A stretch of DNA of 64,000 nt from Pseudomonas sp. Irchel s3h14 (GTDB lineage Bacteria > Pseudomonadota > Gammaproteobacteria > Pseudomonadales > Pseudomonadaceae): positions 212,987-276,986 of the forward strand of contig NZ_FYDJ01000003.1 in NCBI RefSeq assembly GCF_900187425.1, read 5' to 3'. The notes under the pieces were generated by a model. It ran no database searches. It saw nothing but the letters and a program-made list of their open reading frames with translations, and was not told the origin of the DNA. This document shows, in pieces, positions 1 through 64,000 of the stretch (within the stretch, counting starts at the first letter, position 1; each line of letters opens with the position of its first letter). The position numbers were made by a program, and so were the translations under genes.

Positions 1-406
1 CGCCGGCGACAATTTCAGCAGCCTTTTCGATCGCTCCTTTCATGCCTTTGGCCGGTTCGGTCAGTACCAGTTCGGCCCCCAGTGCCTTGAGCACTTTGCG
101 TCGCTCGATACTCATGGACGCCGGCATGGTCAGCATCAGCTTGTAACCGCGAGCCGCAGCGACGAACGCCAGGCCGATACCGGTATTGCCTGAGGTCGGT
201 TCGACGATGGTCATGCCAGGCTTGAGTTTGCCGGTGCTTTCGGCGTCCCAGATCATGTTCGCACCGATCCGGCACTTGACCGAGTAACCGGGGTTACGCC
301 CTTCGATCTTGGCCAGGATGGTCACGCCGCGCGGGGCGATACGGTTGATCTGCACCAGCGGCGTATTGCCGATGGAATGGGCGTTGTCAGCGTAGATACG
401 GCTCAT
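1..406 (-). CDS. cysK: Cysteine synthase A (O-acetylserine sulfhydrylase), 5' part only
   Basis: This is a PLP enzyme that makes L-cysteine from O-acetylserine and sulfide in the cytoplasm. The first 135 codons are present, read leftward from ATG at 404-406; the rest lies beyond the window edge. The N-terminus reads [20 protein letters not shown]. The PLP lysine is K44 in the context [10 protein letters not shown], and the substrate loop TSGNTG is at residues 71-76. The [13 protein letters not shown] context favours CysK over CysM. It is divergent from the DUF748 gene across a 126-bp gap that must hold both promoters. Confidence 0.95.
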
Positions 407-532
407 GGCTGGGTCCTTATACAGCGTTAAATAAGCTCTCCAAGGTATGCCTGTTGCCCTTGGTCGTCCAGTCAGTCGAACGTCCGCTTGCCCCAGCAGT
501 CAATCGCTTTATACCGCCAGAGATTTGCCGCC

Positions 533-1609
533 ATGAAGCGTCGATACAGTTGGCCCCTATGGACCCTCGCCGGCCTCGTTCTGCTGCTGGTTGCCCTGCA
601 CATTGCCCTGCCCTACGTGGTGCGCGATCACCTCAACGAGAGATTGGCGAACATGGGTGACTACCGCGGCCAAATCACCGACGTAGACCTGGCCCTGTGG
701 CGCGGCGCCTACAAAATCAATGGACTGAAAATCGTCAAGGTCAATGGCAAAGTCCCCGTGCCTTTCGTCAACGCGCCATTGATTGACCTTTCCGTCAGCT
801 GGCACTCGCTCTGGTATGACCACGCAGTGGTGGCCGAGGCGCAGTTCGACAAACCCGAGGTGAACTTCGTCGACGGCGGTGCCAACAAGAAAAACTCCCA
901 GACCGGTCAGGGCACCGACTGGCGGGCACAATTGGAAAAATTGCTGCCGATAACCCTGAACGAAGTGCGGATCAACGACGGGCGGGTCACCTTTCGAAAC
1001 TTCAATTCAAAACCGCCCGTGAACATGAATGCCACCCAGGTCAATGCCAGCATTTACAACCTGACCAACGTGGTCGACACCAAAGGCAAACGCGACGCTC
1101 GCTTCGACGGCAAGGCGCTGCTGCTCGGGCACGCCCCACTGGAAACCACCGCCACCTTCGACCCTTTAAGCAACTTTGAAGATTTCGAGTTCCGCCTGCG
1201 GGTCAAGGACATCGAACTCAAACGCATGAACGACTTCGCCTCGGCCTATGGCAAGTTCGACTTCAATGCCGGTCACGGTGATGTGGTCATTGAAGCCGAG
1301 GCTAAAAAAGCGCAATTAACGGGTTACATCAAACCGCTGCTGAAGGACGTCGACGTGTTCAATTGGCAGCAGGACGTCGAGAACAAGGACAAAGGGATTT
1401 TTCGCTCCATCTGGGAAGCACTCGTCGGGGGCACCGAGAATGTGTTGAAGAACCAGCCGAAAAACCAGTTCGCCACTCGCGTCCAGCTAAGAGGCAGTGT
1501 GCATCAGCGAGATATCAGCGCATTCGAGGCTTTTTTGCAGATTTTACGCAACGGCTTCATCCAGGCGTTCAATGCCCAGTACGAACGGCCAAAACCGGAT
1601 GCGGGCTAG
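533..1609 (+). CDS. DUF748 (AsmA-like) envelope protein
   Basis: This 358-residue protein has one N-terminal membrane helix (about residues 7-27, WPLWTLAGLVLLLVALHIAL) followed by a soluble periplasmic region. I recognise it as a DUF748 protein, a group related to AsmA/TamB-type envelope proteins. The molecular role of these proteins is poorly defined. I chose ATG 533, which begins MKRRYSW directly before the membrane anchor. An in-frame TTG at 488 would add 15 residues. It converges with the DUF2442 gene, and the two stop regions overlap by 4 bp. Confidence 0.8.
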   Translation: MKRRYSWPLWTLAGLVLLLVALHIALPYVVRDHLNERLANMGDYRGQITDVDLALWRGAYKINGLKIVKVNGKVPVPFVNAPLIDLSVSWHSLWYDHAVVAEAQFDKPEVNFVDGGANKKNSQTGQGTDWRAQLEKLLPITLNEVRINDGRVTFRNFNSKPPVNMNATQVNASIYNLTNVVDTKGKRDARFDGKALLLGHAPLETTATFDPLSNFEDFEFRLRVKDIELKRMNDFASAYGKFDFNAGHGDVVIEAEAKKAQLTGYIKPLLKDVDVFNWQQDVENKDKGIFRSIWEALVGGTENVLKNQPKNQFATRVQLRGSVHQRDISAFEAFLQILRNGFIQAFNAQYERPKPDAG

Positions 1610-2100
1610 GGTTTTCGGGTGACGATGTAGCGACCGGTTTCTTCCGCCGCCCGCGCCGGGTTCGATTGCTGCTGCAAGAAGTCCCAGCCCAGGCAGGCCA
1701 GTGCCAGCGATCGCGGAACGGCTTCACGACCACTGCTATAGCGCGTGATGCTGCGGGCACTGACCCCCAACGCTTCGGCCGCCTGATTGAGCGGCAGCCC
1801 GGTACGAGCGCGCCAGCCGATGAAGATCCGGGTGTTTTCGTCCGATGCATTTTGTGCAAGCGCATCCAGATAAAGAGTGTCTGCGCCGATCTGGATGTCC
1901 AGTTCGGGCCACTCAACGCTCCAGCCTTCATCACCCAGCGTTGCCCCTTCGAAAGCGCCAGCCTCCAGCAATGGCTGCAACCCTGGATAAGCGCGCAAGT
2001 CCCGACTCAAATCGAGGTTCAGTTGCTGACCGTCGATAAAGGTCAGCGCCAAGCGGTGATCCGCCAACGCCTGCACGGCCGACAGCCGTGGTCGCTTCAT
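1606..2100 (-). CDS. DUF2442 protein with C-terminal helix-turn-helix, partner of DUF4160
   Basis: The N-terminal ~80 residues resemble DUF2442 (RLALTFIDGQQLNLDLS; WSVEWPELDIQIGADTLYLDA). The C-terminal half holds a probable helix-turn-helix (LPLNQAAEALGVSARSITRYSSG) that could bind DNA. ATG 2100 overlaps the upstream DUF4160 stop as ATGA, which implies translational coupling; ATG 2109 would add MLP. DUF4160/DUF2442 neighbours are often annotated as a putative toxin-antitoxin pair. By analogy this would be the DNA-binding antitoxin-like partner, but that is inference. The two genes share the promoter region carrying the palindrome at 2336-2360. Confidence 0.7.
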   Translation of the reverse strand: MKRPRLSAVQALADHRLALTFIDGQQLNLDLSRDLRAYPGLQPLLEAGAFEGATLGDEGWSVEWPELDIQIGADTLYLDALAQNASDENTRIFIGWRARTGLPLNQAAEALGVSARSITRYSSGREAVPRSLALACLGWDFLQQQSNPARAAEETGRYIVTRKP

Positions 2101-2327
2101 GGGTAACATCGTTTCCAATCCTCCAGCAATTGCACCTGATGGGCCCTGACCCACTCCAGCGCTTCCTTGATAATCAGCGGCGGCGCCTTGCCCACCATCA
2201 CTTCGACGGTCTCAAGGCTGAGCATGACGTCCAGCCCGCCACCGGTCAGGTGGACATGGGGCGGCGGATGATCCTTCTCGCGCAACTGAATGCGGTACGT
2301 ATCGCGAAACCGGTATTTAGTAGACAT
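2097..2327 (-). CDS. DUF4160 small protein (putative toxin-like partner)
   Basis: This is a 76-residue protein with the DUF4160 signature, an R-x-K-D-H-x-PPHVH-type core (REKDHPPPHVHL) near residues 16-27 followed by a short alpha/beta tail. It is the first gene of a two-gene operon and its stop overlaps the start of the DUF2442-HTH gene by 4 bp. ATG 2327 is preferred. The frame stays open to a TTG at 2363, but that start would place codons across a perfect 25-bp palindrome with no ribosome site. Function is unknown; a toxin role is only suggested by the gene pairing. Confidence 0.7.
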   Translation of the reverse strand: MSTKYRFRDTYRIQLREKDHPPPHVHLTGGGLDVMLSLETVEVMVGKAPPLIIKEALEWVRAHQVQLLEDWKRCYP

Positions 2328-2335
2328 GCCCAGCA

Positions 2336-2360
2336 AGCTATCGCCAAAATGGCGATAGCT
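2336..2360. promoter_or_regulatory. 25-bp perfect palindrome, candidate operator of the DUF4160/DUF2442 pair
   Basis: Two 11-bp arms (agctatcgcca and tggcgatagct) are separated by aaa. The palindrome begins 9 nt upstream of the DUF4160 ATG on the minus strand and so overlaps the leader. A two-fold symmetric site next to a gene pair that encodes a helix-turn-helix protein suggests autoregulation. It could instead act as an RNA hairpin near the ribosome site. Confidence 0.6.
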
Positions 2361-2529
2361 CAATACTGGCTAGCGGCCGAGACTGAGTCAAGATGTGACG
2401 CCCCATTCAGAGACTGAATAAGCCGTCTGCGTTCACAGTCGACCGGGCACCGCGTTATAGTCGGGTACTACAATTATTGCGCCCCGCCCTGCCTCGTTCA
2501 GGTCGGCGTTACCGTTCGAGGATTAGCAG

Positions 2530-3375
2530 ATGAAGTTCGAAGGCACCCAGGCCTACGTCGCCACCGATGACCTGAAGCTGGCGGTCAACGCCGCCATCAC
2601 CCTGGAGCGTCCGCTGCTGGTCAAGGGCGAACCGGGCACCGGCAAGACCATGCTCGCCGAGCAACTGGCCGAGTCCTTTGGCGCCAAACTGATCACCTGG
2701 CACATCAAATCCACCACCAAGGCGCATCAAGGCCTGTACGAGTACGACGCGGTCAGCCGTCTGCGTGACTCGCAACTGGGCACGGAAAAGGTTCACGACG
2801 TCCGCAACTACCTGAAAAAGGGCAAGCTCTGGGAAGCCTTCGAATCCGAAGAGCGGGTGATCCTGCTGATCGACGAAATCGACAAGGCCGACATCGAGTT
2901 CCCGAACGACTTGCTGCAAGAACTCGACAAGATGGAGTTCTACGTTTACGAGATCGACGAGACCATCAAGGCCAAGAAACGCCCGATCATCATCATTACC
3001 TCCAACAACGAGAAAGAACTGCCGGACGCCTTCCTGCGCCGCTGCTTCTTCCACTACATCGCCTTCCCGGATCGCACCACGATGCAGAGGATCGTCGATG
3101 TGCACTACCCGAACATCAAGAAAGACCTGGTCAGCGAAGCGCTGGACGTGTTCTTCGACGTGCGCAAGGTGCCGGGCCTGAAGAAAAAGCCGTCGACCTC
3201 CGAACTGGTGGACTGGCTGAAGCTGCTGATGGCCGACAACATCGGCGAAGCGGTGCTGCGCGAGCGCGATCCGACCAAGGCCATTCCGCCGCTGGCCGGC
3301 GCTTTGGTGAAGAACGAACAGGACGTGCAGTTGCTTGAACGTCTGGCGTTCATGAGCCGTCGCGGCACTCGCTGA
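2530..3375 (+). CDS. MoxR-family AAA+ ATPase
   Basis: This 281-residue cytoplasmic AAA+ ATPase has Walker A GEPGTGKT at residues 33-40, Walker B ILLIDEID at about 111-118, sensor-1 IITSNNE, and an arginine-finger region ELPDAFLRRC. It belongs to the MoxR/CoxD-like group, whose members act with a von Willebrand A protein to remodel or activate a protein complex. The next gene, 32 bp downstream, encodes that VWA partner, so the two are likely co-transcribed. The client is not evident from the neighbours. A purine-rich site (cgaggattagcag) precedes the ATG. Confidence 0.92.
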   Translation: MKFEGTQAYVATDDLKLAVNAAITLERPLLVKGEPGTGKTMLAEQLAESFGAKLITWHIKSTTKAHQGLYEYDAVSRLRDSQLGTEKVHDVRNYLKKGKLWEAFESEERVILLIDEIDKADIEFPNDLLQELDKMEFYVYEIDETIKAKKRPIIIITSNNEKELPDAFLRRCFFHYIAFPDRTTMQRIVDVHYPNIKKDLVSEALDVFFDVRKVPGLKKKPSTSELVDWLKLLMADNIGEAVLRERDPTKAIPPLAGALVKNEQDVQLLERLAFMSRRGTR

Positions 3376-3407
3376 TCCCTCTTTTAACAAGATAGAGGGC
3401 GATAGCC

Positions 3408-4586
3408 ATGCTGCTTAACCTGTTCAATGAAATGCGCGCAGCCAAAGTACCGGTCTCGGTACGGGAGCTGCTGGACCTGATCAACGCGCTAAAGCAGCGC
3501 GTGACCTTCGCCGACATGGACGAGTTTTATTACCTGTCCCGGGCGATTCTGGTGAAGGACGAAAAGCATTTCGACAAGTTCGACCGGGCGTTCGGTGCCT
3601 ATTTCAACGGCCTGGAAAAACTCGATGATCACCTTCAGGCATTGATCCCGGAAGACTGGTTGCGCAAAGAGTTCGAGCGTTCGCTGACCGACGAAGAGCG
3701 GGCGGCGATCCAGTCCCTCGGCGGCCTGGACAAGTTGATCGAGGAGTTCAAGAAACGCCTCGAAGAACAGAAAGAACGTCATGCCGGTGGTAACAAGTGG
3801 ATCGGCACGGGCGGCACCAGCCCGTTTGGCTCCGGCGGCTTCAACCCGGAAGGCATTCGGGTCGGCGATGCAGGCAAACGCCAGGGCAAAGCGGTCAAGG
3901 TCTGGGATCAGCGCGAGTACAAGAACCTCGACGATTCGGTGGAACTGGGCACGCGCAACATCAAGGTCGCCCTGCGGCGGCTGCGCAAATTCGCGCGCCA
4001 GGGTGCGGCAGAAGAACTGGACATTGATGGCACCATCGACCACACCGCGCGCGATGCCGGACTGCTGAACATCCAGATGCGTCCGGAGCGACGCAACACC
4101 GTGAAGTTGTTGCTGCTGTTCGACATCGGCGGCTCGATGGACGCCCACGTAAAGATCTGCGAAGAGCTGTTCTCGGCCTGCAAGACCGAGTTCAAGCACT
4201 TGGAGTACTTCTACTTCCACAACTTCATTTATGAATCGGTGTGGAAGAACAACATGCGCCGCACCTCCGAGCGCACTTCGACCCAGGATCTGCTGCACAA
4301 ATACGGCGCCGACTACAAAGTGATCTTCATCGGTGACGCCGCCATGGCGCCGTACGAAATCACCCAGGCCGGCGGCAGCGTCGAGCACTGGAACGAAGAA
4401 GCGGGTTATGTGTGGATGCAGCGGTTCATGGAGAAGTACAAGAAGGTCATCTGGATCAACCCGTATCCGAAAGATACGTGGGGCTATACGTCTTCGACCA
4501 ACATCGTGCGGGACTTGATTAACGACCAGATGTACCCGCTGACGTTGCGGGGGTTGGAAGAAGGGATGCGGTTTCTCTCCAAGTAA
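3408..4586 (+). CDS. VWA domain protein (CoxE-like) paired with MoxR ATPase
   Basis: This is a 392-residue soluble protein. An alpha-helical N-terminal half is followed by a glycine-rich linker (about 127-150) and a C-terminal von Willebrand A domain. The metal site begins LLLLFDIGGSMD at about residues 235-245; the usual DxSxS is DIGGS here, so the first serine is glycine. It carries no signal peptide. MoxR-VWA pairs typically form chaperone-like complexes. The partner ATPase lies immediately upstream, and the ribosome site gatagagggcg precedes the ATG. Confidence 0.88.
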   Translation: MLLNLFNEMRAAKVPVSVRELLDLINALKQRVTFADMDEFYYLSRAILVKDEKHFDKFDRAFGAYFNGLEKLDDHLQALIPEDWLRKEFERSLTDEERAAIQSLGGLDKLIEEFKKRLEEQKERHAGGNKWIGTGGTSPFGSGGFNPEGIRVGDAGKRQGKAVKVWDQREYKNLDDSVELGTRNIKVALRRLRKFARQGAAEELDIDGTIDHTARDAGLLNIQMRPERRNTVKLLLLFDIGGSMDAHVKICEELFSACKTEFKHLEYFYFHNFIYESVWKNNMRRTSERTSTQDLLHKYGADYKVIFIGDAAMAPYEITQAGGSVEHWNEEAGYVWMQRFMEKYKKVIWINPYPKDTWGYTSSTNIVRDLINDQMYPLTLRGLEEGMRFLSK

Positions 4587-4609
4587 TCTTCGTCGTCTGT
4601 CCTGACGCT

Positions 4610-4691
4610 ATCGCGGGCAAGCCTTGCTCCTACAGGTTTCGGTGTTCGTGCGTCATGCATTAACCCTGTAGGAGCAAGGCTTGCCCGCGAT
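4610..4691. repeat. REP doublet (inverted pair), probable bidirectional terminator
   Basis: Two 27-nt complementary arms (4610-4636 and 4665-4691) flank a 28-nt loop. The core is TAGGAGCAAGGCTTGCCCGCGAT, a different subtype from the GTGGGAGCGGGCTTGCTCGCG pairs elsewhere in the window. It sits between the convergent ends of the VWA gene and pxpC. Confidence 0.85.
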
Positions 4692-4695
4692 GCTG

Positions 4696-5622
4696 TTAGC
4701 GCTCTAAAAACCGGCGTAGATACTCGATTTGTTCCCGATGCGCGACATCCTGCACCACCGGTTTCAATCGCACCGTTACCCCCGGCAAACACTGCGCCAG
4801 TCGCGCCAACGCCAACGGCGTCAACGCCCCCAATCGCGGATAGCCACCGATGGTCTGCCGATCATTGAGCAACACAATCGGCTGCCCGTCCGGCGGCACC
4901 TGAACCGCACCCAGCGGGATGCCTTCGGAAATCATCGGCTTACCCTGATACTGCAACGCCGTTCCCAGCAAGCGGATGCCCATTCGGTCGGCACGGCTGT
5001 CGAGGGTCCAGACGCTGTTGAACGCATCAAACAAACTCTGTCCACTGAACTCGCCGATCTGGGCACCGAGCACCAGGTCCAGCGGCGCGTTGAGTTTGAA
5101 ATCCGGCACCTGTTCGCGCGCCAATTCCCGCAGCAGGAGCAGTGAACTCCCCGAGTAGCTCAACTGCGCATCTTTGGCCAACGCCCGGCCCATGCCATCC
5201 AGCCCGCCGAGTTCCTCACGGACCACCGTTGCGCTACTGCCCAACACCTTTGGCGCATCAAATCCGCCCGGGGCTGCCAAATATGCCCGAGCCCCAAGCA
5301 GCGGTTGAGTGAATTGCAACTGCTGGCCTTTGTTCAGCCTGAAACTGCGCCACGGCGCCAACGCCTCGCCATCCACCTGCGCCCCAAGATCTGCCCCGGC
5401 CAACGCCAGCACGCAATCCTCTTCGGCAACGACGGCGAACCCGCCGAGGGTGATTTCAATCACCGGTGCATCCAGGCCATTGCCCAGCAACCAATTAGCC
5501 CACGACATCGATCGCCAATCCGCCGCCCCACCCTGGGTCACGCCCAGATGCCGCACGCCAAAACGGCCAGCATCCTGCAACAAACACAGCGGCGTACTCG
5601 CTTCTATTAATAGACGGCTCAT
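4696..5622 (-). CDS. pxpC: 5-oxoprolinase subunit C (biotin-dependent carboxyltransferase family)
   Basis: This 308-residue protein is the third gene of a pxpA-pxpB-pxpC cluster. PxpABC is an ATP-dependent 5-oxoprolinase that opens pyroglutamate to glutamate. Family motifs include the N-terminal LQDAGRFGVRHLGVTQGGAAD and the C-terminal PDGQPIVLLNDRQTIGGYPRLG. Its start overlaps the pxpB stop by 4 bp, so the subunits are translationally coupled. The length is usual for the family. A REP doublet follows its stop. Confidence 0.92.
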   Translation of the reverse strand: MSRLLIEASTPLCLLQDAGRFGVRHLGVTQGGAADWRSMSWANWLLGNGLDAPVIEITLGGFAVVAEEDCVLALAGADLGAQVDGEALAPWRSFRLNKGQQLQFTQPLLGARAYLAAPGGFDAPKVLGSSATVVREELGGLDGMGRALAKDAQLSYSGSSLLLLRELAREQVPDFKLNAPLDLVLGAQIGEFSGQSLFDAFNSVWTLDSRADRMGIRLLGTALQYQGKPMISEGIPLGAVQVPPDGQPIVLLNDRQTIGGYPRLGALTPLALARLAQCLPGVTVRLKPVVQDVAHREQIEYLRRFLER

Positions 5623-6323
5623 ACCTGCGCCTCCAACGGCGTGTCGTCACCGCCCAGATTGATGAATTCGGCATGGCTGACGGCTTCGAAGCGCACCGTG
5701 TCGCCTGGTTGCATCAGGCTGTAGCCGTCGCGTTCGCGGTCGAACAATTTGGCCGGGGTGCGGCCGATCAGATTCCAGCCACCGGGGGACACCACCGGGT
5801 AAGCGGCGGTTTGGCGTTCGGCGATGCCGACGCTTCCCGCAGCCACTTTTTTACGCGGAGTGTTCAGACGCGGCGCGGCCAGCGCTTCTTCCACCAGCCC
5901 CATGAAGGCGAAACCTGGCGCAAAACCCAGGGCGAACACCTGATATTCGCGCTCGCTGTGGCGACGAATCACTTCATCCACGGCCAATCCGCTGAGCTGG
6001 GACAACAGGTTCAACTCCGGGCCAACGCTCAAGTCATACCAGACTGGCAGCACATGACATTTGCCGCGGGTGCAGGCGTTGGGCGACAGATCGATCAAGG
6101 CCTCGGCGATCAGCTCCCGAGCCTGGGCCGGACTCAACGCGGTCAGATCGTAATGCACCATCAACGTCGTATAGGACGGCACCAGATCGATCAGATGCCC
6201 GGCGAACGCAGCACGCAGACTTTCACTGGCTGCGAGCATCCACGGCATGTTCGCTTCGGCAATCTCATCGAACAGGCGCACCATCAGGCAATCCAGCGCC
6301 ACCACTTCTACCCGCAATTTCAT
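5619..6323 (-). CDS. pxpB: 5-oxoprolinase subunit B
   Basis: This 234-residue protein belongs to the allophanate hydrolase subunit 1/KipI-like family. It carries the motifs [23 protein letters not shown] and RVSPGGWN-like [15 protein letters not shown], close to the C-terminal third. It forms the 5-oxoprolinase with PxpA and PxpC. It overlaps both neighbours by 4 bp, as expected for stoichiometric subunits. Confidence 0.92.
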
Positions 6324-7072
6324 GGCGCGCTCTGCTGATCAAGTGCTTCGCGAATACGCCGCACGGCGGCTACCGAACTGGCATTGTCGCCGTGTACGCA
6401 AAGGGTGTTGGCTTGCAGGTGCAAGGCACTGCCATCGCTGGCAGTGAGGTTGCCGCCGCGGGCAATGGTCAGCGCCTGTTCGATGATCGTTTCGGGATCG
6501 TGATGCACCGCGCCTGGCAGTTGCCGTGAGACCAGCATTCCCGCGCTGTCGTAAGCGCGATCGGCGAAGGCTTCGAACCACAGGGTCACGCCGTATTCAT
6601 CGCCCAATTGCTGGGCTGCGCTGTTGTCGCGAGTGGCCATCAACATCAGCGGTAACTGGCGATCATAGGACGCCACGGCCTGAAGCACGGCGCGCAATTG
6701 CGCCGGGTTGGCCATCATGTCGTTGTACATCGCGCCGTGTGGCTTGACGTAACTCACCCGCCCGCCCTGAGCCCGGCAAATGCCGTCGAGGGCACCGATC
6801 TGGTAATGCACAATGTCCTGAAGTTCCTGGGCGGTGTAGGCCATGGAACGGCGGCCGAAGCCGACCAGATCCTGATACGCCGGATGAGCACCGATCTGAA
6901 CCCCGTTGCTCAAGGCCAGGCTGACGGTCTTGCGCATGATGCTCGGGTCGCCGGCATGAAAACCGCAGGCGATGTTGGCGCAATCGATGAAGGGCATGAC
7001 CTCGGCGTCCAGACCCATGGTCCAGTTGCCGAAACTCTCGCCGATGTCGCAGTTCAATAGCAGGCGGCTCAC
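6320..7072 (-). CDS. pxpA: 5-oxoprolinase subunit A (LamB/YcsF family)
   Basis: This 250-residue protein starts [20 protein letters not shown], the signature of the YcsF/PxpA family, with [11 protein letters not shown] and [15 protein letters not shown] further in. I chose GTG 7072 because AAGGAG at 7081-7086 lies 8 nt upstream. The earlier in-frame GTG at 7081 would overlap that ribosome site. It is the first pxp subunit and lies 89 bp downstream of the MFS gene on the same strand. An AAnAAnAA motif lies just upstream of the ribosome site. Confidence 0.93.
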
Positions 7073-7091
7073 GGTGAACACTCCTTTCAGC

Positions 7092-7103
7092 TTTATTCTT
7101 TTT
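7092..7103 (-). promoter_or_regulatory. Hfq/Crc-type CA motif in the pxpA leader
   Basis: On the minus strand the leader reads AAAAAGAATAAA, containing two overlapping perfect AAnAAnAA octamers (AAAAAGAA and AAGAATAA). It ends 5 nt before the AAGGAG ribosome site of pxpA. In pseudomonads Hfq with Crc binds such motifs near start codons and blocks translation when preferred carbon sources are present. Motif match only. Confidence 0.5.
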
Positions 7104-7161
7104 AGTGCGGGACACTTTTTGTAACGGCAGGCCCGCAGATTATCAGTTGCTGGGCATTAAG

Positions 7162-8448
7162 TTATTGGGCTTCGAGTTGCTTGCCACGGGTTTCCGGCAG
7201 GCTCAGGGCCGCAAGGATTACCACCCCGTAGGACACCGCCGCAAAAGCACCGATTCCCACACTCAATGGCACTTTCTGGCTCATCAAGCCGATCAACAGT
7301 GGGAACAACGCCGCCAGCGCCCGGCCGATGTTGTAGCAAAAGCCCTGACCCGAACCGCGAATCCGCGTTGGAAACAGCTCGGTCAAAAACGAGCCCATGC
7401 CACTGAAAATCCCCGAGGCGAAGAAGCCCAGAGGAAAGCCCAGCCAGAGCATCACGCCATTGCTGACCTGCAATTGGGTGTAGAGCAGAACGATGGTGAA
7501 CGAGCCGACCGCGAACAGAATGAAGTTCTTTTTACGCCCGAGGATGTCAGTCAAATACGCGCTGATAACGTAACCGACGTAGGAACCGACGATCACCATC
7601 GCCAGATAACCGCCCGTACCGAGTACGCTCAAACCGCGTTCGTTCTTCAGAAAGGTCGGCAACCAGGAAGTGATCGCGTAGTAACCGCCCAGAGCACCGG
7701 TGGTCAGCACCGAAGCGCGAATCGTGGTGAAAAGGATGCCGGGGGCAAATATCTCGTAGAATTTTGCCGGGTTGCTGGGTTTTTCCTTAGCCTTGGCTTC
7801 GCGATAGATTTCCGGGTCTTTTACCAGTCGGCGGACGAAGATCACAAAGATCGCCGGCACGATGCCAAGGAGGAACAGAGCGCGCCAGGCGTCTTCCGGC
7901 GGCAGTACCGAGAACAGCAGCGCATACAAGATCGCCGTCATTCCCCAACCCAATGCCCAGCCGGATTGCACCATGCCAACTGCCTTGCCGCGGTCCTTGG
8001 CGCGAATCACTTCACCCATCAGCACTGCGCCGGCGGTCCATTCGCCACCGAAACCGAAGCCCATCAGCGTGCGGCTGATCAGCAGTTGTTCGTAGTTTTG
8101 GGCGAAGCCGCAGAGGAAGGTGAAGAAAGCGAACCACAGAACGGTCAGTTGCAGAGTGCGTACGCGACCGATGCGGTCGGACAGAATCCCCGCCACCCAA
8201 CCGCCGATGGCCGAGGCGATCAAGGTGCTGGTGTGAATCAGCCCGGCCTCGCCGGTGGTGATGCCCCACATCGCAATCAGGGTCGGCACCACGAAGCTGA
8301 GCATCTGCGTGTCCATGCCGTCCAGGCCATAGCCGATCTTGCAGCTCCAGAAGGTGCGACGTTCCTGTTGATTGATGTTGCGGTACCAGTCGAAAGGTCC
8401 TGGACGAACCGTGGCTTTGGGGATGTCGAGCGTGTCGGGCGCACTCAT
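7162..8448 (-). CDS. MFS transporter of the metabolite:H+ symporter type, likely 5-oxoproline importer
   Basis: This 428-residue protein has about 12 predicted membrane helices and the MFS loop motif LSDRIGRVRT after helix 2. The N-terminus (FDWYRNINQQERRTFW) is typical of NanT/aromatic-acid-type symporters. It heads the same-strand set MFS-pxpA-pxpB-pxpC, which makes pyroglutamate or a precursor the most likely substrate; that is inference from context. ATG 8448 is preceded by CGGAGA with a 6-nt spacing. The LysR gene on the other strand is divergent. Confidence 0.88.
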   Translation of the reverse strand: MSAPDTLDIPKATVRPGPFDWYRNINQQERRTFWSCKIGYGLDGMDTQMLSFVVPTLIAMWGITTGEAGLIHTSTLIASAIGGWVAGILSDRIGRVRTLQLTVLWFAFFTFLCGFAQNYEQLLISRTLMGFGFGGEWTAGAVLMGEVIRAKDRGKAVGMVQSGWALGWGMTAILYALLFSVLPPEDAWRALFLLGIVPAIFVIFVRRLVKDPEIYREAKAKEKPSNPAKFYEIFAPGILFTTIRASVLTTGALGGYYAITSWLPTFLKNERGLSVLGTGGYLAMVIVGSYVGYVISAYLTDILGRKKNFILFAVGSFTIVLLYTQLQVSNGVMLWLGFPLGFFASGIFSGMGSFLTELFPTRIRGSGQGFCYNIGRALAALFPLLIGLMSQKVPLSVGIGAFAAVSYGVVILAALSLPETRGKQLEAQ

Positions 8449-8466
8449 GGCAAATCTCCGCGCTAA

Positions 8467-8474
8467 TTTTTATT
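8467..8474 (-). promoter_or_regulatory. Hfq/Crc-type CA motif in the MFS leader
   Basis: The minus strand reads AATAAAAA, a perfect AAnAAnAA octamer, 18 nt before the MFS start codon and 6 nt before its ribosome site. A similar AATAAAAA lies on the plus strand at 8558-8565 and AAGAAAAA at 8580-8587 just ahead of the LysR gene. Motif match only; short A-rich octamers can occur by chance. Confidence 0.4.
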
Positions 8475-8596
8475 GGTATTGTTCTGAGACCCGACGACGC
8501 CTATCGTGGGAACCGGATGGCCTGATTTTTGGGCTGCCGGCCCTGTTACGTCCAACTAATAAAAACCCGCTCTAGACATAAGAAAAAATTGTCCCT

Positions 8597-9526
8597 ATGA
8601 ACCTGAAGTTTCTCGAGACCTTTGTCTGGGTCGCCCGACTCAAGAGTTTTCGCCTGACGGCAGACAAGCTCTTCACCACCCAGGCGTCGATTTCCAGCCG
8701 CATTGCGGTGCTCGAAGGCGAGCTCGGGGTGAAGCTGTTCCTGCGCGATTCACGTGGCGTGAGCCTGACGCCCGAAGGCTTGAAAGTGCTCGAGTACGCC
8801 GAGCAAATGATGGACACCATGCAAGCGCTCAAGCAGTCGATCGAAACCCGTTCGAGCAAGGTCGGGCGGGTTCGCATTGGCGTGATGGACACGGTCATCC
8901 ATACCTGGTTGAGCCCGTTGGTGGCGCAAATGATGGATCACTATCCGCTGGTGGAAATAGAGTTAGTGGCCGATACCGCGCTCAACCTCTGCGATCAGCT
9001 GCAAAAAGGCTTTCTCGATCTGATCCTGCAAACCGACCTGTTGCGTCAGGAAAGTGTGCGCAGTCTTGAGCTGGCCAGTCACCCGATGGGCTGGATTGTT
9101 GCTACTAATTCGATCTACAACCGCGAGTATTCAGGCATTGCTGACCTGGCGCGGGAACGGATCATTACCTATTCGAAAAACTCCCATCCGCATCAGGAGA
9201 TTCTCGCCCTGATGCAGGCCAACGGCATCATGACGCCACGGTTGAACTGCGTGAACTCGGTATCGGCGATCACCCGGTTGCTGCGGGACGGTTTCGGTAT
9301 TGGCGCGCTGCCGCCGGTGCTGGTAGCTGAGGAACTGGCGCGAGGGGAATTGACCTTGCTGGCCATCGATCAGCGGCCACCGAATTTGCAGGTGGTGGTG
9401 TCGTGGCGGGTTGGCGTGGAGTGGGTCGAAGAAATCGTGGCGTTGTGTCAGCAAGTCGTGGAGCGCTATGCGCAGAAAGTGGGCGAGCACTACATCGTTT
9501 TGAGCAAACCCATGGCAGGGATCTGA
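8597..9526 (+). CDS. LysR-family regulator, divergent from the 5-oxoproline operon
   Basis: This is a 309-residue LysR transcription factor. The N-terminal winged helix-turn-helix (residues 1-60) has the motif KLFTTQASISSRIAVLEGELGVKLF, followed by an effector-binding domain from about 90. Its divergent arrangement with the MFS-pxpABC genes across 148 bp predicts that it controls them. The leader lacks a clear Shine-Dalgarno sequence: it reads aagaaaaaattgtccct before the ATG. Confidence 0.92.
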   Translation: MNLKFLETFVWVARLKSFRLTADKLFTTQASISSRIAVLEGELGVKLFLRDSRGVSLTPEGLKVLEYAEQMMDTMQALKQSIETRSSKVGRVRIGVMDTVIHTWLSPLVAQMMDHYPLVEIELVADTALNLCDQLQKGFLDLILQTDLLRQESVRSLELASHPMGWIVATNSIYNREYSGIADLARERIITYSKNSHPHQEILALMQANGIMTPRLNCVNSVSAITRLLRDGFGIGALPPVLVAEELARGELTLLAIDQRPPNLQVVVSWRVGVEWVEEIVALCQQVVERYAQKVGEHYIVLSKPMAGI

Positions 9527-9555
9527 AGGACACTCCCCAAGCTTTAAATATGAAC

Positions 9556-9574
9556 TACTATCATTTGCATTATT
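9556..9574. promoter_or_regulatory. Weak Fur-box-like site
   Basis: The 19-mer tactatcatttgcattatt matches about 11 of 19 positions of GATAATGATAATCATTATC. It lies in an unusually AT-rich stretch upstream of the siderophore-gene remnant and the TonB receptor, where iron control would be expected. The match is marginal. Confidence 0.3.
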
Positions 9575-9637
9575 TTTTCAGGGCGGTATTCTCTGCGCGC
9601 TTTCAGCTAACCAACCGTCCAGAAGGATTCGGACTTG

Positions 9638-10137
9638 ATGCGCGCCTACACGCAAAAACAGCAGCAATTGCTCACTCACTGGAGCGATGCCCTCGGCACT
9701 GAGGCGATCCAGTCCCACCGCATCATCCTCGATCATTTAAGCAATACGCTGGAGCCCGCCGCCCAGCGCTGTTTCCAACGAAGCATCGTCCTGCACACCC
9801 CCGACAGACTGCCCCACAAAATCCAGCTGCCCAGCGGATTGCTCGCTCACCTCAGCACTCAGCTCAACCCGCCAGCCTCACCGCAGGTACTGGAACGTCT
9901 GGCCCTGGAACTGGATGACAGCTTCAGCAACGACACCCTGTGCCCGTCGCCTATGCACTGATTGCCAACACCATTTCCATAACCCGGCAGGGCTTCGCGC
10001 TCGGCCTCGGCAACAGCGCGGCAAAGGCTGGCGCTCTGCTCGGTGTCACGGTATCCGCTGGGTGCGGTCGTTCAACTCCGCGCCTGACCGCTCGCCCTTA
10101 TCGCCACACACTTACCACAACTAAAAAAGACCACGTC
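9638..10137 (+). pseudogene. Degraded N-terminal fragment, probably an IucA/IucC-type siderophore synthetase
   Basis: An open frame from ATG 9638 to 9961 encodes 107 residues. It contains LLTHWSDALGTEAIQSHRII, LHTPDRLPHKIQLPSGLLAH and LALELDDSFSND. These resemble the start of NIS siderophore synthetases (IucA/IucC family, normally about 600 residues), but this is from memory and not certain. The frame ends early, and about 180 bp without a continuing domain precede the receptor gene. The fragment lies beside an IutA-like receptor, which fits a decayed siderophore locus. It could instead be a short gene of unknown function. Confidence 0.4.
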
Positions 10138-12249
10138 ATGACCCGAACCAAACTCTCCCTGCTGATCTCGCTGCTCAGTACCTTCAGCGCCCAGACCTGG
10201 GCCGAGGATACCGAGCAGCAGCCCGGCACCTTGAACCTGCAAGCCACCGTCGTCTCCGCTACTCGCAGCGAAGCGACCATCGCCTCGATTCCAGGTTCGG
10301 TCCAGCTGATCGACGAACAGCAGATCCGTGAGCAAAGCGGCGCGGGTCGCCGGGTCGCCGACATCCTCGGGCAATTGGTCCCCGGCCTTGCGCCGTCGAG
10401 TGGCGGGATGAGCAACTTCGGTCAGACCCTGCGCGGACGCAACATGCTGGTGTTGATCGACGGCGTATCGCAGAACGCCACGCGCGACAACTTCCGCCAG
10501 CTCAACAGCATCGCCCCGGCCAGCATCGAACGCATCGAAGTGATCTCCGGCGCCAGCAGCATCTACGGTGCCGGCGCTTCAGGCGGCATCATCAACATCA
10601 TCACCAAGCGCAATCAGGGCCAGGACATTGCCTACAGCAGCAAACTGGGCCTGACCAGCGGCAACAACCTCAACCGCAAAGGCTTCGCCTACGAAGCCTT
10701 TCAGAGTGCGACCGGGCGCAAGGATGCCCTGGACTGGTACGTCTCCGCCGACCTGACCCAGCGCAACGATCAGTACGATGGCAACGGCAACCGCATCCCT
10801 CAGGACACCTCCCAGGGCAGCAACATGGACACCGAAACCTATGACCTGCAAGGTCGTTTCGGTTACGAACTGGATGCCGACAAAAAACTCAGCCTGTCGC
10901 TGCAGGACTACAAGGATCAACAGGACACTGGCTACACCAAAGACCCGACAAACCGGCAGCAAGCCGTGGCAGTCAAAGGGCTGAAACTCGACGACCAACC
11001 CTATACCCATAACCAGTCGGTCAACCTCAATTACACCGACAAGGACTTCTACGGTCAGGGCCTGCAACTGGAAAGCTACTGGCGTCGCGCCGATGCACTG
11101 TTCTTCCCGGACCTGTCGCGGGGCAAGGCCGGGATCTCCGACAACAACAGCGTGCAGGATGTCTACGGCCTGCGCGCGGCCATCGACACGCCGCTGCCGG
11201 CCATCGGCAGCGCCACGGGTAACCTGGTCTGGGGCGCCGACTATGATCATGAGCGCTCCCGCCAACGAGGTGATCAATACACGCTCAAGGGCCTGACCTA
11301 CACCAAGACCGGCACCACCTACGAGCTGGGCCCGGACATCGAAACCACCACCAAATCGCTGTTCGGGCAGATGTCCTGGGACATCGGTGACTGGACCTTG
11401 CGTGGCGGTGTGCGCCGTGAATGGATCGAAAGCGACGTCTCCGACAGCATCGCTTATGGTCAGATCGTCCAGACCGGCGTACGCGCAACGCTGCCCGGCG
11501 ACACTCTCAAATACGATGCCACGCTGTATAACCTGGGGGCGGTCTACCACCTGAGTGAAAACCAGGACGTCTTCGCCAATTACAGCCAGGGGTTTTCGCT
11601 GCCGGATATCCAGCGCTTCATGCGTGACGTCAGCAGCACTTTCGACATTCAGAGTCTCAACGCCCAGGCCATCAAGGTCGACAGCTATGAGCTGGGCTGG
11701 CGCGGTGACTGGGACCAGTGGCAGGCCGACGTCACCGTGTATGAAAACACCTCGGACGTGACCCAGTTCTACGATGCGACTGATCGGGTATTGCGCCTGA
11801 TCAACCAGAAAGAACGCGTTCGCGGCATCGAAAACAACCTGACCTACCGCGTGACCGATCAATGGTCGGTGGGTGGCACTTACGCCTGGGCCAAAGGCGA
11901 GACCGAGCAGAATGGCAAATGGATAGATCTGCCGGCCACGCGTATCTCACCGGCCAAGACCACGCTGTTCGTCGGCTATACCGAAGACGACTACACCCTG
12001 CGTCTGCAAGGCATGCATTTGTCCAGTTACAACGCCGCCGCCAAGGACAATAACGGACGCGACATCGAAGGCTATACGCTGGTGGACCTGCTCGGCTCCG
12101 TACAACTGCCGGTCGGTCGTCTTGAAGGCGGGGTGTACAACCTGACCAACCGCACCTACCAGAACCTGTTCACCCAGGCCAATGCCAGAGCGCCGTACGC
12201 CAATGCCGAAGGTCGGACATTGAGCATGAGCTACTCGGTCGACTGGTAA
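10138..12249 (+). CDS. TonB-dependent siderophore receptor, IutA-like
   Basis: This is a 703-residue outer-membrane receptor. It has a signal peptide (residues 1-21, ending AQTWA), a plug domain (about 45-150, with VVSATRSEATIASIPGSVQLI, RGRNMLVLIDGVSQN and IEVISGASSIYGAGASGGIINI), and a 22-strand barrel ending in YSVDW, with the terminal aromatic residue needed for insertion. The plug resembles aerobactin/rhizobactin receptors (IutA). ATG 10138 precedes the signal peptide; the frame stays open upstream to 9940 but encodes nothing recognisable. It probably imports a foreign or formerly self-made hydroxamate/citrate siderophore. Confidence 0.9.
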   Translation: MTRTKLSLLISLLSTFSAQTWAEDTEQQPGTLNLQATVVSATRSEATIASIPGSVQLIDEQQIREQSGAGRRVADILGQLVPGLAPSSGGMSNFGQTLRGRNMLVLIDGVSQNATRDNFRQLNSIAPASIERIEVISGASSIYGAGASGGIINIITKRNQGQDIAYSSKLGLTSGNNLNRKGFAYEAFQSATGRKDALDWYVSADLTQRNDQYDGNGNRIPQDTSQGSNMDTETYDLQGRFGYELDADKKLSLSLQDYKDQQDTGYTKDPTNRQQAVAVKGLKLDDQPYTHNQSVNLNYTDKDFYGQGLQLESYWRRADALFFPDLSRGKAGISDNNSVQDVYGLRAAIDTPLPAIGSATGNLVWGADYDHERSRQRGDQYTLKGLTYTKTGTTYELGPDIETTTKSLFGQMSWDIGDWTLRGGVRREWIESDVSDSIAYGQIVQTGVRATLPGDTLKYDATLYNLGAVYHLSENQDVFANYSQGFSLPDIQRFMRDVSSTFDIQSLNAQAIKVDSYELGWRGDWDQWQADVTVYENTSDVTQFYDATDRVLRLINQKERVRGIENNLTYRVTDQWSVGGTYAWAKGETEQNGKWIDLPATRISPAKTTLFVGYTEDDYTLRLQGMHLSSYNAAAKDNNGRDIEGYTLVDLLGSVQLPVGRLEGGVYNLTNRTYQNLFTQANARAPYANAEGRTLSMSYSVDW

Positions 12250-12252
12250 AAA

Positions 12253-12325
12253 CAGGAGCCGGCTTGCCAGCGATGCGAACTGCCAGACATACCGTGTCGC
12301 AGCAATCGCCGGCAAACCGGCTACA
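12253..12325. repeat. REP-like imperfect inverted pair
   Basis: The arms aggagccggcttgccagcgat (12254-12274) and atcgccggcaaaccggct (12305-12322) are imperfectly complementary. The element lies between the convergent TonB receptor and DUF2937 genes and resembles a diverged REP doublet that may end both transcripts. Confidence 0.5.
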
Positions 12326-12328
12326 GGC

Positions 12329-12871
12329 TTAGAGGCCGCGCACATCCCGATCTTCGATCGGCCGGCTCTGGCGCAGGCGTTTGCCGCCCAGCACCACCCA
12401 GTCGATCAGACGGAACAGGCATTCAATGCCGAACGACAACAGCAACGCCCCGCTCATGCCCCAGATCATCGCTTCCGGCGTCAGCAGGATCTGGTAGCTG
12501 TAGCCATTCCAGGTTTCCTTGCGAATATCCGGATCAGCCGCCAGTGCAACCTGCAGGAAGCGGATGTACCACGGGCCCTGCATGGCCTGGAACTGTTTAT
12601 CGAGGGCCAGTTGACGGGTCAGCAAGGTGCTCAGGCTGTCGGCATCGCTGCGAAAGATCGGGTCTTCGCTGGCGCGGTAATGGGCCACCAACGCCAGCAT
12701 GTCACCCTTGAAGAACTGAATCGCCGTGCCCTGAAAACCGCTCAGACCGGTCTGCGCCTCAATCAGATGCGCTTCGACCCGTTTGGCATAATCGCTGATG
12801 AACCCTGGCACCTGGACACCGATCAACAGGCCCGCCGCGAACAACACCAGCCGTAGATAACTGAGCAACAT
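12329..12871 (-). CDS. DUF2937 inner-membrane protein
   Basis: This 180-residue protein has an N-terminal membrane helix (LRLVLFAAGLLIGVQVPGFI), a soluble middle region and a second hydrophobic segment (MIWGMSGALLLSFGIECLF) near residue 140. I recognise it as the DUF2937 family, whose function is unknown. It is on the same strand as, and 12 bp downstream of, the glutamine amidotransferase gene, so it is probably co-transcribed with it. Confidence 0.8.
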   Translation of the reverse strand: MLLSYLRLVLFAAGLLIGVQVPGFISDYAKRVEAHLIEAQTGLSGFQGTAIQFFKGDMLALVAHYRASEDPIFRSDADSLSTLLTRQLALDKQFQAMQGPWYIRFLQVALAADPDIRKETWNGYSYQILLTPEAMIWGMSGALLLSFGIECLFRLIDWVVLGGKRLRQSRPIEDRDVRGL

Positions 12872-12883
12872 GAAGGGAAATCC

Positions 12884-13660
12884 TTATTCGGTCTTGCCCT
12901 GGCTGACGCATTCACCGCGTCGCCAGAGGCTCCATTGGCCCGGTTCGTAGCGGGTCCAGGTTTCGTTTTCGGTCAAGGGTTCGGTGGCGATCACCGTGAC
13001 CACGTCGTTGGGTGTGGTTTCGGCCTGGAAATCGACGATCACATCGACGTCCTTCAAGCGCGCCGGGCCAAAGGGTGCACGACGAGTGATTTGCGCCAGT
13101 TTGGTCGAGCAATAACAGAACAACCAATCGCCATCGCTGAGCAGGCAGTTGAACACGCCTTTGCTGCGGTACTCGGCGCAGGCGGCCACCAGATCTGGCA
13201 GCAGTTCTTCGACCTCTACCGGCTCCGGGAACGCGGCGCGCACGCGGTTGAGCAAATCGCAGAACGCCGCTTCGCTGTCGGTATCGCCGACCGGGCGGTA
13301 AAAACTCTTGATCGGTTGAAACTCCGCGAGCTGGCCATTGTGGGCGAAACACCAGTTACGCCCCCACAGCTCGCGCACAAACGGATGGGTATTGGACAGG
13401 CAGACCTTGCCGACATTGGCCTGACGGATGTGCCCGATCACCACTTCGCTCTTGATCGGATAGCGTTGCACCAGATTCGCGACTTCGGACTCACAGCTCG
13501 CCGCCGGGTCCTGAAACAGGCGCAGGCCACGGCCCTCGTAAAAGGCAATGCCCCAGCCGTCACGGTGCGGACCGGTGCGGCCGCCGCGCTGCATCAGCCC
13601 GGTGAAGCTGAACACGATATCGGTCGGCACATTGGCGCTCATGCCCAATAACTCACACAT
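12884..13660 (-). CDS. Class II glutamine amidotransferase (YafJ-like)
   Basis: This 258-residue protein is of the Ntn-hydrolase glutaminase type. ATG 13660 gives [10 protein letters not shown], so Cys2 becomes the N-terminal nucleophile after methionine removal. Other conserved segments are [43 protein letters not shown] and DTDSEAAFC. The frame stays open 10 codons upstream, but a longer start would bury the nucleophile. No synthase domain is present, so the acceptor reaction is unknown. Confidence 0.88.
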
Positions 13661-13692
13661 GCTCGGATTCTCGCTGAAAGGCAGGGGCAAGG

Positions 13693-14190
13693 TTACAGAC
13701 GCGGTTCGACCCGCAATCGCTGAGGGTTGCTCGGCACCGGTGGGCGACCGTAACGATCATCACCCGCACCGCCGAAAGGATGTTCCTCTTCAGCTTCATC
13801 GGCCCGGGCCGCAGCCTTGGTAGCGGCAACCTGTTCCTTGCGAGCGTTGGACGCCCGTTCGATAGGGAACCGGATCGCCACGAATACCAGGTAAATGCCG
13901 AAGGCGATCATGCCGTACATGAACAGGTCGGACACCGCCCGCCAGGCGTTGTTGCCGACCTTGAACAGCAGATCGAGGGCCGTGATGGCGATGGCCGGAG
14001 CGACCTTTTCCTTCACCGGATCAATGATGGTCGGGCTGAACAGCAACACAGCAACCAATAGCCGCAGCGGCTCACGCAGCCAGCGCCACATCCAGCGGGT
14101 GATACGCATCCACACCAACAGGCAGCCCAAAGCGGCGAAGGCGTAGAGGCCCCAAGCGATCAGATAGTCGTTCTCGGTCATGGTGTCCAT
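13693..14190 (-). CDS. Small inner-membrane protein of unknown function
   Basis: This 165-residue protein has an N-terminal helix ([18 protein letters not shown]), a second ([14 protein letters not shown]) and a third ([20 protein letters not shown]), followed by a charged, Ala/Glu-rich cytoplasmic tail from about residue 117. I recognise it only as a conserved Pseudomonas hypothetical. ATG 14181 (MTENDY) is an alternative start. It probably shares a transcript with the two genes that follow it. Confidence 0.75.
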
Positions 14191-14273
14191 GGCAAGGCAG
14201 GCAAAGAGGCGCTTATAGTAACGACTTTTCGCACGTCAGGCTGCCCCAATACCAGTCTGTAAAGCGCAACCCC

Positions 14274-14363
14274 TGTGGGAGCGGGCTTGCTCGCGAAAGC
14301 GGTGGGTCAGTCAACCGAGATGTTGAACGTGCTGGCCTCTTCGCGAGCAAGCCCGCTCCCACA
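14274..14363. repeat. REP doublet, GTGGGAGCGGGCTTGCTCGCG type
   Basis: The arms at 14274-14297 and 14340-14363 are perfect complements over 24 nt with a 42-nt loop. The element lies between divergently transcribed genes, so here it is not simply a terminator between convergent ends. Confidence 0.9.
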
Positions 14364-14405
14364 AGTTGCGAAGCCCTTATTCTGTACATTGCTCGAGAGT
14401 CCTTC

Positions 14406-16460
14406 ATGCCCCTTTCCGTCAACGTTTCCGACGCTCCCATTGCCCGCAAGGCCGAAGGCGACGACCCGTATGCCTGGCTGCAGGAGCGCGACACCGACGC
14501 GGTGCTCGACTACCTGAAAGCGGAAAACCGCTACCAAGAGGCGCAAACCGCCGATCAGGCCGGGTTGCGTGAAACCCTGTTCGAAGAGATCAAGGCCCGG
14601 ATTCTCGAAACCGACCTGTCCTTGCCCTCCCCTTGGGGCCCTTACCTGTATTACACGCGCACCACGGCCGGTGATGAATATGCCCGTCACTACCGCTGCC
14701 CGCGCCCTGCCGATGACAGCCTGCAACTCGACGAAAGCCAGGAACAGCTGCTGCTGGACCCAAATGAACTGGCCAAAGGTGGCTTCTTTTCCCTGGGCGC
14801 CTTCAGCATCAGCCCGGACCACCAGCGTCTGGCCTACAGCATCGACGCCACGGGCGATGAGATTTTCACGCTGTTCGTGAAGGAATTATCCAACGGCCGT
14901 GTCAGTGAACTGGAATTCCAGGATTGCGACGGCAGCATGACCTGGGCCAATGACAGCCTGACGCTGTTCTTCGGTGAGCTGGACGACACCCATCGCCCGC
15001 ACAAACTGTTCCGCTATCGGCTGGACGGTACGGCGGCTGAAGAAGTGTTCCATGAGCCGGACGGTCGATTCTTCATGCATTGCTATCGCTCCAGTTCCGA
15101 GCAGCAATTGCTGCTGTCCCTGGGCAGCAAAACCACCAGCGAAGTCTGGGTACTCGACGCGTTCCAGCCGCAGCAGGCGTTTACCTGCATCGCACCGAGG
15201 GTTGAAGACCATGAGTACGACGTCGACCACGGCGCGCTCGACGGTCAATGGACCTGGTTCATTCGCACCAATCGCGACGGCATCAACTTTGCCCTGTACC
15301 ACGCCGTAGACACCGGCGTGGCGCCGACCGAGGCCGACTGGCAGAACCTGATCCCGCACAGCGACACGGTGATGATCGAAGGCATGAGCCTGAATGCCGG
15401 AGCCATGACCCTGAGCCTGCGTGAGGGTGGATTGCCGATCATCGAAGTTCATCCGCAAGACCTGCCGAGCTACCGCGTGCAATTGCCGGATGCGGCCTAC
15501 AGCCTGCACGTGCAGAACAGCCTGGAATTCGTCAGCGACAGGATCCGTCTGCGCTACGAAGCGCTGAACCGTCCGGCGCAAATCCGCCAACTGGTATTGG
15601 GCAGCGGCGAGCAGAAAGTCCTCAAGGAAACCCCGGTGCTCGGCCCGTTCGACGCCGATGCCTACGTCAGTCAGCGCCTGTGGGCGACGGCACCGGACGG
15701 TACGAAAGTGCCGATCAGCCTCGTCGTCAAACGCGAAGCCCTCGGTAAGCCGACGCCGCTTTATCTGTACGGTTATGGCGCCTATGGTGAAAGCCTCGAC
15801 CCGTGGTTCTCCCACGCTCGTTTGAGTCTGCTGGATCGTGGCGTGGCGTTCGCCATCGCTCACGTGCGTGGCGGCGGTGAACTGGGCGAGGCCTGGTATC
15901 GCGCTGGCAAGCAGGAACACAAACACAACACCTTCAGTGACTTCATCGCCTGCGCCGAACACCTGATCGCCAATGGCTTCACTACTTCACAGCAACTGGC
16001 GATCAGCGGCGGCAGCGCCGGTGGTCTGTTGATCGGCGCGGTGCTCAATCAGCGACCGGAGTTGTTTGCTGCTGCGATTGCCGAAGTGCCGTTCGTCGAC
16101 GTGCTGAACACCATGCTCGACCCGGATCTGCCGTTGACCGTCACCGAATACGACGAGTGGGGCAATCCTGAAGAACCGGACGTCTATGATCGGATCAAGG
16201 CCTATGCCCCGTACGAAAACGTCACCGCGCAAGCCTATCCGGCGACCCTGGTGATCGCCGGCTACAACGACAGTCGCGTGCAGTACTGGGAAGCGGCCAA
16301 GTGGGTGGCGAAATTACGCGCGACCAAAACCGACACCAATCCTCTGCTGCTCAAGACCGAATTGGGTGCCGGGCATGGCGGGATGAGCGGTCGTTATCAG
16401 GGATTACGTGACGTAGCACTCGAATACGCATTTGTTTTCAAGGTTTTGGGCATCGCCTGA
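14406..16460 (+). CDS. ptrB: Oligopeptidase B (S9 prolyl-oligopeptidase family)
   Basis: This is a 684-residue cytoplasmic serine peptidase that cleaves short peptides after basic residues. An N-terminal beta-propeller runs to about residue 400, followed by an alpha/beta-hydrolase domain. The triad is visible: Ser537 in ISGGSAGG, Asp622 in GYNDSRV and His657 in GAGHGGMSGRY. The segment HVRGGGELGEAWYRAGK is typical of oligopeptidase B. The length fits the family. There is no signal peptide. Confidence 0.92.
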   Translation: MPLSVNVSDAPIARKAEGDDPYAWLQERDTDAVLDYLKAENRYQEAQTADQAGLRETLFEEIKARILETDLSLPSPWGPYLYYTRTTAGDEYARHYRCPRPADDSLQLDESQEQLLLDPNELAKGGFFSLGAFSISPDHQRLAYSIDATGDEIFTLFVKELSNGRVSELEFQDCDGSMTWANDSLTLFFGELDDTHRPHKLFRYRLDGTAAEEVFHEPDGRFFMHCYRSSSEQQLLLSLGSKTTSEVWVLDAFQPQQAFTCIAPRVEDHEYDVDHGALDGQWTWFIRTNRDGINFALYHAVDTGVAPTEADWQNLIPHSDTVMIEGMSLNAGAMTLSLREGGLPIIEVHPQDLPSYRVQLPDAAYSLHVQNSLEFVSDRIRLRYEALNRPAQIRQLVLGSGEQKVLKETPVLGPFDADAYVSQRLWATAPDGTKVPISLVVKREALGKPTPLYLYGYGAYGESLDPWFSHARLSLLDRGVAFAIAHVRGGGELGEAWYRAGKQEHKHNTFSDFIACAEHLIANGFTTSQQLAISGGSAGGLLIGAVLNQRPELFAAAIAEVPFVDVLNTMLDPDLPLTVTEYDEWGNPEEPDVYDRIKAYAPYENVTAQAYPATLVIAGYNDSRVQYWEAAKWVAKLRATKTDTNPLLLKTELGAGHGGMSGRYQGLRDVALEYAFVFKVLGIA

Positions 16461-16524
16461 GGAACTTGGCCCGGCGTGTCGGTCTTAACACCGAACACCG
16501 GGCCCGGTACGACACATACACCCT

Positions 16525-16614
16525 GTGGGAGCGGGCTTGCTCGCGAAGAGGCCATCACATTCAACATCAATGTTGTCTGACACACCGCCTTCGCGAGCAA
16601 GCCCGCTCCCACAA
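16525..16614. repeat. REP doublet, GTGGGAGCGGGCTTGCTCGCG type
   Basis: The arms at about 16525-16549 and 16590-16614 are complementary, enclosing a loop of about 40 nt. It lies 64 bp after the oligopeptidase B stop. Confidence 0.9.
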
Positions 16615-16677
16615 GGGATTTGTGATTGACCCAAAAAACCGGAACAGCAACAGACACAAGAAAAAGACCGTGACGAC

Positions 16678-17151
16678 ATGTCAGAACCGACCTTACTGAA
16701 CAACGAAATTCGCGACTGGCTGATGGACTGTGGCCTGTTCGATCAATTGCTGCCGGCGGACTTCGCCACGGCCTCGGGCTACTTCAGCATCAGCACCATT
16801 GCTCAGGGCGAAGAGATTTTCCATGAGGGTGATGCCGGCAGCTTCATGTGCATCATCCACACCGGCCAGGTGGCGGTGCAGAAAACCAACAGCGACGGGC
16901 ACCTGGTGACCATGGCAACGTTGCGCAGCGGTCGGGCGTTCGGCGAAATGGCCGTACTCGACGGCGAACGCCGCTCGGCCAGTTGCGTGGCCGCGAGCAA
17001 TTGCCAGTTACTCAATCTGGGCAAGGACTCGCTGGAAAAGATGCTCAACGATGCGCCGAAAATCGCCGCCAAAATCATCCGCGCCCTCGCCGTCTCCCTC
17101 TCCAAACGCTTGCGCATGGCCGATGGGCAACTGCTCTCGCAGCAGGTTTAA
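16678..17151 (+). CDS. Cyclic-nucleotide-binding domain protein without DNA-binding domain
   Basis: This 157-residue protein consists almost wholly of one cNMP-binding beta-roll. The phosphate-binding cassette FGEMAVLDGERRSAS lies around residues 88-102. No helix-turn-helix follows, so it is not a complete Crp/Fnr regulator. It may be a ligand-sensing partner of another protein. Its stop overlaps the end of the convergent proline-rich gene by 4 bp. Confidence 0.85.
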   Translation: MSEPTLLNNEIRDWLMDCGLFDQLLPADFATASGYFSISTIAQGEEIFHEGDAGSFMCIIHTGQVAVQKTNSDGHLVTMATLRSGRAFGEMAVLDGERRSASCVAASNCQLLNLGKDSLEKMLNDAPKIAAKIIRALAVSLSKRLRMADGQLLSQQV

Positions 17152-17438
17152 CCGCCGGGCGACTTAATCTTCGTGCTGTTTGGCTCAAGGCCCGGCAACG
17201 GTTGATCCTTGGTCGGAGGACTGGGCATCTCGATCGGCACCAGCGGTGGGCCGCCACTGCCAGTTCCGGCCTTGGGCAAGGTGGTCGGGGTAATTTTCGG
17301 GTACGGCGCCGGGGTCGCGGTGCCGGGCGAACCGGGCAGCGGCGCAGGGCTGGTCGGAATGGTTTGCAACTGCTGGGCCTGCACTGCAGTTATCGAGAGC
17401 GCGGCCAAGGCAATGACCGTTAGAATGGTGCGCTTCAT
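17148..17438 (-). CDS. Small secreted proline-rich protein
   Basis: This 96-residue protein has a clear signal peptide (MKRTILTVIALAALSITAVQA, cleavage after AQA-like) and a mature part of about 75 residues that is mostly Pro, Gly, Thr and Ser. I see no domain. ATG 17438 gives the signal peptide; the frame stays open to 17483. It is divergent from the methyltransferase-like gene. Function is unknown. Confidence 0.7.
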   Translation of the reverse strand: MKRTILTVIALAALSITAVQAQQLQTIPTSPAPLPGSPGTATPAPYPKITPTTLPKAGTGSGGPPLVPIEMPSPPTKDQPLPGLEPNSTKIKSPGG

Positions 17439-17536
17439 CAATGGCTCCGTTGGCCTTGTTGTCTTTTTGCAGGCTACTCCCAACTGCGCGTGTTTGCCTT
17501 CCTCCTCTTATGCCAATTTCTCCTCAAGTGAGCCCC

Positions 17537-18223
17537 ATGAAACGTTTCGTTCTGCTCGACACCACTCCAATTCCTGAAAATGGCGGTGCCTTGTGCCTGT
17601 TCGAATACGGCGAGGATTTCGTCATCAAGATCCAGGGTGGCGACGGCGGGCAACTGATGAACACCCGCATGCACGGCTCGGAAGACGCTCTGGCGGAGAT
17701 CCCGTGCCGTAAAGTGGCCGGCCGGCCAAATTCGCGCGTGCTGATCGGCGGCCTGGGCATGGGCTTCACCCTCGCCTCGGCCCTCAAGCATCTGGGCAAG
17801 ACCGCTGAAGTAGTGGTCGCCGAACTGGTGCCGGGCGTGGTGGAGTGGAACCGTGGGCCGCTGGGCGAGAAAGCCGGGAACCCGCTGCTGGACCCGCGCA
17901 CCGTCATTCGCATGGAAGACGTGGCCAAAGTCCTGCAAGCCGAGCCGCAAGGTTTCGACGCAATCATGCTCGACGTCGACAACGGCCCCGAAGGCCTGAC
18001 CCAGAAGGCCAACAGCTGGCTCTACTCCGCTGGCGGCCTGAGTGCCTGCGCCAAGGCCCTGCGGCCCAAAGGCGTGCTGGCCGTCTGGTCCGCGAGCGCT
18101 GACCGACAGTTTTCCGACAAACTGAAGAAAGCCGGCTTCAAGGCCGAGGAAGTCCAGGTCTTCGCCCACGGCAACAAAGGTACCCGCCACACCATCTGGA
18201 TTGCCGAGAAGCTCAAGGGCTGA
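17537..18223 (+). CDS. Spermidine synthase-like methyltransferase-fold protein
   Basis: This 228-residue Rossmann-fold protein has the nucleotide-binding motif VLIGGLGMGFTLASAL at about 81-96, VVVAELVPGVVEW after it, and the segment DAIMLDVDNGPEGL. This architecture resembles spermidine synthase-related proteins that lack the polyamine domain. The substrate is unknown. ATG 17537 (MKRFVLLD) is preferred over upstream in-frame starts because the domain begins there. Confidence 0.8.
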   Translation: MKRFVLLDTTPIPENGGALCLFEYGEDFVIKIQGGDGGQLMNTRMHGSEDALAEIPCRKVAGRPNSRVLIGGLGMGFTLASALKHLGKTAEVVVAELVPGVVEWNRGPLGEKAGNPLLDPRTVIRMEDVAKVLQAEPQGFDAIMLDVDNGPEGLTQKANSWLYSAGGLSACAKALRPKGVLAVWSASADRQFSDKLKKAGFKAEEVQVFAHGNKGTRHTIWIAEKLKG

Positions 18224-18272
18224 GCTAAACTGCGATTAATACCGTCATTAGTCTTTTTACAAAGGTGAACCC

Positions 18273-18647
18273 ATGAGTTCGTCAACACCTCCAACCAACA
18301 CGTCGAAACTGGATCGCATCCTTGCCGATAACCAGCGCGACAAGGAAATGGGTTACCGCGACAAGGCCCTGAAAATGTACCCGCACGTGTGCGGCCGCTG
18401 CGCCCGTGAGTTTTCCGGCAAGCGCCTGAGCGAACTGACCGTGCACCACCGCGACCACAACCACGACAACAACCCTCAGGACGGCTCGAACTGGGAATTG
18501 TTGTGCCTGTATTGCCACGACAACGAACACTCGCGGTACACCGATCAACAGTATTTCGGTGAAGGCTCGCTGAGCTCGCCGAAAATCGCCAAGGCCACGC
18601 ATAACCCGTTTGCCGCGTTGGCCGGCCTGATGAAGAAAGACGAGTAA
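18273..18647 (+). CDS. YajD-family HNH nuclease
   Basis: This 124-residue protein has two zinc-binding CxxC pairs (CGRCAREF and CLYCHDNEH) around an HNH core (LTVHHRDHNHDNNPQDGSNW). The layout matches the YajD family of small HNH endonuclease-like proteins. No phage or toxin context is nearby. A ribosome site (aaaggtg) precedes the ATG. A REP doublet follows the gene. Confidence 0.88.
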   Translation: MSSSTPPTNTSKLDRILADNQRDKEMGYRDKALKMYPHVCGRCAREFSGKRLSELTVHHRDHNHDNNPQDGSNWELLCLYCHDNEHSRYTDQQYFGEGSLSSPKIAKATHNPFAALAGLMKKDE

Positions 18648-18671
18648 TATCTTCAGCGCCTCGACCGGCCC

Positions 18672-18765
18672 CTTCGCGAGCAAGCCCGCTCCCACATTGA
18701 TCTGTGGCGTACGCCAGTAGTGTGTTCACCTGAGATCGAATGTGGGAGCGGGCTTGCTCGCGAAG
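18672..18765. repeat. REP doublet, GTGGGAGCGGGCTTGCTCGCG type
   Basis: The arms at 18672-18698 and 18739-18765 are complementary over 27 nt with a 40-nt loop. It lies between two plus-strand genes. Confidence 0.9.
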
Positions 18766-18854
18766 ACGGCCGACCAAACACCACCAATCTCAAACCGAAC
18801 ACCCCTCCCCCAATCCCCGTATAATCGCCGTTTTTTCCCCGAAGGCACCCGCTC

Positions 18855-19325
18855 GTGGCAGATAAACGGTACAGCTGCATTGGTTTGTATAACCCCAAAT
18901 CACCGGAGAACGTCGGTTCGGTGATGCGCGCCGCTGGCTGCTATGGCGTGGCGTCCGTGTTCTACACCGGCAAGCGTTATGAACGCGCCGCCGACTTCGT
19001 CACCGACACCAAGCGCGTTCACTACGACATTCCGCTGATCGGCATCGACGACCTGAAAAAAATCCTGCCGCTGGGCTGCGTGCCGGTTGCTGTGGAACTG
19101 GTGGACGGCGCCCGTTCGCTGCCGGAATACACACACCCGGACCGCGCGCTGTACATCTTCGGCCCGGAAGACGGTTCGCTGGATAAAGAGATTCGTGACT
19201 GGTGCGAAGACGTGGTCTACATCCCGACCACCGGTTGCATGAACCTGGCGGCCACCGTCAACGTCGTGCTCTACGACCGCATGTCCAAGGGACTCAACAC
19301 CCGCTCCGGGGCGAAATTTCGCTGA
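18855..19325 (+). CDS. TrmH/SpoU-family RNA methyltransferase
   Basis: This 156-residue protein of the SPOUT class is a single-domain 2'-O-methyltransferase. Motif 1 is YNPKSPENVGSVMRAAGCYG, motif 2 ALYIFGPEDGSL and motif 3 YIPTTGCMNLAATVNVVLYDR; the last two form the trefoil knot that binds SAM. The start is GTG 18855. The RNA target cannot be read from the sequence; TrmL-like tRNA modification is one possibility. Confidence 0.88.
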   Translation: MADKRYSCIGLYNPKSPENVGSVMRAAGCYGVASVFYTGKRYERAADFVTDTKRVHYDIPLIGIDDLKKILPLGCVPVAVELVDGARSLPEYTHPDRALYIFGPEDGSLDKEIRDWCEDVVYIPTTGCMNLAATVNVVLYDRMSKGLNTRSGAKFR

Positions 19326-19415
19326 TTCACCGCACATCCGATGGAACAAGCCGCCCGCCTCGGCAGTCAGCTTAATTATCTATTCTTGAAAGCCATTCCA
19401 GCCAGGAGACAGATC

Positions 19416-19793
19416 ATGAGCGAACTCAAACGCGTAGAACGCATCGAATCCACCCCGTTCCAGACTCACACTGAGCAGAACGTGCAGGGTTGGGAACGCA
19501 TCGGTTCCCTGGCCGGCGGCGTGGTGATGGTCGGCAAGGGCCTGCGTCGCGGTGGGGTGTTCGGGTTGATTCAAGTGGCGATCGGCGGTGTGGCCCTGGC
19601 GCGTGGCATTACCGGGCACAGTTCGGCGAAAAGCCTGCTGGAGAAAAGCCGTCAGGACATGAACAACGTAAGGGCGAAGATTCAGCGGGCGGGGGAAGAG
19701 TTGAACCGGTTGAAGGCGAATGCTGAAGCGGCGACCAATACCGCTACGGTGACCGGTAATGATTCGTTGAAGTCGCCTAAAACCGGGGTTTGA
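19416..19793 (+). CDS. YgaP-type DUF2892 membrane protein
   Basis: This 125-residue protein has two short hydrophobic segments (IGSLAGGVVMVGKGLRRGG and GLIQVAIGGVALARGITGH, about 28-70). A C-terminal coiled-coil-like tail (SLLEKSRQDMNNVRAKIQRAGEELNRL) follows. The hydrophobic pair resembles DUF2892. ATG 19416 has a good ribosome site (ccaggagacag). The function is unknown. Confidence 0.75.
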   Translation: MSELKRVERIESTPFQTHTEQNVQGWERIGSLAGGVVMVGKGLRRGGVFGLIQVAIGGVALARGITGHSSAKSLLEKSRQDMNNVRAKIQRAGEELNRLKANAEAATNTATVTGNDSLKSPKTGV

Positions 19794-19822
19794 TCCAGGA
19801 AATTCGATGAGGCTTAGGGCCT

Positions 19823-19932
19823 CTTCGCGAGCAAGCCCGCTCCCACATTTGATCGTCAGTGGACACTGGTTATGTGTACGACAGAGATCTAATGTGGGAG
19901 CGGCGGTGCGACGATTCGACTTGCTCGCGAAG
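19823..19932. repeat. REP doublet with an altered right arm
   Basis: The left arm at 19823-19849 is the standard GTGGGAGCGGGCTTGCTCGCG type. The right arm at 19890-19932 begins AATGTGGGAGCG, then carries an extra ~17 nt (gcggtgcgacgattcga) before CTTGCTCGCGAAG. The interruption falls in the middle of the stem. Confidence 0.8.
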
Positions 19933-19938
19933 GCGGTA

Positions 19939-21168
19939 TTACTGAAGCAACCCGGTATCGAGGACTTGGGAAGATTCACCGATGATGCTTTCGGCGAGCT
20001 GAACAAATTCCTTGGTATCCACGCTCTCCAGATGCATCGCCCCGCGCAACACTTCATCCAGCGAACGCTTGTTGCGGGTCTTCAGGCGAATCTCGCGATC
20101 CAGTTCCTGCAATAACACGACCGCTTTCGACACCTGCGCCGGGCTGACCTGCTCGGCGCGCAAGGTCGTGACGTTCTGGCTGTCCTTGGCCAACTTCTTC
20201 TGCAAACTCTCATACCGCTCATCGCTCATGCCGCCAGCGCGGCGCACCAGCTCGATGGCGTAATACTCGGCAAACCCTTCGCTGATCCAGTCACTGCGCT
20301 GCTGGTCGTTGATCCGTCCGAACACCTGCGCCAACTCCCGCACCAGCGCACTGCTGCCGCTTTCGCTGACCAGCGGCAGACGCGTGTTCAGATAGATCGA
20401 TTCGCGCGCGCCCAGGCTGCCGCGCCACATCGGGTCGTTGGCGCCGACGATCAGCAGTTTGACGGGATGTCGGGGGTACACCGCCTGCACTTGCGGCCAG
20501 ACAAAAGTCAGCAGTGTCAGCACATCCATGCGGCGCATGCCCTGGCCCTGAGGCGAGGCGACGGTGACTTCGGTTTCCCCAAGCCGCGTGCGACGGCTGC
20601 CGAGGTGTCCGGCGAGCATCCAGCCCGTGGGCCGGTCGAACAAGCGAGAAACGTTATCGACCCGGAATTTGTTCTTGCCGATACGCGGCCAGGCGGTTTC
20701 AACGCTTTTCCAGCCGGTGGGCAATTCGAATTCAAGGCGTGAAACCAGCTCGATGCCATCCTGCTGATCGAGTTTGGCTGCCGGCACCAGATCGTCGCCG
20801 CGCAGCAGCGCCCAGGTCGGGGTCATGCGCGTATCGAAGCTGCCGCTCTTGCGTCCGTGGCTGATGCGTACGCGGTAGGTCAGGCTGGCCTTGTCGGCGG
20901 CCGGACGCCAGATACCACGGGCCTGCTTGCCCGGCGTGAGCTGCCATTGGCCGTCGGCCTTGAAGTCGCTGTAGTGACTGCCATCGCCCAGGTCGAAATC
21001 CAGACTGCGTACCGCCGAACCCTGAGCCAGAGTCAGGCGCACTTCAGCTTGATCGCTTTGCGGCAACAGGCGCACGTGGTAATCCAGATCAACCTTCTTC
21101 GCTGCCCACGCGGGCGAACCCAGGACTAATAGTCCAAGAGTCAACGCCAGCCGCAATCCCACAGCCAT
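19939..21168 (-). CDS. Secreted M61-like (glycyl-aminopeptidase fold) protein lacking the zinc motif
   Basis: This 409-residue protein has a signal peptide (ending SPAWA, about residue 22). A beta-rich N-terminal half is followed by a helical region that resembles the gluzincin core of M61 peptidases. The glutamate-helix segment DWISEGFAEYYAIELVRR is kept, but the position of the HExxH motif reads RELAQVFGR. It is therefore probably not a zinc peptidase. ATG 21168 is chosen because AAGGAG lies 5 nt upstream; GTG 21174 would overlap it. Confidence 0.65.
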   Translation of the reverse strand: MAVGLRLALTLGLLVLGSPAWAAKKVDLDYHVRLLPQSDQAEVRLTLAQGSAVRSLDFDLGDGSHYSDFKADGQWQLTPGKQARGIWRPAADKASLTYRVRISHGRKSGSFDTRMTPTWALLRGDDLVPAAKLDQQDGIELVSRLEFELPTGWKSVETAWPRIGKNKFRVDNVSRLFDRPTGWMLAGHLGSRRTRLGETEVTVASPQGQGMRRMDVLTLLTFVWPQVQAVYPRHPVKLLIVGANDPMWRGSLGARESIYLNTRLPLVSESGSSALVRELAQVFGRINDQQRSDWISEGFAEYYAIELVRRAGGMSDERYESLQKKLAKDSQNVTTLRAEQVSPAQVSKAVVLLQELDREIRLKTRNKRSLDEVLRGAMHLESVDTKEFVQLAESIIGESSQVLDTGLLQ

Positions 21169-21204
21169 ACACACTCCTTCGTGAAACGTTAATACGCTTG
21201 GCGT

Positions 21205-21654
21205 TTAACCCGCCCGAAAAATCAGATGGTCTTCCCAATCGTCTTCGGCCACGCTGCCTTCGGCGAGCATGCGCCCGGACTGGGAAATACGTTCGTGGTG
21301 CACCGCATCGCGATCACCGCACACCAAGTGATGCCAGAGCGGCAGGTCCTTGCCTTCGCTGACCAGTCGATAGCCACAGGTCGGCGGCAACCATTTGAAT
21401 TCGTCAGCCTTGCCCGGTGTGAGCTGGATGCAGTCGGGGACGAAATCGCGGCGGTTCGGGTAATCGGTGCACTGACAGGTTTTCAGGTCCAGCAGTTTGC
21501 AGGCGATACGCGTGTAATAGACGCTGTTGTCGTCTTCATCTTCGAGCTTTTGCAGGCAGCACAGGCCACAGCCGTCGCACAGCGATTCCCATTCCTCTTG
21601 ATCGAGTTGATCGAGGGTTTTGCGTATCCAGAACGGTTCGACTGTGGCGGCCAT
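21205..21654 (-). CDS. YcgN/UPF0260 cysteine-cluster protein
   Basis: This 149-residue protein has the conserved cysteine cluster [18 protein letters not shown] near residues 22-39, plus later cysteines in [15 protein letters not shown] and PDCIQL, and PPTCGYRLV. It matches the YcgN (UPF0260) family, often described as a putative Fe-S or zinc cluster protein. Role unknown. It lies just upstream of the M61-like gene, 36 bp apart on the same strand. Confidence 0.9.
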
Positions 21655-21819
21655 GGCTCAAGCATCAACATCAGGTGGTGAAAAGGCCGCCAGTCTAGTG
21701 CCAAGGCCCTTGTGGGCCAAGCGTTGGCGACTGCCGGTAGAACGAGCTTGTCAGTTATTGCGCCGCCCAGTAGGGTTTTGCGTCGCCCCTCACCTTCGAA
21801 CGTAGCAAGGAATCTCTTG

Positions 21820-22413
21820 ATGAGTGCCAATCCACGCGTTGCCGACTATGCCATCCACCCTCAGTTCACCGACCGCTGGTCGCCCCGCGCCTTCACCGGC
21901 GAAGCGATCTCCGAAGAAACCCTGCTGAGCTTCTTCGAAGCCGCACGCTGGGCGCCATCGGCCTACAACTCGCAGCCTTGGCGGTTTCTGTATGCGCGTC
22001 GCGACACGCCGAACTGGGAGCGTTTCCTGGGCCTGCTGAATGAGTTCAACCGCGGCTGGGCGCAACACGCCTCGGCACTGGTGATCGTGATCTCGAAAAC
22101 CACCTTCGCGGTGCCTGGCGCCACCGAAGAAACCCCGGCGTTGTGGCACACCTTCGACACCGGTTCGGCCTGGGGCCATCTGGCGCTGCAAGCGAGCATC
22201 AGCGGCTGGCACACCCACGGCATGGCCGGTTTTGACCAGGAGCTGACCCGTAAGGAGCTGAACATTCCTGAGGGTTATGCGCTGCACGCGGCGGTAGCGG
22301 TGGGCAAACTGGGCGACAAGGCGACGCTGGCGGACTACCTGCAAGCACGTGAAGAGCCAAGCCCGCGTCGTCCGCTGAGCGAGTTGGCCGCCGAAGGCGA
22401 CTTCACCCTCTAA
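21820..22413 (+). CDS. Nitroreductase-family flavoprotein
   Basis: This 197-residue protein of the FMN-dependent nitroreductase family has the typical N-terminal RWSPRAFTGEAISEETLLSFFEAARWAPSAYNSQPWRF and later GSAWGHLALQASISGWHTHG. It should reduce nitro compounds, quinones or similar acceptors with NAD(P)H. ATG 21820 begins MSANPRVADY. The frame is open upstream to 21712, but that part overlaps the promoter shared with the divergent ycgN gene. Confidence 0.88.
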   Translation: MSANPRVADYAIHPQFTDRWSPRAFTGEAISEETLLSFFEAARWAPSAYNSQPWRFLYARRDTPNWERFLGLLNEFNRGWAQHASALVIVISKTTFAVPGATEETPALWHTFDTGSAWGHLALQASISGWHTHGMAGFDQELTRKELNIPEGYALHAAVAVGKLGDKATLADYLQAREEPSPRRPLSELAAEGDFTL

Positions 22414-22430
22414 GCCACACCGAAGATCTA

Positions 22431-22524
22431 CTGTAGGAGCCGAGCTTGCTCGCGATGGCCGTCTCACAGTCAACGATGATGTTGAATGTGATGGCCTCAT
22501 CGCGAGCAAGCTCGGCTCCCACAG
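22431..22524. repeat. REP doublet, TAGGAGCCGAGCTTGCTCGCGAT subtype
   Basis: The arms 22431-22460 and 22493-22524 pair with few mismatches and enclose about 32 nt. The core GAGCCGAGCTTGCTCGCGAT is a third REP sequence subtype in this window. It sits between the convergent nitroreductase and hydroxyacid dehydrogenase genes. Confidence 0.85.
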
Positions 22525-22539
22525 GTTCATAGGGTGATT

Positions 22540-23472
22540 TCAATACCCGCGATTGAAATCCACTTCCCCGCGCAATGCCTCACCTGCCTGATACGCCCGC
22601 AGGTTCTCGACAAACAGATTCACCATCATCGATGGCGAGGTCGGTGCCGAGCTGTGGCCGGTCAGCAGCAGGCCCCAAGCGGTCCAGAACGGATGACGTT
22701 GCGGCAGCGGCTCCTGACGGCAGACGTCGATCACGGCGCCGGCCAGATGCCCCTCTTTCAAAGCTTCCACCAAGTCCGCATCGACCACTGCCACGCCGCG
22801 CCCGACGTTGATGAACAACCCGGTCGCCTTGAACTGCTTGAACAGCGCCGCGTCGTACAGGTCATGGGTGTTCGGTGTATTGGGCAGCAGATTGATCACG
22901 TAATCGACTTCACCGACCAGACGCGGCAGATCAGCCAGCGACCCGACTTCGACAAACGGCACCTGCTCGCGGGCTTCGCTGGCGATGCCGTACAACTCGA
23001 CGCCAAACGGCACAAGGAACTGCGCCACGGTCTGGCCGATGTCACCGGTGCCGACGATCAACACTTTGCGCCCGGCCAGGCTTTGGCCATGCCGACTGTC
23101 CCACTTGCGCTCGACCTGGCTGACCAGTCGCGGCAGCACTTCGCGTTCGTGGCCGAGCATGTAAGTCAGCACGTATTCGGCCATGACCTGACCGAAAATC
23201 CCCACCGCCCGAGTCAGGCGATAGTGCCGAGGCAAGCCGTCGGCCAGCAGCGGCGTAATGCCCGCCCAGGTCGATTGCAGCCATTGGGGCTCGTGGCCCT
23301 GACGCAGCAAGGTCGCCAGCAGGTCCGGCTGACCGAGCCAGATCGGACAATCAGCGGCCTGGCTGGCCAGTTCGGCGGAGTCGCCGCTGGTCAGCACTTC
23401 CAGGTCGGGCGCTGCTTGACGCAACAGCTGGGCGTACACCGGGTGGTCGTGTTCAGCAATCAGAACGCGCAT
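22540..23472 (-). CDS. D-2-hydroxyacid dehydrogenase (GhrA-like)
   Basis: This 310-residue NAD(P)-dependent dehydrogenase has the cofactor motif VLIVGTGDIGQTVAQFL around residue 137 and YVINLLPNTPNT. It also has the substrate arginine segment LFINVGRGVAVVD and a C-terminal GHSSAPTS with the catalytic histidine. It probably reduces glyoxylate, hydroxypyruvate or related 2-oxoacids. It is followed by the REP doublet. Confidence 0.87.
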   Translation of the reverse strand: MRVLIAEHDHPVYAQLLRQAAPDLEVLTSGDSAELASQAADCPIWLGQPDLLATLLRQGHEPQWLQSTWAGITPLLADGLPRHYRLTRAVGIFGQVMAEYVLTYMLGHEREVLPRLVSQVERKWDSRHGQSLAGRKVLIVGTGDIGQTVAQFLVPFGVELYGIASEAREQVPFVEVGSLADLPRLVGEVDYVINLLPNTPNTHDLYDAALFKQFKATGLFINVGRGVAVVDADLVEALKEGHLAGAVIDVCRQEPLPQRHPFWTAWGLLLTGHSSAPTSPSMMVNLFVENLRAYQAGEALRGEVDFNRGY

Positions 23473-23592
23473 GGTTCAAACCTTTCAAAAACAGTGCAGA
23501 CGGCCGCCGACGGAGTATCGCTCCATCGTCCTGGCCATCGCCAAAATCATTCCAGTGTTTCATAAAGGCTCTGAACAGAGCCTGTCTGCCGG

Positions 23593-23886
23593 TCACATGG
23601 GATCGTTGCGGCGCAGCAATTCTTCCGGCAAGTGTTCGATGTACTCGTCTTCGGCCGGCGGCATTTGCAAGTGGTAACCCTGCTTCTCAAGGTTTTCCAG
23701 CACCACGGTGATGTCCTCGCGCGACAATTTGCGCTCGGGGGTCAGCACCAGGTCGAAGGCGTGATGCGGTTTGCCGAAGGCGGCCATCAGACTTTCCGGG
23801 ACGCGCTCCAGTGCATCGCTTTTGAGCACATAGAGGTACATCTCGTTTTTCTTCAGGCTTCGATAAATGGAGCAAATACGTTTCAA
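23593..23886 (-). CDS. YcgL-domain protein
   Basis: This 97-residue protein starts [20 protein letters not shown], the hallmark of the YcgL/UPF0745 family, with [32 protein letters not shown] in the middle. Function unknown. Its ATG overlaps the stop of rnd by 4 bp, so the two are translationally coupled. This linkage is common in gamma-proteobacteria. Confidence 0.92.
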
Positions 23887-25016
23887 GGCTGTTCTCCGGC
23901 GGTGGCCAGGCTGTCGAGCAGCGCCTGGCCCATCAATTCGCGGCGCCAGCCACGCAGCGAATCAGGCAATTGGTAAGGACCGTTGGGATAGCCGCTCTTG
24001 AGCAGCGCTTCCAGGGTTTTCTTGCGCAGCATCAGCTCTGGCGCAATGTTCAGGCGTTCGGCTTCGGCCTGGCCGATCGCACGCAGCTGTTTGATCAGCG
24101 TGGCGGCGTCCATCGGCAACGGCTCCGGCACCGCAGGCGGCCATTGATCAGGCGACACACTGCCAGAGCGCTTGATCAGATCAAGCAGAAATTCGCCGTC
24201 CTGACGCACGGTACGTGGGTGCATGTCTTCGATTTTCGCTAGCGCGCCGAGGTTGTCCGGCTGAGTCCGCGCCAGCGGCCACAGCGAATGCTCACGGACG
24301 ATGCGGTTGCGCGGCAGATCACGGGCGCGGGCCTCGCGCTCGCGCCAGGCGCACAGTTCACGCAACACGGCGAGCTGGGCACGGGAAAGCTTCCAGGCCA
24401 GCTTGGCTTCGCGATAGACCTCATACGGATCAACTTCGCGGCGCAGGTTGGCCACCAGCTCGGCGCCGTCTTCCAGGACCCAGGCGTACTTGTCGTCAGA
24501 CAGCTTCGGACGAAGCTGTACGAAAACTTCCGCCAAGTGCAAAGCATCTTCAGCGGCGTAGCTGATTTGGGTGTCGGAAAGCGGACGTTGCAGCCAGTCG
24601 GAACGGGTCTCGCCCTTGGGCAGGTCGATGCCCAGCACTTCCTGCACCAGCCGCGAATAGCCCATGGAGAAACCCAGGTTCAGGTAAGCGGCGGCCAACT
24701 GAGTGTCGAACAACGGCGCCGGCAGGCTGCCGGTCAGGCGCAGCAGGACTTCGAGGTCTTCGCTGCACGCATGGACGACTTTGACCACGGCCGGGTTTTC
24801 CAGCAACGCGGCCAGCGGCTGCCAGTTATCGATGCTCAGCGGGTCAATCAGGTAAGCGCGTACGCCATCGCCGATCTGCAGCAGGCCTGCAATCGGATAA
24901 AAGGTGTCGACCCGCATGAATTCGGTGTCGAGGGCAACGTATGGCAGCTGCTGCCACTCGGCGCAAAACTGACCGAGGCTATCGTTGTCGCGAATCCAGT
25001 GAATATCGATGGCCAC
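23883..25016 (-). CDS. rnd: Ribonuclease D
   Basis: This is a 377-residue 3'-5' exoribonuclease that trims tRNA and other RNA 3' ends. DEDD motifs are visible: [14 protein letters not shown] (motif 1), [11 protein letters not shown] (motif 2) and [10 protein letters not shown] (motif 3, the DEDDy type). An HRDC domain follows near residues 210-290. I chose GTG 25016 (V-A-I-D-I-H-W) with GGGAG upstream. The frame stays open 21 codons further, but the family starts here. Confidence 0.93.
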
Positions 25017-25139
25017 ACGGCTCTCCCTTGAAGAATGGCGCGCAGTATATATCGCCCCCGGCGTTTTCCGCGCATCCACTGAACAAGAGCTTTAGCGAAA
25101 ATGCCTGCCAAACAGCAAGAAATGTCTGACAAGCGGAGA

Positions 25140-25802
25140 CTAACTGGCCTTACGCAGTACGTAGACGCGCATCCGCGCACAGCCGGGCAGGAAGTCCTGA
25201 TGACTGAGCAAGCGCAAACCTGCGCGCTTGAACTCGGCTTCCACGTCGGCCTTGCTGGCCAACGGTCGGGCCGGAACGCCCTGTGCATCCGTGTGCCGGC
25301 CTTTGAAATGAGCATCGACCCGTACCGCCACAATCACCGTATCGCGACTGACCCGATGGAACTCCTTAAGCATGGCCAAACGATGCTCGGGGCAGGCGAG
25401 GTGTTGAAACAGCTGCATGCAAAAAATGCAGTCAACCGCATTCGCCGACAAGCCGATGGTGAACGCTGAACTCTGAAAGGTCTTGACCCGTTTCAGCAGG
25501 TGCTGCGGATGGTGGGTGCGGGCATGATCGAGTATGTCCTGCGACGGATCGGCCGCGAGAATCACCCGGTTGGCATGCTCGGCCAGTACCGGCCAGAAGC
25601 GCCCGACACCGCAAGCCAAATCGAGAACCAGGCCCGGCTCGCCAGCAGCCTTTAGCGCGTTGCGCACCAGTTGCTCGTCACGCCAGAACGTCAACCGCCC
25701 GGCCAAGCCACGCGATCGCGGCTGAAGACAGACGCGGGCGTGTTCCTGATCGTAGCGCCGGGCTATCTCAAGCTCGATGGCGGATAGGGGTTGAGCGGAC
25801 AT
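25140..25802 (-). CDS. Class I SAM-dependent methyltransferase
   Basis: This 220-residue protein has SAM motif I VLDLACGVGRFWPVLA at about residues 60-75, motif II VILAADPSQDIL, and the post-motif FCMQLFQHLACPEHRLAML. It resembles small-molecule methyltransferases of the Methyltransf_11/25 type. The substrate cannot be assigned. ATG 25802 (MSAQPLSAIE) is preferred; a second ATG two codons upstream is possible. Confidence 0.85.
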   Translation of the reverse strand: MSAQPLSAIELEIARRYDQEHARVCLQPRSRGLAGRLTFWRDEQLVRNALKAAGEPGLVLDLACGVGRFWPVLAEHANRVILAADPSQDILDHARTHHPQHLLKRVKTFQSSAFTIGLSANAVDCIFCMQLFQHLACPEHRLAMLKEFHRVSRDTVIVAVRVDAHFKGRHTDAQGVPARPLASKADVEAEFKRAGLRLLSHQDFLPGCARMRVYVLRKAS

Positions 25803-25875
25803 GTGCAATGGTTCTCGGGGGGAAGCTCTACCGGCCGCAGGTTAGCGGCCGGGGAGTGAAAAAAGGTTGAAGCAC

Positions 25876-27525
25876 TCACTCTTTGGCCAACACGCCGTCG
25901 ATCACCGCACCGCGACATCCGGCAAATATATCCAGGTCCTGGTGGTAGACCTTGCTATTGACCTCCAGCAAACCGAGCATCGAATGGAACAGGTTGTCCT
26001 GGCTCAAGGGCTTTTCGCGACTCAGTTGCAGGCAATGGGTATCCACCGAGAACGACTTTTGATAGCTGTCGGAAAACCAGGCCAGCATCGCGACATGCTT
26101 TTGTTGTTCCGGCGCCAGCATGTAAGGCGTGCCATGCAGGAACAGGTTGTACTCGCCCAGAGATTCGCCGTGGTCCGACAGATAGAGCATCGCGGTGTCG
26201 ACTTTGTCCTGATTGTTGCGCAACAGATCGATCAGGGTGGACAGCACGTGGTCGGTATACACCAGGGTGTTGTCGTAGCCATTGACGATACTTTCGCGAC
26301 TGCAATTGTTCAGGGCGTTACTTTCACAAACCGGGGTGAAGCGCTCGTATTCTTTCGGGTAACGCTTGAAGTATTCCGGACCGTGACTGCCCATCTGGTG
26401 CAACACCAGTACCGTGTCTTTATCCAGGGTATCGATGAAGTGCTGCAAACCCTGCAGCAGGATTTCATCTCGGCATTCGCTATTGGCGCACAGCACCGGG
26501 TCTTTCAGGTTGCTGACGTCGTCGAGGGTGACCCGATCGCAAGTGCCTTTGCAGCCCGATTGGTTATCGCGCCAGATCACGTCGAGACCCGCGCGTTTGA
26601 GTACATCCAGCAGGCCTTCCTGGTTCTTTGCCTTGCTGGCGTTGTAATCCTTGCGGCCCATGTCGGAGAACATGCACGGCACCGACACCGCTGTTTCCGT
26701 CCCGCAGGAATGCACGTCGGTGAACGCGATCAGGCCAGCCTCTTTATCCAGTTTGGGTGTGGTGTCACGGTCATACCCCAGGATGCCGAAGTTCTCGGCC
26801 CGGGCACTTTCGCCCACCACCAGCACGGTCAGGGATTTGCGGCCGTGGGTTTGCCAGGCGGGATTTCGCTGGGCATCTTCGCCCAGCGTGACGAAGGGTT
26901 GCCGCGCAGACGCGACCTGCTCACGCAGATAGCCGGCCGAGGCGCCGATGTAGTTGCTCGGCACCACCATCAGGCGCAACTCATGGTGATTGCGAAACAA
27001 TGAGGACAAGCCTTGATAGTTAACCAGTGCGACACCACCGATCACAGCAGCTGATGCGACACTCACGAGAACTTTACTGAGTAGTTCACGGTGCCAGCGA
27101 CGGTAACTAACCGGCGTCTTCCATAACAAACAGGACGGCAAAACACCGAGCAAAACAATATAAACAAGCAACTTGATCGAGAGTAAGTCACGCACTTCCG
27201 TCGCATTGGTTTGAGCAAAGTTACGCAACATGCCGGTATCAATCAAAACACCATATTGGCTCATGAAGTACGCCACACCAGCACTGACCATGAAGATCAG
27301 CGTCAAGACCGGTTTCATCACGGGCCGGAAAGCCAGCAAGGTCAGCACAATGTTGAAGGCGGCCAGGATCATCAACCCGAAAGCCACGCGCACGACGATG
27401 CCTTTACCGTCCGATGCCGTGATTTCAAACAGGTGTTGCCAGAGAACAAAATTGAAACCCGTTAATAGAAAGGCACTGGCAATCAGTGTCACCCACTCGG
27501 GGCGCACGGCTTTAATCTTCAACAT
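25876..27525 (-). CDS. eptA: Lipid A phosphoethanolamine transferase (EptA/MCR family)
   Basis: This 549-residue inner-membrane enzyme has about five N-terminal helices (to about residue 170) and a periplasmic sulfatase-fold domain. The nucleophile threonine lies in SCGTETAVSVPCMFSDMGR; the metal-binding segment YLSDHGESLGEYNLFLHG follows. Paired cysteines match the family's disulfides. It transfers phosphoethanolamine to lipid A phosphate and lowers polycation binding. ATG 27525 (MLKIKAVRPEW) is the usual family start; the frame is open 38 codons further through a palindromic leader. Confidence 0.9.
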   Translation of the reverse strand: MLKIKAVRPEWVTLIASAFLLTGFNFVLWQHLFEITASDGKGIVVRVAFGLMILAAFNIVLTLLAFRPVMKPVLTLIFMVSAGVAYFMSQYGVLIDTGMLRNFAQTNATEVRDLLSIKLLVYIVLLGVLPSCLLWKTPVSYRRWHRELLSKVLVSVASAAVIGGVALVNYQGLSSLFRNHHELRLMVVPSNYIGASAGYLREQVASARQPFVTLGEDAQRNPAWQTHGRKSLTVLVVGESARAENFGILGYDRDTTPKLDKEAGLIAFTDVHSCGTETAVSVPCMFSDMGRKDYNASKAKNQEGLLDVLKRAGLDVIWRDNQSGCKGTCDRVTLDDVSNLKDPVLCANSECRDEILLQGLQHFIDTLDKDTVLVLHQMGSHGPEYFKRYPKEYERFTPVCESNALNNCSRESIVNGYDNTLVYTDHVLSTLIDLLRNNQDKVDTAMLYLSDHGESLGEYNLFLHGTPYMLAPEQQKHVAMLAWFSDSYQKSFSVDTHCLQLSREKPLSQDNLFHSMLGLLEVNSKVYHQDLDIFAGCRGAVIDGVLAKE

Positions 27526-27557
27526 GATGATCGGCTGTTCCTGAAAAGAAGTGCCTT

Positions 27558-27584
27558 CGGTAAATGTGAAAATTTCATTTACCG
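27558..27584. promoter_or_regulatory. Perfect 9-bp inverted repeat in the eptA leader
   Basis: cggtaaatg at 27558-27566 and catttaccg at 27576-27584 are exact complements around a 9-nt spacer (tgaaaattt). It lies 33-59 nt upstream of the eptA ATG. It may be a dimeric regulator site or an mRNA hairpin. I found no clear PmrA or ColR box. Confidence 0.5.
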
Positions 27585-27704
27585 AGACAGCACTAACTTT
27601 AGGCAGCCAACCATCAATTTTTTGTGAAAAAGAAGCCAACGATTAGTTGGCTCATGGCACTAGGCCAAAACTTTTAACTTATTTGAGAATGGTTCAGGTT
27701 CTGT

Positions 27705-29087
27705 TCAGGCTTGATGCAAATACCAGCGCCAATCCTGTTCGCCGACCTCGCCCATGAACTGTCGATACTCGGCACGTTTTACCGCCAGGTACACGCCGAG
27801 GAACTCACCGCCGAACGCTTCCCGCGCCCAGCTCGAACCTTCCAGCGCCCGCAACGTGGTCAGCCAGTCAGTCGGCAACAGTTCCGTGGCCTGGGCGTAG
27901 CCATTGCCCTCCACCGGCGCACCAGGATCGAGTTGTTCACGAATACCGCGATGGATCCCGGCCAGAATCGCCGCAGCCGCCAGATACGGGTTGGCGTCGG
28001 CGCCACAGATGCGGTGTTCGATATGCCGGGAAAACGCCGGCCCGCCGGGCACACGCAAACTCACGGTGCGATTGTCCACACCCCACGTGGGTGCCAGCGG
28101 CGCATAGCTGTTGGTCTGGAAACGACGGTAAGAGTTGGCGTTCGGACAGAACAGCAGCAATGAATCGAGCAACGTACTGAGCATCCCGCCGACCGCCTGT
28201 TTGAGCAGTGGCGTGCCGTCCGGGGCTTCGCTGGCGAACAGGTTGTTGCCGTCCTTGTCCGCCAGGCTGACGTGCATGTGCATGCCAGTGCCCGCCAGGT
28301 CATCGAACGGTTTAGCCATGAAGCACGCCGTCATCCCGTGTTTGTGGGCCACGCCCTTGACCAGCCGTTTGTAGCGCACCGCTTCGTCCATCGCCTGCAA
28401 GGCGTCGGTGCGGTGTTCGAGGGTGATTTCCACTTGCCCCGGCGCGTATTCGGAAATCGCCGTGCGCGCCGGAATGCCCTGGAGTTTGCAGGCGCTGTAG
28501 AGATCGGCCAGAAACGGTTCGATTTGCTCCAGCTCACGCAAGCCATAGACCTGAGTGCCCCGCGGTCGTCCGCCATCGACATCCCGCGCCGGTTGCGGCC
28601 GACCGTTGCTGTCGCGCTGCTGATCCAGCAGGTAGAACTCCAGCTCTGCCGCCATCACCGGGTAATAACCGTCGGCCTGCAAGCCCTCGATGACTTTCGC
28701 CAGCAGATGCCGTGGATCGGCAATCGTCGCGGGCATGCCCTCCTTCGGGTGCATGCTGACCTGCACCGCCGCCGTCGGAATCAGCCGCCACGGCATGCGC
28801 GTCAAACTGCCGCTGATCGGGTACGCCCGGCAGTCGATATCGCCAACGTCCCAGACCAGGCCGGAGTTTTCCACGTCATCGCCATTGATGGTCAGGCCAA
28901 GAATGGTGCTCGGCAATGGCCGCCCGCTTTCGTACACCGCCAGCAATTCATCGCGGTGCAGCAACTTGCCCCGAGGTACGCCGTTGTTGTCGAGGATGAA
29001 CAACTCGAACATCTCGATATCCGGGTTCTGTTCCAGAAAGGTCAGGGCTTCTTGCTTGGAGGCAAAAGATGTCGTGGCAACACTCAT
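27705..29087 (-). CDS. Gamma-glutamylpolyamine synthetase-like glutamine synthetase homologue
   Basis: This 460-residue protein has the glutamine synthetase fold. Active-site segments are MAAELEFYLLDQQ, SEYAPGQVEITLEH, GTGMHMHVSLADKDGNN, NSYRRFQTNSYAPLAP and NRTVSLRVPGGP. Pseudomonas proteins of this type (PuuA/PauA-like) join glutamate to putrescine or other amines in polyamine breakdown. No other polyamine genes lie next to it, so the amine is uncertain. It is followed by eptA on the same strand after 179 bp. Confidence 0.85.
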   Translation of the reverse strand: MSVATTSFASKQEALTFLEQNPDIEMFELFILDNNGVPRGKLLHRDELLAVYESGRPLPSTILGLTINGDDVENSGLVWDVGDIDCRAYPISGSLTRMPWRLIPTAAVQVSMHPKEGMPATIADPRHLLAKVIEGLQADGYYPVMAAELEFYLLDQQRDSNGRPQPARDVDGGRPRGTQVYGLRELEQIEPFLADLYSACKLQGIPARTAISEYAPGQVEITLEHRTDALQAMDEAVRYKRLVKGVAHKHGMTACFMAKPFDDLAGTGMHMHVSLADKDGNNLFASEAPDGTPLLKQAVGGMLSTLLDSLLLFCPNANSYRRFQTNSYAPLAPTWGVDNRTVSLRVPGGPAFSRHIEHRICGADANPYLAAAAILAGIHRGIREQLDPGAPVEGNGYAQATELLPTDWLTTLRALEGSSWAREAFGGEFLGVYLAVKRAEYRQFMGEVGEQDWRWYLHQA

Positions 29088-29393
29088 GGGAATTCTCTTA
29101 TTTCCGCGTCAGGCAAACGCACAGGCGTCGCCGCTTTGATCCCGGCGCATTGCGCGGGACCTGTAAGAACAATCAACGAGGAATGCAGGAATCCGGTGGG
29201 CGCGCGTGACGACAGTGCCACAGCGCCCAAAAGGCTAATTCGGAGGGAAGTGCGACGGGACAACCGTCCATAGAAAAAACCGCAGAGAACAGGTGAGCAG
29301 CAGCGTCACACGGGAGGTTAAGTCGTTAAATCAGGATTTGAAGAACTTTGGTTGCAGGTTGGCTAAACAATCAATCTCCAAAACACTTATCCA
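29088..29393. other. Intergenic region upstream of the PuuA-like gene
   Basis: This is about 300 bp of non-coding sequence between the divergent PuuA-like and CynX-like genes. It must hold the PuuA-like promoter. On the minus strand the leader includes aaataagaga, a near match (7/8) to a CA motif. I see no RNA gene or protein frame. Confidence 0.5.
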
Positions 29394-29484
29394 ATGTGGG
29401 AGCGGGCTTGCTCGCGAAAGCGGCGTGTCAGTCACATGAGTATCAACTGGCACACCGCTTTCGCGAGCAAGCCCGCTCCCACAT
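29394..29484. repeat. REP doublet, GTGGGAGCGGGCTTGCTCGCG type
   Basis: The arms at about 29394-29425 and 29452-29484 pair as atgtgggagcgggcttgctcgcgaaagcgg with its complement, and the short loop suggests a long stem. It lies in the intergenic region before the CynX-like gene. Confidence 0.88.
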
Positions 29485-29594
29485 GTGTCTCTCGGCAGAA
29501 CTATTTAATTTCTAAATACCACTCCGGACTTTCTGATTTGCGACCCATAGGCCTCGCGCGCCTAATCGGCTTCTTGTCATCCAAGGTCCGATAG

Positions 29595-30779
29595 ATGGAA
29601 AACGTTCGTGCAACCTCCCGCCCCGCCCTCTGGCTGATGTTCAGCATCATTCTTGTCGCCCTGAACCTGCGACCTTCCATGGCCGCCGTTGGTCCTTTGC
29701 TGTCGGCGATTCGCGGTGACATAACACTGAGTTTCAGCCTGGCCTCGCTGCTGACCATGCTGCCAGTGATGGCGATGGGGCTGGCGATGTTCTTTGGGCT
29801 GAGCGTCAGCCAACGAATCGGCGAACAACGCACCGTGGTGCTCTCGCTGCTGATCATCGGCGTGGCCACTGTGTCGCGGTTATTCCTCGATTCAGCGGCC
29901 GAACTGATCCTCAGCGCCGTGCTGGCGGGTATCGGTATCGCGCTGATCCAGGCGTTGATGCCGGCGTTGATCAAATCCCGCTTCAGCGACAACGTTTCCG
30001 TGTGCATGGGGCTCTACGTCACATCGATCATGGGCGGCGCAGCGATTGCGGCGTCGTTTGCGCCGCTGGTGATGATCCGCACCGGCAGCTGGCGTGTAGG
30101 CCTGGCGATTTGGGCGGCGTTGGCGCTGGTAGCGTTGCTGTTTTGGTGCATGCAACGTGAACGGATGCCGGCGCAGCCTGCTCAAGCGCAGCGCAATGGC
30201 TCCTTCTTCGGCAATTCCCGCGCCTGGTTACTCTCCATCTTCTTCGGCCTGGGCACGGCGTCCTACACCTGTGTGCTGGCCTGGCTGGCGCCGTACTACG
30301 TGGAAAAGGGTTGGAGCGAACAAAACGCCGGGTTGCTGCTGGGTTTCTTGACCGCCATGGAAGTGTTGTCCGGCCTGCTGACACCGGCCATCGCCAACCG
30401 CAGCCGTGACCGGCGCGTGGTGCTGGTGGTGTTGCTGGCGCTGATCATGGCCGGTTTCTGCGGGCTAATTCTCAGCCCGCAGTACCTGAGTCTGTTGTGG
30501 CCATGTCTATTGGGGCTCGGAATCGGCGGACTGTTCCCGATGAGCCTGATCGTGTCCCTGGATCATCTGGACAATCCCCAGCGTGCCGGTGGCCTGACCG
30601 CGTTCGTTCAAGGCATCGGCTACCTGATCGCCGGTCTATCGCCGCTGATTGCCGGGTTGATCCGCGATCAGCTCGGCAGCTTCGAATGGGCCTGGTGGTC
30701 ACTGACCGGCGTTATGGCACTGATGATCCTGATGGTCTTGCGCTTCGATCCGCGGCATTACGCCCAACACATTCACTGA
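29595..30779 (+). CDS. CynX/NimT-family MFS transporter
   Basis: This 394-residue membrane protein has 12 predicted helices. It has the family N-terminus LMFSIILVALNLRPSMAAVGPLLSAIR, with the LNLRP motif seen in CynX/NimT transporters. Substrates in the family include cyanate and 2-nitroimidazole; the actual one here is unknown. It is followed 15 bp later by a DMT transporter, so the two are probably co-transcribed. Confidence 0.88.
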   Translation: MENVRATSRPALWLMFSIILVALNLRPSMAAVGPLLSAIRGDITLSFSLASLLTMLPVMAMGLAMFFGLSVSQRIGEQRTVVLSLLIIGVATVSRLFLDSAAELILSAVLAGIGIALIQALMPALIKSRFSDNVSVCMGLYVTSIMGGAAIAASFAPLVMIRTGSWRVGLAIWAALALVALLFWCMQRERMPAQPAQAQRNGSFFGNSRAWLLSIFFGLGTASYTCVLAWLAPYYVEKGWSEQNAGLLLGFLTAMEVLSGLLTPAIANRSRDRRVVLVVLLALIMAGFCGLILSPQYLSLLWPCLLGLGIGGLFPMSLIVSLDHLDNPQRAGGLTAFVQGIGYLIAGLSPLIAGLIRDQLGSFEWAWWSLTGVMALMILMVLRFDPRHYAQHIH

Positions 30780-30794
30780 CCCGGCCCCCTCACC

Positions 30795-31712
30795 ATGAAA
30801 CACACCGGTTTTGTCGCCGCTCACGTCGGCATGCTGCTCTGGGCATTGTTGATCGCTGCTTCGTTTTCTGCGGCAGCACAGGTCAGTCAGGCCATCGACC
30901 CGATCCTGCTGACCGGTTTGCGCCTGCTGTTCTGTGCCCTGGTATTTTTGCCGCTGCTGCTGATCAAGGGCGATACCGCCATGACCGCCCGCGGACTGTT
31001 TGGCCATGCCGTACTCGGCTTGCTGCTGGCGGTGTATTTCGGCTCGTTGTTCGAGGCATTGCGCTACACCTCTGCCGTCAATACCGCAACGATGTTCACC
31101 TTGGTGCCACTGCTGACATTGCTGTTCGAAGCCGTTTTGATGCCCGACAGCAACCTGAAACAGCGGGTGCTGCCGATGCTGATTGCCGCTGCCGGGGCCG
31201 TGTTGCTGGTTTTGAAAGGCGCAGGCCCTGGTGAGCTGCCTTCGCTGTATGCAGTGTCGGTGTATGGCGTCGGTTGTCTGGCGATGGCGCTCTACTCGCC
31301 CCTGAGTCAACGGCTCAAGGCCAGCAGCCTCAAGGGGCGCGACCCGGTGGGGATGACTTTCTGGAACATGCTGTTCGGCGCGCTGTTTCTGCTGGCATTC
31401 TGTGGGTTCAGCGGCGGCTGGCGATCGGCGTCATTGCTGACCGTGAGCGATTTCTGGTGGCTGATTTACCTGGCGGTGTTCGCCACGCTGGCGACCTTCT
31501 GGCTGCTGCATCGGGCCATCGGCGTCATCGCCCCTTCCTCGGTCATTTCCTACATTTACCTGAGCACGCTGCTCCTCACATTGTTTCACTGGTTCTGGTT
31601 ACGTCAGTCGCCACTGCCGCTGGAAATCATCGGCGCGCTGCTGGTGGGAGTCGGTATGTGGGCACTGCTGATGTCCAGCCGCCGCGGGGTGCCTGCAGCC
31701 GTTCAGGGCTGA
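30795..31712 (+). CDS. DMT-superfamily (EamA) transporter
   Basis: This 305-residue protein has ten predicted helices arranged as two EamA repeats (about residues 5-135 and 150-295). The pattern TLVPLLTLLFEA and the C-terminal VIAPSSVISYIYLSTLLLTLFHWFWL fit drug/metabolite exporters. The substrate is unknown. It is co-oriented with the CynX-like gene upstream and the LysR gene downstream. Confidence 0.87.
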   Translation: MKHTGFVAAHVGMLLWALLIAASFSAAAQVSQAIDPILLTGLRLLFCALVFLPLLLIKGDTAMTARGLFGHAVLGLLLAVYFGSLFEALRYTSAVNTATMFTLVPLLTLLFEAVLMPDSNLKQRVLPMLIAAAGAVLLVLKGAGPGELPSLYAVSVYGVGCLAMALYSPLSQRLKASSLKGRDPVGMTFWNMLFGALFLLAFCGFSGGWRSASLLTVSDFWWLIYLAVFATLATFWLLHRAIGVIAPSSVISYIYLSTLLLTLFHWFWLRQSPLPLEIIGALLVGVGMWALLMSSRRGVPAAVQG

Positions 31713-31844
31713 AGGACTCTGGAACCGCCCCACAACTTTCCATGAAAACTCCTACAAGGCATTCTCCTGGCACCATCGTTCCGTTAGGATCGCTCGCACA
31801 AGTTTGCGCACAGTCAGCGCAAGGAGCACAGCGAGACGAAGCGG

Positions 31845-32780
31845 ATGTTGAACAGTAACTTGCTTAGAAAGCTCGATATGCAGGACCTCATGGTATTTAT
31901 CGCCGTGTATGAGCAAAGCAGCGTCAGCGGTGTATCCGAGGCGCTCTGCGTCAGCCAGTCCACCGTGAGTTACTGCCTGAAAAAGCTGCGTACCAGTTTC
32001 GAAGACGAACTGTTCATCAATACCCGCGCGGGTATGCGCCCCACCTACAAAGCCAGCACCATGTACGTCCACGTGCTGAAGATCCTCGAAAGCATCAATC
32101 TGTGTCACGCCGGTGCGCCAGCATTCGACCCCACTCTGCAACCAGTCACCTTCAATATCTGCGCACCGGAGTACTTCGAGCAGTTGATCCTGCCGCGCCT
32201 GTTGAAAAGCTTCGATTTCGCCGACCTTCCAGTGATGGTCAACATGCACAAGTTCGAAACCGACATCCCGGCCGAAGAGCTACGCGACGGCAGCCTCGAC
32301 CTGGTGATTTGCTTCGGCCCGAACTTTCATCGCAATCACGGTGATTTCAAATCCCGGCTGCTGCTGGAGGACGACCTGGTCTGTGTCTTCGATAAACGCG
32401 CCACACCGCCGGAGCCGCGCTTAAGCCTGCAAGCCTTCGTCGAACGCCGGCACGTGTTCCCGACACCCTGGACTTCCACCACCAACATGGTCGACGGCTG
32501 GCTGGCGCAGCAGGCGCAAAAACGGCAGATCGTCGCGCGTTCCAACAGCTACAGCGCGGCACTGAAGATGATCACCGGCACCGACTTCATCCTGACCCTG
32601 CCTCGGCGCATCCAGCAATTGCTGGCCAACGACGCGATCTTCAATCACTGCGAAGCGCCCAACGGCTTGCCGGGTTTCAGCCTCGACATGCAGTGGAGCC
32701 AGAATGTCGATCAGGACAGCGCCAACACCTGGCTGCGCGAGCAAGTGGTCAAGGCCTGCACCGAGCAGGAAATGGCCTGA
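31845..32780 (+). CDS. LysR-family regulator
   Basis: This 311-residue LysR protein has an N-terminal winged helix with GVSEALCVSQSTVSYCLKKLRTSFEDELF. The effector domain starts near residue 95. It follows the two exporters on the same strand, so it may regulate them, but nothing in the sequence proves this. ATG 31845 lies 19 nt after an AAGGAG, which is too far; ATG 31878 (MQDLMVF) is an alternative start. Confidence 0.88.
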   Translation: MLNSNLLRKLDMQDLMVFIAVYEQSSVSGVSEALCVSQSTVSYCLKKLRTSFEDELFINTRAGMRPTYKASTMYVHVLKILESINLCHAGAPAFDPTLQPVTFNICAPEYFEQLILPRLLKSFDFADLPVMVNMHKFETDIPAEELRDGSLDLVICFGPNFHRNHGDFKSRLLLEDDLVCVFDKRATPPEPRLSLQAFVERRHVFPTPWTSTTNMVDGWLAQQAQKRQIVARSNSYSAALKMITGTDFILTLPRRIQQLLANDAIFNHCEAPNGLPGFSLDMQWSQNVDQDSANTWLREQVVKACTEQEMA

Positions 32781-32783
32781 AAC

Positions 32784-33149
32784 TCAGTGGCTGATGGCAA
32801 TCTTGGTGTAGGACTCTCGATCGATGTCGAGGATTTCCACGGCCAGCTGGACTTCAATGTCCGTCGGCCAATCACACAGCTCCTGCACCACGGCCAGCAA
32901 ACTTTCGGACAACTGCTGCTTGATCTGCGGTGAGCGACCGCTCAACAGCGCCAGTTTCACATGCACAAAGGCTCGCTCACCTGACACCGTGCCGACCTTG
33001 AACGTCTCAACCTTCACCGCTCGGCTCTTGATGTCGTATTCGGCAGCAAACTGACCGGAAGCCACCAACGCATTGTTGAGCCGAATCAACGCCACGTCGG
33101 CATTGAGCTCGGGCAGGTTGGCGGTGTATTCCATGTGCAGGTGAGGCAT
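32784..33149 (-). CDS. 5-carboxymethyl-2-hydroxymuconate isomerase (HpaF-like)
   Basis: This 121-residue protein resembles HpaF, the isomerase of the homoprotocatechuate (4-hydroxyphenylacetate) meta-cleavage pathway. It begins MPHLHMEYTANL, so after methionine removal Pro is N-terminal, as in the tautomerase superfamily catalytic Pro. The other pathway genes are absent here, so its role may be different. The ribosome site caggag precedes the ATG. It converges with the upstream LysR gene, the stops being 3 bp apart. Confidence 0.85.
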   Translation of the reverse strand: MPHLHMEYTANLPELNADVALIRLNNALVASGQFAAEYDIKSRAVKVETFKVGTVSGERAFVHVKLALLSGRSPQIKQQLSESLLAVVQELCDWPTDIEVQLAVEILDIDRESYTKIAISH

Positions 33150-33206
33150 GACTGAGCTCCTGAAAGTGGGCAGAAAGGTCGTACATATAACACAGCATCG
33201 CCCTAT

Positions 33207-34130
33207 TCAACCGGGCGGTAAAAGCGCGCGTTCACTCATGAACGCCTCCAGCCTCGACCTCAACCAGCGCTCGGCCGGGTCGGTATCGACATGGCTGAGC
33301 CAGACCATCGACAGATCCAGAGTCGGCGCCTTGAACGGGAACGGTTCCTTGAACAGCTGGCCGGACGCGGCCATCGCTTCGGCGGCGTAATCCGGCAGAC
33401 TGGCGATCAGATCGGTCCCGGCGAGCAAGGCCGGTAACGAGCTGTATTGCGGCACGGAAAGGACGACTTGGCGCGTACGACCAATCTCCGCCAGCCACTC
33501 ATCGGCGTAACCACTGACATTGGCGGTGTGGGAAACCAGCACGTGCGGTCGCGCGCAATATTCATCGAGCGTTAGCGGTGTGTCCGATGCGTCGGCGCGC
33601 AAAATGTTCGGCAGGATGTGCCGCAATAACTTGCGCTTGGCGTTGGCCGGCAGCCCGCGAGTCTGGCTGATACCAACGGTGATATCGCCGGACGCCAGCA
33701 AATCCGGAATCCGCCAGTAATCGACATGCTGCACCACGAACACCACCTTGGGTGCTTCCTGGCGCAAGGCACGCAGCAACGGCGGCAGCAGGCCAAACTC
33801 GACATCGTCCGACAGCCCGATACGAAAGGTCATGGTACTGCTGGCGGGGTCGAAATCATGGGTCAGGCTCAACGCCACCGACAACGAATCCAGCGCTGGG
33901 GACAGGTGCAGAATAATCTCCTCGGCCCGCGCCGTCGGCTCCATACGATGCCCGACACGTATGAACAGCGGGTCGTTGAACATCGCGCGCAAGCGATTGA
34001 GCGCCGAACTGATGGTCGGCTGACCGAGAAACAACTTTTCCGCCACCCGGGTGACGTTGCGTTCGAGCATCAGCGTTTCAAACACCACCATCAGGTTGAT
34101 ATCGGCCTTGCGTAGTTCGTTACGATTCAT
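33207..34130 (-). CDS. LysR-family regulator (NodD/LinR-like N-terminus)
   Basis: This 307-residue LysR protein begins MNRNELRKADINLMVVFETLMLERNVTRVAEKLFLGQPTISSALNRLR, with the LxxFxxLxxxRNVTRAAxxL pattern common to LeuO/NodD-type regulators. The effector domain covers about 95-300. It sits upstream of the HpaF-like gene on the same strand, 57 bp apart. It may share its transcript or control it. ATG 34130 is preferred over a start at 34181, which lacks domain sequence. Confidence 0.87.
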   Translation of the reverse strand: MNRNELRKADINLMVVFETLMLERNVTRVAEKLFLGQPTISSALNRLRAMFNDPLFIRVGHRMEPTARAEEIILHLSPALDSLSVALSLTHDFDPASSTMTFRIGLSDDVEFGLLPPLLRALRQEAPKVVFVVQHVDYWRIPDLLASGDITVGISQTRGLPANAKRKLLRHILPNILRADASDTPLTLDEYCARPHVLVSHTANVSGYADEWLAEIGRTRQVVLSVPQYSSLPALLAGTDLIASLPDYAAEAMAASGQLFKEPFPFKAPTLDLSMVWLSHVDTDPAERWLRSRLEAFMSERALLPPG

Positions 34131-34265
34131 CCACTGACCCCGCTCCCCCAAATCTGCTAACAGTTTAGGTAGGTGTCGCAATCGGCGTCTATGCGACTCG
34201 AGCAGTTTACGTTTAATCCAGATTCAGGCAGCGGCGCTCACAACCGTAAGACCGCCCGTTGAAAC

Positions 34266-34290
34266 GAAGCTGCTCTGACCGAGCAGCTTC
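34266..34290 (-). terminator. Hairpin after the YegP-like gene
   Basis: Perfect 10-bp arms (gaagctgctc / gagcagcttc) enclose a 5-nt loop 13 bp past the YegP-like stop. The following minus-strand sequence has only a short T-stretch (gtttc), so termination strength is uncertain. Confidence 0.5.
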
Positions 34291-34302
34291 ACCACCTGAA
34301 GC

Positions 34303-34494
34303 CTAGATTTCCTTGACCGGGGTCTGATCGTGGGTCCCTTGAATCAAGCTGATGGCATGCACACAATCAGACTTATTGACGTAAGCCTCCCCGCTGGCAA
34401 TCGTTTCATGGTTTCCCGCCCTCAAACGCCACCGCCATTGACCTTTGCCGGTCTGTGCGATGCCACGGGTTTGCCTGTAAATCTCAAAATACAT
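34303..34494 (-). CDS. YegP-family DUF1508 protein
   Basis: This 63-residue protein consists of one DUF1508 unit: MYFEIYRQTRGIAQTGKGQWRWRLRAGNHETIASGEAYVNKSDCVHAI. These small proteins are of unknown function and often occur in tandem; here there is a single copy. It marks the left edge of the AT-richer accessory patch. Confidence 0.82.
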   Translation of the reverse strand: MYFEIYRQTRGIAQTGKGQWRWRLRAGNHETIASGEAYVNKSDCVHAISLIQGTHDQTPVKEI

Positions 34495-34784
34495 TGCTCG
34501 CTCCTTGCGATTGCTGATGACGGCAGATCAGTGATCTGCGAAACGAGAGTAGATGAGGATTTTTTGCAGCAGGGTCTTTCAATGTCAGGGGATGTTTCGC
34601 AGATCCAGCCTTGATTTGCGGGACGACCAATAGATTCGGGGGGCGGTAAATTGGGTGACTGCGCTGAGTAACTTTTCCCTTGAAGATGCATATTTTTCTT
34701 ACGCTGCGATGCTGTCTGCTCCGACGCAAAAACTCTGATTCGAGCCTTTGGTGATCGCCCGGTAATCCATGCCATACAGACTGT

Positions 34785-35129
34785 TCACTGATTTTTCTGC
34801 TGAGTTGAATCGTCAGCTGACAGGACCAAAGGCTGTTCTTCCATCAGCACGGCATCTTCCTCAAGTTCTGTTTGAGGTTGAGCCGCTACCGTGGTGGTGA
34901 CTGGGTCAGGATGGGGCAGGAAACCCCGCACAGCCCTTTCAATCAGTGAAAGGACCCCATAGGTGATGAAACCAAAGATCAGTCCAACAACCAAAATGCT
35001 CAAAGGGTGCATCTGCGCTGCGTCGGGACTTTCCAACATGTAGTTAAAAGCCTGAACAGCAACGGCCACGCAGGCGGCAAATGCTGCCAGCAGCTTCACA
35101 AACACCCAAATCCGTCGCCATCTGTTCAT
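34785..35129 (-). CDS. Small inner-membrane protein of unknown function
   Basis: This 114-residue protein has two membrane helices (VFVKLLAAFAACVAVAVQAFNYML and HPLSILVVGLIFGFITYGVLSLI, about 8-70) and an acidic tail. ATG 35129 has a strong ribosome site (gggggagtgc) and starts MNRWRRIW. No family recognised. The gene is divergent from the IS30-like remnant. Confidence 0.6.
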   Translation of the reverse strand: MNRWRRIWVFVKLLAAFAACVAVAVQAFNYMLESPDAAQMHPLSILVVGLIFGFITYGVLSLIERAVRGFLPHPDPVTTTVAAQPQTELEEDAVLMEEQPLVLSADDSTQQKNQ

Positions 35130-35166
35130 GCACTCCCCCGTCACCCGCTGATTTGCTCTGTATTGC

Positions 35167-35373
35167 ATGATAGCTAATGACCAGGGTTACACCGAAAGCC
35201 ATCGCTGGCAGAAAGGCGACTCTCTTCAGCAGATTGCGCAACTGTTTGATCGAAATCACTCATCGATACAGCGTATCTTGGCGGAGGTAGCGGCAACGCG
35301 GCAGCAGGGGTGCGAGGCGCTATTAGAGGCCCATGCCAAACAGGCTTTCGAGGCTCATGATGAAAACCACTGA
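35167..35373 (+). pseudogene. IS30-family transposase remnant
   Basis: The frame at 35195-35290 encodes HRWQKGDSLQQIAQLFDRNHSSIQRILAE, which resembles the N-terminal helix-turn-helix of IS30-type transposases. The rest of the ~350-residue transposase, its DDE domain and its terminal repeats are absent, and the frame runs into unrelated sequence before the MFS gene. It is a marker of past insertion. Confidence 0.55.
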
Positions 35374-36607
35374 CAAGTCGGGTGGCACTTCGGTTACTGC
35401 GCCAATCGAGAAGGCGTCAACCGCCAATGTCTGGCGCACCATGCCTGGCGGCATCTGGGCGTTGGGCTTCGTCTCGATGCTGATGGACATCTCCTCAGAG
35501 ATGATCCATGCATTGTTGCCGCTTTATATGGTCACCGTACTGGGTACCTCCGTTCTCGCGGTGGGTCTCATCGAAGGCATAGCCGAGGCTACGGCCTCGA
35601 TCACCAAGGTATTCTCCGGGGCACTCAGTGATCGATTGGGCAAGCGCAAACTGCTCGCGGCGCTGGGTTATGGGCTGGGGGCACTGTCCAAACCGATCTT
35701 TCCTTTGGCGGGCTCGCTGGACTGGCTGATCGGGGCGCGTTTTATCGACCGCATTGGCAAAGGTATTCGCGGCGCCCCGCGCGATGCGTTGGTCGCCGAC
35801 ATCACGCCGCCCGAGATACGGGGGGCAGCTTTCGGCCTGCGGCAAACTCTGGATACCGTGGGTGCATTCCTGGGACCGTTGCTGGCGATCGGATTGATGT
35901 GGCTAACCGCGAACCACTTCCAGACTGTGTTCTGGGTGGCCGTCATCCCGGCCTTCCTTGCCGTCGCGGTGCTGCTGGTGTTCGTTCATGAGCCCAAACA
36001 AGTGGAAGGGACACGCCGGGTGCGTGCGCCTTTGAGCCGGCGGGAATTATCCCGACTGGGCGCTGGATACTGGTGGGTGGTGGGTGTCGCTGCGGTGTTT
36101 ACCTTGGCGCGTTTCAGCGAAGCCTTTCTGATTCTGCGTGGTCAGGCCGTCGGGCTGGCGCCGATGTGGGCGCCGGCGGTGCTTGTCCTGATGGGGGTGG
36201 CGTACTCACTGTCAGCCTATCCCGCCGGAGCCTTGTCTGATCGTGTCAGCCGTGTGGCGGTGCTCGGCGTAGGTCTGATATTGCTGATTGCTGCCGACCT
36301 GACTCTGGCGTTCGCGCCGGGTATCGGTGGCCTGGTCGTCGGCGTCGTTCTATGGGGGCTGCACATGGGGTTTACCCAAGGGATATTCGCCGCCCTGATC
36401 GCCGATTGCGCGCCGGCTGAACTGCGCGGAACGGCATTTGGCATGTTCAATCTGTTGACCGGGTTGGCCTTGCTGCTGGCCAGCGTCATCGCTGGGGCGT
36501 TGTGGGACACAGTAGGCTTCCAGGGCACTTTCTTGATGGGCGGGGGCTTTGCTGTTCTGACTTTGCTGGGATTGTGGGTGATCCAGGCGAGAGTTCAGGT
36601 TCGATAG
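35360..36607 (+). CDS. MFS transporter of the drug-resistance-like type
   Basis: This 415-residue protein has about 12 helices and the MFS motif SGALSDRLGKRKLL. The segments ALGFVSMLMDISSEMIHALLPLYMV and RIGKGIRGAPRDALVADITP are typical of a group found on mobile and metal-resistance islands. The substrate is unknown. I chose ATG 35360, which lies 6 nt after GAGG; ATG 35357 is possible. It directly follows the IS30 remnant, which fits horizontal acquisition. Confidence 0.82.
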   Translation: MKTTDKSGGTSVTAPIEKASTANVWRTMPGGIWALGFVSMLMDISSEMIHALLPLYMVTVLGTSVLAVGLIEGIAEATASITKVFSGALSDRLGKRKLLAALGYGLGALSKPIFPLAGSLDWLIGARFIDRIGKGIRGAPRDALVADITPPEIRGAAFGLRQTLDTVGAFLGPLLAIGLMWLTANHFQTVFWVAVIPAFLAVAVLLVFVHEPKQVEGTRRVRAPLSRRELSRLGAGYWWVVGVAAVFTLARFSEAFLILRGQAVGLAPMWAPAVLVLMGVAYSLSAYPAGALSDRVSRVAVLGVGLILLIAADLTLAFAPGIGGLVVGVVLWGLHMGFTQGIFAALIADCAPAELRGTAFGMFNLLTGLALLLASVIAGALWDTVGFQGTFLMGGGFAVLTLLGLWVIQARVQVR

Positions 36608-36668
36608 TAAAGAGCGATACCGCCTGTGTTTCGCGAGAAAGTCGTACCGCTCTCCAGGAAAACCTATT

Positions 36669-36905
36669 TCACTTGTCGATCATCAGCCTTCGGACTAAAA
36701 ACGCCCAGTCAGCCTTGCACTCGCGCATGAAGTCGACCTTATGCTCGTAATTTTCAAACGGAAAATCCACCCAGTAGCCAGCGGTCTGTGCAAGCAGTTC
36801 GCCAAGCCCCACATCTGAGCCACCTTTGTTAGTTGCACGTATCTTTTGAATGGGGTCGATAAACTCTGCTTCGGTGCAATCAGAAGCGCAGTTCTTCAAA
36901 ATCAT
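36669..36905 (-). CDS. Small hypothetical protein
   Basis: This 78-residue acidic protein (MILKNCASDCTEAEFIDPIQ at the start, EHKVDFMRECKADWAFLVRRL near the end) has three cysteines and no recognised domain. It lies 80 bp after the DUF6572 gene on the same strand within the effector-like patch, so an accessory or immunity role is possible. It is close in size to small immunity proteins. Not recognised. Confidence 0.5.
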   Translation of the reverse strand: MILKNCASDCTEAEFIDPIQKIRATNKGGSDVGLGELLAQTAGYWVDFPFENYEHKVDFMRECKADWAFLVRRLMIDK

Positions 36906-36954
36906 TGATTGTTTTCCCTGAGAATTTCAGTCTGTGCCTAATTCACGAGAAACC

Positions 36955-36963
36955 GGGGGGGGG
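36955..36963. repeat. Homopolymeric tract of nine G
   Basis: Nine consecutive G on the plus strand (C on the coding strand of the minus genes) lie in the 80-bp gap between the DUF6572 gene and the 78-residue gene. Long homopolymers are slippage-prone. This one is intergenic, so it would change spacing rather than a reading frame. Confidence 0.8.
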
Positions 36964-36985
36964 CAGCTCCTGGAAATCTCGCCAG

Positions 36986-37342
36986 TTACATGTTGCGAAT
37001 GTCTTCGTCCGCGTTGAGCACGAACTCGAATCCGATCCCCACTTCCTCTAGCGTCTCAGTAACGCGGCCAATAAAAAACTCGCCTTGTTCTGGCAACTCA
37101 TACAAACCAAGAACACGAATGATGGGGTGTTTACCGAGCGCACCAGGAATCTCGGTATAAATCTCACCGCTTTCGATGAAGGCTATATATGTGTTGATTT
37201 TCTCTTGAAGCAACAGCAGGTGCTCGCCTTGTTCGGCTTTGTCGCCCCATTCGAGGTGGTCAGTGATAATCAGTACCATGTTGTTAGGCTCCCACTTTGG
37301 GACTCCCCAGATATCAATTACCTTTGGATTTGTGATGGACAT
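36986..37342 (-). CDS. DUF6572-type protein (possible immunity protein)
   Basis: This 118-residue protein has the pattern NPKVIDIWGVPKWEPNNMVLIITDHLEWG and EHLLLLQEKINTYIAFIESGEIY. It matches proteins annotated as DUF6572, which are common next to polymorphic toxins. The role is unknown; immunity is inferred from location, downstream of the 142-residue gene in the PAAR-toxin cluster. Confidence 0.65.
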   Translation of the reverse strand: MSITNPKVIDIWGVPKWEPNNMVLIITDHLEWGDKAEQGEHLLLLQEKINTYIAFIESGEIYTEIPGALGKHPIIRVLGLYELPEQGEFFIGRVTETLEEVGIGFEFVLNADEDIRNM

Positions 37343-37488
37343 GCCTGCTCACTCAGAAGATCGGATTCTGGAAAATATCGCGCCTTGGTCGTCACACCTT
37401 TTCCCAAGAGTTTGAAGTCACTCGCCCTTGAACCCCTGCCCCCTATGTAACACTCGAAAAATAGGGGCCAGGTCCTGGGAACATTTGC

Positions 37489-37917
37489 CTAAGGCTTGGC
37501 TCGGTCCCACTGACACTCTTTCAACCTGTCTACGTCAGTACCACTCTCTTTTCGCATGTCGATGTTGCCATCTGCGTCTAGGTAGATATCGGTGTTAGGC
37601 CACTTCGGTGTGATGCTGATGCAATGATTACGCCCTTCTTTTTTGCTCCACCACGAAAACTCCATGAAGAATTCGTCGTCTGGGAAGAGCACCCCATTAT
37701 CAACCGCACCACCTCCAGGAAGCATTCCACCTTTGTAAATCCGGTCTTGGACGTTCCAGATGTACCGGAACTCATCTCGCCCAGCTTTAGAGTAGTGAAC
37801 ATTCACGGTCGGCAAAGCTATGTCCCAGTGAGTGACCACTAAATACAACACAGGTATCCACAGTATCCGTATGTACCATGTCCGACGCTTACTGGCATTT
37901 GTGGGCACGGATTCCAT
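37489..37917 (-). CDS. Membrane-anchored immunity candidate for the PAAR toxin
   Basis: This 142-residue protein has a single N-terminal membrane helix (IRILWIPVLYLVVTHWDIAL, about 16-36) followed by a soluble C-terminal domain that probably faces the periplasm (HYSKAGRDEFRYIWNVQDRIYK; FPDDEFFMEFSWWSKKEGRNHCISITPKWP). Its ATG at 37917 lies 29 bp inside the end of the PAAR-toxin gene, as is usual for effector-immunity pairs. A G-run directly precedes the ATG. The sequence itself matches no family I recognise. Confidence 0.65.
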   Translation of the reverse strand: MESVPTNASKRRTWYIRILWIPVLYLVVTHWDIALPTVNVHYSKAGRDEFRYIWNVQDRIYKGGMLPGGGAVDNGVLFPDDEFFMEFSWWSKKEGRNHCISITPKWPNTDIYLDADGNIDMRKESGTDVDRLKECQWDRAKP

Positions 37918-39040
37918 CCCCCCAATTCGCTGGTGGTACTGCTAACACTTCATCCATGATCATCTTCGCGGTTACTCCCCCTGTCGGATGCTGCTTGGCG
38001 AGCTTCATCCCAATTTCAATGGATACCCTATCGGCAACGTCGTCCCATGATCGCGGTTCAGTCCATGGACTCGCCGTAGTATGTGGACCGGGATGCACTC
38101 TCTCCGCTCCAGGTTTGCTCATCTCGCCAGTTTTGGTAGCGGCGTCCGACAAAAACTGTGCAGCGCCAGCGCCATCCAGTAGCTCGCTCTCTGACAAGCC
38201 ACCTATGATTCCTACGTATCCATAGTGGATGTTCGACCAGATGTCGTAAAAGTACTCGTAAGCCCCCTGTTTATGGTGCAGGCCAACAAACAGCTTACGA
38301 AGCTTCGGTTTGTGATCCCAGTCCATCCTTGGGCCCACTTTACTTGCCCAGATTACCCACGATGTAGCTGTGTCTCTGTACTTGCTCAGGGCGCGTGCCG
38401 CTGGTCCGCCCAAGCCTGAGAGTTGTGGAGGCTCCCTGTCTGCCGCAGTGGGATCATAGTTGTTAAGTCTTTGCATCCTTAAAACTTCCGGGCTCTGTAT
38501 GTTTCGGTTCATCTCATCAGCGATGTAGTTGGCCAGCCCTTCCATTTCGTCGGGGTGATTGCAAACGGCGGGGTCCGCTCCTGGTTCAGGCTTCGCGTCC
38601 GGCCGTTTAGCAGCGGCCTTAGGATCTACAAGAGCATTTGCAGCGGTTGCCTTCTCTGTCAGCTTTGGATCAGCCAGCAGTGTGGCCATTTTCTCATCGT
38701 CCACAGTGCCATCTGGCCGGAATGCTCCGAGCGCCATGAAGTTGATGATTGTTGCACCACCAGCATCCCCCATGACAAAGCCGCCACCTACATCGCCTGA
38801 CCCGGTGATGATGGTTCCGCCATGGCTGGTAGGACTACCCAAGTGAGCCATAGGGCGTCCGTTCACTTGAATCGAGGGAAACCCGGTGGTGATAACAGCG
38901 CCACAGCCACAGGTATCGCCAACACGGGCAGAGCCCATGAAGTTGATGTTTGTGTCAGCGGAGGCAGAGGCTATCGGGGTGGTGCCATGACCGGGCATTG
39001 GGCAGACATGCTTGTCACCCAGTCGCGCAGAAGAAATCAT
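37889..39040 (-). CDS. PAAR-domain protein with C-terminal toxin domain (type 44-like), T6SS effector
   Basis: This 383-residue protein has two parts. An N-terminal PAAR domain (about 1-95; ISSARLGDKHVCPMPGHGTT, GDTCGCGAVITTG, INGRPMAHLGSPTSHGG-like) would cap the VgrG spike of a type VI secretion system. The linker is Ala/Pro/Lys-rich (about 105-160). The C-terminal region (about 165-365) has YEYFYDIWSNIHYGYVGII and SWDDVADRVSIEIGMKLAK, which resemble the polymorphic toxin type 44 domain. ATG 39040 has AAGGA upstream. No T6SS genes lie in this window. Confidence 0.78.
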   Translation of the reverse strand: MISSARLGDKHVCPMPGHGTTPIASASADTNINFMGSARVGDTCGCGAVITTGFPSIQVNGRPMAHLGSPTSHGGTIITGSGDVGGGFVMGDAGGATIINFMALGAFRPDGTVDDEKMATLLADPKLTEKATAANALVDPKAAAKRPDAKPEPGADPAVCNHPDEMEGLANYIADEMNRNIQSPEVLRMQRLNNYDPTAADREPPQLSGLGGPAARALSKYRDTATSWVIWASKVGPRMDWDHKPKLRKLFVGLHHKQGAYEYFYDIWSNIHYGYVGIIGGLSESELLDGAGAAQFLSDAATKTGEMSKPGAERVHPGPHTTASPWTEPRSWDDVADRVSIEIGMKLAKQHPTGGVTAKMIMDEVLAVPPANWGDGIRAHKCQ

Positions 39041-39338
39041 GAATCGTCCTTGAATCGTTGTGAAGAATTCCAGCCTGTAGCTGGGCAGCATCGACCTTAC
39101 CGGGAAGCTCAAGCGCTGGCTTTAGGACAATTCCTAATTGCAGTGCTGAATGCTCCCTGTTCCGTGTCATTTGCTGGGCTGCACATGGTAACCGCTCTAG
39201 CACGACGGTATGAATGGCGGCATTTGGCCACAGCTTGGTTCGATCCAAGCTTAGCAAGCCATTATTTTTTAAACTGAACACCCGATAACTCGGAGATATT
39301 AGGACCGCTCACCGACGCGTAAGAATCAACTGTAGTGG
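39041..39338. other. Non-coding stretch upstream of the PAAR-toxin gene
   Basis: About 300 bp without a convincing gene. The open frames on either strand here are short and have no recognisable domain or ribosome site. It probably holds the effector promoter. Confidence 0.5.
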
Positions 39339-39500
39339 TCAACTAATCCCGGACGACGTTAAGTTTTTTTTCGGCTCAATCTGAGTGGTGGCCTCACCGT
39401 ACTGGCATCTAACAGTTACGGTTCGAGGCTCGACAATGACCCTAGCGGTGTACGTTTTCCCTTTATGTACCGTTGATACGCTCGACTCTTGATGTGCCAT
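39339..39500 (-). CDS. Possible 53-residue small protein
   Basis: From ATG 39500, preceded by GAGG with a 6-nt spacing, 53 codons run to TGA at 39339. The product starts MAHQESSVSTVHKGKTYTAR and is basic and soluble, with a single Cys in VTVRCQYGE. It matches nothing I recognise. Codon use is unlike the high-GC core genes, as in the rest of the patch. Support is the ribosome site and frame only. Confidence 0.35.
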   Translation of the reverse strand: MAHQESSVSTVHKGKTYTARVIVEPRTVTVRCQYGEATTQIEPKKNLTSSGIS

Positions 39501-39572
39501 TTCCTACCTCAGAATGTACCGATCAATCGTTCAGCTTAGACACATTCATCGCATGACGGCCAACTAGCATTT

Positions 39573-40172
39573 TTACTTTGATTTAACGGCCGGTGTCACT
39601 GACATCTCATCGAAATCCGATAGACCTATAGACGTGGGTAGACCTTTGATCGGGCCTACGATGATCTCGTCTACTCCGTTCTCGCGATTGAAGCTGTAGA
39701 TATTCTGTCCACCCCACTTGTCTGCGTTAGGAAGCATTTGCCCGTTCTGTTTGGCTACCCAGCTTGCCCGATACTTCCCATATAGAGAGCCCGAGTAATT
39801 GACCTTGAGAGCCTCGTCCACCTTATTTTTGAGTTCTTCTGGTGAGCATTCAATCGTTGGATTGAAGAACCCCCGGTTTTGGCACGACATACGAAAAAGG
39901 ACGGAAGCCAACTTTACTGCATCGACTTCCACGAGAACAAAAAAGGCGTCTTGCAGTTCGAAGTGGTACTCGCTTTTGGGAGTGCCGGGGCTGTATAGGA
40001 GAGAGCAACAATCCTTGGGATACTTCATGGGCTCCCCGCCCTGGGCCAAAAGCTGCTTGTAGGTAAGGCCTTCGGCGGAGCGGATTACCCCACCAGGTGC
40101 TTCCGCAAAGCTGGTGCTGGTAACAGAGAGAATCGCCAGTGCGCTGAAAATCGATAGCAGGTGCCGCATCAT
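39573..40172 (-). CDS. Secreted hypothetical protein
   Basis: This 199-residue protein has a signal peptide (HLLSIFSALAILSVTSTSFA) and a mature part with CCSLLYSPGTPKSEYHFELQ, FRMSCQNRGFFNPTIECSPEEL and a C-terminal YSFNRENGVDEIIVGPIKG. The cysteines could form disulfides. No family recognised. ATG 40172 or 40169 is the likely start, after AGGA. The gene lies between the PAAR-toxin cluster and the tRNA. Confidence 0.6.
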   Translation of the reverse strand: MMRHLLSIFSALAILSVTSTSFAEAPGGVIRSAEGLTYKQLLAQGGEPMKYPKDCCSLLYSPGTPKSEYHFELQDAFFVLVEVDAVKLASVLFRMSCQNRGFFNPTIECSPEELKNKVDEALKVNYSGSLYGKYRASWVAKQNGQMLPNADKWGGQNIYSFNRENGVDEIIVGPIKGLPTSIGLSDFDEMSVTPAVKSK

Positions 40173-40259
40173 CAAATCCTTATGATTGATTAGAAGGGAT
40201 CAAAAATAGCTGCACATGGGTGACTTGCACCATCACATGCCCCCAAGCATTGGCCATTC

Positions 40260-40281
40260 TTGCCCTAAATTTGCCCTAAAA
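40260..40281. repeat. Tandem TTGCCCTAAA direct repeats beside tRNA-Ser (possible integrase arm sites)
   Basis: TTGCCCTAAA occurs at 40260-40269 and again at 40271-40280, an 11-bp period. Such short repeats near a tRNA 3' end resemble arm-type sites of tyrosine integrases. No integrase gene is present. The assignment is inference. Confidence 0.35.
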
Positions 40282-40300
40282 CGAAATGCCAGAAACGAAA

Positions 40301-40334
40301 AAGCCCCTGAAATCTTTAACAATTTCAGGGGCTT
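40301..40334 (-). terminator. Rho-independent terminator of tRNA-Ser
   Basis: The minus strand forms a 13-bp stem (aagcccctgaaat / atttcaggggctt) with an 8-nt loop, followed by TTTTT. It begins 16 bp after the tRNA 3' end. Confidence 0.85.
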
Positions 40335-40349
40335 AGTCTTATTCAATAA

Positions 40350-40439
40350 TGGCGGAGAGATAGGGATTCGAACCCTAGGTACCGGTGAAGGTACAACGGA
40401 TTTCGAATCCGTCCCATTCGGCCACTCTGGCATCTCTCC
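40350..40439 (-). tRNA. tRNA-Ser (anticodon CGA)
   Basis: This 90-nt sequence folds as a class II tRNA with a long variable arm. It starts GGAGAGATGCC and has anticodon stem ACGGA/TCCGT with loop TTCGAAA (anticodon CGA). The T-loop is GGTTCGAATCC, the acceptor stem pairs GGAGAGA with TCTCTCC, and an encoded GCCA end lies at 40350-40353. Confidence 0.95.
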
Positions 40440-40449
40440 AACGGCGCGC

Positions 40450-40458
40450 ATCATAACA
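40450..40458 (-). promoter_or_regulatory. Extended -10 promoter of tRNA-Ser
   Basis: The minus strand reads TGTTATGAT, i.e. TGn plus a TATGAT -10 hexamer, about 11 nt upstream of the mature 5' end. It is followed by a GC-rich discriminator (GCGCGCC), as is usual for stable-RNA promoters. The -35 region is poor. Confidence 0.5.
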
Positions 40459-40522
40459 ACACTTTTGCCGGAAGCGAACCCCCTAAGCGAAATTTTTCCG
40501 TGCTATCAGATGCTTGCGTCGA

Positions 40523-41236
40523 TTAAAGCGGTACGCCCAGACGATTGGCGACTTCTTCATAGGCTTCGATGACGTCACCGAGGCCCTGACGGAAGCGGTC
40601 CTTGTCCATTTTCTTGCCGGTGGCCTTGTCCCACAGACGGCAGCCGTCCGGGCTGAATTCGTCGCCCAGGACGATGGAGCCGTCGGAAAACACGCCGAAT
40701 TCCAGTTTGAAGTCGACCAGCAGCAGGCCGGCGTCGTCGAACAGTTTGCTCAGGACTTCGTTGACCTTGAGCGACAGTTCTTTCATGCGAACCAGTTGCT
40801 CGGCGGTGCCCCAACCGAATGCCACGACGTGGGATTCGTTGATGAACGGGTCGCCCTTGGCGTCGTCCTTCAGGAACAGTTCGAAGGTGTAAGGGTTGAG
40901 CTTCATGCCCTCTTCAACGCCCAGGCGCTTGACCAGGCTGCCGGCGGCGTAGTTACGCACGACGCACTCGACCGGGATCATGTCGAGTTTTTTCACCAGG
41001 CATTCGTTGTCGCCCAGCAGTTTGTCGAATTGAGTCGGCACGCCGGCTGCTTCGAGTTTCTGCATGATGAAGGCGTTGAACTTGTTGTTCACCATGCCTT
41101 TGCGGTCGAGCTGCTCGATGCGCTTGCCGTCGAACGCCGAAGTGTCGTTGCGAAACAGCAGGATCAAGCGGTCAGCGTCGTCGGTCTTGAAAACCGATTT
41201 GGCTTTGCCGCGGTAGAGTTCTTCACGTTTTTCCAT
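40523..41236 (-). CDS. purC: Phosphoribosylaminoimidazole-succinocarboxamide synthase
   Basis: This 237-residue enzyme is the SAICAR synthetase of purine biosynthesis; it joins aspartate to CAIR using ATP. It begins [20 protein letters not shown], and has the signature segments [42 protein letters not shown] and [31 protein letters not shown]. The length is standard. It lies upstream of the tRNA-Ser gene in the same orientation. Confidence 0.95.
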
Positions 41237-41264
41237 GATGGGCTCCGCTTGCTAAGTAGGTGGG

Positions 41265-42023
41265 CTAGGCGATGTGTCGCCAGTCGAGCCCTGAATCTTG
41301 ATCGGCCAGTTGCAGCCAGTCCGGGTCGCACCCGAGGGTGTCGACAAAACATTGCCGGGCCAGCTGCGGCAGGTTGTTCTTGCTGCTCAGATGGGCCAGG
41401 ACCAGGTGTTGCAGGCCTTGCCAGCCCAACTCGGACACCAGGAATGCCGCCTGATGGTTGTTCAAATGCCCCAGTTCACCGCCTACCCGCTGCTTGAGAA
41501 AGTACGGGTAGTGACCGCGAGCCAGCATGTCACGGCAATGGTTGGCCTCGATCATCAACGCATCGAGGTCCCGATAGCCGTCCAGCACCTTGTTGCAATA
41601 CGAGCCCAGGTCGGTCAACAGGCCAAAACGCCGCTCACCGTCACTGAAGACATATTGCGTCGGCTCCTGTGCATCATGGGCCACGGCAATGACGCCGATG
41701 CTCAGTGCGCCGATCTGCAGTTGCTCGCCGCCGGCCAGAAGGCCAGCCGGTTCAATTGGTTTGCGCATCCCGCGCAGGGTACCGCGACTGAGGTAGACAG
41801 GCAGATTGTAGCGCCGAGACAGCAAACCCACGCCATGCACGTGGTCGGCATGTTCGTGGGTCACGAGTATCGCGCTCAGCTGCGCAGGGTTCACACCCAG
41901 GCGCAGCAGGCGTTTTTCGGTTTCCCGCAGGGAGAAACCACAATCCACCAGCACATACGTGTCAGCGCTGGCTATCAGCGTGCCGTTCCCTTGGCTACCG
42001 CTGCCGAGAACGGCAAAACGCAT
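41265..42023 (-). CDS. MBL-fold metallo-hydrolase
   Basis: This 252-residue metallo-beta-lactamase-fold protein has the metal motif THEHADHVHG (about 55-64) plus VIAVAHDAQEP and MIEANHCRDM. It resembles YycJ-type hydrolases of unknown substrate. It lies between bamC and purC on the same strand; the 4-bp gap from bamC indicates an operon. Confidence 0.9.
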   Translation of the reverse strand: MRFAVLGSGSQGNGTLIASADTYVLVDCGFSLRETEKRLLRLGVNPAQLSAILVTHEHADHVHGVGLLSRRYNLPVYLSRGTLRGMRKPIEPAGLLAGGEQLQIGALSIGVIAVAHDAQEPTQYVFSDGERRFGLLTDLGSYCNKVLDGYRDLDALMIEANHCRDMLARGHYPYFLKQRVGGELGHLNNHQAAFLVSELGWQGLQHLVLAHLSSKNNLPQLARQCFVDTLGCDPDWLQLADQDSGLDWRHIA

Positions 42024-42027
42024 GTGA

Positions 42028-43143
42028 TCAGCCCAGGTTGTCCTGAATCACGCTCAATACCTTGCGCGCCACATCTGCCGGCGCCACGGTGTTGATGTTT
42101 TTCTCGACGGTAACCTGGACGTTTTCGCCAACCTTGCTCAGGCGAACCTGATAACGCTCGGCACGGGCTTCAACTTCTTCCTTGTCCGGCTTGCTGCCGA
42201 ACAGACCACTGAAGAAACCTGGCTTCTCGTCCTTCTTCTCGGCTTTTTCGGCCAGGTTGATGTAGTACAAGCCCAGGCTGCGGTTGATGTCTTCTACGCG
42301 CCATTCGCCCTGTTCCAGCGCACGACCGACGCTCGACCAGGCACGATCCAGATCGGTGCCGACGTTCAGGACAGGGTTGCCGCTGCCGTCTTCGCTCAGG
42401 CTGACACGACTTGGCGTATCGGAGTCACGCGAGGCCAGCATGGAGACCGAACCGCCCTTCTCCGAGGTGCGGCTCATGCTCGCGAGCATGTCGTCGACCA
42501 GTGCCGCGTCCAGGCCAGTGTTGACCGAACGGTTGGTGAAGGCCACGTCGGAGGTGCTACCAGCAGGACGCTCGGCGCTGACCACGTAGATTTCACTGGT
42601 GTTGCGCTGCACGCCTGGCTCGATGCGGACCCGCACGCGGGTTTCGCTGTCGGCACCGACACCGGCTGCGCTCAGGCGCTTGGCCATCGCAGCGGACAGT
42701 TCGTCGGAATGCTGCCAGGTGGTGGTGAATTCGCCGGTTTGCGGACGCTGTTCGTCCAGACGGAAACCGTTGTCCTGGAAGAACTGCACGGCCACTGGCC
42801 AGGCTTCGGCTGGCGGGTTCTGAGCGACGATCCAACGCGAATCACCGGTCTTTTGCAGGGAGTAGGCGCTGGCGTCAGCCGCTGCCGACAACGGCTGCGG
42901 ACGAGGAACGATGTACTCACCCTTGACGCTGTCATCGGCCACGTTGCGCGGGATCGGCAACAGCGGATCCAGACGCTTGGCGGTGCTGACATCCGGCGGC
43001 AGTTGCATGGGTGCAGTCTGTTGCGCTTCCAGGTAATCGCTACCGCGGTCACGGAAATAACCTTCCGGGCCCCAGACCCATCCGCAGCCACTGGTGCTGG
43101 AGATGATCAAGGCAAGTGCGGAAAGTCCGGCCAATCGCTTCAT
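42028..43143 (-). CDS. bamC: Outer-membrane protein assembly factor BamC
   Basis: This is a 371-residue lipoprotein of the BAM complex that inserts beta-barrel proteins into the outer membrane. ATG 43143 gives a lipoprotein signal (MKRLAGLSALALIISSTSGC), with the lipidated cysteine at residue 20; the lipobox is atypical (TSGC). It has two helix-grip domains (about 90-215 and 240-370). It lies directly downstream of dapA, as in many gamma-proteobacteria; the 17-bp gap suggests a shared transcript. Confidence 0.9.
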   Translation of the reverse strand: MKRLAGLSALALIISSTSGCGWVWGPEGYFRDRGSDYLEAQQTAPMQLPPDVSTAKRLDPLLPIPRNVADDSVKGEYIVPRPQPLSAAADASAYSLQKTGDSRWIVAQNPPAEAWPVAVQFFQDNGFRLDEQRPQTGEFTTTWQHSDELSAAMAKRLSAAGVGADSETRVRVRIEPGVQRNTSEIYVVSAERPAGSTSDVAFTNRSVNTGLDAALVDDMLASMSRTSEKGGSVSMLASRDSDTPSRVSLSEDGSGNPVLNVGTDLDRAWSSVGRALEQGEWRVEDINRSLGLYYINLAEKAEKKDEKPGFFSGLFGSKPDKEEVEARAERYQVRLSKVGENVQVTVEKNINTVAPADVARKVLSVIQDNLG

Positions 43144-43160
43144 GCGTAGTACTTCCTCAA

Positions 43161-44039
43161 TTAAACCAGGACGCTGCACTGGCGCAGGGCCGTGCGAAGC
43201 GTTTCATGACAAGGTGCGCTCAGCCAGGTCAGCGGCAGGCGAATGCCTTCGTGCATCAGGCCCATTTCGACCAAAGCCCACTTCACCGGAATCGGGTTGG
43301 CTTCGATGAACAGATCCTTGTGCAGCGGCATCAATTTTTTGTTGATTGCCCGTGCAGTCTCGGCGTCGCCCTTGAGCGCGGCCTCGCACAGGTCAGCCAT
43401 TTCGCGCGGGGCGACGTTGGCGGTGACGGAGATGTTGCCCTTGCCGCCCATCAGGATCAGCTCGACAGCGGTCGGATCATCGCCGGACAGCACGATGAAG
43501 TCCTTGCTCACGCCATCAAGGATTGCCTTGGCACGCTTCATGTCGCCGGTGGCTTCCTTGATACCGATGATGTTCGGCACAGTGGACAGGCGAATCACGG
43601 TCTCGGCCTGCATGTCGCAGGAGGTGCGGCCAGGAACGTTGTAGAGGATCTGTGGAATGTCGACCGCTTCAGCAATGTGCTTGAAGTGCAGGTACAAACC
43701 TTCCTGGGTCGGCTTGTTGTAGTACGGAACGACCAGCAGACAGGCGTCGGCCCCGGCCTCTTTGGCGTTGCGGGTCAGTTCTACGGCTTCGCGGGTCGAG
43801 TTGGCGCCGGTACCGGCGATGACCGGAATGCGGCCATTGACCTGCTTGACCACGGCCTTGATGACGGCGATGTGTTCGTCTACATCGAGGGTTGCCGACT
43901 CGCCGGTAGTACCGACTGCGACAATGGCATGGGTGCCGTTTTCAAGGTGGAAGTCCACGAGTTTGCTGAGGCTGTCCCAGTCAAGACGCCCTTGTGCATC
44001 CATGGGTGTGACCAGTGCCACCATACTGCCCGCAATCAT
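43161..44039 (-). CDS. dapA: 4-hydroxy-tetrahydrodipicolinate synthase
   Basis: This 292-residue enzyme condenses pyruvate with aspartate semialdehyde in lysine and diaminopimelate synthesis. Schiff-base Lys161 is in [10 protein letters not shown] and Tyr133 in [10 protein letters not shown] (with Arg138); GTTGESATL is at 43-51. ATG 44039 follows AGGAG. The frame is open further upstream, but the family start is [12 protein letters not shown]. Confidence 0.95.
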
Positions 44040-44368
44040 GAAACCGCTCCTGCCGGAAAAAGAGAGCGGTAATGGTACTGGCGCCAAGATGCTTGTACAA
44101 GCGAAGTACTGCGCTGCTGCCATTCCCCTTGGCGCTGCTTTTCGCTACCCTTCAGACTTTGATCGGTACTGATAAGCTCGTACGCCGGGTTCCAGCCTCC
44201 ATTTTCGGCATCACAAGCCCCGATCCAGCGTTGCCACCCTTCGCTCTTGCCACTCTGGAGCACGTTGCAACCTTGCGGCTCGGGTTTTTTGAATTCGCAT
44301 CCGCAGGCTCGCTCCCGGTAAAAAAAGCCCGTAGAAGTATCGACCGCTCATCGCTTTAGGAATGCTGC
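44040..44368. other. Intergenic region between dapA and gcvR
   Basis: This 329-bp region between divergent genes has no convincing protein frame. A T-rich segment (ctcgggttttttgaattcgc) lies near 44280. I see no recognisable RNA gene; both promoters are expected here. Confidence 0.5.
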
Positions 44369-44929
44369 ATGTCCACCCCCACAGTTCGCGAACAATTCCT
44401 TGTCATCAGTGCCCTCGGCGCCAACCCCATGGAGCTGACTAACGTCCTGTGCCGCGCCAGCCATGAAAACCGCTGCGCCGTGGTCACCTCTCGCCTGACG
44501 CGTCATGGCGAGTGCAGTGCGTTGATCCTCGAGATCTCCGGCAGCTGGGACGCCCTGGCGCGCCTCGAAGGCAGCCTGCCGAGTCTCGCCAAGAAGCACG
44601 CCTTTACGGTCAATGTGGTACGCAGCGCGGCGCTGGAGAACCGTCCTCAAGCCCTGCCATACGTCGCTTATGTCAGCTCGGCTTACCGCTCGGACATCAT
44701 TAACGAGCTGTGTCAGTTCTTCATGGACCACAACGTCGAGCTCGAGAACCTGACCTGCGACACCTATCAGGCTCCGCAAACCGGCGGCACCATGCTCAAT
44801 GCCACGTTTACCGTGACCTTGCCGGCCGGCGTGCAAATCAGCTGGCTGCGCGATCAGTTCCTGGATTTCGCCGACGCGCTGAACCTGGATGCCCTGATCG
44901 AACCGTGGCGCCCACAAAACCCAATGTAA
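44369..44929 (+). CDS. gcvR: Glycine cleavage system regulator, ACT-domain protein
   Basis: This 186-residue protein has two ACT domains (about 9-85 and 95-175). The N-terminus REQFLVISALGANPMELTNVLCRASHENRCAVVTSRL is typical of GcvR. GcvR acts through protein contact on the GcvA regulator in enteric bacteria; here its function is inferred by similarity. It is followed 10 bp later by bcp. Confidence 0.88.
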   Translation: MSTPTVREQFLVISALGANPMELTNVLCRASHENRCAVVTSRLTRHGECSALILEISGSWDALARLEGSLPSLAKKHAFTVNVVRSAALENRPQALPYVAYVSSAYRSDIINELCQFFMDHNVELENLTCDTYQAPQTGGTMLNATFTVTLPAGVQISWLRDQFLDFADALNLDALIEPWRPQNPM

Positions 44930-44939
44930 GGAAGCTTTC

Positions 44940-45413
44940 ATGGCCGTTGCCATCGACCAACCGGTTGCCGACTTCGAAGCACCCGCCACCAGCGGGCAGA
45001 CCGTCAACCTCGCGAGCCTCAAAGGCAAGCAGGTGGTGATTTACTTCTATCCGAAGGACAGCACGCCAGGCTGCACCACTCAGGGTCAGGGCTTTCGTGA
45101 TCAGCTTGATGCTTTTAAAGCCGCCAACACTGAAGTCTTCGGCGTGTCCCGCGACAGCCTCAAATCCCACGAAAACTTCAAGGCCAAGCAGGCGTTCACC
45201 TTCGAGCTGATCAGCGACAAGGAAGAAGCGCTCTGCCAGCAGTTCGACGTGATCAAGCTGAAAAAGCTCTATGGCAAAGAATATATGGGCGTTGATCGCA
45301 GCACGTTCCTGATCGACAAGGACGGTGTGCTGCGTCAGGAATGGCGCGGTGTGAAGGTGCCGGGTCATGTGGATGCGGTATTGGCTGCAGCTCAGGCGCT
45401 GAACAAGGCCTGA
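44940..45413 (+). CDS. bcp: Bacterioferritin comigratory protein-type peroxiredoxin
   Basis: This 157-residue thiol peroxidase has the peroxidatic cysteine in FYPKDSTPGCTTQGQGFRD (about Cys45). The usual resolving cysteine five residues later in the family (PGCTxxACG) is absent, so this is probably a 1-Cys type. It forms a probable operon with gcvR. A REP doublet follows. Confidence 0.92.
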   Translation: MAVAIDQPVADFEAPATSGQTVNLASLKGKQVVIYFYPKDSTPGCTTQGQGFRDQLDAFKAANTEVFGVSRDSLKSHENFKAKQAFTFELISDKEEALCQQFDVIKLKKLYGKEYMGVDRSTFLIDKDGVLRQEWRGVKVPGHVDAVLAAAQALNKA

Positions 45414-45436
45414 TTATTTGGCTTCTATTCGGACGT

Positions 45437-45501
45437 CTTCGCGGGCAAGCCTCGCTCCTACAAGATTTCAGATCCTGTAGGAGCGAGGCTTGCCCGCGAA
45501 G
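45437..45501. repeat. REP doublet, TAGGAGCGAGGCTTGCCCGCGAA subtype
   Basis: The arms 45437-45466 and 45472-45501 are nearly perfect complements around a very short loop of 5 nt, giving a long hairpin of about 30 bp. It lies between the convergent bcp and perM genes and is a strong terminator candidate. Confidence 0.88.
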
Positions 45502-45520
45502 AGGCCCTCAAGTCTAACAA

Positions 45521-46591
45521 TCACAGCAGCGGCGCCACCACCGGCTCTTTGCGCGGCCAGGCGTCCAGCACAGCCTTGAACAGGGTCGCCAGCGGAATCG
45601 CAAAGAACACACCCCAAAAGCCCCACAACCCTCCAAACAACAACACCGCGCAGATGATCGCCACCGGATGCAGATTGACCGCTTCCGAGAACAACAGCGG
45701 CACCAGCACGTTGCCATCCAGCGTCTGGATGATCCCGTAGACCGCCATCAAATAGATGAACTGATCGCTCCAGCCCCACTGGAACAGCGCAATCAGCATG
45801 ACCGGCACGGTCACCACCACTGCGCCGACGTAAGGCACCACCACCGACACGCCCACCAGTAATGCCAGCAGTGCCGCGTAGTTGAGGCCCAGAACAACGA
45901 AACCGATGTAGGTCACGCCACCGCAAATGAAAATCTCGATGACCTTGCCGCGAATGTAATTGGCGATCTGCCGGTTCATCTCATGAGCGACGCGGGTGAT
46001 CAGCGCTCGCTCACGGGGCAGGTAACCCCGCACCCACTGACCGATCATCTCCCGGTCCTTGAGAAAGAAAAACACCAGGATCGGCACCAGCACCAGGTAG
46101 ATCATGATGTTCACCAGCAACGGCAGACTTGACAGCGAGAACGTCAGCGCCCACTGACCGAACTTGCCGATCTCGCCCCGCGCCACTTCGATGGCCTGCA
46201 GCACCTGCTCGTCGGACACCAGATGCGGGTAGCGTTCAGGCAGCAGCAATAACAGCGACTGCCATTTGGCTAGCATGCCGGGTAATTCGTTGAACAGCGT
46301 GATCAGCTGATGCCAGAGCAACGGCACCACGACGATAATGAATACCAGTAAAACGCCCATGAACAAGGCGAAGACCAGCCCCACCGCCACCCCGCCCGGC
46401 ATGCGCAGGCGCTCTAGAGTGACGACCAAGCCTTGCATCAGATACGCCAGCACCATCCCGGCCAGCACCGGTGCGAGCATGCCGCCCAGCGTTAGCACGG
46501 CGGTAAACGCCAGAAACAGCAGGACCGCCAGCACCACGGCCTCTTCATCGGAGAAGTAGCGCTGAATCCAGTCGCGTAACACCTTGAACAT
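45521..46591 (-). CDS. AI-2E/PerM-family transporter
   Basis: This is a 356-residue inner-membrane protein with about eight helices. It has LAGMVLAYLMQGLVVTLERL and VSVVVPYVGAVVVTVPVMLIALFQWG, both typical of the AI-2E/PerM family. The substrate is unknown in pseudomonads. It is followed by the REP doublet and converges with bcp. Confidence 0.88.
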   Translation of the reverse strand: MFKVLRDWIQRYFSDEEAVVLAVLLFLAFTAVLTLGGMLAPVLAGMVLAYLMQGLVVTLERLRMPGGVAVGLVFALFMGVLLVFIIVVVPLLWHQLITLFNELPGMLAKWQSLLLLLPERYPHLVSDEQVLQAIEVARGEIGKFGQWALTFSLSSLPLLVNIMIYLVLVPILVFFFLKDREMIGQWVRGYLPRERALITRVAHEMNRQIANYIRGKVIEIFICGGVTYIGFVVLGLNYAALLALLVGVSVVVPYVGAVVVTVPVMLIALFQWGWSDQFIYLMAVYGIIQTLDGNVLVPLLFSEAVNLHPVAIICAVLLFGGLWGFWGVFFAIPLATLFKAVLDAWPRKEPVVAPLL

Positions 46592-46622
46592 CAATAATCC
46601 TTAGAAACGAACGCAGTAGAAT

Positions 46623-46862
46623 TCAGGCTTTTTTCAACCAATAGCGGTATACACCCGCTTCATCTTCTTCACGAAGCAGCGTATGACCCGCCAATCGGGC
46701 AAAGGTGCGGAAGTCGCGCTGCGAGCCCGCATCAGTGGCAATTACCTTCAGCACTGCGCCGCTGGCCAGTCGATTGAGTTCCATCTTGGCCTTGAGCAAC
46801 GGCAAGGGGCAGTTCAGGCCGCTGGCGTCGAGCTCGGCGTCATGGGCTACAGCGTCGGTCAT
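46623..46862 (-). CDS. tusA: TusA-family sulfurtransferase
   Basis: This 79-residue protein has the TusA motif LNCPLPLLKAKMELN, in which the cysteine is the persulfide carrier, and DAGSQRDFRTFARLAGHTLL. TusA relays sulfur for tRNA 2-thiouridine and molybdenum cofactor. It is co-oriented with perM, 31 bp apart. Confidence 0.9.
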   Translation of the reverse strand: MTDAVAHDAELDASGLNCPLPLLKAKMELNRLASGAVLKVIATDAGSQRDFRTFARLAGHTLLREEDEAGVYRYWLKKA

Positions 46863-46960
46863 TGCATCACTCCGGGGTCTGGTGGTCGAGTGGCTAGAAT
46901 ATCTGGTCCGAAGCGTAGTGTCCGGCTACAGTAAGGTCTTTGTCGACTAAGGCTTTGTGC

Positions 46961-48394
46961 ATGACTTTTTTGCGCCCTACCCTGCTGACGCTCGCTTGCC
47001 TGCTCGCCTCACCGGGCTTCGCCGACGACCTGCCGTCACTCGGCGACGCCAGTTCTGCCATCGTCTCGCCGCAACAGGAACATCAGTTGGGCCGTGCCTG
47101 GCTGGCGCTGTTGCGCAGCCAGGTTTCGCAACTCAACGATCCGCAGCTCAAGGACTACGTTGAATCCAGCGTCTACAGGCTGGTCGAGACCAGCCAGGTC
47201 AATGACCGGCGCCTGGAGTTCATCCTGATCAACAGCCCGCAACTCAACGCCTTCGCGGCACCAGGCGGCATTGTCGGGGTTAACGGCGGCTTGTTCCTCA
47301 ATGCCCAGACCGAAGGTGAATACGCCTCGGTACTCGCTCACGAATTGGCTCACTTGTCGCAGCGCCACTTCGCCCGTGGCGTCGAAGCCCAACAGCGCAT
47401 GCAGGTGCCGATGATGGCCGCGCTACTGGCCGGGATTGTGATTGCCGCAGCTGGCGCCGGCGACGCCGGGATCGCGGCCATTGCGGGCACGCAGGCGGCA
47501 GCCATTCAGGAACAGCGGCGTTTCTCTCGCCAGAACGAACAGGAAGCCGACCGCATCGGCATCCTCAATCTGGAAAAGGCTGGTTACGACCCGCGCTCGA
47601 TGCCGACCATGTTCGAGCGATTGGCGCGCCAATACCGCTTTGACGCCAAGCCACCGGAATTTCTGCTGACTCACCCGGTGACCGAGTCGCGGATCGCTGA
47701 CACGCGCAACCGCGCCGAACAGGCAAAACCCGGCGGCATCGAAGACACGATGCGTTATCAGCTGATTCGTGCACGGGTCCAGTTGATCTACGAAGAAACC
47801 CCAGGCCTGGGCGCCAAACGCTTTCGCGCCCAACTTGATGAAAACCCGAAAAATGATGTCGCTCGCTATGGCCTGGCCATCGCCCAGATCAAGGGCGGCC
47901 AGCTGAATGAGGCACGGGAAAACCTCAAGTTGCTGCTGGCCAAGTCGCCGAACGAGATCATCTACAACCTGGCGCAGGTCGATCTGGACATTACCAACAA
48001 TCGCCTGCCGGACGCCCAGTCCCGGGTTGACCGGATGTTGACGCAGTATCCCGGCAACTATCCGCTGAATTCTGTGCGTGTTGACCTGCTGCTCAAACAG
48101 AACCGTGCGCCCGACGCGGAAAAAGCACTGGAGAATCTGCTCAAGAGCCGTCCTGACGATCCAGACGTCTGGTACATGGTGGCCGAGACTCGCGGCCTGT
48201 CAGGCAACATCATCGGCCTGCATCAGGCCCGCGCCGAGTATTTCGCCCTGGTCGGGGATTACCGTCAGGCCATTCAGCAACTGGACTTCGCCAAGCGCAA
48301 GGCAGGCACCAACTTCCCGCTGTCATCGCGAATCGACGCACGGCAACGTGAGCTGATGGAACAGGAGCGCATGATCAAAGACATGATGGGCTGA
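46961..48394 (+). CDS. bepA: Beta-barrel assembly-enhancing M48 protease
   Basis: This 477-residue periplasmic protein has a signal peptide (ending SPGFA), an M48 zinc peptidase domain with VLAHELAHLSQRH (about residue 130) and EQEADRIG, and a C-terminal TPR region (about 290-470). BepA degrades misassembled barrels and helps LptD folding. ATG 46961 is chosen because it directly precedes the signal peptide; the frame opens upstream. Confidence 0.92.
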   Translation: MTFLRPTLLTLACLLASPGFADDLPSLGDASSAIVSPQQEHQLGRAWLALLRSQVSQLNDPQLKDYVESSVYRLVETSQVNDRRLEFILINSPQLNAFAAPGGIVGVNGGLFLNAQTEGEYASVLAHELAHLSQRHFARGVEAQQRMQVPMMAALLAGIVIAAAGAGDAGIAAIAGTQAAAIQEQRRFSRQNEQEADRIGILNLEKAGYDPRSMPTMFERLARQYRFDAKPPEFLLTHPVTESRIADTRNRAEQAKPGGIEDTMRYQLIRARVQLIYEETPGLGAKRFRAQLDENPKNDVARYGLAIAQIKGGQLNEARENLKLLLAKSPNEIIYNLAQVDLDITNNRLPDAQSRVDRMLTQYPGNYPLNSVRVDLLLKQNRAPDAEKALENLLKSRPDDPDVWYMVAETRGLSGNIIGLHQARAEYFALVGDYRQAIQQLDFAKRKAGTNFPLSSRIDARQRELMEQERMIKDMMG

Positions 48395-48421
48395 CGCTTG
48401 TCAGAAAAAATTTCAGACATA

Positions 48422-48450
48422 AAAAAACCGCCTCTTTCGAGGCGGTTTTT
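48422..48450. terminator. Bidirectional rho-independent terminator
   Basis: aaaaaaccgcctc and gaggcggtttttt form a stem with A/T tails on both sides, which works in either direction between the convergent bepA and mucD genes. Confidence 0.92.
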
Positions 48451-48469
48451 TATTCAGCCAACAACCGGA

Positions 48470-49897
48470 TTATTCAGCCAGTTTGAAGGTGATGAAGCTG
48501 GCGCGTCCTTGACGCAGAACCCGCATCGACACCGAGCGGTTCTTCGGCAGCGCCTTGGCGATATCCGTGAACTCCTTGGTGGAACCGATTGCCTGATTGT
48601 TCAGGTGAGTGATCACATCGCCTGGCTGCAGGCCAATCAGAGAAGCAGGACCGTCCTGGACTTCCTTGATGACGACGCCGCCTTTGAGGTCGTAGGTTTT
48701 CTTTTGTTCATCCGTCAGCTCGACCACGGAAACACCCAGCCGGTTGCTGCTGCGCTCAGTGGTAGATTTCGGCAGCGCATCCAGCTCTTTGCCTTCTTCC
48801 GGGATCGCGCCGACTGTCAGCTCGACATTCTTGCGTTTGCCTTCACGAATCACTTCCAGATCAGCTTTCGAGCCGGCCTTCAGCGCGCCCACCAGATGCG
48901 GCAGATCGGCGGACATGACGATCGGTTGGCCGTTCATGCTCAGGATCACGTCACCGACTTGCAGGCCACCCTTGGCTGCCGGGCCGTCATCCTGGATCTG
49001 AGCCACCAGCGCGCCGGCTGGCTTATCCAGACCGAACGACTCGGCCAGGTCCTTGTTCACTTCCTGAATCACCACACCCAACCAGCCACGGCTGACTTTG
49101 CCGCCGCTTTTGAGCTGATTGGAAACGTCCATGGCTACGTCGATAGGGATCGCGAACGACACGCCCATGAAGCCGCCGGAACGGGTGTAGATCTGCGAGT
49201 TGATGCCCACCACTTCACCGGCCAGGTTGAACAGCGGACCACCAGAGTTACCCGGGTTGATCGGCACGTCGGTCTGGATGAACGGCACATAGTTTTCGTT
49301 CGGCAGGCTGCGACCGATGGCGCTGACGATACCTTGGGTCACGGTATGGTCGAAACCGAATGGCGAGCCAATAGCCACGACCCACTGGCCGGCTTTCAAA
49401 TCCTGGGATTTTCCGAGTTTCAGGACCGGCAGATCCTTGCCTTCGATTTTCAACAGCGCTACGTCGGAACGTGGATCGGTGCCGATCAGCTTGGCTTTCA
49501 ATTCGCTGCGGTCAGCGAGGCGGACGAGGATTTCGTCTGCATCGGCAATCACATGGTTGTTGGTCAGGATGTAGCCATCAGGCGAGATGATGAAGCCCGA
49601 CCCCAGGGACTGGGCTTCGCGTTTACGATCGCCGCGTGGCGTACGCGGCTGTGGCGGCATACCGCGCTCGAAGAACTCGCGCAACATGGGCGGCAAGCCT
49701 TCAAGGTCGGGCATCTGCTCGTTCACTTTGCGGTCTGGCAGTTTCTGCGTGGTACTGATGTTCACCACCGCGGGCGAGGCCTGCTCGACCAACTGTGTGA
49801 AGTCCGGCAACTCGGCCGCCTGAACAGCGACCGCCTGACCAAGCACCAGCACGGTGGCAAAAATTGAGAGATAAGACTTCAAGCGTGGTATCGACAT
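48470..49897 (-). CDS. mucD: DegP/DegQ-type periplasmic serine protease MucD
   Basis: This 475-residue protein has a signal peptide (ending VAVQA), a trypsin-like domain with His in TNNHVIADAD, Asp in GTDPRSDVALL and Ser in NPGNSGGPL, then two PDZ domains (about 260-360 and 385-470). MucD degrades misfolded envelope proteins and limits AlgU activity. Compared with P. aeruginosa it follows mucB without an intervening mucC; the gap is 181 bp. Confidence 0.94.
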   Translation of the reverse strand: MSIPRLKSYLSIFATVLVLGQAVAVQAAELPDFTQLVEQASPAVVNISTTQKLPDRKVNEQMPDLEGLPPMLREFFERGMPPQPRTPRGDRKREAQSLGSGFIISPDGYILTNNHVIADADEILVRLADRSELKAKLIGTDPRSDVALLKIEGKDLPVLKLGKSQDLKAGQWVVAIGSPFGFDHTVTQGIVSAIGRSLPNENYVPFIQTDVPINPGNSGGPLFNLAGEVVGINSQIYTRSGGFMGVSFAIPIDVAMDVSNQLKSGGKVSRGWLGVVIQEVNKDLAESFGLDKPAGALVAQIQDDGPAAKGGLQVGDVILSMNGQPIVMSADLPHLVGALKAGSKADLEVIREGKRKNVELTVGAIPEEGKELDALPKSTTERSSNRLGVSVVELTDEQKKTYDLKGGVVIKEVQDGPASLIGLQPGDVITHLNNQAIGSTKEFTDIAKALPKNRSVSMRVLRQGRASFITFKLAE

Positions 49898-50078
49898 ACG
49901 GCTCCCGTTACGACGAGCATGGTTAAGCGATATGGAGCAAGGAACACCGGGAACGATACGCCGGTATTTTTGTTCCGGGAACAACAAACAAGGCCAGAGC
50001 CGAGGGGCTCTGACCTATAGAAAAAATCGGGGATATTTGCAAGTTGAAATGCTCACCAAACATTTCGATTTCAGCTCA

Positions 50079-51032
50079 CTACTTGGTTGCAGTGGCGTCG
50101 CTGCGCATGGATAGCGCAATCCGTTCAGCGGTGCCAATCGGAATCTCACCGACCACGGTCACCATCATCTCGCCTTGCGGGGTAGTCAAGCGTCGGGAAA
50201 CTGCAACGGTCGGCCCCAACTGGGTGCGAGTGTCAGTAATTGTTGCGCCATTCAACGGTTCAAGGAAAACCGAGAAACGGGCCAGACCATCGTCATACAT
50301 CAGACTGTTGACTTGGGTTTTGGTCTCTGGATCCTTGCGGGAGGTACTGCTGGTCAGCTCGAAACCAGGTGGTAACCAGTCCGAACGCCATACTTGCGCT
50401 GCCTTGATTGCAGAAGCCTTGTCGCTGTCGAGGGCAACCGTTTTGCAATCGGCGCCAGGCTGCAAGTCGCTGTCGGACGGACCATCGGTGGTAAGTTGTG
50501 TGAACTGGAATCGCTCCAGCAACTGCCCTTTTTCATTCAGAAGCAATGATTTGAGAGGCAGGCCGGTTTCTTTATCCAGATGCAATTCAAAACCGTAGCG
50601 GTGTTGATCGCGAGGTTTCAGTGAAACGATTACTGCCGGACGCCCGGCCACACGCGACTTGCCAATGACGGCAAGGTCATACCAATTCTTTAGCTTTTGT
50701 GGATCGAGTGCACGAGCTGCGGAGCTAGGAGTATCTCCAAGCCCTGCTATCAGAATGCCGCTGACGCATTGAGTACGCCCATCAATGCGCACGACTTCCT
50801 GTGCCGAGCCGTCGAGCTGGAGTAACCGCTCGCGGACCTTGCCATCCTGGACGCGGTGCCAGATGTTGTGGGTAGAAAAACTACCGTTACGCTCGTAGAC
50901 GAATGTACCGTGAAAGCTTTGCTGTTGCTCGGCTTGGCCCAGACGGGTCAACCAGTCCTGGGCTTCATCAGCATGGGCTGGAACAACAAACCAGCCACCG
51001 AGCAGAAGCGTAAGTAGAGGGATGGCGCGCAT
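50079..51032 (-). CDS. mucB: Periplasmic anti-sigma regulator MucB (RseB)
   Basis: This 317-residue protein has a signal peptide (ending AHA), a LolA-like domain (about 25-205) and a smaller C-terminal domain (about 215-310). It binds MucA in the periplasm and shields it from proteolysis, holding AlgU inactive until envelope stress. Motifs: SFHGTFVYERNGSFSTHNIWHRV and DWLPPGFELTSS. Confidence 0.93.
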   Translation of the reverse strand: MRAIPLLTLLLGGWFVVPAHADEAQDWLTRLGQAEQQQSFHGTFVYERNGSFSTHNIWHRVQDGKVRERLLQLDGSAQEVVRIDGRTQCVSGILIAGLGDTPSSAARALDPQKLKNWYDLAVIGKSRVAGRPAVIVSLKPRDQHRYGFELHLDKETGLPLKSLLLNEKGQLLERFQFTQLTTDGPSDSDLQPGADCKTVALDSDKASAIKAAQVWRSDWLPPGFELTSSTSRKDPETKTQVNSLMYDDGLARFSVFLEPLNGATITDTRTQLGPTVAVSRRLTTPQGEMMVTVVGEIPIGTAERIALSMRSDATATK

Positions 51033-51040
51033 GATCCTCC

Positions 51041-51628
51041 TTAACGGTTTTCCAGACTTGCTGCACGAGCGTAAGGCAGAGCGCTCTCAGTACCTTTCAG
51101 TGCAGCCTGTTGAGCATGTTGGCGCAAGTAGCCTGGTAGACGCTGATCGTGCCAGCCTGGCTGACCTTGCAATACGCCGTTGGCCATAGGGCCAGTGGCT
51201 TCCGAACTCTCATTGTAGCCTGCTAATACAGCTGGACCCTTGACCTGAGGAACGGCCAGACCTGGTTGACTGGATTGTTGAGCCAGTTCGACCCCAGCGA
51301 TCTCGTCCTGGTTATACAGACGAACACCAGCCAGTACGGCGAGGGTTACCGAAGCAGCGACCGCCAGACGACCCAGGCTGCGCCATGGACCACGGGTGGC
51401 TTTTGCAGGTACAGCTTCGTCAGCCAGCGCAGCAGAGACTGCCGCAGCGATATCCAGACGTGGAAGCAGCAAATCCTTGTGCATAACTGCCCGAGCGATT
51501 TGATAACGAGCCCAGGTATCACGGGTTTCAACATCGTCAAAGGCATTCAATACCCGACGCAATTCCAATTCGTCCGCTTCGTTATCCATCACTGCGGACA
51601 GCGATTCCTGCAGGGCTTCACGACTCAT
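51041..51628 (-). CDS. mucA: Anti-sigma factor MucA
   Basis: This 195-residue protein spans the inner membrane once (LAVAASVTLAVLAGVRLY, about 88-105). The N-terminal cytoplasmic region, MSREALQESLSAVMDNEADELELRRVL, binds AlgU, and the periplasmic tail binds MucB. The length is that of an intact protein; there is no mucA truncation. It lies 8 bp upstream of mucB. Confidence 0.94.
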   Translation of the reverse strand: MSREALQESLSAVMDNEADELELRRVLNAFDDVETRDTWARYQIARAVMHKDLLLPRLDIAAAVSAALADEAVPAKATRGPWRSLGRLAVAASVTLAVLAGVRLYNQDEIAGVELAQQSSQPGLAVPQVKGPAVLAGYNESSEATGPMANGVLQGQPGWHDQRLPGYLRQHAQQAALKGTESALPYARAASLENR

Positions 51629-51658
51629 GGCGTTCCTCTCTTGGCTGTCGCCGCTGTC

Positions 51659-52240
51659 TCAGTTTTCCTGCAACAACGGCTGCAGGGCTTTATCGATGGC
51701 TTCCCGAGCGCGGAAAATCCGGGAGCGCACGGTACCCACCGGACACTGCATGACGGCCGCAATGTCCTCGTAACTCAGACCATCGAATTCACGTAAAGTT
51801 AAAGCCGTACGCAAATCTTCTGGCAGTTGCTGAATGGTTCGATGGACGGTGCCTTCGATCTCATCCCGCAGCAAAGCACGTTCTGGCGACTCGAGATCCT
51901 TGAGGCCATGATCGCCATCGTAGAACTCTGCATCCTCGGAACTGACATCGCTATCCGGCGGCCGACGGCCGCGTGAAACCAGATAGTTTTTCGCCGTGTT
52001 GATGGCGATGCGGTAAAGCCACGTATAAAACGCGCTGTCTCCGCGAAAATTTCCAAGTGCACGGTATGCCTTGATAAAGGCTTCCTGCGCCACATCCTGG
52101 GCTTCATGGGTGTCGTGCACGAAACGCACGATCAACCCGAGAATTTTGTGCTGGTATTTCAGCACTAGCAGATCGAAAGCTCGCTTGTCGCCGCGCTGAA
52201 CGCGCTCGACCAGCTGCTGATCCTCTTCCTGGGTTAGCAT
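51659..52240 (-). CDS. algU: Extracytoplasmic sigma factor AlgU (RpoE)
   Basis: This 193-residue ECF sigma factor controls envelope stress and alginate genes. Region 2 is LLVLKYQHKILGLIVRFV to FYTWLYRIAINTAKNYL, and region 4 is LPEDLRTALTLREFDGLSYEDIAAVMQCPVGTVRSRIFRARE. ATG 52240 gives the usual MLTQEEDQQLVERVQRGDK start. It is followed by mucA in the operon; the promoter lies 60-86 bp upstream. Confidence 0.96.
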   Translation of the reverse strand: MLTQEEDQQLVERVQRGDKRAFDLLVLKYQHKILGLIVRFVHDTHEAQDVAQEAFIKAYRALGNFRGDSAFYTWLYRIAINTAKNYLVSRGRRPPDSDVSSEDAEFYDGDHGLKDLESPERALLRDEIEGTVHRTIQQLPEDLRTALTLREFDGLSYEDIAAVMQCPVGTVRSRIFRAREAIDKALQPLLQEN

Positions 52241-52299
52241 GAACACTCCTCGATAAGCTCGGAGGAGGCTTGCATAACTAAACAACCAGACTTGCAAAC

Positions 52300-52326
52300 A
52301 TAGACTCGGGCTTTTCGCAAAAGTTC
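52300..52326 (-). promoter_or_regulatory. AlgU-type promoter of algU
   Basis: The minus strand reads GAACTT at 52321-52326 (-35), a 16-nt spacer, and TCTAT at 52300-52304 (-10-like), matching the AlgU/sigma-E form GAACTT-N16-TCnnA. This indicates autoregulation of the algU operon, as known in other pseudomonads. Confidence 0.75.
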
Positions 52327-52799
52327 TCCCCCTCCAAGCAAGTTTCCTGCGGGCTCTGATTTGGCACGCACGAAAAGCGCAGCGCGGGTCAACCCGGCTG
52401 CGCGAATAATCTTGTCATCGGATTCGCCGGCAAGGATCAAATCACAGATCCCGCGTTGAAGCCGACACTGTCCCTTGAATCAGGCAACGGTCTATTGATC
52501 TTGGGCCTTTGGCAAAAGTTCCAAATATTTATAGCTGCGCAAGACCGACATTGTGCAACCGTGAATAGAAAAAGACTGTTAAATCGTTGATACAGTCGTC
52601 TTGTCGCCGAACCGACCGAAAAACCATCCGACGAAGCGTCAGGTATTTTCCGTCACAGTAGTTTCACAATGCCATGTGTGCTCGGCTATTGTGCCGCTCC
52701 CCCCCTCTATATACTAGTGGGCTGTGTGGCTGTCTTGACTCGCCGATCCAGGTGTCTTGCGCCAACCCCGACCCGGGTCGCTTTGAGCGGAATCCTGAA
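52327..52799. other. Divergent promoter region between algU and nadB
   Basis: About 470 bp without a gene. It must hold the nadB promoter and any second algU promoters. The nadB frame stays open back to 52674, but the conserved enzyme begins at 52800. I recognise no RNA gene here. Confidence 0.5.
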
Positions 52800-54416
52800 A
52801 TGAGCCAACAGTTTCAACATGATGTTCTGGTCATTGGCAGCGGCGCTGCCGGTTTGAGCCTTGCGCTGACCTTGCCCGGTCATTTGCGCATCGCCGTACT
52901 GAGCAAAGGCGACCTCGCCAATGGCTCGACGTTCTGGGCCCAGGGTGGCGTCGCTGCCGTCCTGGATGACACCGACACCGTTGAATCACATGTCGATGAC
53001 ACCCTCAATGCCGGCGGCGGCCTGTGCCACGAAGACGCTGTGCGCTTTACCGTTGAGCACAGTAAAGAGGCGATTCAATGGCTGATCGACCAAGGTGTGC
53101 CTTTCACCCGCGATGAACAGTCCGGCACCGAAGATGGCGGATTCGAGTTCCACCTGACCCGCGAAGGCGGTCACAGCCATCGGCGCATCATCCATGCCGC
53201 CGATGCCACGGGCGCAGCGATTTTCAGAACCTTGCTCGACAAGGCCAGGCAACGACCGAACATCGAACTGCTGGAACAGCGGGTCGCGGTCGACCTGATC
53301 ACCGAAAAGCGCCTGGGCCTTGAAGGTGATCGCTGCCTCGGCGCCTACGTCCTCAATCGCGGGACCGGTGAAGTCGACACCTACGCCGCTCGCTTTGTGA
53401 TCCTCGCATCCGGCGGCGCGGCAAAGGTCTATCTCTATACCAGTAACCCCGACGGCGCCTGCGGTGATGGCATTGCCATGGCCTGGCGTTCGGGCTGCCG
53501 GGTGGCGAATCTGGAATTCAACCAGTTCCACCCCACGTGCCTGTATCACCCGCAAGCCAAGAGTTTCCTGATCACCGAAGCCCTGCGCGGCGAAGGCGCA
53601 CACCTGAAGCTGCCCAACGGCGAACGCTTCATGCAACGCTTCGACCCTCGCGCCGAGCTGGCCCCGCGCGACATCGTCGCCCGGGCCATCGACCATGAAA
53701 TGAAGCGCTTGGGCGTCGATTGCGTCTATCTGGACATCAGCCACAAGCCGGAAGCGTTCATCAAGACTCACTTCCCGACGGTGTACGAACGCTGCCTCGA
53801 ATTCTCCATCGACATCACCAAGCAACCGATTCCGGTGGTTCCGGCGGCGCACTACACGTGCGGCGGCGTGATGGTCGATCAACAGGGTCGTACCGACGTG
53901 CCGGGGCTATATGCCATTGGCGAAACCAGCTTCACCGGCCTGCACGGCGCCAACCGCATGGCCAGCAACTCGTTACTCGAGTGTTTCGTTTACGCGCGCT
54001 CGGCGGCGGCGGACATTCTTGAACAACTGCCGCAGGTTTCGATTCCGATCGCCCTGCCCGTCTGGGATGCGAGCCAGGTCACCGATTCCGACGAAGACGT
54101 GATCATTGCGCACAACTGGGACGAACTGCGGCGATTCATGTGGGACTACGTCGGCATTGTGCGCACCAACAAGCGCTTGCAACGGGCACAGCACCGCGTG
54201 CGTCTGTTGCTGGATGAAATCGACGAGTTCTATAGCAACTACAAGGTCAGTCGGGATTTGATCGAGCTGCGCAACCTGGCCCAAGTGGCCGAGCTGATGA
54301 TCCAGTCAGCCATGGAACGCAAGGAAAGTCGCGGCCTGCATTACACCCTCGACTATCCGAACATGCTGCCGGTTGCCCTGGACACTATTCTGGTGCCGCC
54401 CACCTACGTCGACTGA
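52800..54416 (+). CDS. nadB: L-aspartate oxidase
   Basis: This 538-residue flavoprotein oxidises L-aspartate to iminoaspartate, the first step of NAD synthesis. The FAD-binding start is [16 protein letters not shown] (about 8-23). Active-site segments are [29 protein letters not shown] and [13 protein letters not shown] chose ATG 52800 because the family begins at [13 protein letters not shown]. It is divergent from algU. Confidence 0.95.
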
Positions 54417-54837
54417 ACGTGAGCCGAACCCGCAGGCGCCGGTGCAGATCCGTCGCCTGCGAGTCGCGGGGAACGCAGATTGATCTGACCCGCCGCTCGT
54501 CTCGCAGTCGAAAACGCAAAACAACGAGCAAAGGTAGCGCCAGGCTGTCCGGTCGTAGCTGCACCGATTGCCAACCCTCCTCCTGATTCCACAACTGCCA
54601 GCCATCGGCATTGCGACGCAAGCCGCGAAATGCCCTTGGGTGTGTCAGCAGAATCTGTCGCGGTAACGCCCAAGCGCCGTGAGCCAGACAGCAAAAAGCG
54701 CCGAGCAGACTGGCCCAGACCGGTATAGAGAGAAGGCACAGCGAACCCAGCGCGAACAGCTGGGCCAGAAGATACGCCGCCAGCAATTGCCGCGAGGCAT
54801 GCCAGCGGCATTCGAACGCATTACTTGGGCTGGACAC
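54385..54837 (-). CDS. ygfX: YgfX-family membrane protein (CptA)
   Basis: This 150-residue protein has two membrane helices ([24 protein letters not shown] and [15 protein letters not shown], about 17-55). It matches YgfX (CptA), a partner of SdhE/YgfY in enteric bacteria, once proposed as a toxin acting on the cytoskeleton. The start overlaps the sdhE stop by 17 bp. The 3' end overlaps nadB on the other strand by 32 bp. Confidence 0.82.
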
Positions 54838-55075
54838 GATCCAGAATCATGCGAACCATGCGCTGAAGCTCCGGATCTTCCGATTCGGCGCGTTCCATGA
54901 ACCAGCCGAACATGTCCTGATCTTCGCATTCGAGCAGCTTGCGGTAGCAATCGCGGTCGACATCATTGAGGTGCGGATAGACCTCTTTCACGAACGGTAC
55001 CAGCAACACGTCAAGCTCAAGCATGCCGCGGCGGCTGTGCCAGTAGAGGCGATTCAGTTCAACATCTTCGACCAT
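54821..55075 (-). CDS. sdhE: Succinate dehydrogenase flavinylation factor
   Basis: This 84-residue protein has the RGM motif of SdhE ([19 protein letters not shown]), needed to attach FAD to SdhA. It is followed by ygfX with overlap, the usual order. ATG 55075 begins [12 protein letters not shown]; a longer in-frame start would lie beyond the gap to ygfZ. Confidence 0.92.
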
Positions 55076-55224
55076 GGAGCGCTCCTCAAATAGGCGGCAA
55101 GTATACAGCCCCAGGCACAGTCGAACACTCGGCTTTGGTCGGCCACCAACGATCCTTTGTGAACTACCCATTTCGAGAGCGCACCCTTATGATGTCCCCC
55201 AGACTCTTTACCCTGCGATGACCC

Positions 55225-56166
55225 ATGGCCGATTCTGCTTTTTTCTGCACCCTGTCTCACGAAGGCGTTCTCGCAGTACGCGGCGCGGATGCCGGCAAAT
55301 TCCTGCAAGGCCAATTGACCTGCAACCTCAATTACCTGAGTGACACCCAGGCCAGCCTCGGTGCCCGCTGCACGCAGAAGGGCCGGATGCAGTCGAGTTT
55401 CCGCATCCTGCTGGAAGGCGACGGCGTTCTGATGGCCATGGCCACCGAACTGCTGGAACCGCAACTGGCGGACCTGAAAAAGTACGCGGTGTTTTCCAAA
55501 TCCAAACTGACCGATGAAAGCGCCGCCTGGGTCCGCTTCGGCGTGGGCCATGGCGATGCGGCACTGATCAGCCTCGGTCTTGATCTTCCGGCCGACACCG
55601 ACAGCGTCGCGCGCAATGACGGCTTGATCGCCATTCGCGTCTCGCCGGACCGCGCCGAACTCTGGGTCGCCGCCGACCAGGCCGACCTTATCAAGGGCAA
55701 GCTGTCCGCGGTATTGGCCGAAGGCGATCTGAATCAATGGCTGTTGGGCCAGATCCGCGCCGGGATCGGTCAGGTCATGCCGAGCACTCGCGAGCTGTTC
55801 ATCCCGCAGATGCTCAATCTGCAAGCCGTGGGTGGCGTGAGCTTCAAGAAAGGTTGCTACACCGGCCAGGAAATCGTCGCGCGCATGCAGTACCTGGGCA
55901 AACTCAAGCGCCGCTTGTATCGCCTGAAACTGGATGCCAACGAGTTGCCTGAACCTGGCACACAATTGTTTTCCCCTACCCACGGCAGCTCGATCGGCGA
56001 AGTGGTGCTGGCCGCCAACGCCGGGCAAAACATTGAACTCCTGGCCGTGCTGCAAGCCGAAGCAGCGGAAGGGGGGGATATCCATCTGGGCGCGCTCGAA
56101 GGGCCAGCCCTGCACCTGCTCGACCTGCCTTACGAACTGGATCGCGATCGCGAAATCCAGCGTTAA
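55225..56166 (+). CDS. ygfZ: Folate-binding protein YgfZ
   Basis: This 313-residue protein has the YgfZ signature KGCYTGQEIVARMQYLGK with Cys near residue 211. It resembles GcvT and uses tetrahydrofolate to support Fe-S cluster proteins. It is divergent from sdhE and followed 34 bp later by the HDOD gene. Confidence 0.93.
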   Translation: MADSAFFCTLSHEGVLAVRGADAGKFLQGQLTCNLNYLSDTQASLGARCTQKGRMQSSFRILLEGDGVLMAMATELLEPQLADLKKYAVFSKSKLTDESAAWVRFGVGHGDAALISLGLDLPADTDSVARNDGLIAIRVSPDRAELWVAADQADLIKGKLSAVLAEGDLNQWLLGQIRAGIGQVMPSTRELFIPQMLNLQAVGGVSFKKGCYTGQEIVARMQYLGKLKRRLYRLKLDANELPEPGTQLFSPTHGSSIGEVVLAANAGQNIELLAVLQAEAAEGGDIHLGALEGPALHLLDLPYELDRDREIQR

Positions 56167-56200
56167 CAGCAGCATTTGTCGCAATACCTAGAGAAACGAA

Positions 56201-57022
56201 ATGAGCGAGCTGGCGGAAAAGGTCCAACAGGATTTGGTTGAGGCCATCGATAACGATGACCTGGTTCTGCCAACGTTACCGGAAGTGGCCCTGCAGATTC
56301 GCAAGGCCGCTGAAGACCCGGAAATCAGTGTCAGCACCCTGAGCAAAGTGATCGGCCGCGATACCGCGCTGTCGGCGCGTCTGATCAAAGTGGTCAATAG
56401 CCCGCTGTTGCGCGCGACCCAGGAAGTCACTGACCTGCACACGGCAATCACTCGATTGGGCATCAATTACAGCAGCAACCTGGCCATCGGTCTGGTCATG
56501 GAACAGATTTTCCATGCCCGCTCCGAGGTGGTAGAACAGAAAATGCGCGATGTTTGGCGCAAAAGCCTGGAAATCGCCGGGATCAGCTATGCATTGTGCC
56601 GCAGATACACGCAACTCAAGCCCGACCAGGCAGCCCTTGGTGGACTGGTGCACCAGATCGGTGTGTTGCCGATCCTGACCTACGCCGAAGATCACTATGA
56701 ACTGCTGGCTGACCCGGTCAGCCTCAACCATGTGATCGACCACATTCATCCCCTGCTCGGCGACAAACTGCTCAGGGTCTGGGAGTTTCCGGAAATGCTG
56801 GTACAGGTGCCGGGGCTTTATCTGGACTTCAATCGACAGTCCGAGCGGGTCGATTATGTCGATCTGGTGCAAGTGGCCAGCCTGTATTGCCACAAGGACA
56901 CCGACCATCCTCTCGCGCGCATCGACGCATTCAGCGTGCCGGCGTTCAAAAAGCTGGGGATCGATCCGGAGAACGAGGCGATGTGCCGCGATCTGGAAGA
57001 GTCGCGGTCGATGTTTTACTGA
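56201..57022 (+). CDS. HDOD-domain protein
   Basis: This 273-residue protein contains one HDOD domain (about 18-215), with LPTLPEVALQIRKAAEDPEISVSTLSKVIGRDTALSARLIKVVNSP and later YTQLKPDQAALGGLVHQIGVLPIL. The domain is related to HD phosphohydrolases but lacks the catalytic pair; it is thought to be regulatory. A ribosome site (gagaaacg) precedes the ATG. A REP doublet follows. Confidence 0.9.
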   Translation: MSELAEKVQQDLVEAIDNDDLVLPTLPEVALQIRKAAEDPEISVSTLSKVIGRDTALSARLIKVVNSPLLRATQEVTDLHTAITRLGINYSSNLAIGLVMEQIFHARSEVVEQKMRDVWRKSLEIAGISYALCRRYTQLKPDQAALGGLVHQIGVLPILTYAEDHYELLADPVSLNHVIDHIHPLLGDKLLRVWEFPEMLVQVPGLYLDFNRQSERVDYVDLVQVASLYCHKDTDHPLARIDAFSVPAFKKLGIDPENEAMCRDLEESRSMFY

Positions 57023-57042
57023 TCAAGAGACCGCGTCGCACC

Positions 57043-57126
57043 CTTCGCGAGCAAGCCCGCTCCCACATTCGACCCGGTTCTTCCAAGAGAAATGCGGTCG
57101 AATGTGGGAGCGGGCTTGCTCGCGAA
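57043..57126. repeat. REP doublet, GTGGGAGCGGGCTTGCTCGCG type
   Basis: The arms at about 57043-57074 and 57095-57126 pair over about 30 bp and enclose a 20-nt loop. It lies between the convergent HDOD and tctE genes. Confidence 0.9.
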
Positions 57127-57150
57127 TGGGCCAGTCCAGACACCACAAAA

Positions 57151-58536
57151 CTACCCGGCGATAAAACTCACCCGCACCTTCAACCCGGCCTGTTCGCCAT
57201 CGTGCAGGCTGATTTGAGCCAGGTGTGCGCGGCAGATCTCACCGACAATCGCCAGCCCCAACCCCGAACCGGCCACCTGCTGGTTGCGCCGGTAAAAGCG
57301 CTCGAATACCCGATCGCGCTCTTCAAGAGGAATGCCTGGGCCATCGTCCTCAACCTCCAACACGGCCGGTGCCGTGACCCGAAGAATCACGTTGCCACCC
57401 GACGGCGTGTGCGCCAGCGCGTTATCCACCAGATTGCTCAACAGTTCGTTCAACAGCGTTGGCTCGCCGCGCAACCACACCGGTTCGTCCGCTTCCAGCG
57501 CCAGCGCCACACCGCGTGCGTGGGCCAGCGGCGCCATGGCCATGCCGAGTTCGCGCGCCAGCTGACTGAGGTCAAGCAACTGCGCCCCGCCCTCGGCGAT
57601 GGCCCGGGCACCATTTTCGACCCGTGCCAGCGAGAGCAATTGATTGGCAAGGTGGGTCAATCGGTCCGTGCCTTGGGCGGCGGTTTCCAACGTATTGCGC
57701 CAGGTTTCCGGTTCGGTCGAGCGCAAACCCAGCTCCAGTCGTGCCTTCAGCGCCGCCAGGGGAGTACGCAGCTCATGGGCGGCATCGGCGATGAACTGCG
57801 CCTGACGCTCGAACTGCCCGCGCAGGCGCTCGGTGAAGTGATTGAGCGCGCGCACCAGTGGCCATAATTCGTGCTGCACTTCCACCAACGGCAACGGCCG
57901 CAGATCGTCCGACTGACGCTCTTCCACCGCGGTGCGCAAGCGTTCCAGCGGACGCAACGCGGCGCTGACCGCAAACCACACCAGCAACAACGCACCGATC
58001 GCCAGCATGCCCAAACGCAACAGAGTGTCCGCTGCAAGGCTGCGGGCCATGCTGACCCGCGCCTCATCGGTTTCCGCTACGCGGATTTCCGCCATGCCGT
58101 TCATGTTCGGCTCGCTCACGGGTTTGAGCAGGCTCACCACGCGTACGTTCTGCCCCTGGTACTTGGCGTTATAGAAACGCGCCAGTGCCGGATAGTCATC
58201 GGTGCGCGGGGTTCCCGGCGGCGGTGGCGGCAGATTTTCGTAGCCCGAGATCAGCTTCTGATTGATGTCGTTGACCAGGTAAAAAATCCGTCCCGCACTG
58301 TCGTAGGCGAAGGTGTCGAGGGCCACGTACGGCACGTCGGCGCTCAGCGTGCCGTCGCGCTGGGAGACGCCCGCCGCGATGGTCCGCGCCGAGGCTAGCA
58401 AGGTCCGGTCATAGGCGGTGTCGGCAGCTTCGCGACCGTTCCAGTAAGCGCTCAAACCACTCGCCAGCATCAACACCACCAGCAACAGCGCCAGATTCCA
58501 CAGCAACCGCCAGCGCAGGCTGCTGGGCTTATGCAT
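57151..58536 (-). CDS. tctE: Sensor histidine kinase TctE
   Basis: This 461-residue inner-membrane kinase has an N-terminal helix (about 11-31), a periplasmic sensor (about 33-170), a second helix (about 172-192) and a HAMP-like linker. The H-box is FIADAAHELRTPLAALK with His254, and the C-terminal ATPase has NLVDNALAHTP, DDGPGIP and GSGLGLAIV. It overlaps the tctD stop by 8 bp. It likely senses tricarboxylates; the genes next door are the transporter and porin. Confidence 0.93.
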   Translation of the reverse strand: MHKPSSLRWRLLWNLALLLVVLMLASGLSAYWNGREAADTAYDRTLLASARTIAAGVSQRDGTLSADVPYVALDTFAYDSAGRIFYLVNDINQKLISGYENLPPPPPGTPRTDDYPALARFYNAKYQGQNVRVVSLLKPVSEPNMNGMAEIRVAETDEARVSMARSLAADTLLRLGMLAIGALLLVWFAVSAALRPLERLRTAVEERQSDDLRPLPLVEVQHELWPLVRALNHFTERLRGQFERQAQFIADAAHELRTPLAALKARLELGLRSTEPETWRNTLETAAQGTDRLTHLANQLLSLARVENGARAIAEGGAQLLDLSQLARELGMAMAPLAHARGVALALEADEPVWLRGEPTLLNELLSNLVDNALAHTPSGGNVILRVTAPAVLEVEDDGPGIPLEERDRVFERFYRRNQQVAGSGLGLAIVGEICRAHLAQISLHDGEQAGLKVRVSFIAG

Positions 58537-59200
58537 CGCGGCTTTCCAGCAAGTAGCCGAGACCGCGGAAGGTCACGATGACCACCGGTTGGCCGTCGAG
58601 CTTTTTGCGCAGGCGATGGACATAGATCTCGATGGCGTCGGGGCTGGCTTCTTCGTCCAGGCCGAATACTTGCGAGGCCAGTTGCTCCTTGCTCATCACT
58701 CGACCGGGACGGGCGATCAGGGCTTCGAGCACTGCCTGCTCGCGGGAGGTCAGGGTCAGCAATTCTTCGCCGAGGGTGAAGCGCCGAGTGTCCAGGTCAT
58801 AGGCCAGTACGCCGCAGCGCTGCAGGCGTTCACCGCCGAGCACACTGCGGCGCAGCAAGGCTTTGACCCGGGCTTCGAGTTCGGTCAGTTCGAAAGGTTT
58901 GGCCAGGTAATCGTCAGCGCCGAGGTTCAGGCCGTGGACCCGATCCTTGACGTCGCTGCGGGCGGTCAACATCAACACCGGCAGGTTCTTGCCCCGCGCC
59001 CGCAGGCGCGCCAGCACTTCGAAGCCATCCATGCGCGGCAGGCCGACGTCGAGGATCGCCATGGCGTATTCCTCGCTGCTCAACGCCAGGTCGGCCGCCA
59101 CGCCGTCGTGCAGCACATCCACGGTCAACCCGGTGCTCTTGAGCGCCTGGGCGACACTTTCGGCGAGCTGCAGATGGTCTTCGACGAGCAGAACACGCAT
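58529..59200 (-). CDS. tctD: Response regulator TctD
   Basis: This 223-residue OmpR/PhoB-type regulator has a receiver domain with Asp51 in AMAILDVGLPRMDG and Lys in DDYLAKPFE, and a C-terminal winged helix (about 125-220) with RRFTLGEELLTLTSREQAVLEALI and the DNA helix AIEIYVHRLRKKLD. It controls the tct transport genes in response to TctE. The start lies 234 bp from opdH, divergent. Confidence 0.94.
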   Translation of the reverse strand: MRVLLVEDHLQLAESVAQALKSTGLTVDVLHDGVAADLALSSEEYAMAILDVGLPRMDGFEVLARLRARGKNLPVLMLTARSDVKDRVHGLNLGADDYLAKPFELTELEARVKALLRRSVLGGERLQRCGVLAYDLDTRRFTLGEELLTLTSREQAVLEALIARPGRVMSKEQLASQVFGLDEEASPDAIEIYVHRLRKKLDGQPVVIVTFRGLGYLLESRDA

Positions 59201-59288
59201 GGATCTTTACCTCATTCAGGGATGGTCGACGCCATTCTTTGGCGCGGAGTTTACAGCCGCAACCGCCGCTGTGAAGCCCGAAAACCGT

Positions 59289-59321
59289 GAAAGTCAGCTG
59301 AAAGGTTAGCGAAAGGTTGGC
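59289..59321. promoter_or_regulatory. Three tandem 11-bp direct repeats, candidate TctD boxes
   Basis: GAAAGTCAGCT (59289-59299), GAAAGGTTAGC (59300-59310) and GAAAGGTTGGC (59311-59321) follow each other without gaps. The second and third differ at one position. OmpR/PhoB-type regulators bind 11-bp direct repeats, and this array lies 114 bp upstream of the opdH start. Confidence 0.65.
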
Positions 59322-59378
59322 CGGTTAGAGTCCAGCCACGGACAGTTTCGACTGCCCGTCGCTACCGCACATAGCGTA

Positions 59379-59403
59379 CGAAAAACGCCTCGAAGCGTTT
59401 TCG
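59379..59403 (+). promoter_or_regulatory. Leader hairpin upstream of opdH
   Basis: cgaaaaacgc and gcgttttcg pair (one bulged A) around cctcgaa-type loop, 32 nt before the opdH start and just before the CA motif. It could expose or protect the ribosome site in the leader RNA. Confidence 0.4.
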
Positions 59404-59405
59404 CC

Positions 59406-59419
59406 AATAAGAACAATAA
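59406..59419 (+). promoter_or_regulatory. Hfq/Crc-type CA motif upstream of opdH
   Basis: AATAAGAACAATAA contains three overlapping perfect AAnAAnAA octamers (59406-59413, 59409-59416 and 59412-59419) ending 2 nt before the CGGAG ribosome site. This is the usual place for Hfq/Crc binding to repress translation. Confidence 0.55.
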
Positions 59420-59434
59420 ACGGAGTACTTCAAG

Positions 59435-60727
59435 ATGCTGTCCATGCAGCTACAGGCTTGCCCGCCTGCTCGCTTTTCCCGCCTCAGCCACACCGCCCTT
59501 GCCAGCGCCGCCGCCCTCGCCGGCTTTTCGCCGTTGAGCCAGGCAGCCTTCTTCGAAGACAGTACGGCAACCCTCGAAACCCGCAACATGTATTTCAACC
59601 GCGACTTTCGCGACGGTACCAGCGCCCAGCAATCCAAGCGGGACGAATGGGCTCAGGGGTTCATGCTCAACCTGCAATCGGGTTACACCGACGGCACCGT
59701 GGGGTTCGGTGTCGATGCGCTGGGCATGCTGGGGGTCAAACTCGATTCAAGTCCGGATCGCACTGGTACCGGCCTGTTGCCGACCCATGACGACGGTCGC
59801 GCGGCGGATGAATATTCCAAGCTCGGCCTGACCGGTAAAGTAAAAATCTCCGCCACGGAACTTAAAATCGGCAGCCTGATTCCGGAACTGCCGATCCTCA
59901 AGGCCAACGACGGGCGCATCCTGCCGCAGACCTTCGAAGGCGGCCTGCTGACCTCCAAAGAGATCAAGAACCTGACCTTCACCGGCGGGCGTCTGGAGAA
60001 AGCCAAGGACCGCGACAGCACCGACTTCGAGGACATCGCCCTCAACAACAAGAACAGCCGCTTTGCTGGTACCGCAGCCGGCAAGCATTTCGACTTTGGC
60101 GGCGTGGACTACAAGTTCACCGACAAGATCACCGGCAGCTACCACTTCGCCCAACTCGATGAGGTCTATAACCAGCACTTCCTCGGCATGGTGGCCTCGG
60201 AAAAATTCGGCCCCGGCACTTTCGGCACCGATCTGCGCCTGGCCATCAGTGATGACCAGGGCGCGGCCCGTGGCGGCAATATCGACAACAAATCCCTCAA
60301 CGGCTTGGTGAGCTACGCCTTGAGCGGGCATAAATTCAGCGCCGGCTATCAGCACATGTCCGGCGACAGCGCGTTCCCTTATGTCGATGGCAGTGACCCG
60401 TACCTGGTCAACTTCGTTCAGATCAACGACTTTGCCGGCGCCGAAGAACGTTCCTGGCAGGCACGTTACGACTATGACTTCGCCAAACTCGGCATTCCGG
60501 GTCTGAGCTTCATGAGCCGTTACCTGAGCGGCGACAACATCAAGCTCAAGAACGGTGACGAAGGCAAAGAGTGGGAACGCAACACCGAGATCAAATACGT
60601 CGTACAAAGCGGCGCGCTCAAGGATGTCGCCGTGCGCCTGCGTAATGCCACTTACCGCTCCAACTACTCCGCTCGCGATGCCGATGAAGTGCGTCTGCTG
60701 GTGAGCTATAGCGTTGCCCTTTGGTAA
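59435..60727 (+). CDS. opdH: OprD-family tricarboxylate porin OpdH
   Basis: This 430-residue outer-membrane porin has a long signal region (about 1-38, ending LSQA) and a barrel that ends VSYSVALW, with the terminal aromatic residue. It has the OprD start FFEDSTATLETRNMYFNRDFRDG. OpdH takes up cis-aconitate and similar tricarboxylates in P. aeruginosa. The gene order opdH-tctC-tctB-tctA supports the assignment. Confidence 0.9.
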   Translation: MLSMQLQACPPARFSRLSHTALASAAALAGFSPLSQAAFFEDSTATLETRNMYFNRDFRDGTSAQQSKRDEWAQGFMLNLQSGYTDGTVGFGVDALGMLGVKLDSSPDRTGTGLLPTHDDGRAADEYSKLGLTGKVKISATELKIGSLIPELPILKANDGRILPQTFEGGLLTSKEIKNLTFTGGRLEKAKDRDSTDFEDIALNNKNSRFAGTAAGKHFDFGGVDYKFTDKITGSYHFAQLDEVYNQHFLGMVASEKFGPGTFGTDLRLAISDDQGAARGGNIDNKSLNGLVSYALSGHKFSAGYQHMSGDSAFPYVDGSDPYLVNFVQINDFAGAEERSWQARYDYDFAKLGIPGLSFMSRYLSGDNIKLKNGDEGKEWERNTEIKYVVQSGALKDVAVRLRNATYRSNYSARDADEVRLLVSYSVALW

Positions 60728-60738
60728 ACATCACGTTC

Positions 60739-60749
60739 AATAACAATAA
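60739..60749 (+). promoter_or_regulatory. Hfq/Crc-type CA motif upstream of tctC
   Basis: AATAACAATAA contains two overlapping AAnAAnAA octamers (60739-60746 and 60742-60749), about 22 nt before the tctC start and 11 nt before its GGAG ribosome site. It repeats the layout seen at opdH. Confidence 0.5.
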
Positions 60750-60770
60750 TGAATGCCCGTGGAGACTCAA

Positions 60771-61748
60771 ATGAACTTATCACTGCGTAAAGTTGCTCTC
60801 GCCGCCAGCTGTGTACTGTTTGCCAGCCAATTGATGGCCGAACCGAAACGCCCGGAGTGCATCGCCCCGGCCTCGCCAGGCGGCGGTTTCGACCTGACCT
60901 GCAAACTGGCGCAAAGCGCGCTGGTGAATCAGAAACTGCTGACCAAACCGATGCGCGTGACCTACATGCCCGGCGGTGTCGGCGCGGTGGCGTACAACGC
61001 GGTGGTCGCTCAGCGTCCGGCCGACGCTGGTACGCTGGTAGCGTGGTCCAGCGGTTCGCTGTTGAACCTGGCCCAAGGCAAGTTCGGCCGTTTTGATGAA
61101 AATGCCGTGCGCTGGCTGGCGGCGGTTGGAACAAGCTACGGCGCCATCGCGGTGAAAAGCGATTCGCCTTACAAGAACCTGGACGATCTGGTTCAGGCGT
61201 TGAAGAAAGATCCGAGCAAAGTGGTGATCGGCTCCGGCGGCACCGTCGGCAGCCAGGACTGGATGCAGACCGCCCTGATCGCCAAGGCTGCCGGGATCAA
61301 CCCGCGCGACCTGCGTTACGTCGCCCTCGAAGGCGGCGGTGAAATCGCCACCGCCCTGCTCGGCGGCCACATCCAGGTCGGCAGCACCGACATCTCCGAC
61401 TCCATGCCGCACATCCAGAGCGGTGACATGCGCCTGCTGGCCGTGTTCTCCGAGAAGCGTCTGGACGAGCCGGAAATGAAAGACATCCCGACCGCCAAAG
61501 AGCAAGGCTACGACATCGTCTGGCCAGTGGTTCGCGGCTTCTATCTCGGGCCAAAGGTCAGCGACGAAGACTACGCCTGGTGGAAAGACGCTTTCGACAA
61601 GCTGCTGGCTTCCGAAGAGTTCGCCAAGTTGCGCGATCAGCGTGAACTGTTCCCGTTCGCCATGACCGGCCCGGAGCTGGACACCTACGTGAAGAAGCAG
61701 GTCACGGACTACAAAGTGCTGGCCAAAGAGTTCGGCCTGATTCAGTGA
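60771..61748 (+). CDS. tctC: Tricarboxylate-binding protein TctC
   Basis: This 325-residue periplasmic substrate-binding protein has a signal peptide (ending QLMA) and the family motifs CIAPASPGGGFDLTCKL, KPMRVTYMPGGVGAVAYN and SSGSLLNLAQGKFG. It delivers citrate or similar acids to TctAB. ATG 60771 precedes the signal peptide, with GGAG 6 nt upstream. Confidence 0.94.
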   Translation: MNLSLRKVALAASCVLFASQLMAEPKRPECIAPASPGGGFDLTCKLAQSALVNQKLLTKPMRVTYMPGGVGAVAYNAVVAQRPADAGTLVAWSSGSLLNLAQGKFGRFDENAVRWLAAVGTSYGAIAVKSDSPYKNLDDLVQALKKDPSKVVIGSGGTVGSQDWMQTALIAKAAGINPRDLRYVALEGGGEIATALLGGHIQVGSTDISDSMPHIQSGDMRLLAVFSEKRLDEPEMKDIPTAKEQGYDIVWPVVRGFYLGPKVSDEDYAWWKDAFDKLLASEEFAKLRDQRELFPFAMTGPELDTYVKKQVTDYKVLAKEFGLIQ

Positions 61749-61807
61749 TCGCCTCTGTCTAGCGGCTGCGGCCCCCGTTCTGGAGGGCTGCGGCACAGGA
61801 GTTTCCC

Positions 61808-62266
61808 ATGCTCTTACAACGCATTTTTGCTTCGATGCTGTTGGTGGCCTGTCTCAGCCTGGTGCTGATGGCCTGGCCCTACCAGGCACCTTTTTCCTAC
61901 GAACCAATCGGCCCACGAGCCTTTCCCCTGTTGATGCTGGGGCTGATGGGCCTGGGGTTGGTTTACATGGTGTATCGCCCTTCGCCGATCAAACACACCG
62001 ATGAAGATCCGCCGATGGATCGCGAAACCCTGAACAAAATCGGTATTTGCGTGCTGTTGTTGCTGATCTTTGCCGGGCTGTTCGAACCCCTGGGTTTCAT
62101 CCTCAGCAGCATGCTGATTGGCATTCCGATGGCGCGCCTGTACGGCGGACGCTGGTTGCCGAGCGCGGTGATCATCAGCCTGATGAGCATCGGTCTGTAC
62201 CTGCTGTTCGACAAAGTCATGGACGTGCCACTGCCTCTGGGCCTGCTCGACGTTCTGGAGAACTGA
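61808..62266 (+). CDS. tctB: Small membrane subunit TctB
   Basis: This 152-residue membrane protein has four helices; the last pair is LPSAVIISLMSIGLYLLFDKVMDVPLPLG. It is the small permease subunit of the TTT transporter. CAGGAG precedes the ATG. The stop is 1 bp from the start of tctA. Confidence 0.92.
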   Translation: MLLQRIFASMLLVACLSLVLMAWPYQAPFSYEPIGPRAFPLLMLGLMGLGLVYMVYRPSPIKHTDEDPPMDRETLNKIGICVLLLLIFAGLFEPLGFILSSMLIGIPMARLYGGRWLPSAVIISLMSIGLYLLFDKVMDVPLPLGLLDVLEN

Positions 62267-62267
62267 T

Positions 62268-63782
62268 ATGGATACGCTTGGTTATTTGAGTCACGGCTTC
62301 GGCGTCGCATTGACCCCTTACAACCTGGTGACCGCACTCAGCGGCACCCTGATCGGCACCGTCGTCGGCCTGCTCCCCGGCCTGGGTCCGATCAACGGCG
62401 TGGCGTTGCTGATCCCGATCGCCTTCGCCCTCGGCCTGCCACCGGAGTCGGCGTTGATCCTGCTGGCCGCGGTTTATCTGGGTTGCGAATACGGCGGCCG
62501 GATCAGTTCGATTCTGTTGAACATTCCGGGCGAAGCCTCCACCGTGATGACCACCCTCGATGGCTACCCGATGGCCCGTCAAGGGATGGCCGGGGTTGCG
62601 TTATCGCTTTCGGCGTGGAGTTCGTTCATCGGCGCCTTCATTGCGACCTGCGGGATGGTGGTGTTCGCACCGATTCTGGCGAAATGGGCGATTGCCTTCG
62701 GTCCGGCGGAATATTTCGTACTGATGGTGTTCGCGATTGTCTGCCTCGGCGGCATGGCTGGCGATCGACCGCTCAAGACGTTTATTGCGGCGCTGATCGG
62801 TCTGTTCCTGTCGACGGTCGGCATTGATGCCAACAGCGGTGTCTACCGCTTCACCGGTGACAACATCCACCTCACCGATGGCATTCAGTTCGTGGTGCTG
62901 GTGCTGGGTCTGTTCTCGATCAGTGAAATTCTCCTGCTGCTGGAAAAAACCCACCGTGGCCAGGAAGCGTTCCAAGCCACCGGTCGCATGATGTTCAACT
63001 TCAAGGAGGCCGCTTCGGTGTTCTGGGTGAACATACGTTGCGGTGTGCTCGGCTTCATCATGGGCGTGCTGCCCGGTGCTGGCGCGACACTGGCCAGCGC
63101 CGTGGCTTACATGACCGAGAAACGTATCGCGGGCCCAAGCGGAAAATTCGGACAAGGCGACAAGCGTGGTCTCGCCGCTCCGGAAACCGCCATCGGCGCT
63201 GAAGCCTGCGGCGCTCTGGTGCCGATGCTGACGCTGGGTGTTCCGGGTTCGGGCACGACGGCGGTGATGATCGGCGCACTGTCGCTGTACAACATCACCC
63301 CTGGCCCTCTGCTGTTTCAACAGCAACCGGACATCGTCTGGGGCCTGATCGCTTCGTTGTTTGTCGCCAACATCATGCTGGTGATCCTCAACATCCCAAT
63401 GATCCGCATCTTCACCCGCATCCTCGCCGTGCCGAACTGGGCGCTGGTGCCGATGATCGCGATCATTACCGCCATCGGCGTTTTCGCGGTGCATGCCACC
63501 ACCTTCGACCTGTTCCTGATGATCGGCATCGGCATCTTCGGCTACATTTTGCGTAAGCTGGATTTTCCGTTGTCGCCAGTGTTACTGGGCTTCATCCTCG
63601 GAGGCTTGATGGAACAGAACCTGCGCCGAGCCTTGTCGATCTCCAACGGTTCGCTGGAGATTCTCTGGTCGAGCGGGATCACCATGGGTGTCTGGGCGTT
63701 GATCGTCGTGATGCTGCTGGTGCCGATCCTGCGGATCTGGCGCAAACGTTCGGTCGCCCGGCGCGTTATCGCCGATGTCTGA
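62268..63782 (+). CDS. tctA: Large membrane subunit TctA
   Basis: This 504-residue permease has about 12 helices. The family motifs are GTLIGTVVGLLPGLGPINGVALLIP near the N-terminus and GVLPGAGATLASAVAYMTEKR and LVPMLTLGVPGSGTTAVMIGAL in the middle. It imports tricarboxylates with TctB and TctC using the ion gradient. It overlaps the next gene by 8 bp. Confidence 0.95.
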   Translation: MDTLGYLSHGFGVALTPYNLVTALSGTLIGTVVGLLPGLGPINGVALLIPIAFALGLPPESALILLAAVYLGCEYGGRISSILLNIPGEASTVMTTLDGYPMARQGMAGVALSLSAWSSFIGAFIATCGMVVFAPILAKWAIAFGPAEYFVLMVFAIVCLGGMAGDRPLKTFIAALIGLFLSTVGIDANSGVYRFTGDNIHLTDGIQFVVLVLGLFSISEILLLLEKTHRGQEAFQATGRMMFNFKEAASVFWVNIRCGVLGFIMGVLPGAGATLASAVAYMTEKRIAGPSGKFGQGDKRGLAAPETAIGAEACGALVPMLTLGVPGSGTTAVMIGALSLYNITPGPLLFQQQPDIVWGLIASLFVANIMLVILNIPMIRIFTRILAVPNWALVPMIAIITAIGVFAVHATTFDLFLMIGIGIFGYILRKLDFPLSPVLLGFILGGLMEQNLRRALSISNGSLEILWSSGITMGVWALIVVMLLVPILRIWRKRSVARRVIADV

Positions 63783-64000
63783 TCGAACACCCTTCAAAGC
63801 CTGGTGGGGAACCCCGCTGGTCGGTCTGCTGGGCGGTTACCTGGCCAGCCAGATCGGCTGGCCACTGCCGTGGATGGTCGGCTCGTTGCTGGCGATCATC
63901 CTGGTGCGTTGCCTGACACCCTGGCAATTGGCGGAAATCCCTGGCGGCCGCAAGTGCGGCCAGTGGATTGTCGGCATCGGCATCGGCCTGCACTTCACCC
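63775..64000 (+). CDS. AbrB-family (ammonia monooxygenase-like) membrane protein, 5' part
   Basis: The first 75 codons are present: MSDRTPFKAWWGTPLVGLLG, then helices of the AbrB/AmoA-like integral-membrane family (SQIGWPLPWMVGSLLAIILV; GGRKCGQWIVGIGIGLHFT). The family is distinct from the small AbrB DNA-binding proteins and its function is unclear. It overlaps the tctA stop by 8 bp, suggesting it belongs to the tct operon. The gene continues past the window. Confidence 0.8.
   Translation, partial: MSDRTPFKAWWGTPLVGLLGGYLASQIGWPLPWMVGSLLAIILVRCLTPWQLAEIPGGRKCGQWIVGIGIGLHFT

Follow-up and report, generated by a model that had tools for sequence, protein, structure and literature searches.

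In Pseudomonas aeruginosa PAO1, opdH (PA0755) was described as a CbrAB/Crc target with a CA motif near its ribosome site, listed as AAGAACAA at -25 to -18, and a crc mutant had 5.9-fold more opdH transcript in LB and 2.05-fold more in succinate medium (PMC3480352). No decrease of this transcript was seen in crcZ or cbrB mutants (PMC3480352), contrary to what simple CrcZ relief predicts. The PAO1 studies disagree on the opdH mRNA, since in the other one the log2 change in the crc mutant was -0.5 for the transcript and 2.54 for OpdH protein (PMC6235884). Post-transcriptional derepression in that mutant was also reported for tctC (PA0754), with log2 values of 2.8 for the protein and 0.06 for the transcript (PMC6235884). 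In P. putida, tctC (PP_1418) was a predicted Crc target with an A-rich site, and its protein was raised 3.4-fold in a crc mutant (PMC3003667). In the passages on PA0754 and PP_1418, tctC does not appear as a further site of an already targeted mRNA. A 2024 paper listed the evidence for Crc control of the whole operon and showed that a lasR mutant uses citrate under CbrB-Crc control (PMC10865840). The closest structures are the Hfq-Crc assemblies on amiE, estA and rbsB, with ARN-rich motifs at the translation start and hairpins on the proximal side of Hfq (PMC9890229). Crc control of the opdH-tct operon is mostly known already and has been proposed before. What this analysis adds is that the opdH site is kept throughout the family and the tctC site frequently, and that a stem-loop recurs beside the opdH site.

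The window, the whole stretch of 64,000 nucleotides that was analysed, is part of a 6.7-Mb genome, and Pseudomonas mandelii and P. frederiksbergensis (98% identity) are among the closest named organisms in the best 80 of 484 opdH relatives. On the plus strand, opdH (59435-60727), encoding an outer-membrane porin of the OprD family (Pfam PF03573), is followed by tctC for a periplasmic tricarboxylate-binding protein (60771-61748, PF03401), tctB (61808-62266, PF07331) and tctA (62268-63782, PF01970). On the minus strand, Pfam domains identified a tctD-like response regulator of the OmpR family (58529-59200), divergent from opdH, and a tctE-like sensor kinase with 2CSK_N, HAMP, HisKA and HATPase_c (57151-58536). 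The start of tctC was set at 60771, which is preceded by a ribosome site; the list of open reading frames uses an upstream in-frame ATG at 60753. opdH and tctC have the same orientation with 43 nt between them, no terminator-like site was listed between them in the sequence scan, and opdH-tctC-tctB-tctA would form one shared mRNA.

The CA motif of opdH (AATAAGAACAATAA, 59406-59419, plus strand) consists of three overlapping AAnAAnAA octamers and occurs once in the 6.7-Mb genome. It is followed by one base, the ribosome-binding site CGGAG (59421-59425) and the ATG at 59435, with 15 nt from motif to ATG, so that it covers -29 to -16 and differs from the motif listed for the other species, PAO1. 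The tctC motif (AATAACAATAA, 60739-60749, plus strand) has two overlapping octamers, followed by 11 nt, the ribosome-binding site GGAG (60761-60764) and the ATG at 60771, with 21 nt from motif to ATG. The longest run of consecutive ARN triplets is five in opdH and four in tctC. Overlapping perfect octamers in both leaders had been claimed by the sequence-only reading and were found as described; strictly speaking, only the opdH motif lies immediately before its ribosome site, and that of tctC is 11 nt further up. Both leaders thus combine the AAnAAnAA motif with closeness to the ribosome-binding site, as in known Hfq/Crc targets. Two further overlapping octamers lie within the opdH coding sequence (60044-60054, AACAACAAGAA) and may reflect codon usage only. 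By eye, an ATG overlapping the tctC CA motif starts a frame of 13 codons (60749-60790), which overlaps the tctC start out of frame.

Across both strands of the whole window, 40 octamers were counted; dinucleotide shuffles averaged 16.75, and 0 of 100 reached 40. Three octamers in register were found within the window only at 59406-59419. A better null is given by gene leaders, for which 397 were taken with a crude gene caller from about 464 kb of the window's genome (400 kb plus the window). With both studied leaders counted, an octamer was present at -45 to -1 in 13 of these 397 predicted leaders, two overlapping octamers in six and three in one, while the antisense strand of the same leaders gave three with an octamer. 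Because octamers are this rare among leaders, overlapping octamers in two adjacent genes are not expected by chance. Other predicted gene starts of the window with an octamer in the leader are at 7072 (-), 8448 (-), 8597 (+) and 16678 (+).

Conservation was followed in a close-relative set, made of the best 80 of 484 opdH relatives and the window. At -45 to -1, the octamer was present in every opdH leader of this set (81/81) and in 78/81 tctC leaders, and the three tctC misses (L044, L068 and L078) had near-motifs in its place. The tctB and tctA leaders of the window have no octamer; in the best 80 of 484 relatives it was found in 0/80 leaders each of tctB, tctA and tctE, where starts projected from tblastn were off a start codon in 4/80 for tctB and 2/80 for tctA, and the tctD leaders gave 1/81 with the window included. 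When only distinct leaders of close relatives were counted, 49/49 for opdH and 62/65 for tctC had the octamer, compared with 2.4 and 4.3 expected from mononucleotide shuffles. The opdH motif was almost invariant, with AATAAGAACAATAA in 37 of 40 distinct forms of the motif plus downstream sequence. A-rich sequence near ribosome sites is a common aid to initiation, and the two stretches could act as plain enhancers of translation or as standby sites for the ribosome, under selection for A-richness rather than for Hfq/Crc. This is a very improbable explanation of the pattern; against it stand the neighbouring leaders of the same locus, which are essentially free of the octamer, its presence in just 13/397 leaders, and the higher amounts of OpdH and TctC in the PAO1 crc mutant (PMC6235884).

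The spacer between opdH and tctC was 30 to 163 nt long in the close relatives; several of its forms look unrelated and some carry repeat-like inserts. A spacer this variable is the better conservation test, and the octamer by the ribosome site was kept through it in all but the three misses mentioned. In the longer spacers (e.g. L013, L020, L024, L039 and L048), a GATCGCAGCCTTCGGCAGCTCCTACA-like insert comes first and then the A-rich motif; we take this insert to resemble Pseudomonas REP elements. A promoter-like match (60721-60750, 9/12) overlaps the tctC motif and might give tctC an additional transcript of its own; two such matches lay in the scanned region, where shuffles averaged 0.4. The A-rich stretch could then serve as an internal promoter element (-10 AATAAT) instead of a site on the mRNA, yet most of the other spacer forms have no AATAAT there and still hold the AAnAAnAA octamer. 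It is thus the octamer and not the hexamer that is conserved, and a purely promoter role for the stretch is the least credible of the explanations considered, which are not mutually exclusive.

In the wider family, a tctC match was found in 148/198 genomes, and 110 loci were chosen among the matches listed, among them L085, which is the window's own genome, and further loci of the window type. Among these matches listed, opdH was directly upstream of tctC in 84/110 loci. Its motif was present in 83/84, and the single miss (L193) was scored because the script's start codon lay too far upstream, the motif being present there as well. The tctC motif was present in 51/84 of the loci with opdH upstream, leaving 33/84 without a perfect octamer, and in 22/26 loci without an OpdH match in the stretch read, again among the matches listed. 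Counted as distinct leaders against mononucleotide shuffles, the octamer was found in 74/75 for opdH (3.8 expected), 49/79 for tctC with opdH upstream (2.7 expected) and 14/18 for tctC without opdH upstream (0.8 expected). At least four ARN triplets were present in 71/75 distinct opdH leaders, while 46/79 distinct tctC leaders had only two or three. In one locus (L107), which may be P. aeruginosa, the opdH octamer is at -25, the place published for PAO1, and another octamer lies before tctC.

These counts give some weight to the possibility that opdH carries the sole true control point, so that blocked opdH translation would destabilise or prematurely end the shared mRNA and TctC would fall too, with a minor role for the tctC motif. 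Such an arrangement would agree with the near-universal, triplet-rich opdH motif beside a less frequent and poorer tctC octamer, and with the short, co-oriented and apparently terminator-free junction of the two genes. It is rather unlikely, however, in view of the tctC motif kept across a variable spacer in the window lineage (78/81, best 80 of 484 relatives plus the window) and before tctC genes that have no OpdH match upstream (22/26 among the matches listed). The flat tctC transcript of PAO1 with its raised protein (PMC6235884) does not look like mRNA decay either. In two family loci (L090 and L096), a leader of the opdH type, with repeats, hairpin and CA motif, stands directly before tctC and is flanked by tctD at its far end. 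OpdH relatives in the two genomes reach at most 50% and 48% identity; a probable history is the loss of opdH followed by use of its leader by tctC.

The window's genome encodes one protein matching Crc chains (4jg3, E 2.3e-163), one Hfq and two CrcZ-like RNAs, so the host has Hfq, Crc and a CrcZ-type RNA. In P. aeruginosa, Hfq CLIP-seq gave AAN repeats in 5' UTRs (PMC6890931). The sequence-only reading had also proposed a search for published Hfq CLIP peaks at both leaders; the main texts of three Hfq CLIP or RIP papers do not name opdH or tctC. Its Hfq/Crc interpretation as such is supported by the motif, its position, the conservation with negative-control leaders, the Hfq, Crc and CrcZ-like RNAs of the host and the published P. 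aeruginosa and P. putida data. The opdH-tctC-tctB-tctA mRNA is therefore a likely target of Hfq/Crc carbon catabolite repression at two separate sites, and control at two points, the porin and the binding protein, is plausible. The family tctC leaders that lack a perfect octamer behind opdH (33/84) and the promoter-like match over the tctC motif count against it. For the window strain, binding of Hfq/Crc, repression and independence of the two sites are inferred.

Hfq might instead work chiefly together with a small RNA or by way of mRNA stability, with Crc in a secondary role. The PAO1 opdH transcript, up in the crc mutant and not down in crcZ or cbrB mutants (PMC3480352), would fit this, as would the distinctive regulation by Hfq of the OprD-family genes oprD and opdP (PMC7264166). 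Against it, both PAO1 genes showed a Crc-dependent change of protein without a matching change of transcript (PMC6235884), and we consider a secondary role of Crc improbable. Under two-site Hfq/Crc repression, Hfq (by its distal face) and Crc would assemble on the A-rich motif beside the opdH ribosome site when a preferred carbon source is present, a second Hfq/Crc complex would form on the tctC motif, likewise next to a ribosome site, and the two complexes would separately block translation of porin and binding protein. When the preferred carbon runs out, CrcZ-type RNAs would titrate Hfq. Citrate induction through TctE-TctD would act above this Hfq/Crc layer, at the promoter. OpdH/TctABC citrate uptake and its CbrB-Crc control bear on cross-feeding and on the fitness of lasR mutants in P. 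aeruginosa (PMC10865840). If each key cistron has its own conserved control site, the locus would offer a simple two-site mRNA for asking why the porin and the binding protein are locked separately.

Upstream of opdH, three direct repeats of GAAAG with 11-bp spacing (59289, 59300 and 59311; 59289-59315, plus strand) are probably TctD boxes, at which TctD would act; the opdH promoter is reported to have a TctD motif, and opdH expression to depend on TctD (PMC4513871). The pattern GAAAGn6GAAAG was found in 152/165 opdH leaders, and in 136/165 a TA[GT]n[AG]T (TAGnAT-like) hexamer came 4-14 nt after the repeats, the window's leader being counted twice in both because the family sample holds the window's own genome. 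From this repeat-hexamer pattern in relatives, TAGAGT (59326-59331, plus strand) is the probable -10 element; the consensus promoter scan did not list it. The repeats and TAGAGT would place the transcription start near 59338, and the hairpins described below would then be inside the mRNA.

Two hairpins were noted in the opdH leader of the window, both on the plus strand. Hairpin 1 (59338-59359), a possible 5'-terminal stem-loop, was seen by eye from a recurring ACGG...CCGT pattern; it is absent from the RNAfold minimum for the window strain, and a hairpin in the matching place shows covariation in other lineages. Hairpin 2 (59379-59403), given by RNAfold and a stem scan, ends 2 nt before the CA motif. 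In the RNAfold ensemble the opdH motif of the window is 98% unpaired, and the ribosome site is mostly paired in the folded leader (mean 0.17 unpaired). The stem-loop would probably keep the motif single-stranded and may contact Hfq. It differs from the amiE, estA and rbsB assemblies in that the predicted hairpin lies directly 5' of the motif and recurs in the family.

An ungapped stem at most 8 nt from the motif beat at least 95% of 40 shuffles in 54/56 distinct leaders of the window lineage, which are near copies of one another, in 33/73 family leaders, a set that holds some window-type leaders, and in 4/111 tctC leaders. Folding energy does not set the 111-nt opdH region apart from shuffles (z -0.63), and only 13/56 and 24/70 leaders were in the best 5 of 100 shuffles. 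Compensatory change was seen in an alignment (A1) of 24 leaders from other lineages, selected from the 39 that share one loop class in a set of 73 distinct family leaders. RNAalifold gave two hairpins on A1, with compensatory changes in 8 of 9 pairs. For 14 named pairs in these 24 leaders, 89.2% of cells could pair compared with 73.9% in shuffles (0/500), and 64 cells had double changes compared with 20.9 (0/500); pairing dropped to 36-45% when the pairs were slid. Further standard pair types showed no excess in A1 (22 compared with 23.1 in shuffles, 414/500).

A model (R1) was built from A1, with the structure drawn from the fold of one leader (L168). Searched at E up to 1 against 45 sources outside A1, it matched 32 opdH leaders, as identified by coordinates, and gave five other weak matches. 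Among eight loci of the window lineage, L064 and L074 were matched weakly, and the model missed the window and the window's genome (G000). In the window lineage, hairpin 2 has almost invariant arms, and such changes as occur in them are not compensatory. The opdH-leader structure is thus well supported in other lineages, and, with uncompensated arms, unremarkable folding energy and the R1 miss, it is indicated in the window lineage by position, fold and conservation only. Hairpin 2 may, in this lineage, be a DNA operator only, to which the nearly constant arms and their uncompensated changes would also correspond.

Two other roles were considered for hairpin 2 and dropped. It was rejected as an intrinsic terminator because the plus-strand bases after it are A-rich and the scan placed no terminator-like site at this point. 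A pseudoknot of its GTGGT loop with ACCAC after the ribosome site, seen by eye in 17 leaders of one loop class, is not claimed, since both sides hardly vary, covariation therefore cannot test it, and the other lineages viewed by eye lack the pairing.

For the window (58500-64000), an Rfam search at E up to 1 gave one match (63258-63288), below the gathering score and far from the leader. Five further loci (L186, L168, L121, L107 and L149) gave two Rfam matches, both below the gathering score and away from the opdH leaders (L149 2439-2484 and L107 3082-3135). Among the papers listed by the literature search, none on opdH-leader hairpins stood out. A more tentative proposal is that the opdH 5' UTR could be a family-wide structured element outside Rfam, made of two stem-loops and a CA motif abutting the ribosome site, whose second stem-loop would offer the motif to Hfq/Crc and modulate the repression. 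It would also have been carried as a module to tctC where opdH was lost, and the mRNA would have two serial Hfq/Crc locks. The cryo-EM authors called the role of RNA structure in Hfq/Crc assembly 'puzzling' in places (PMC9890229), and the stem-loop beside the opdH site would provide a case for this role.

Of the weaker genome matches of R1, those in L227 and L228 appear to be inside coding sequence. The match in L226 (G126 C1:3069268-3069329, E 8.6e-4) is in a leader before a transporter-like ORF, and this leader has a hairpin-like stretch and an A-rich motif.
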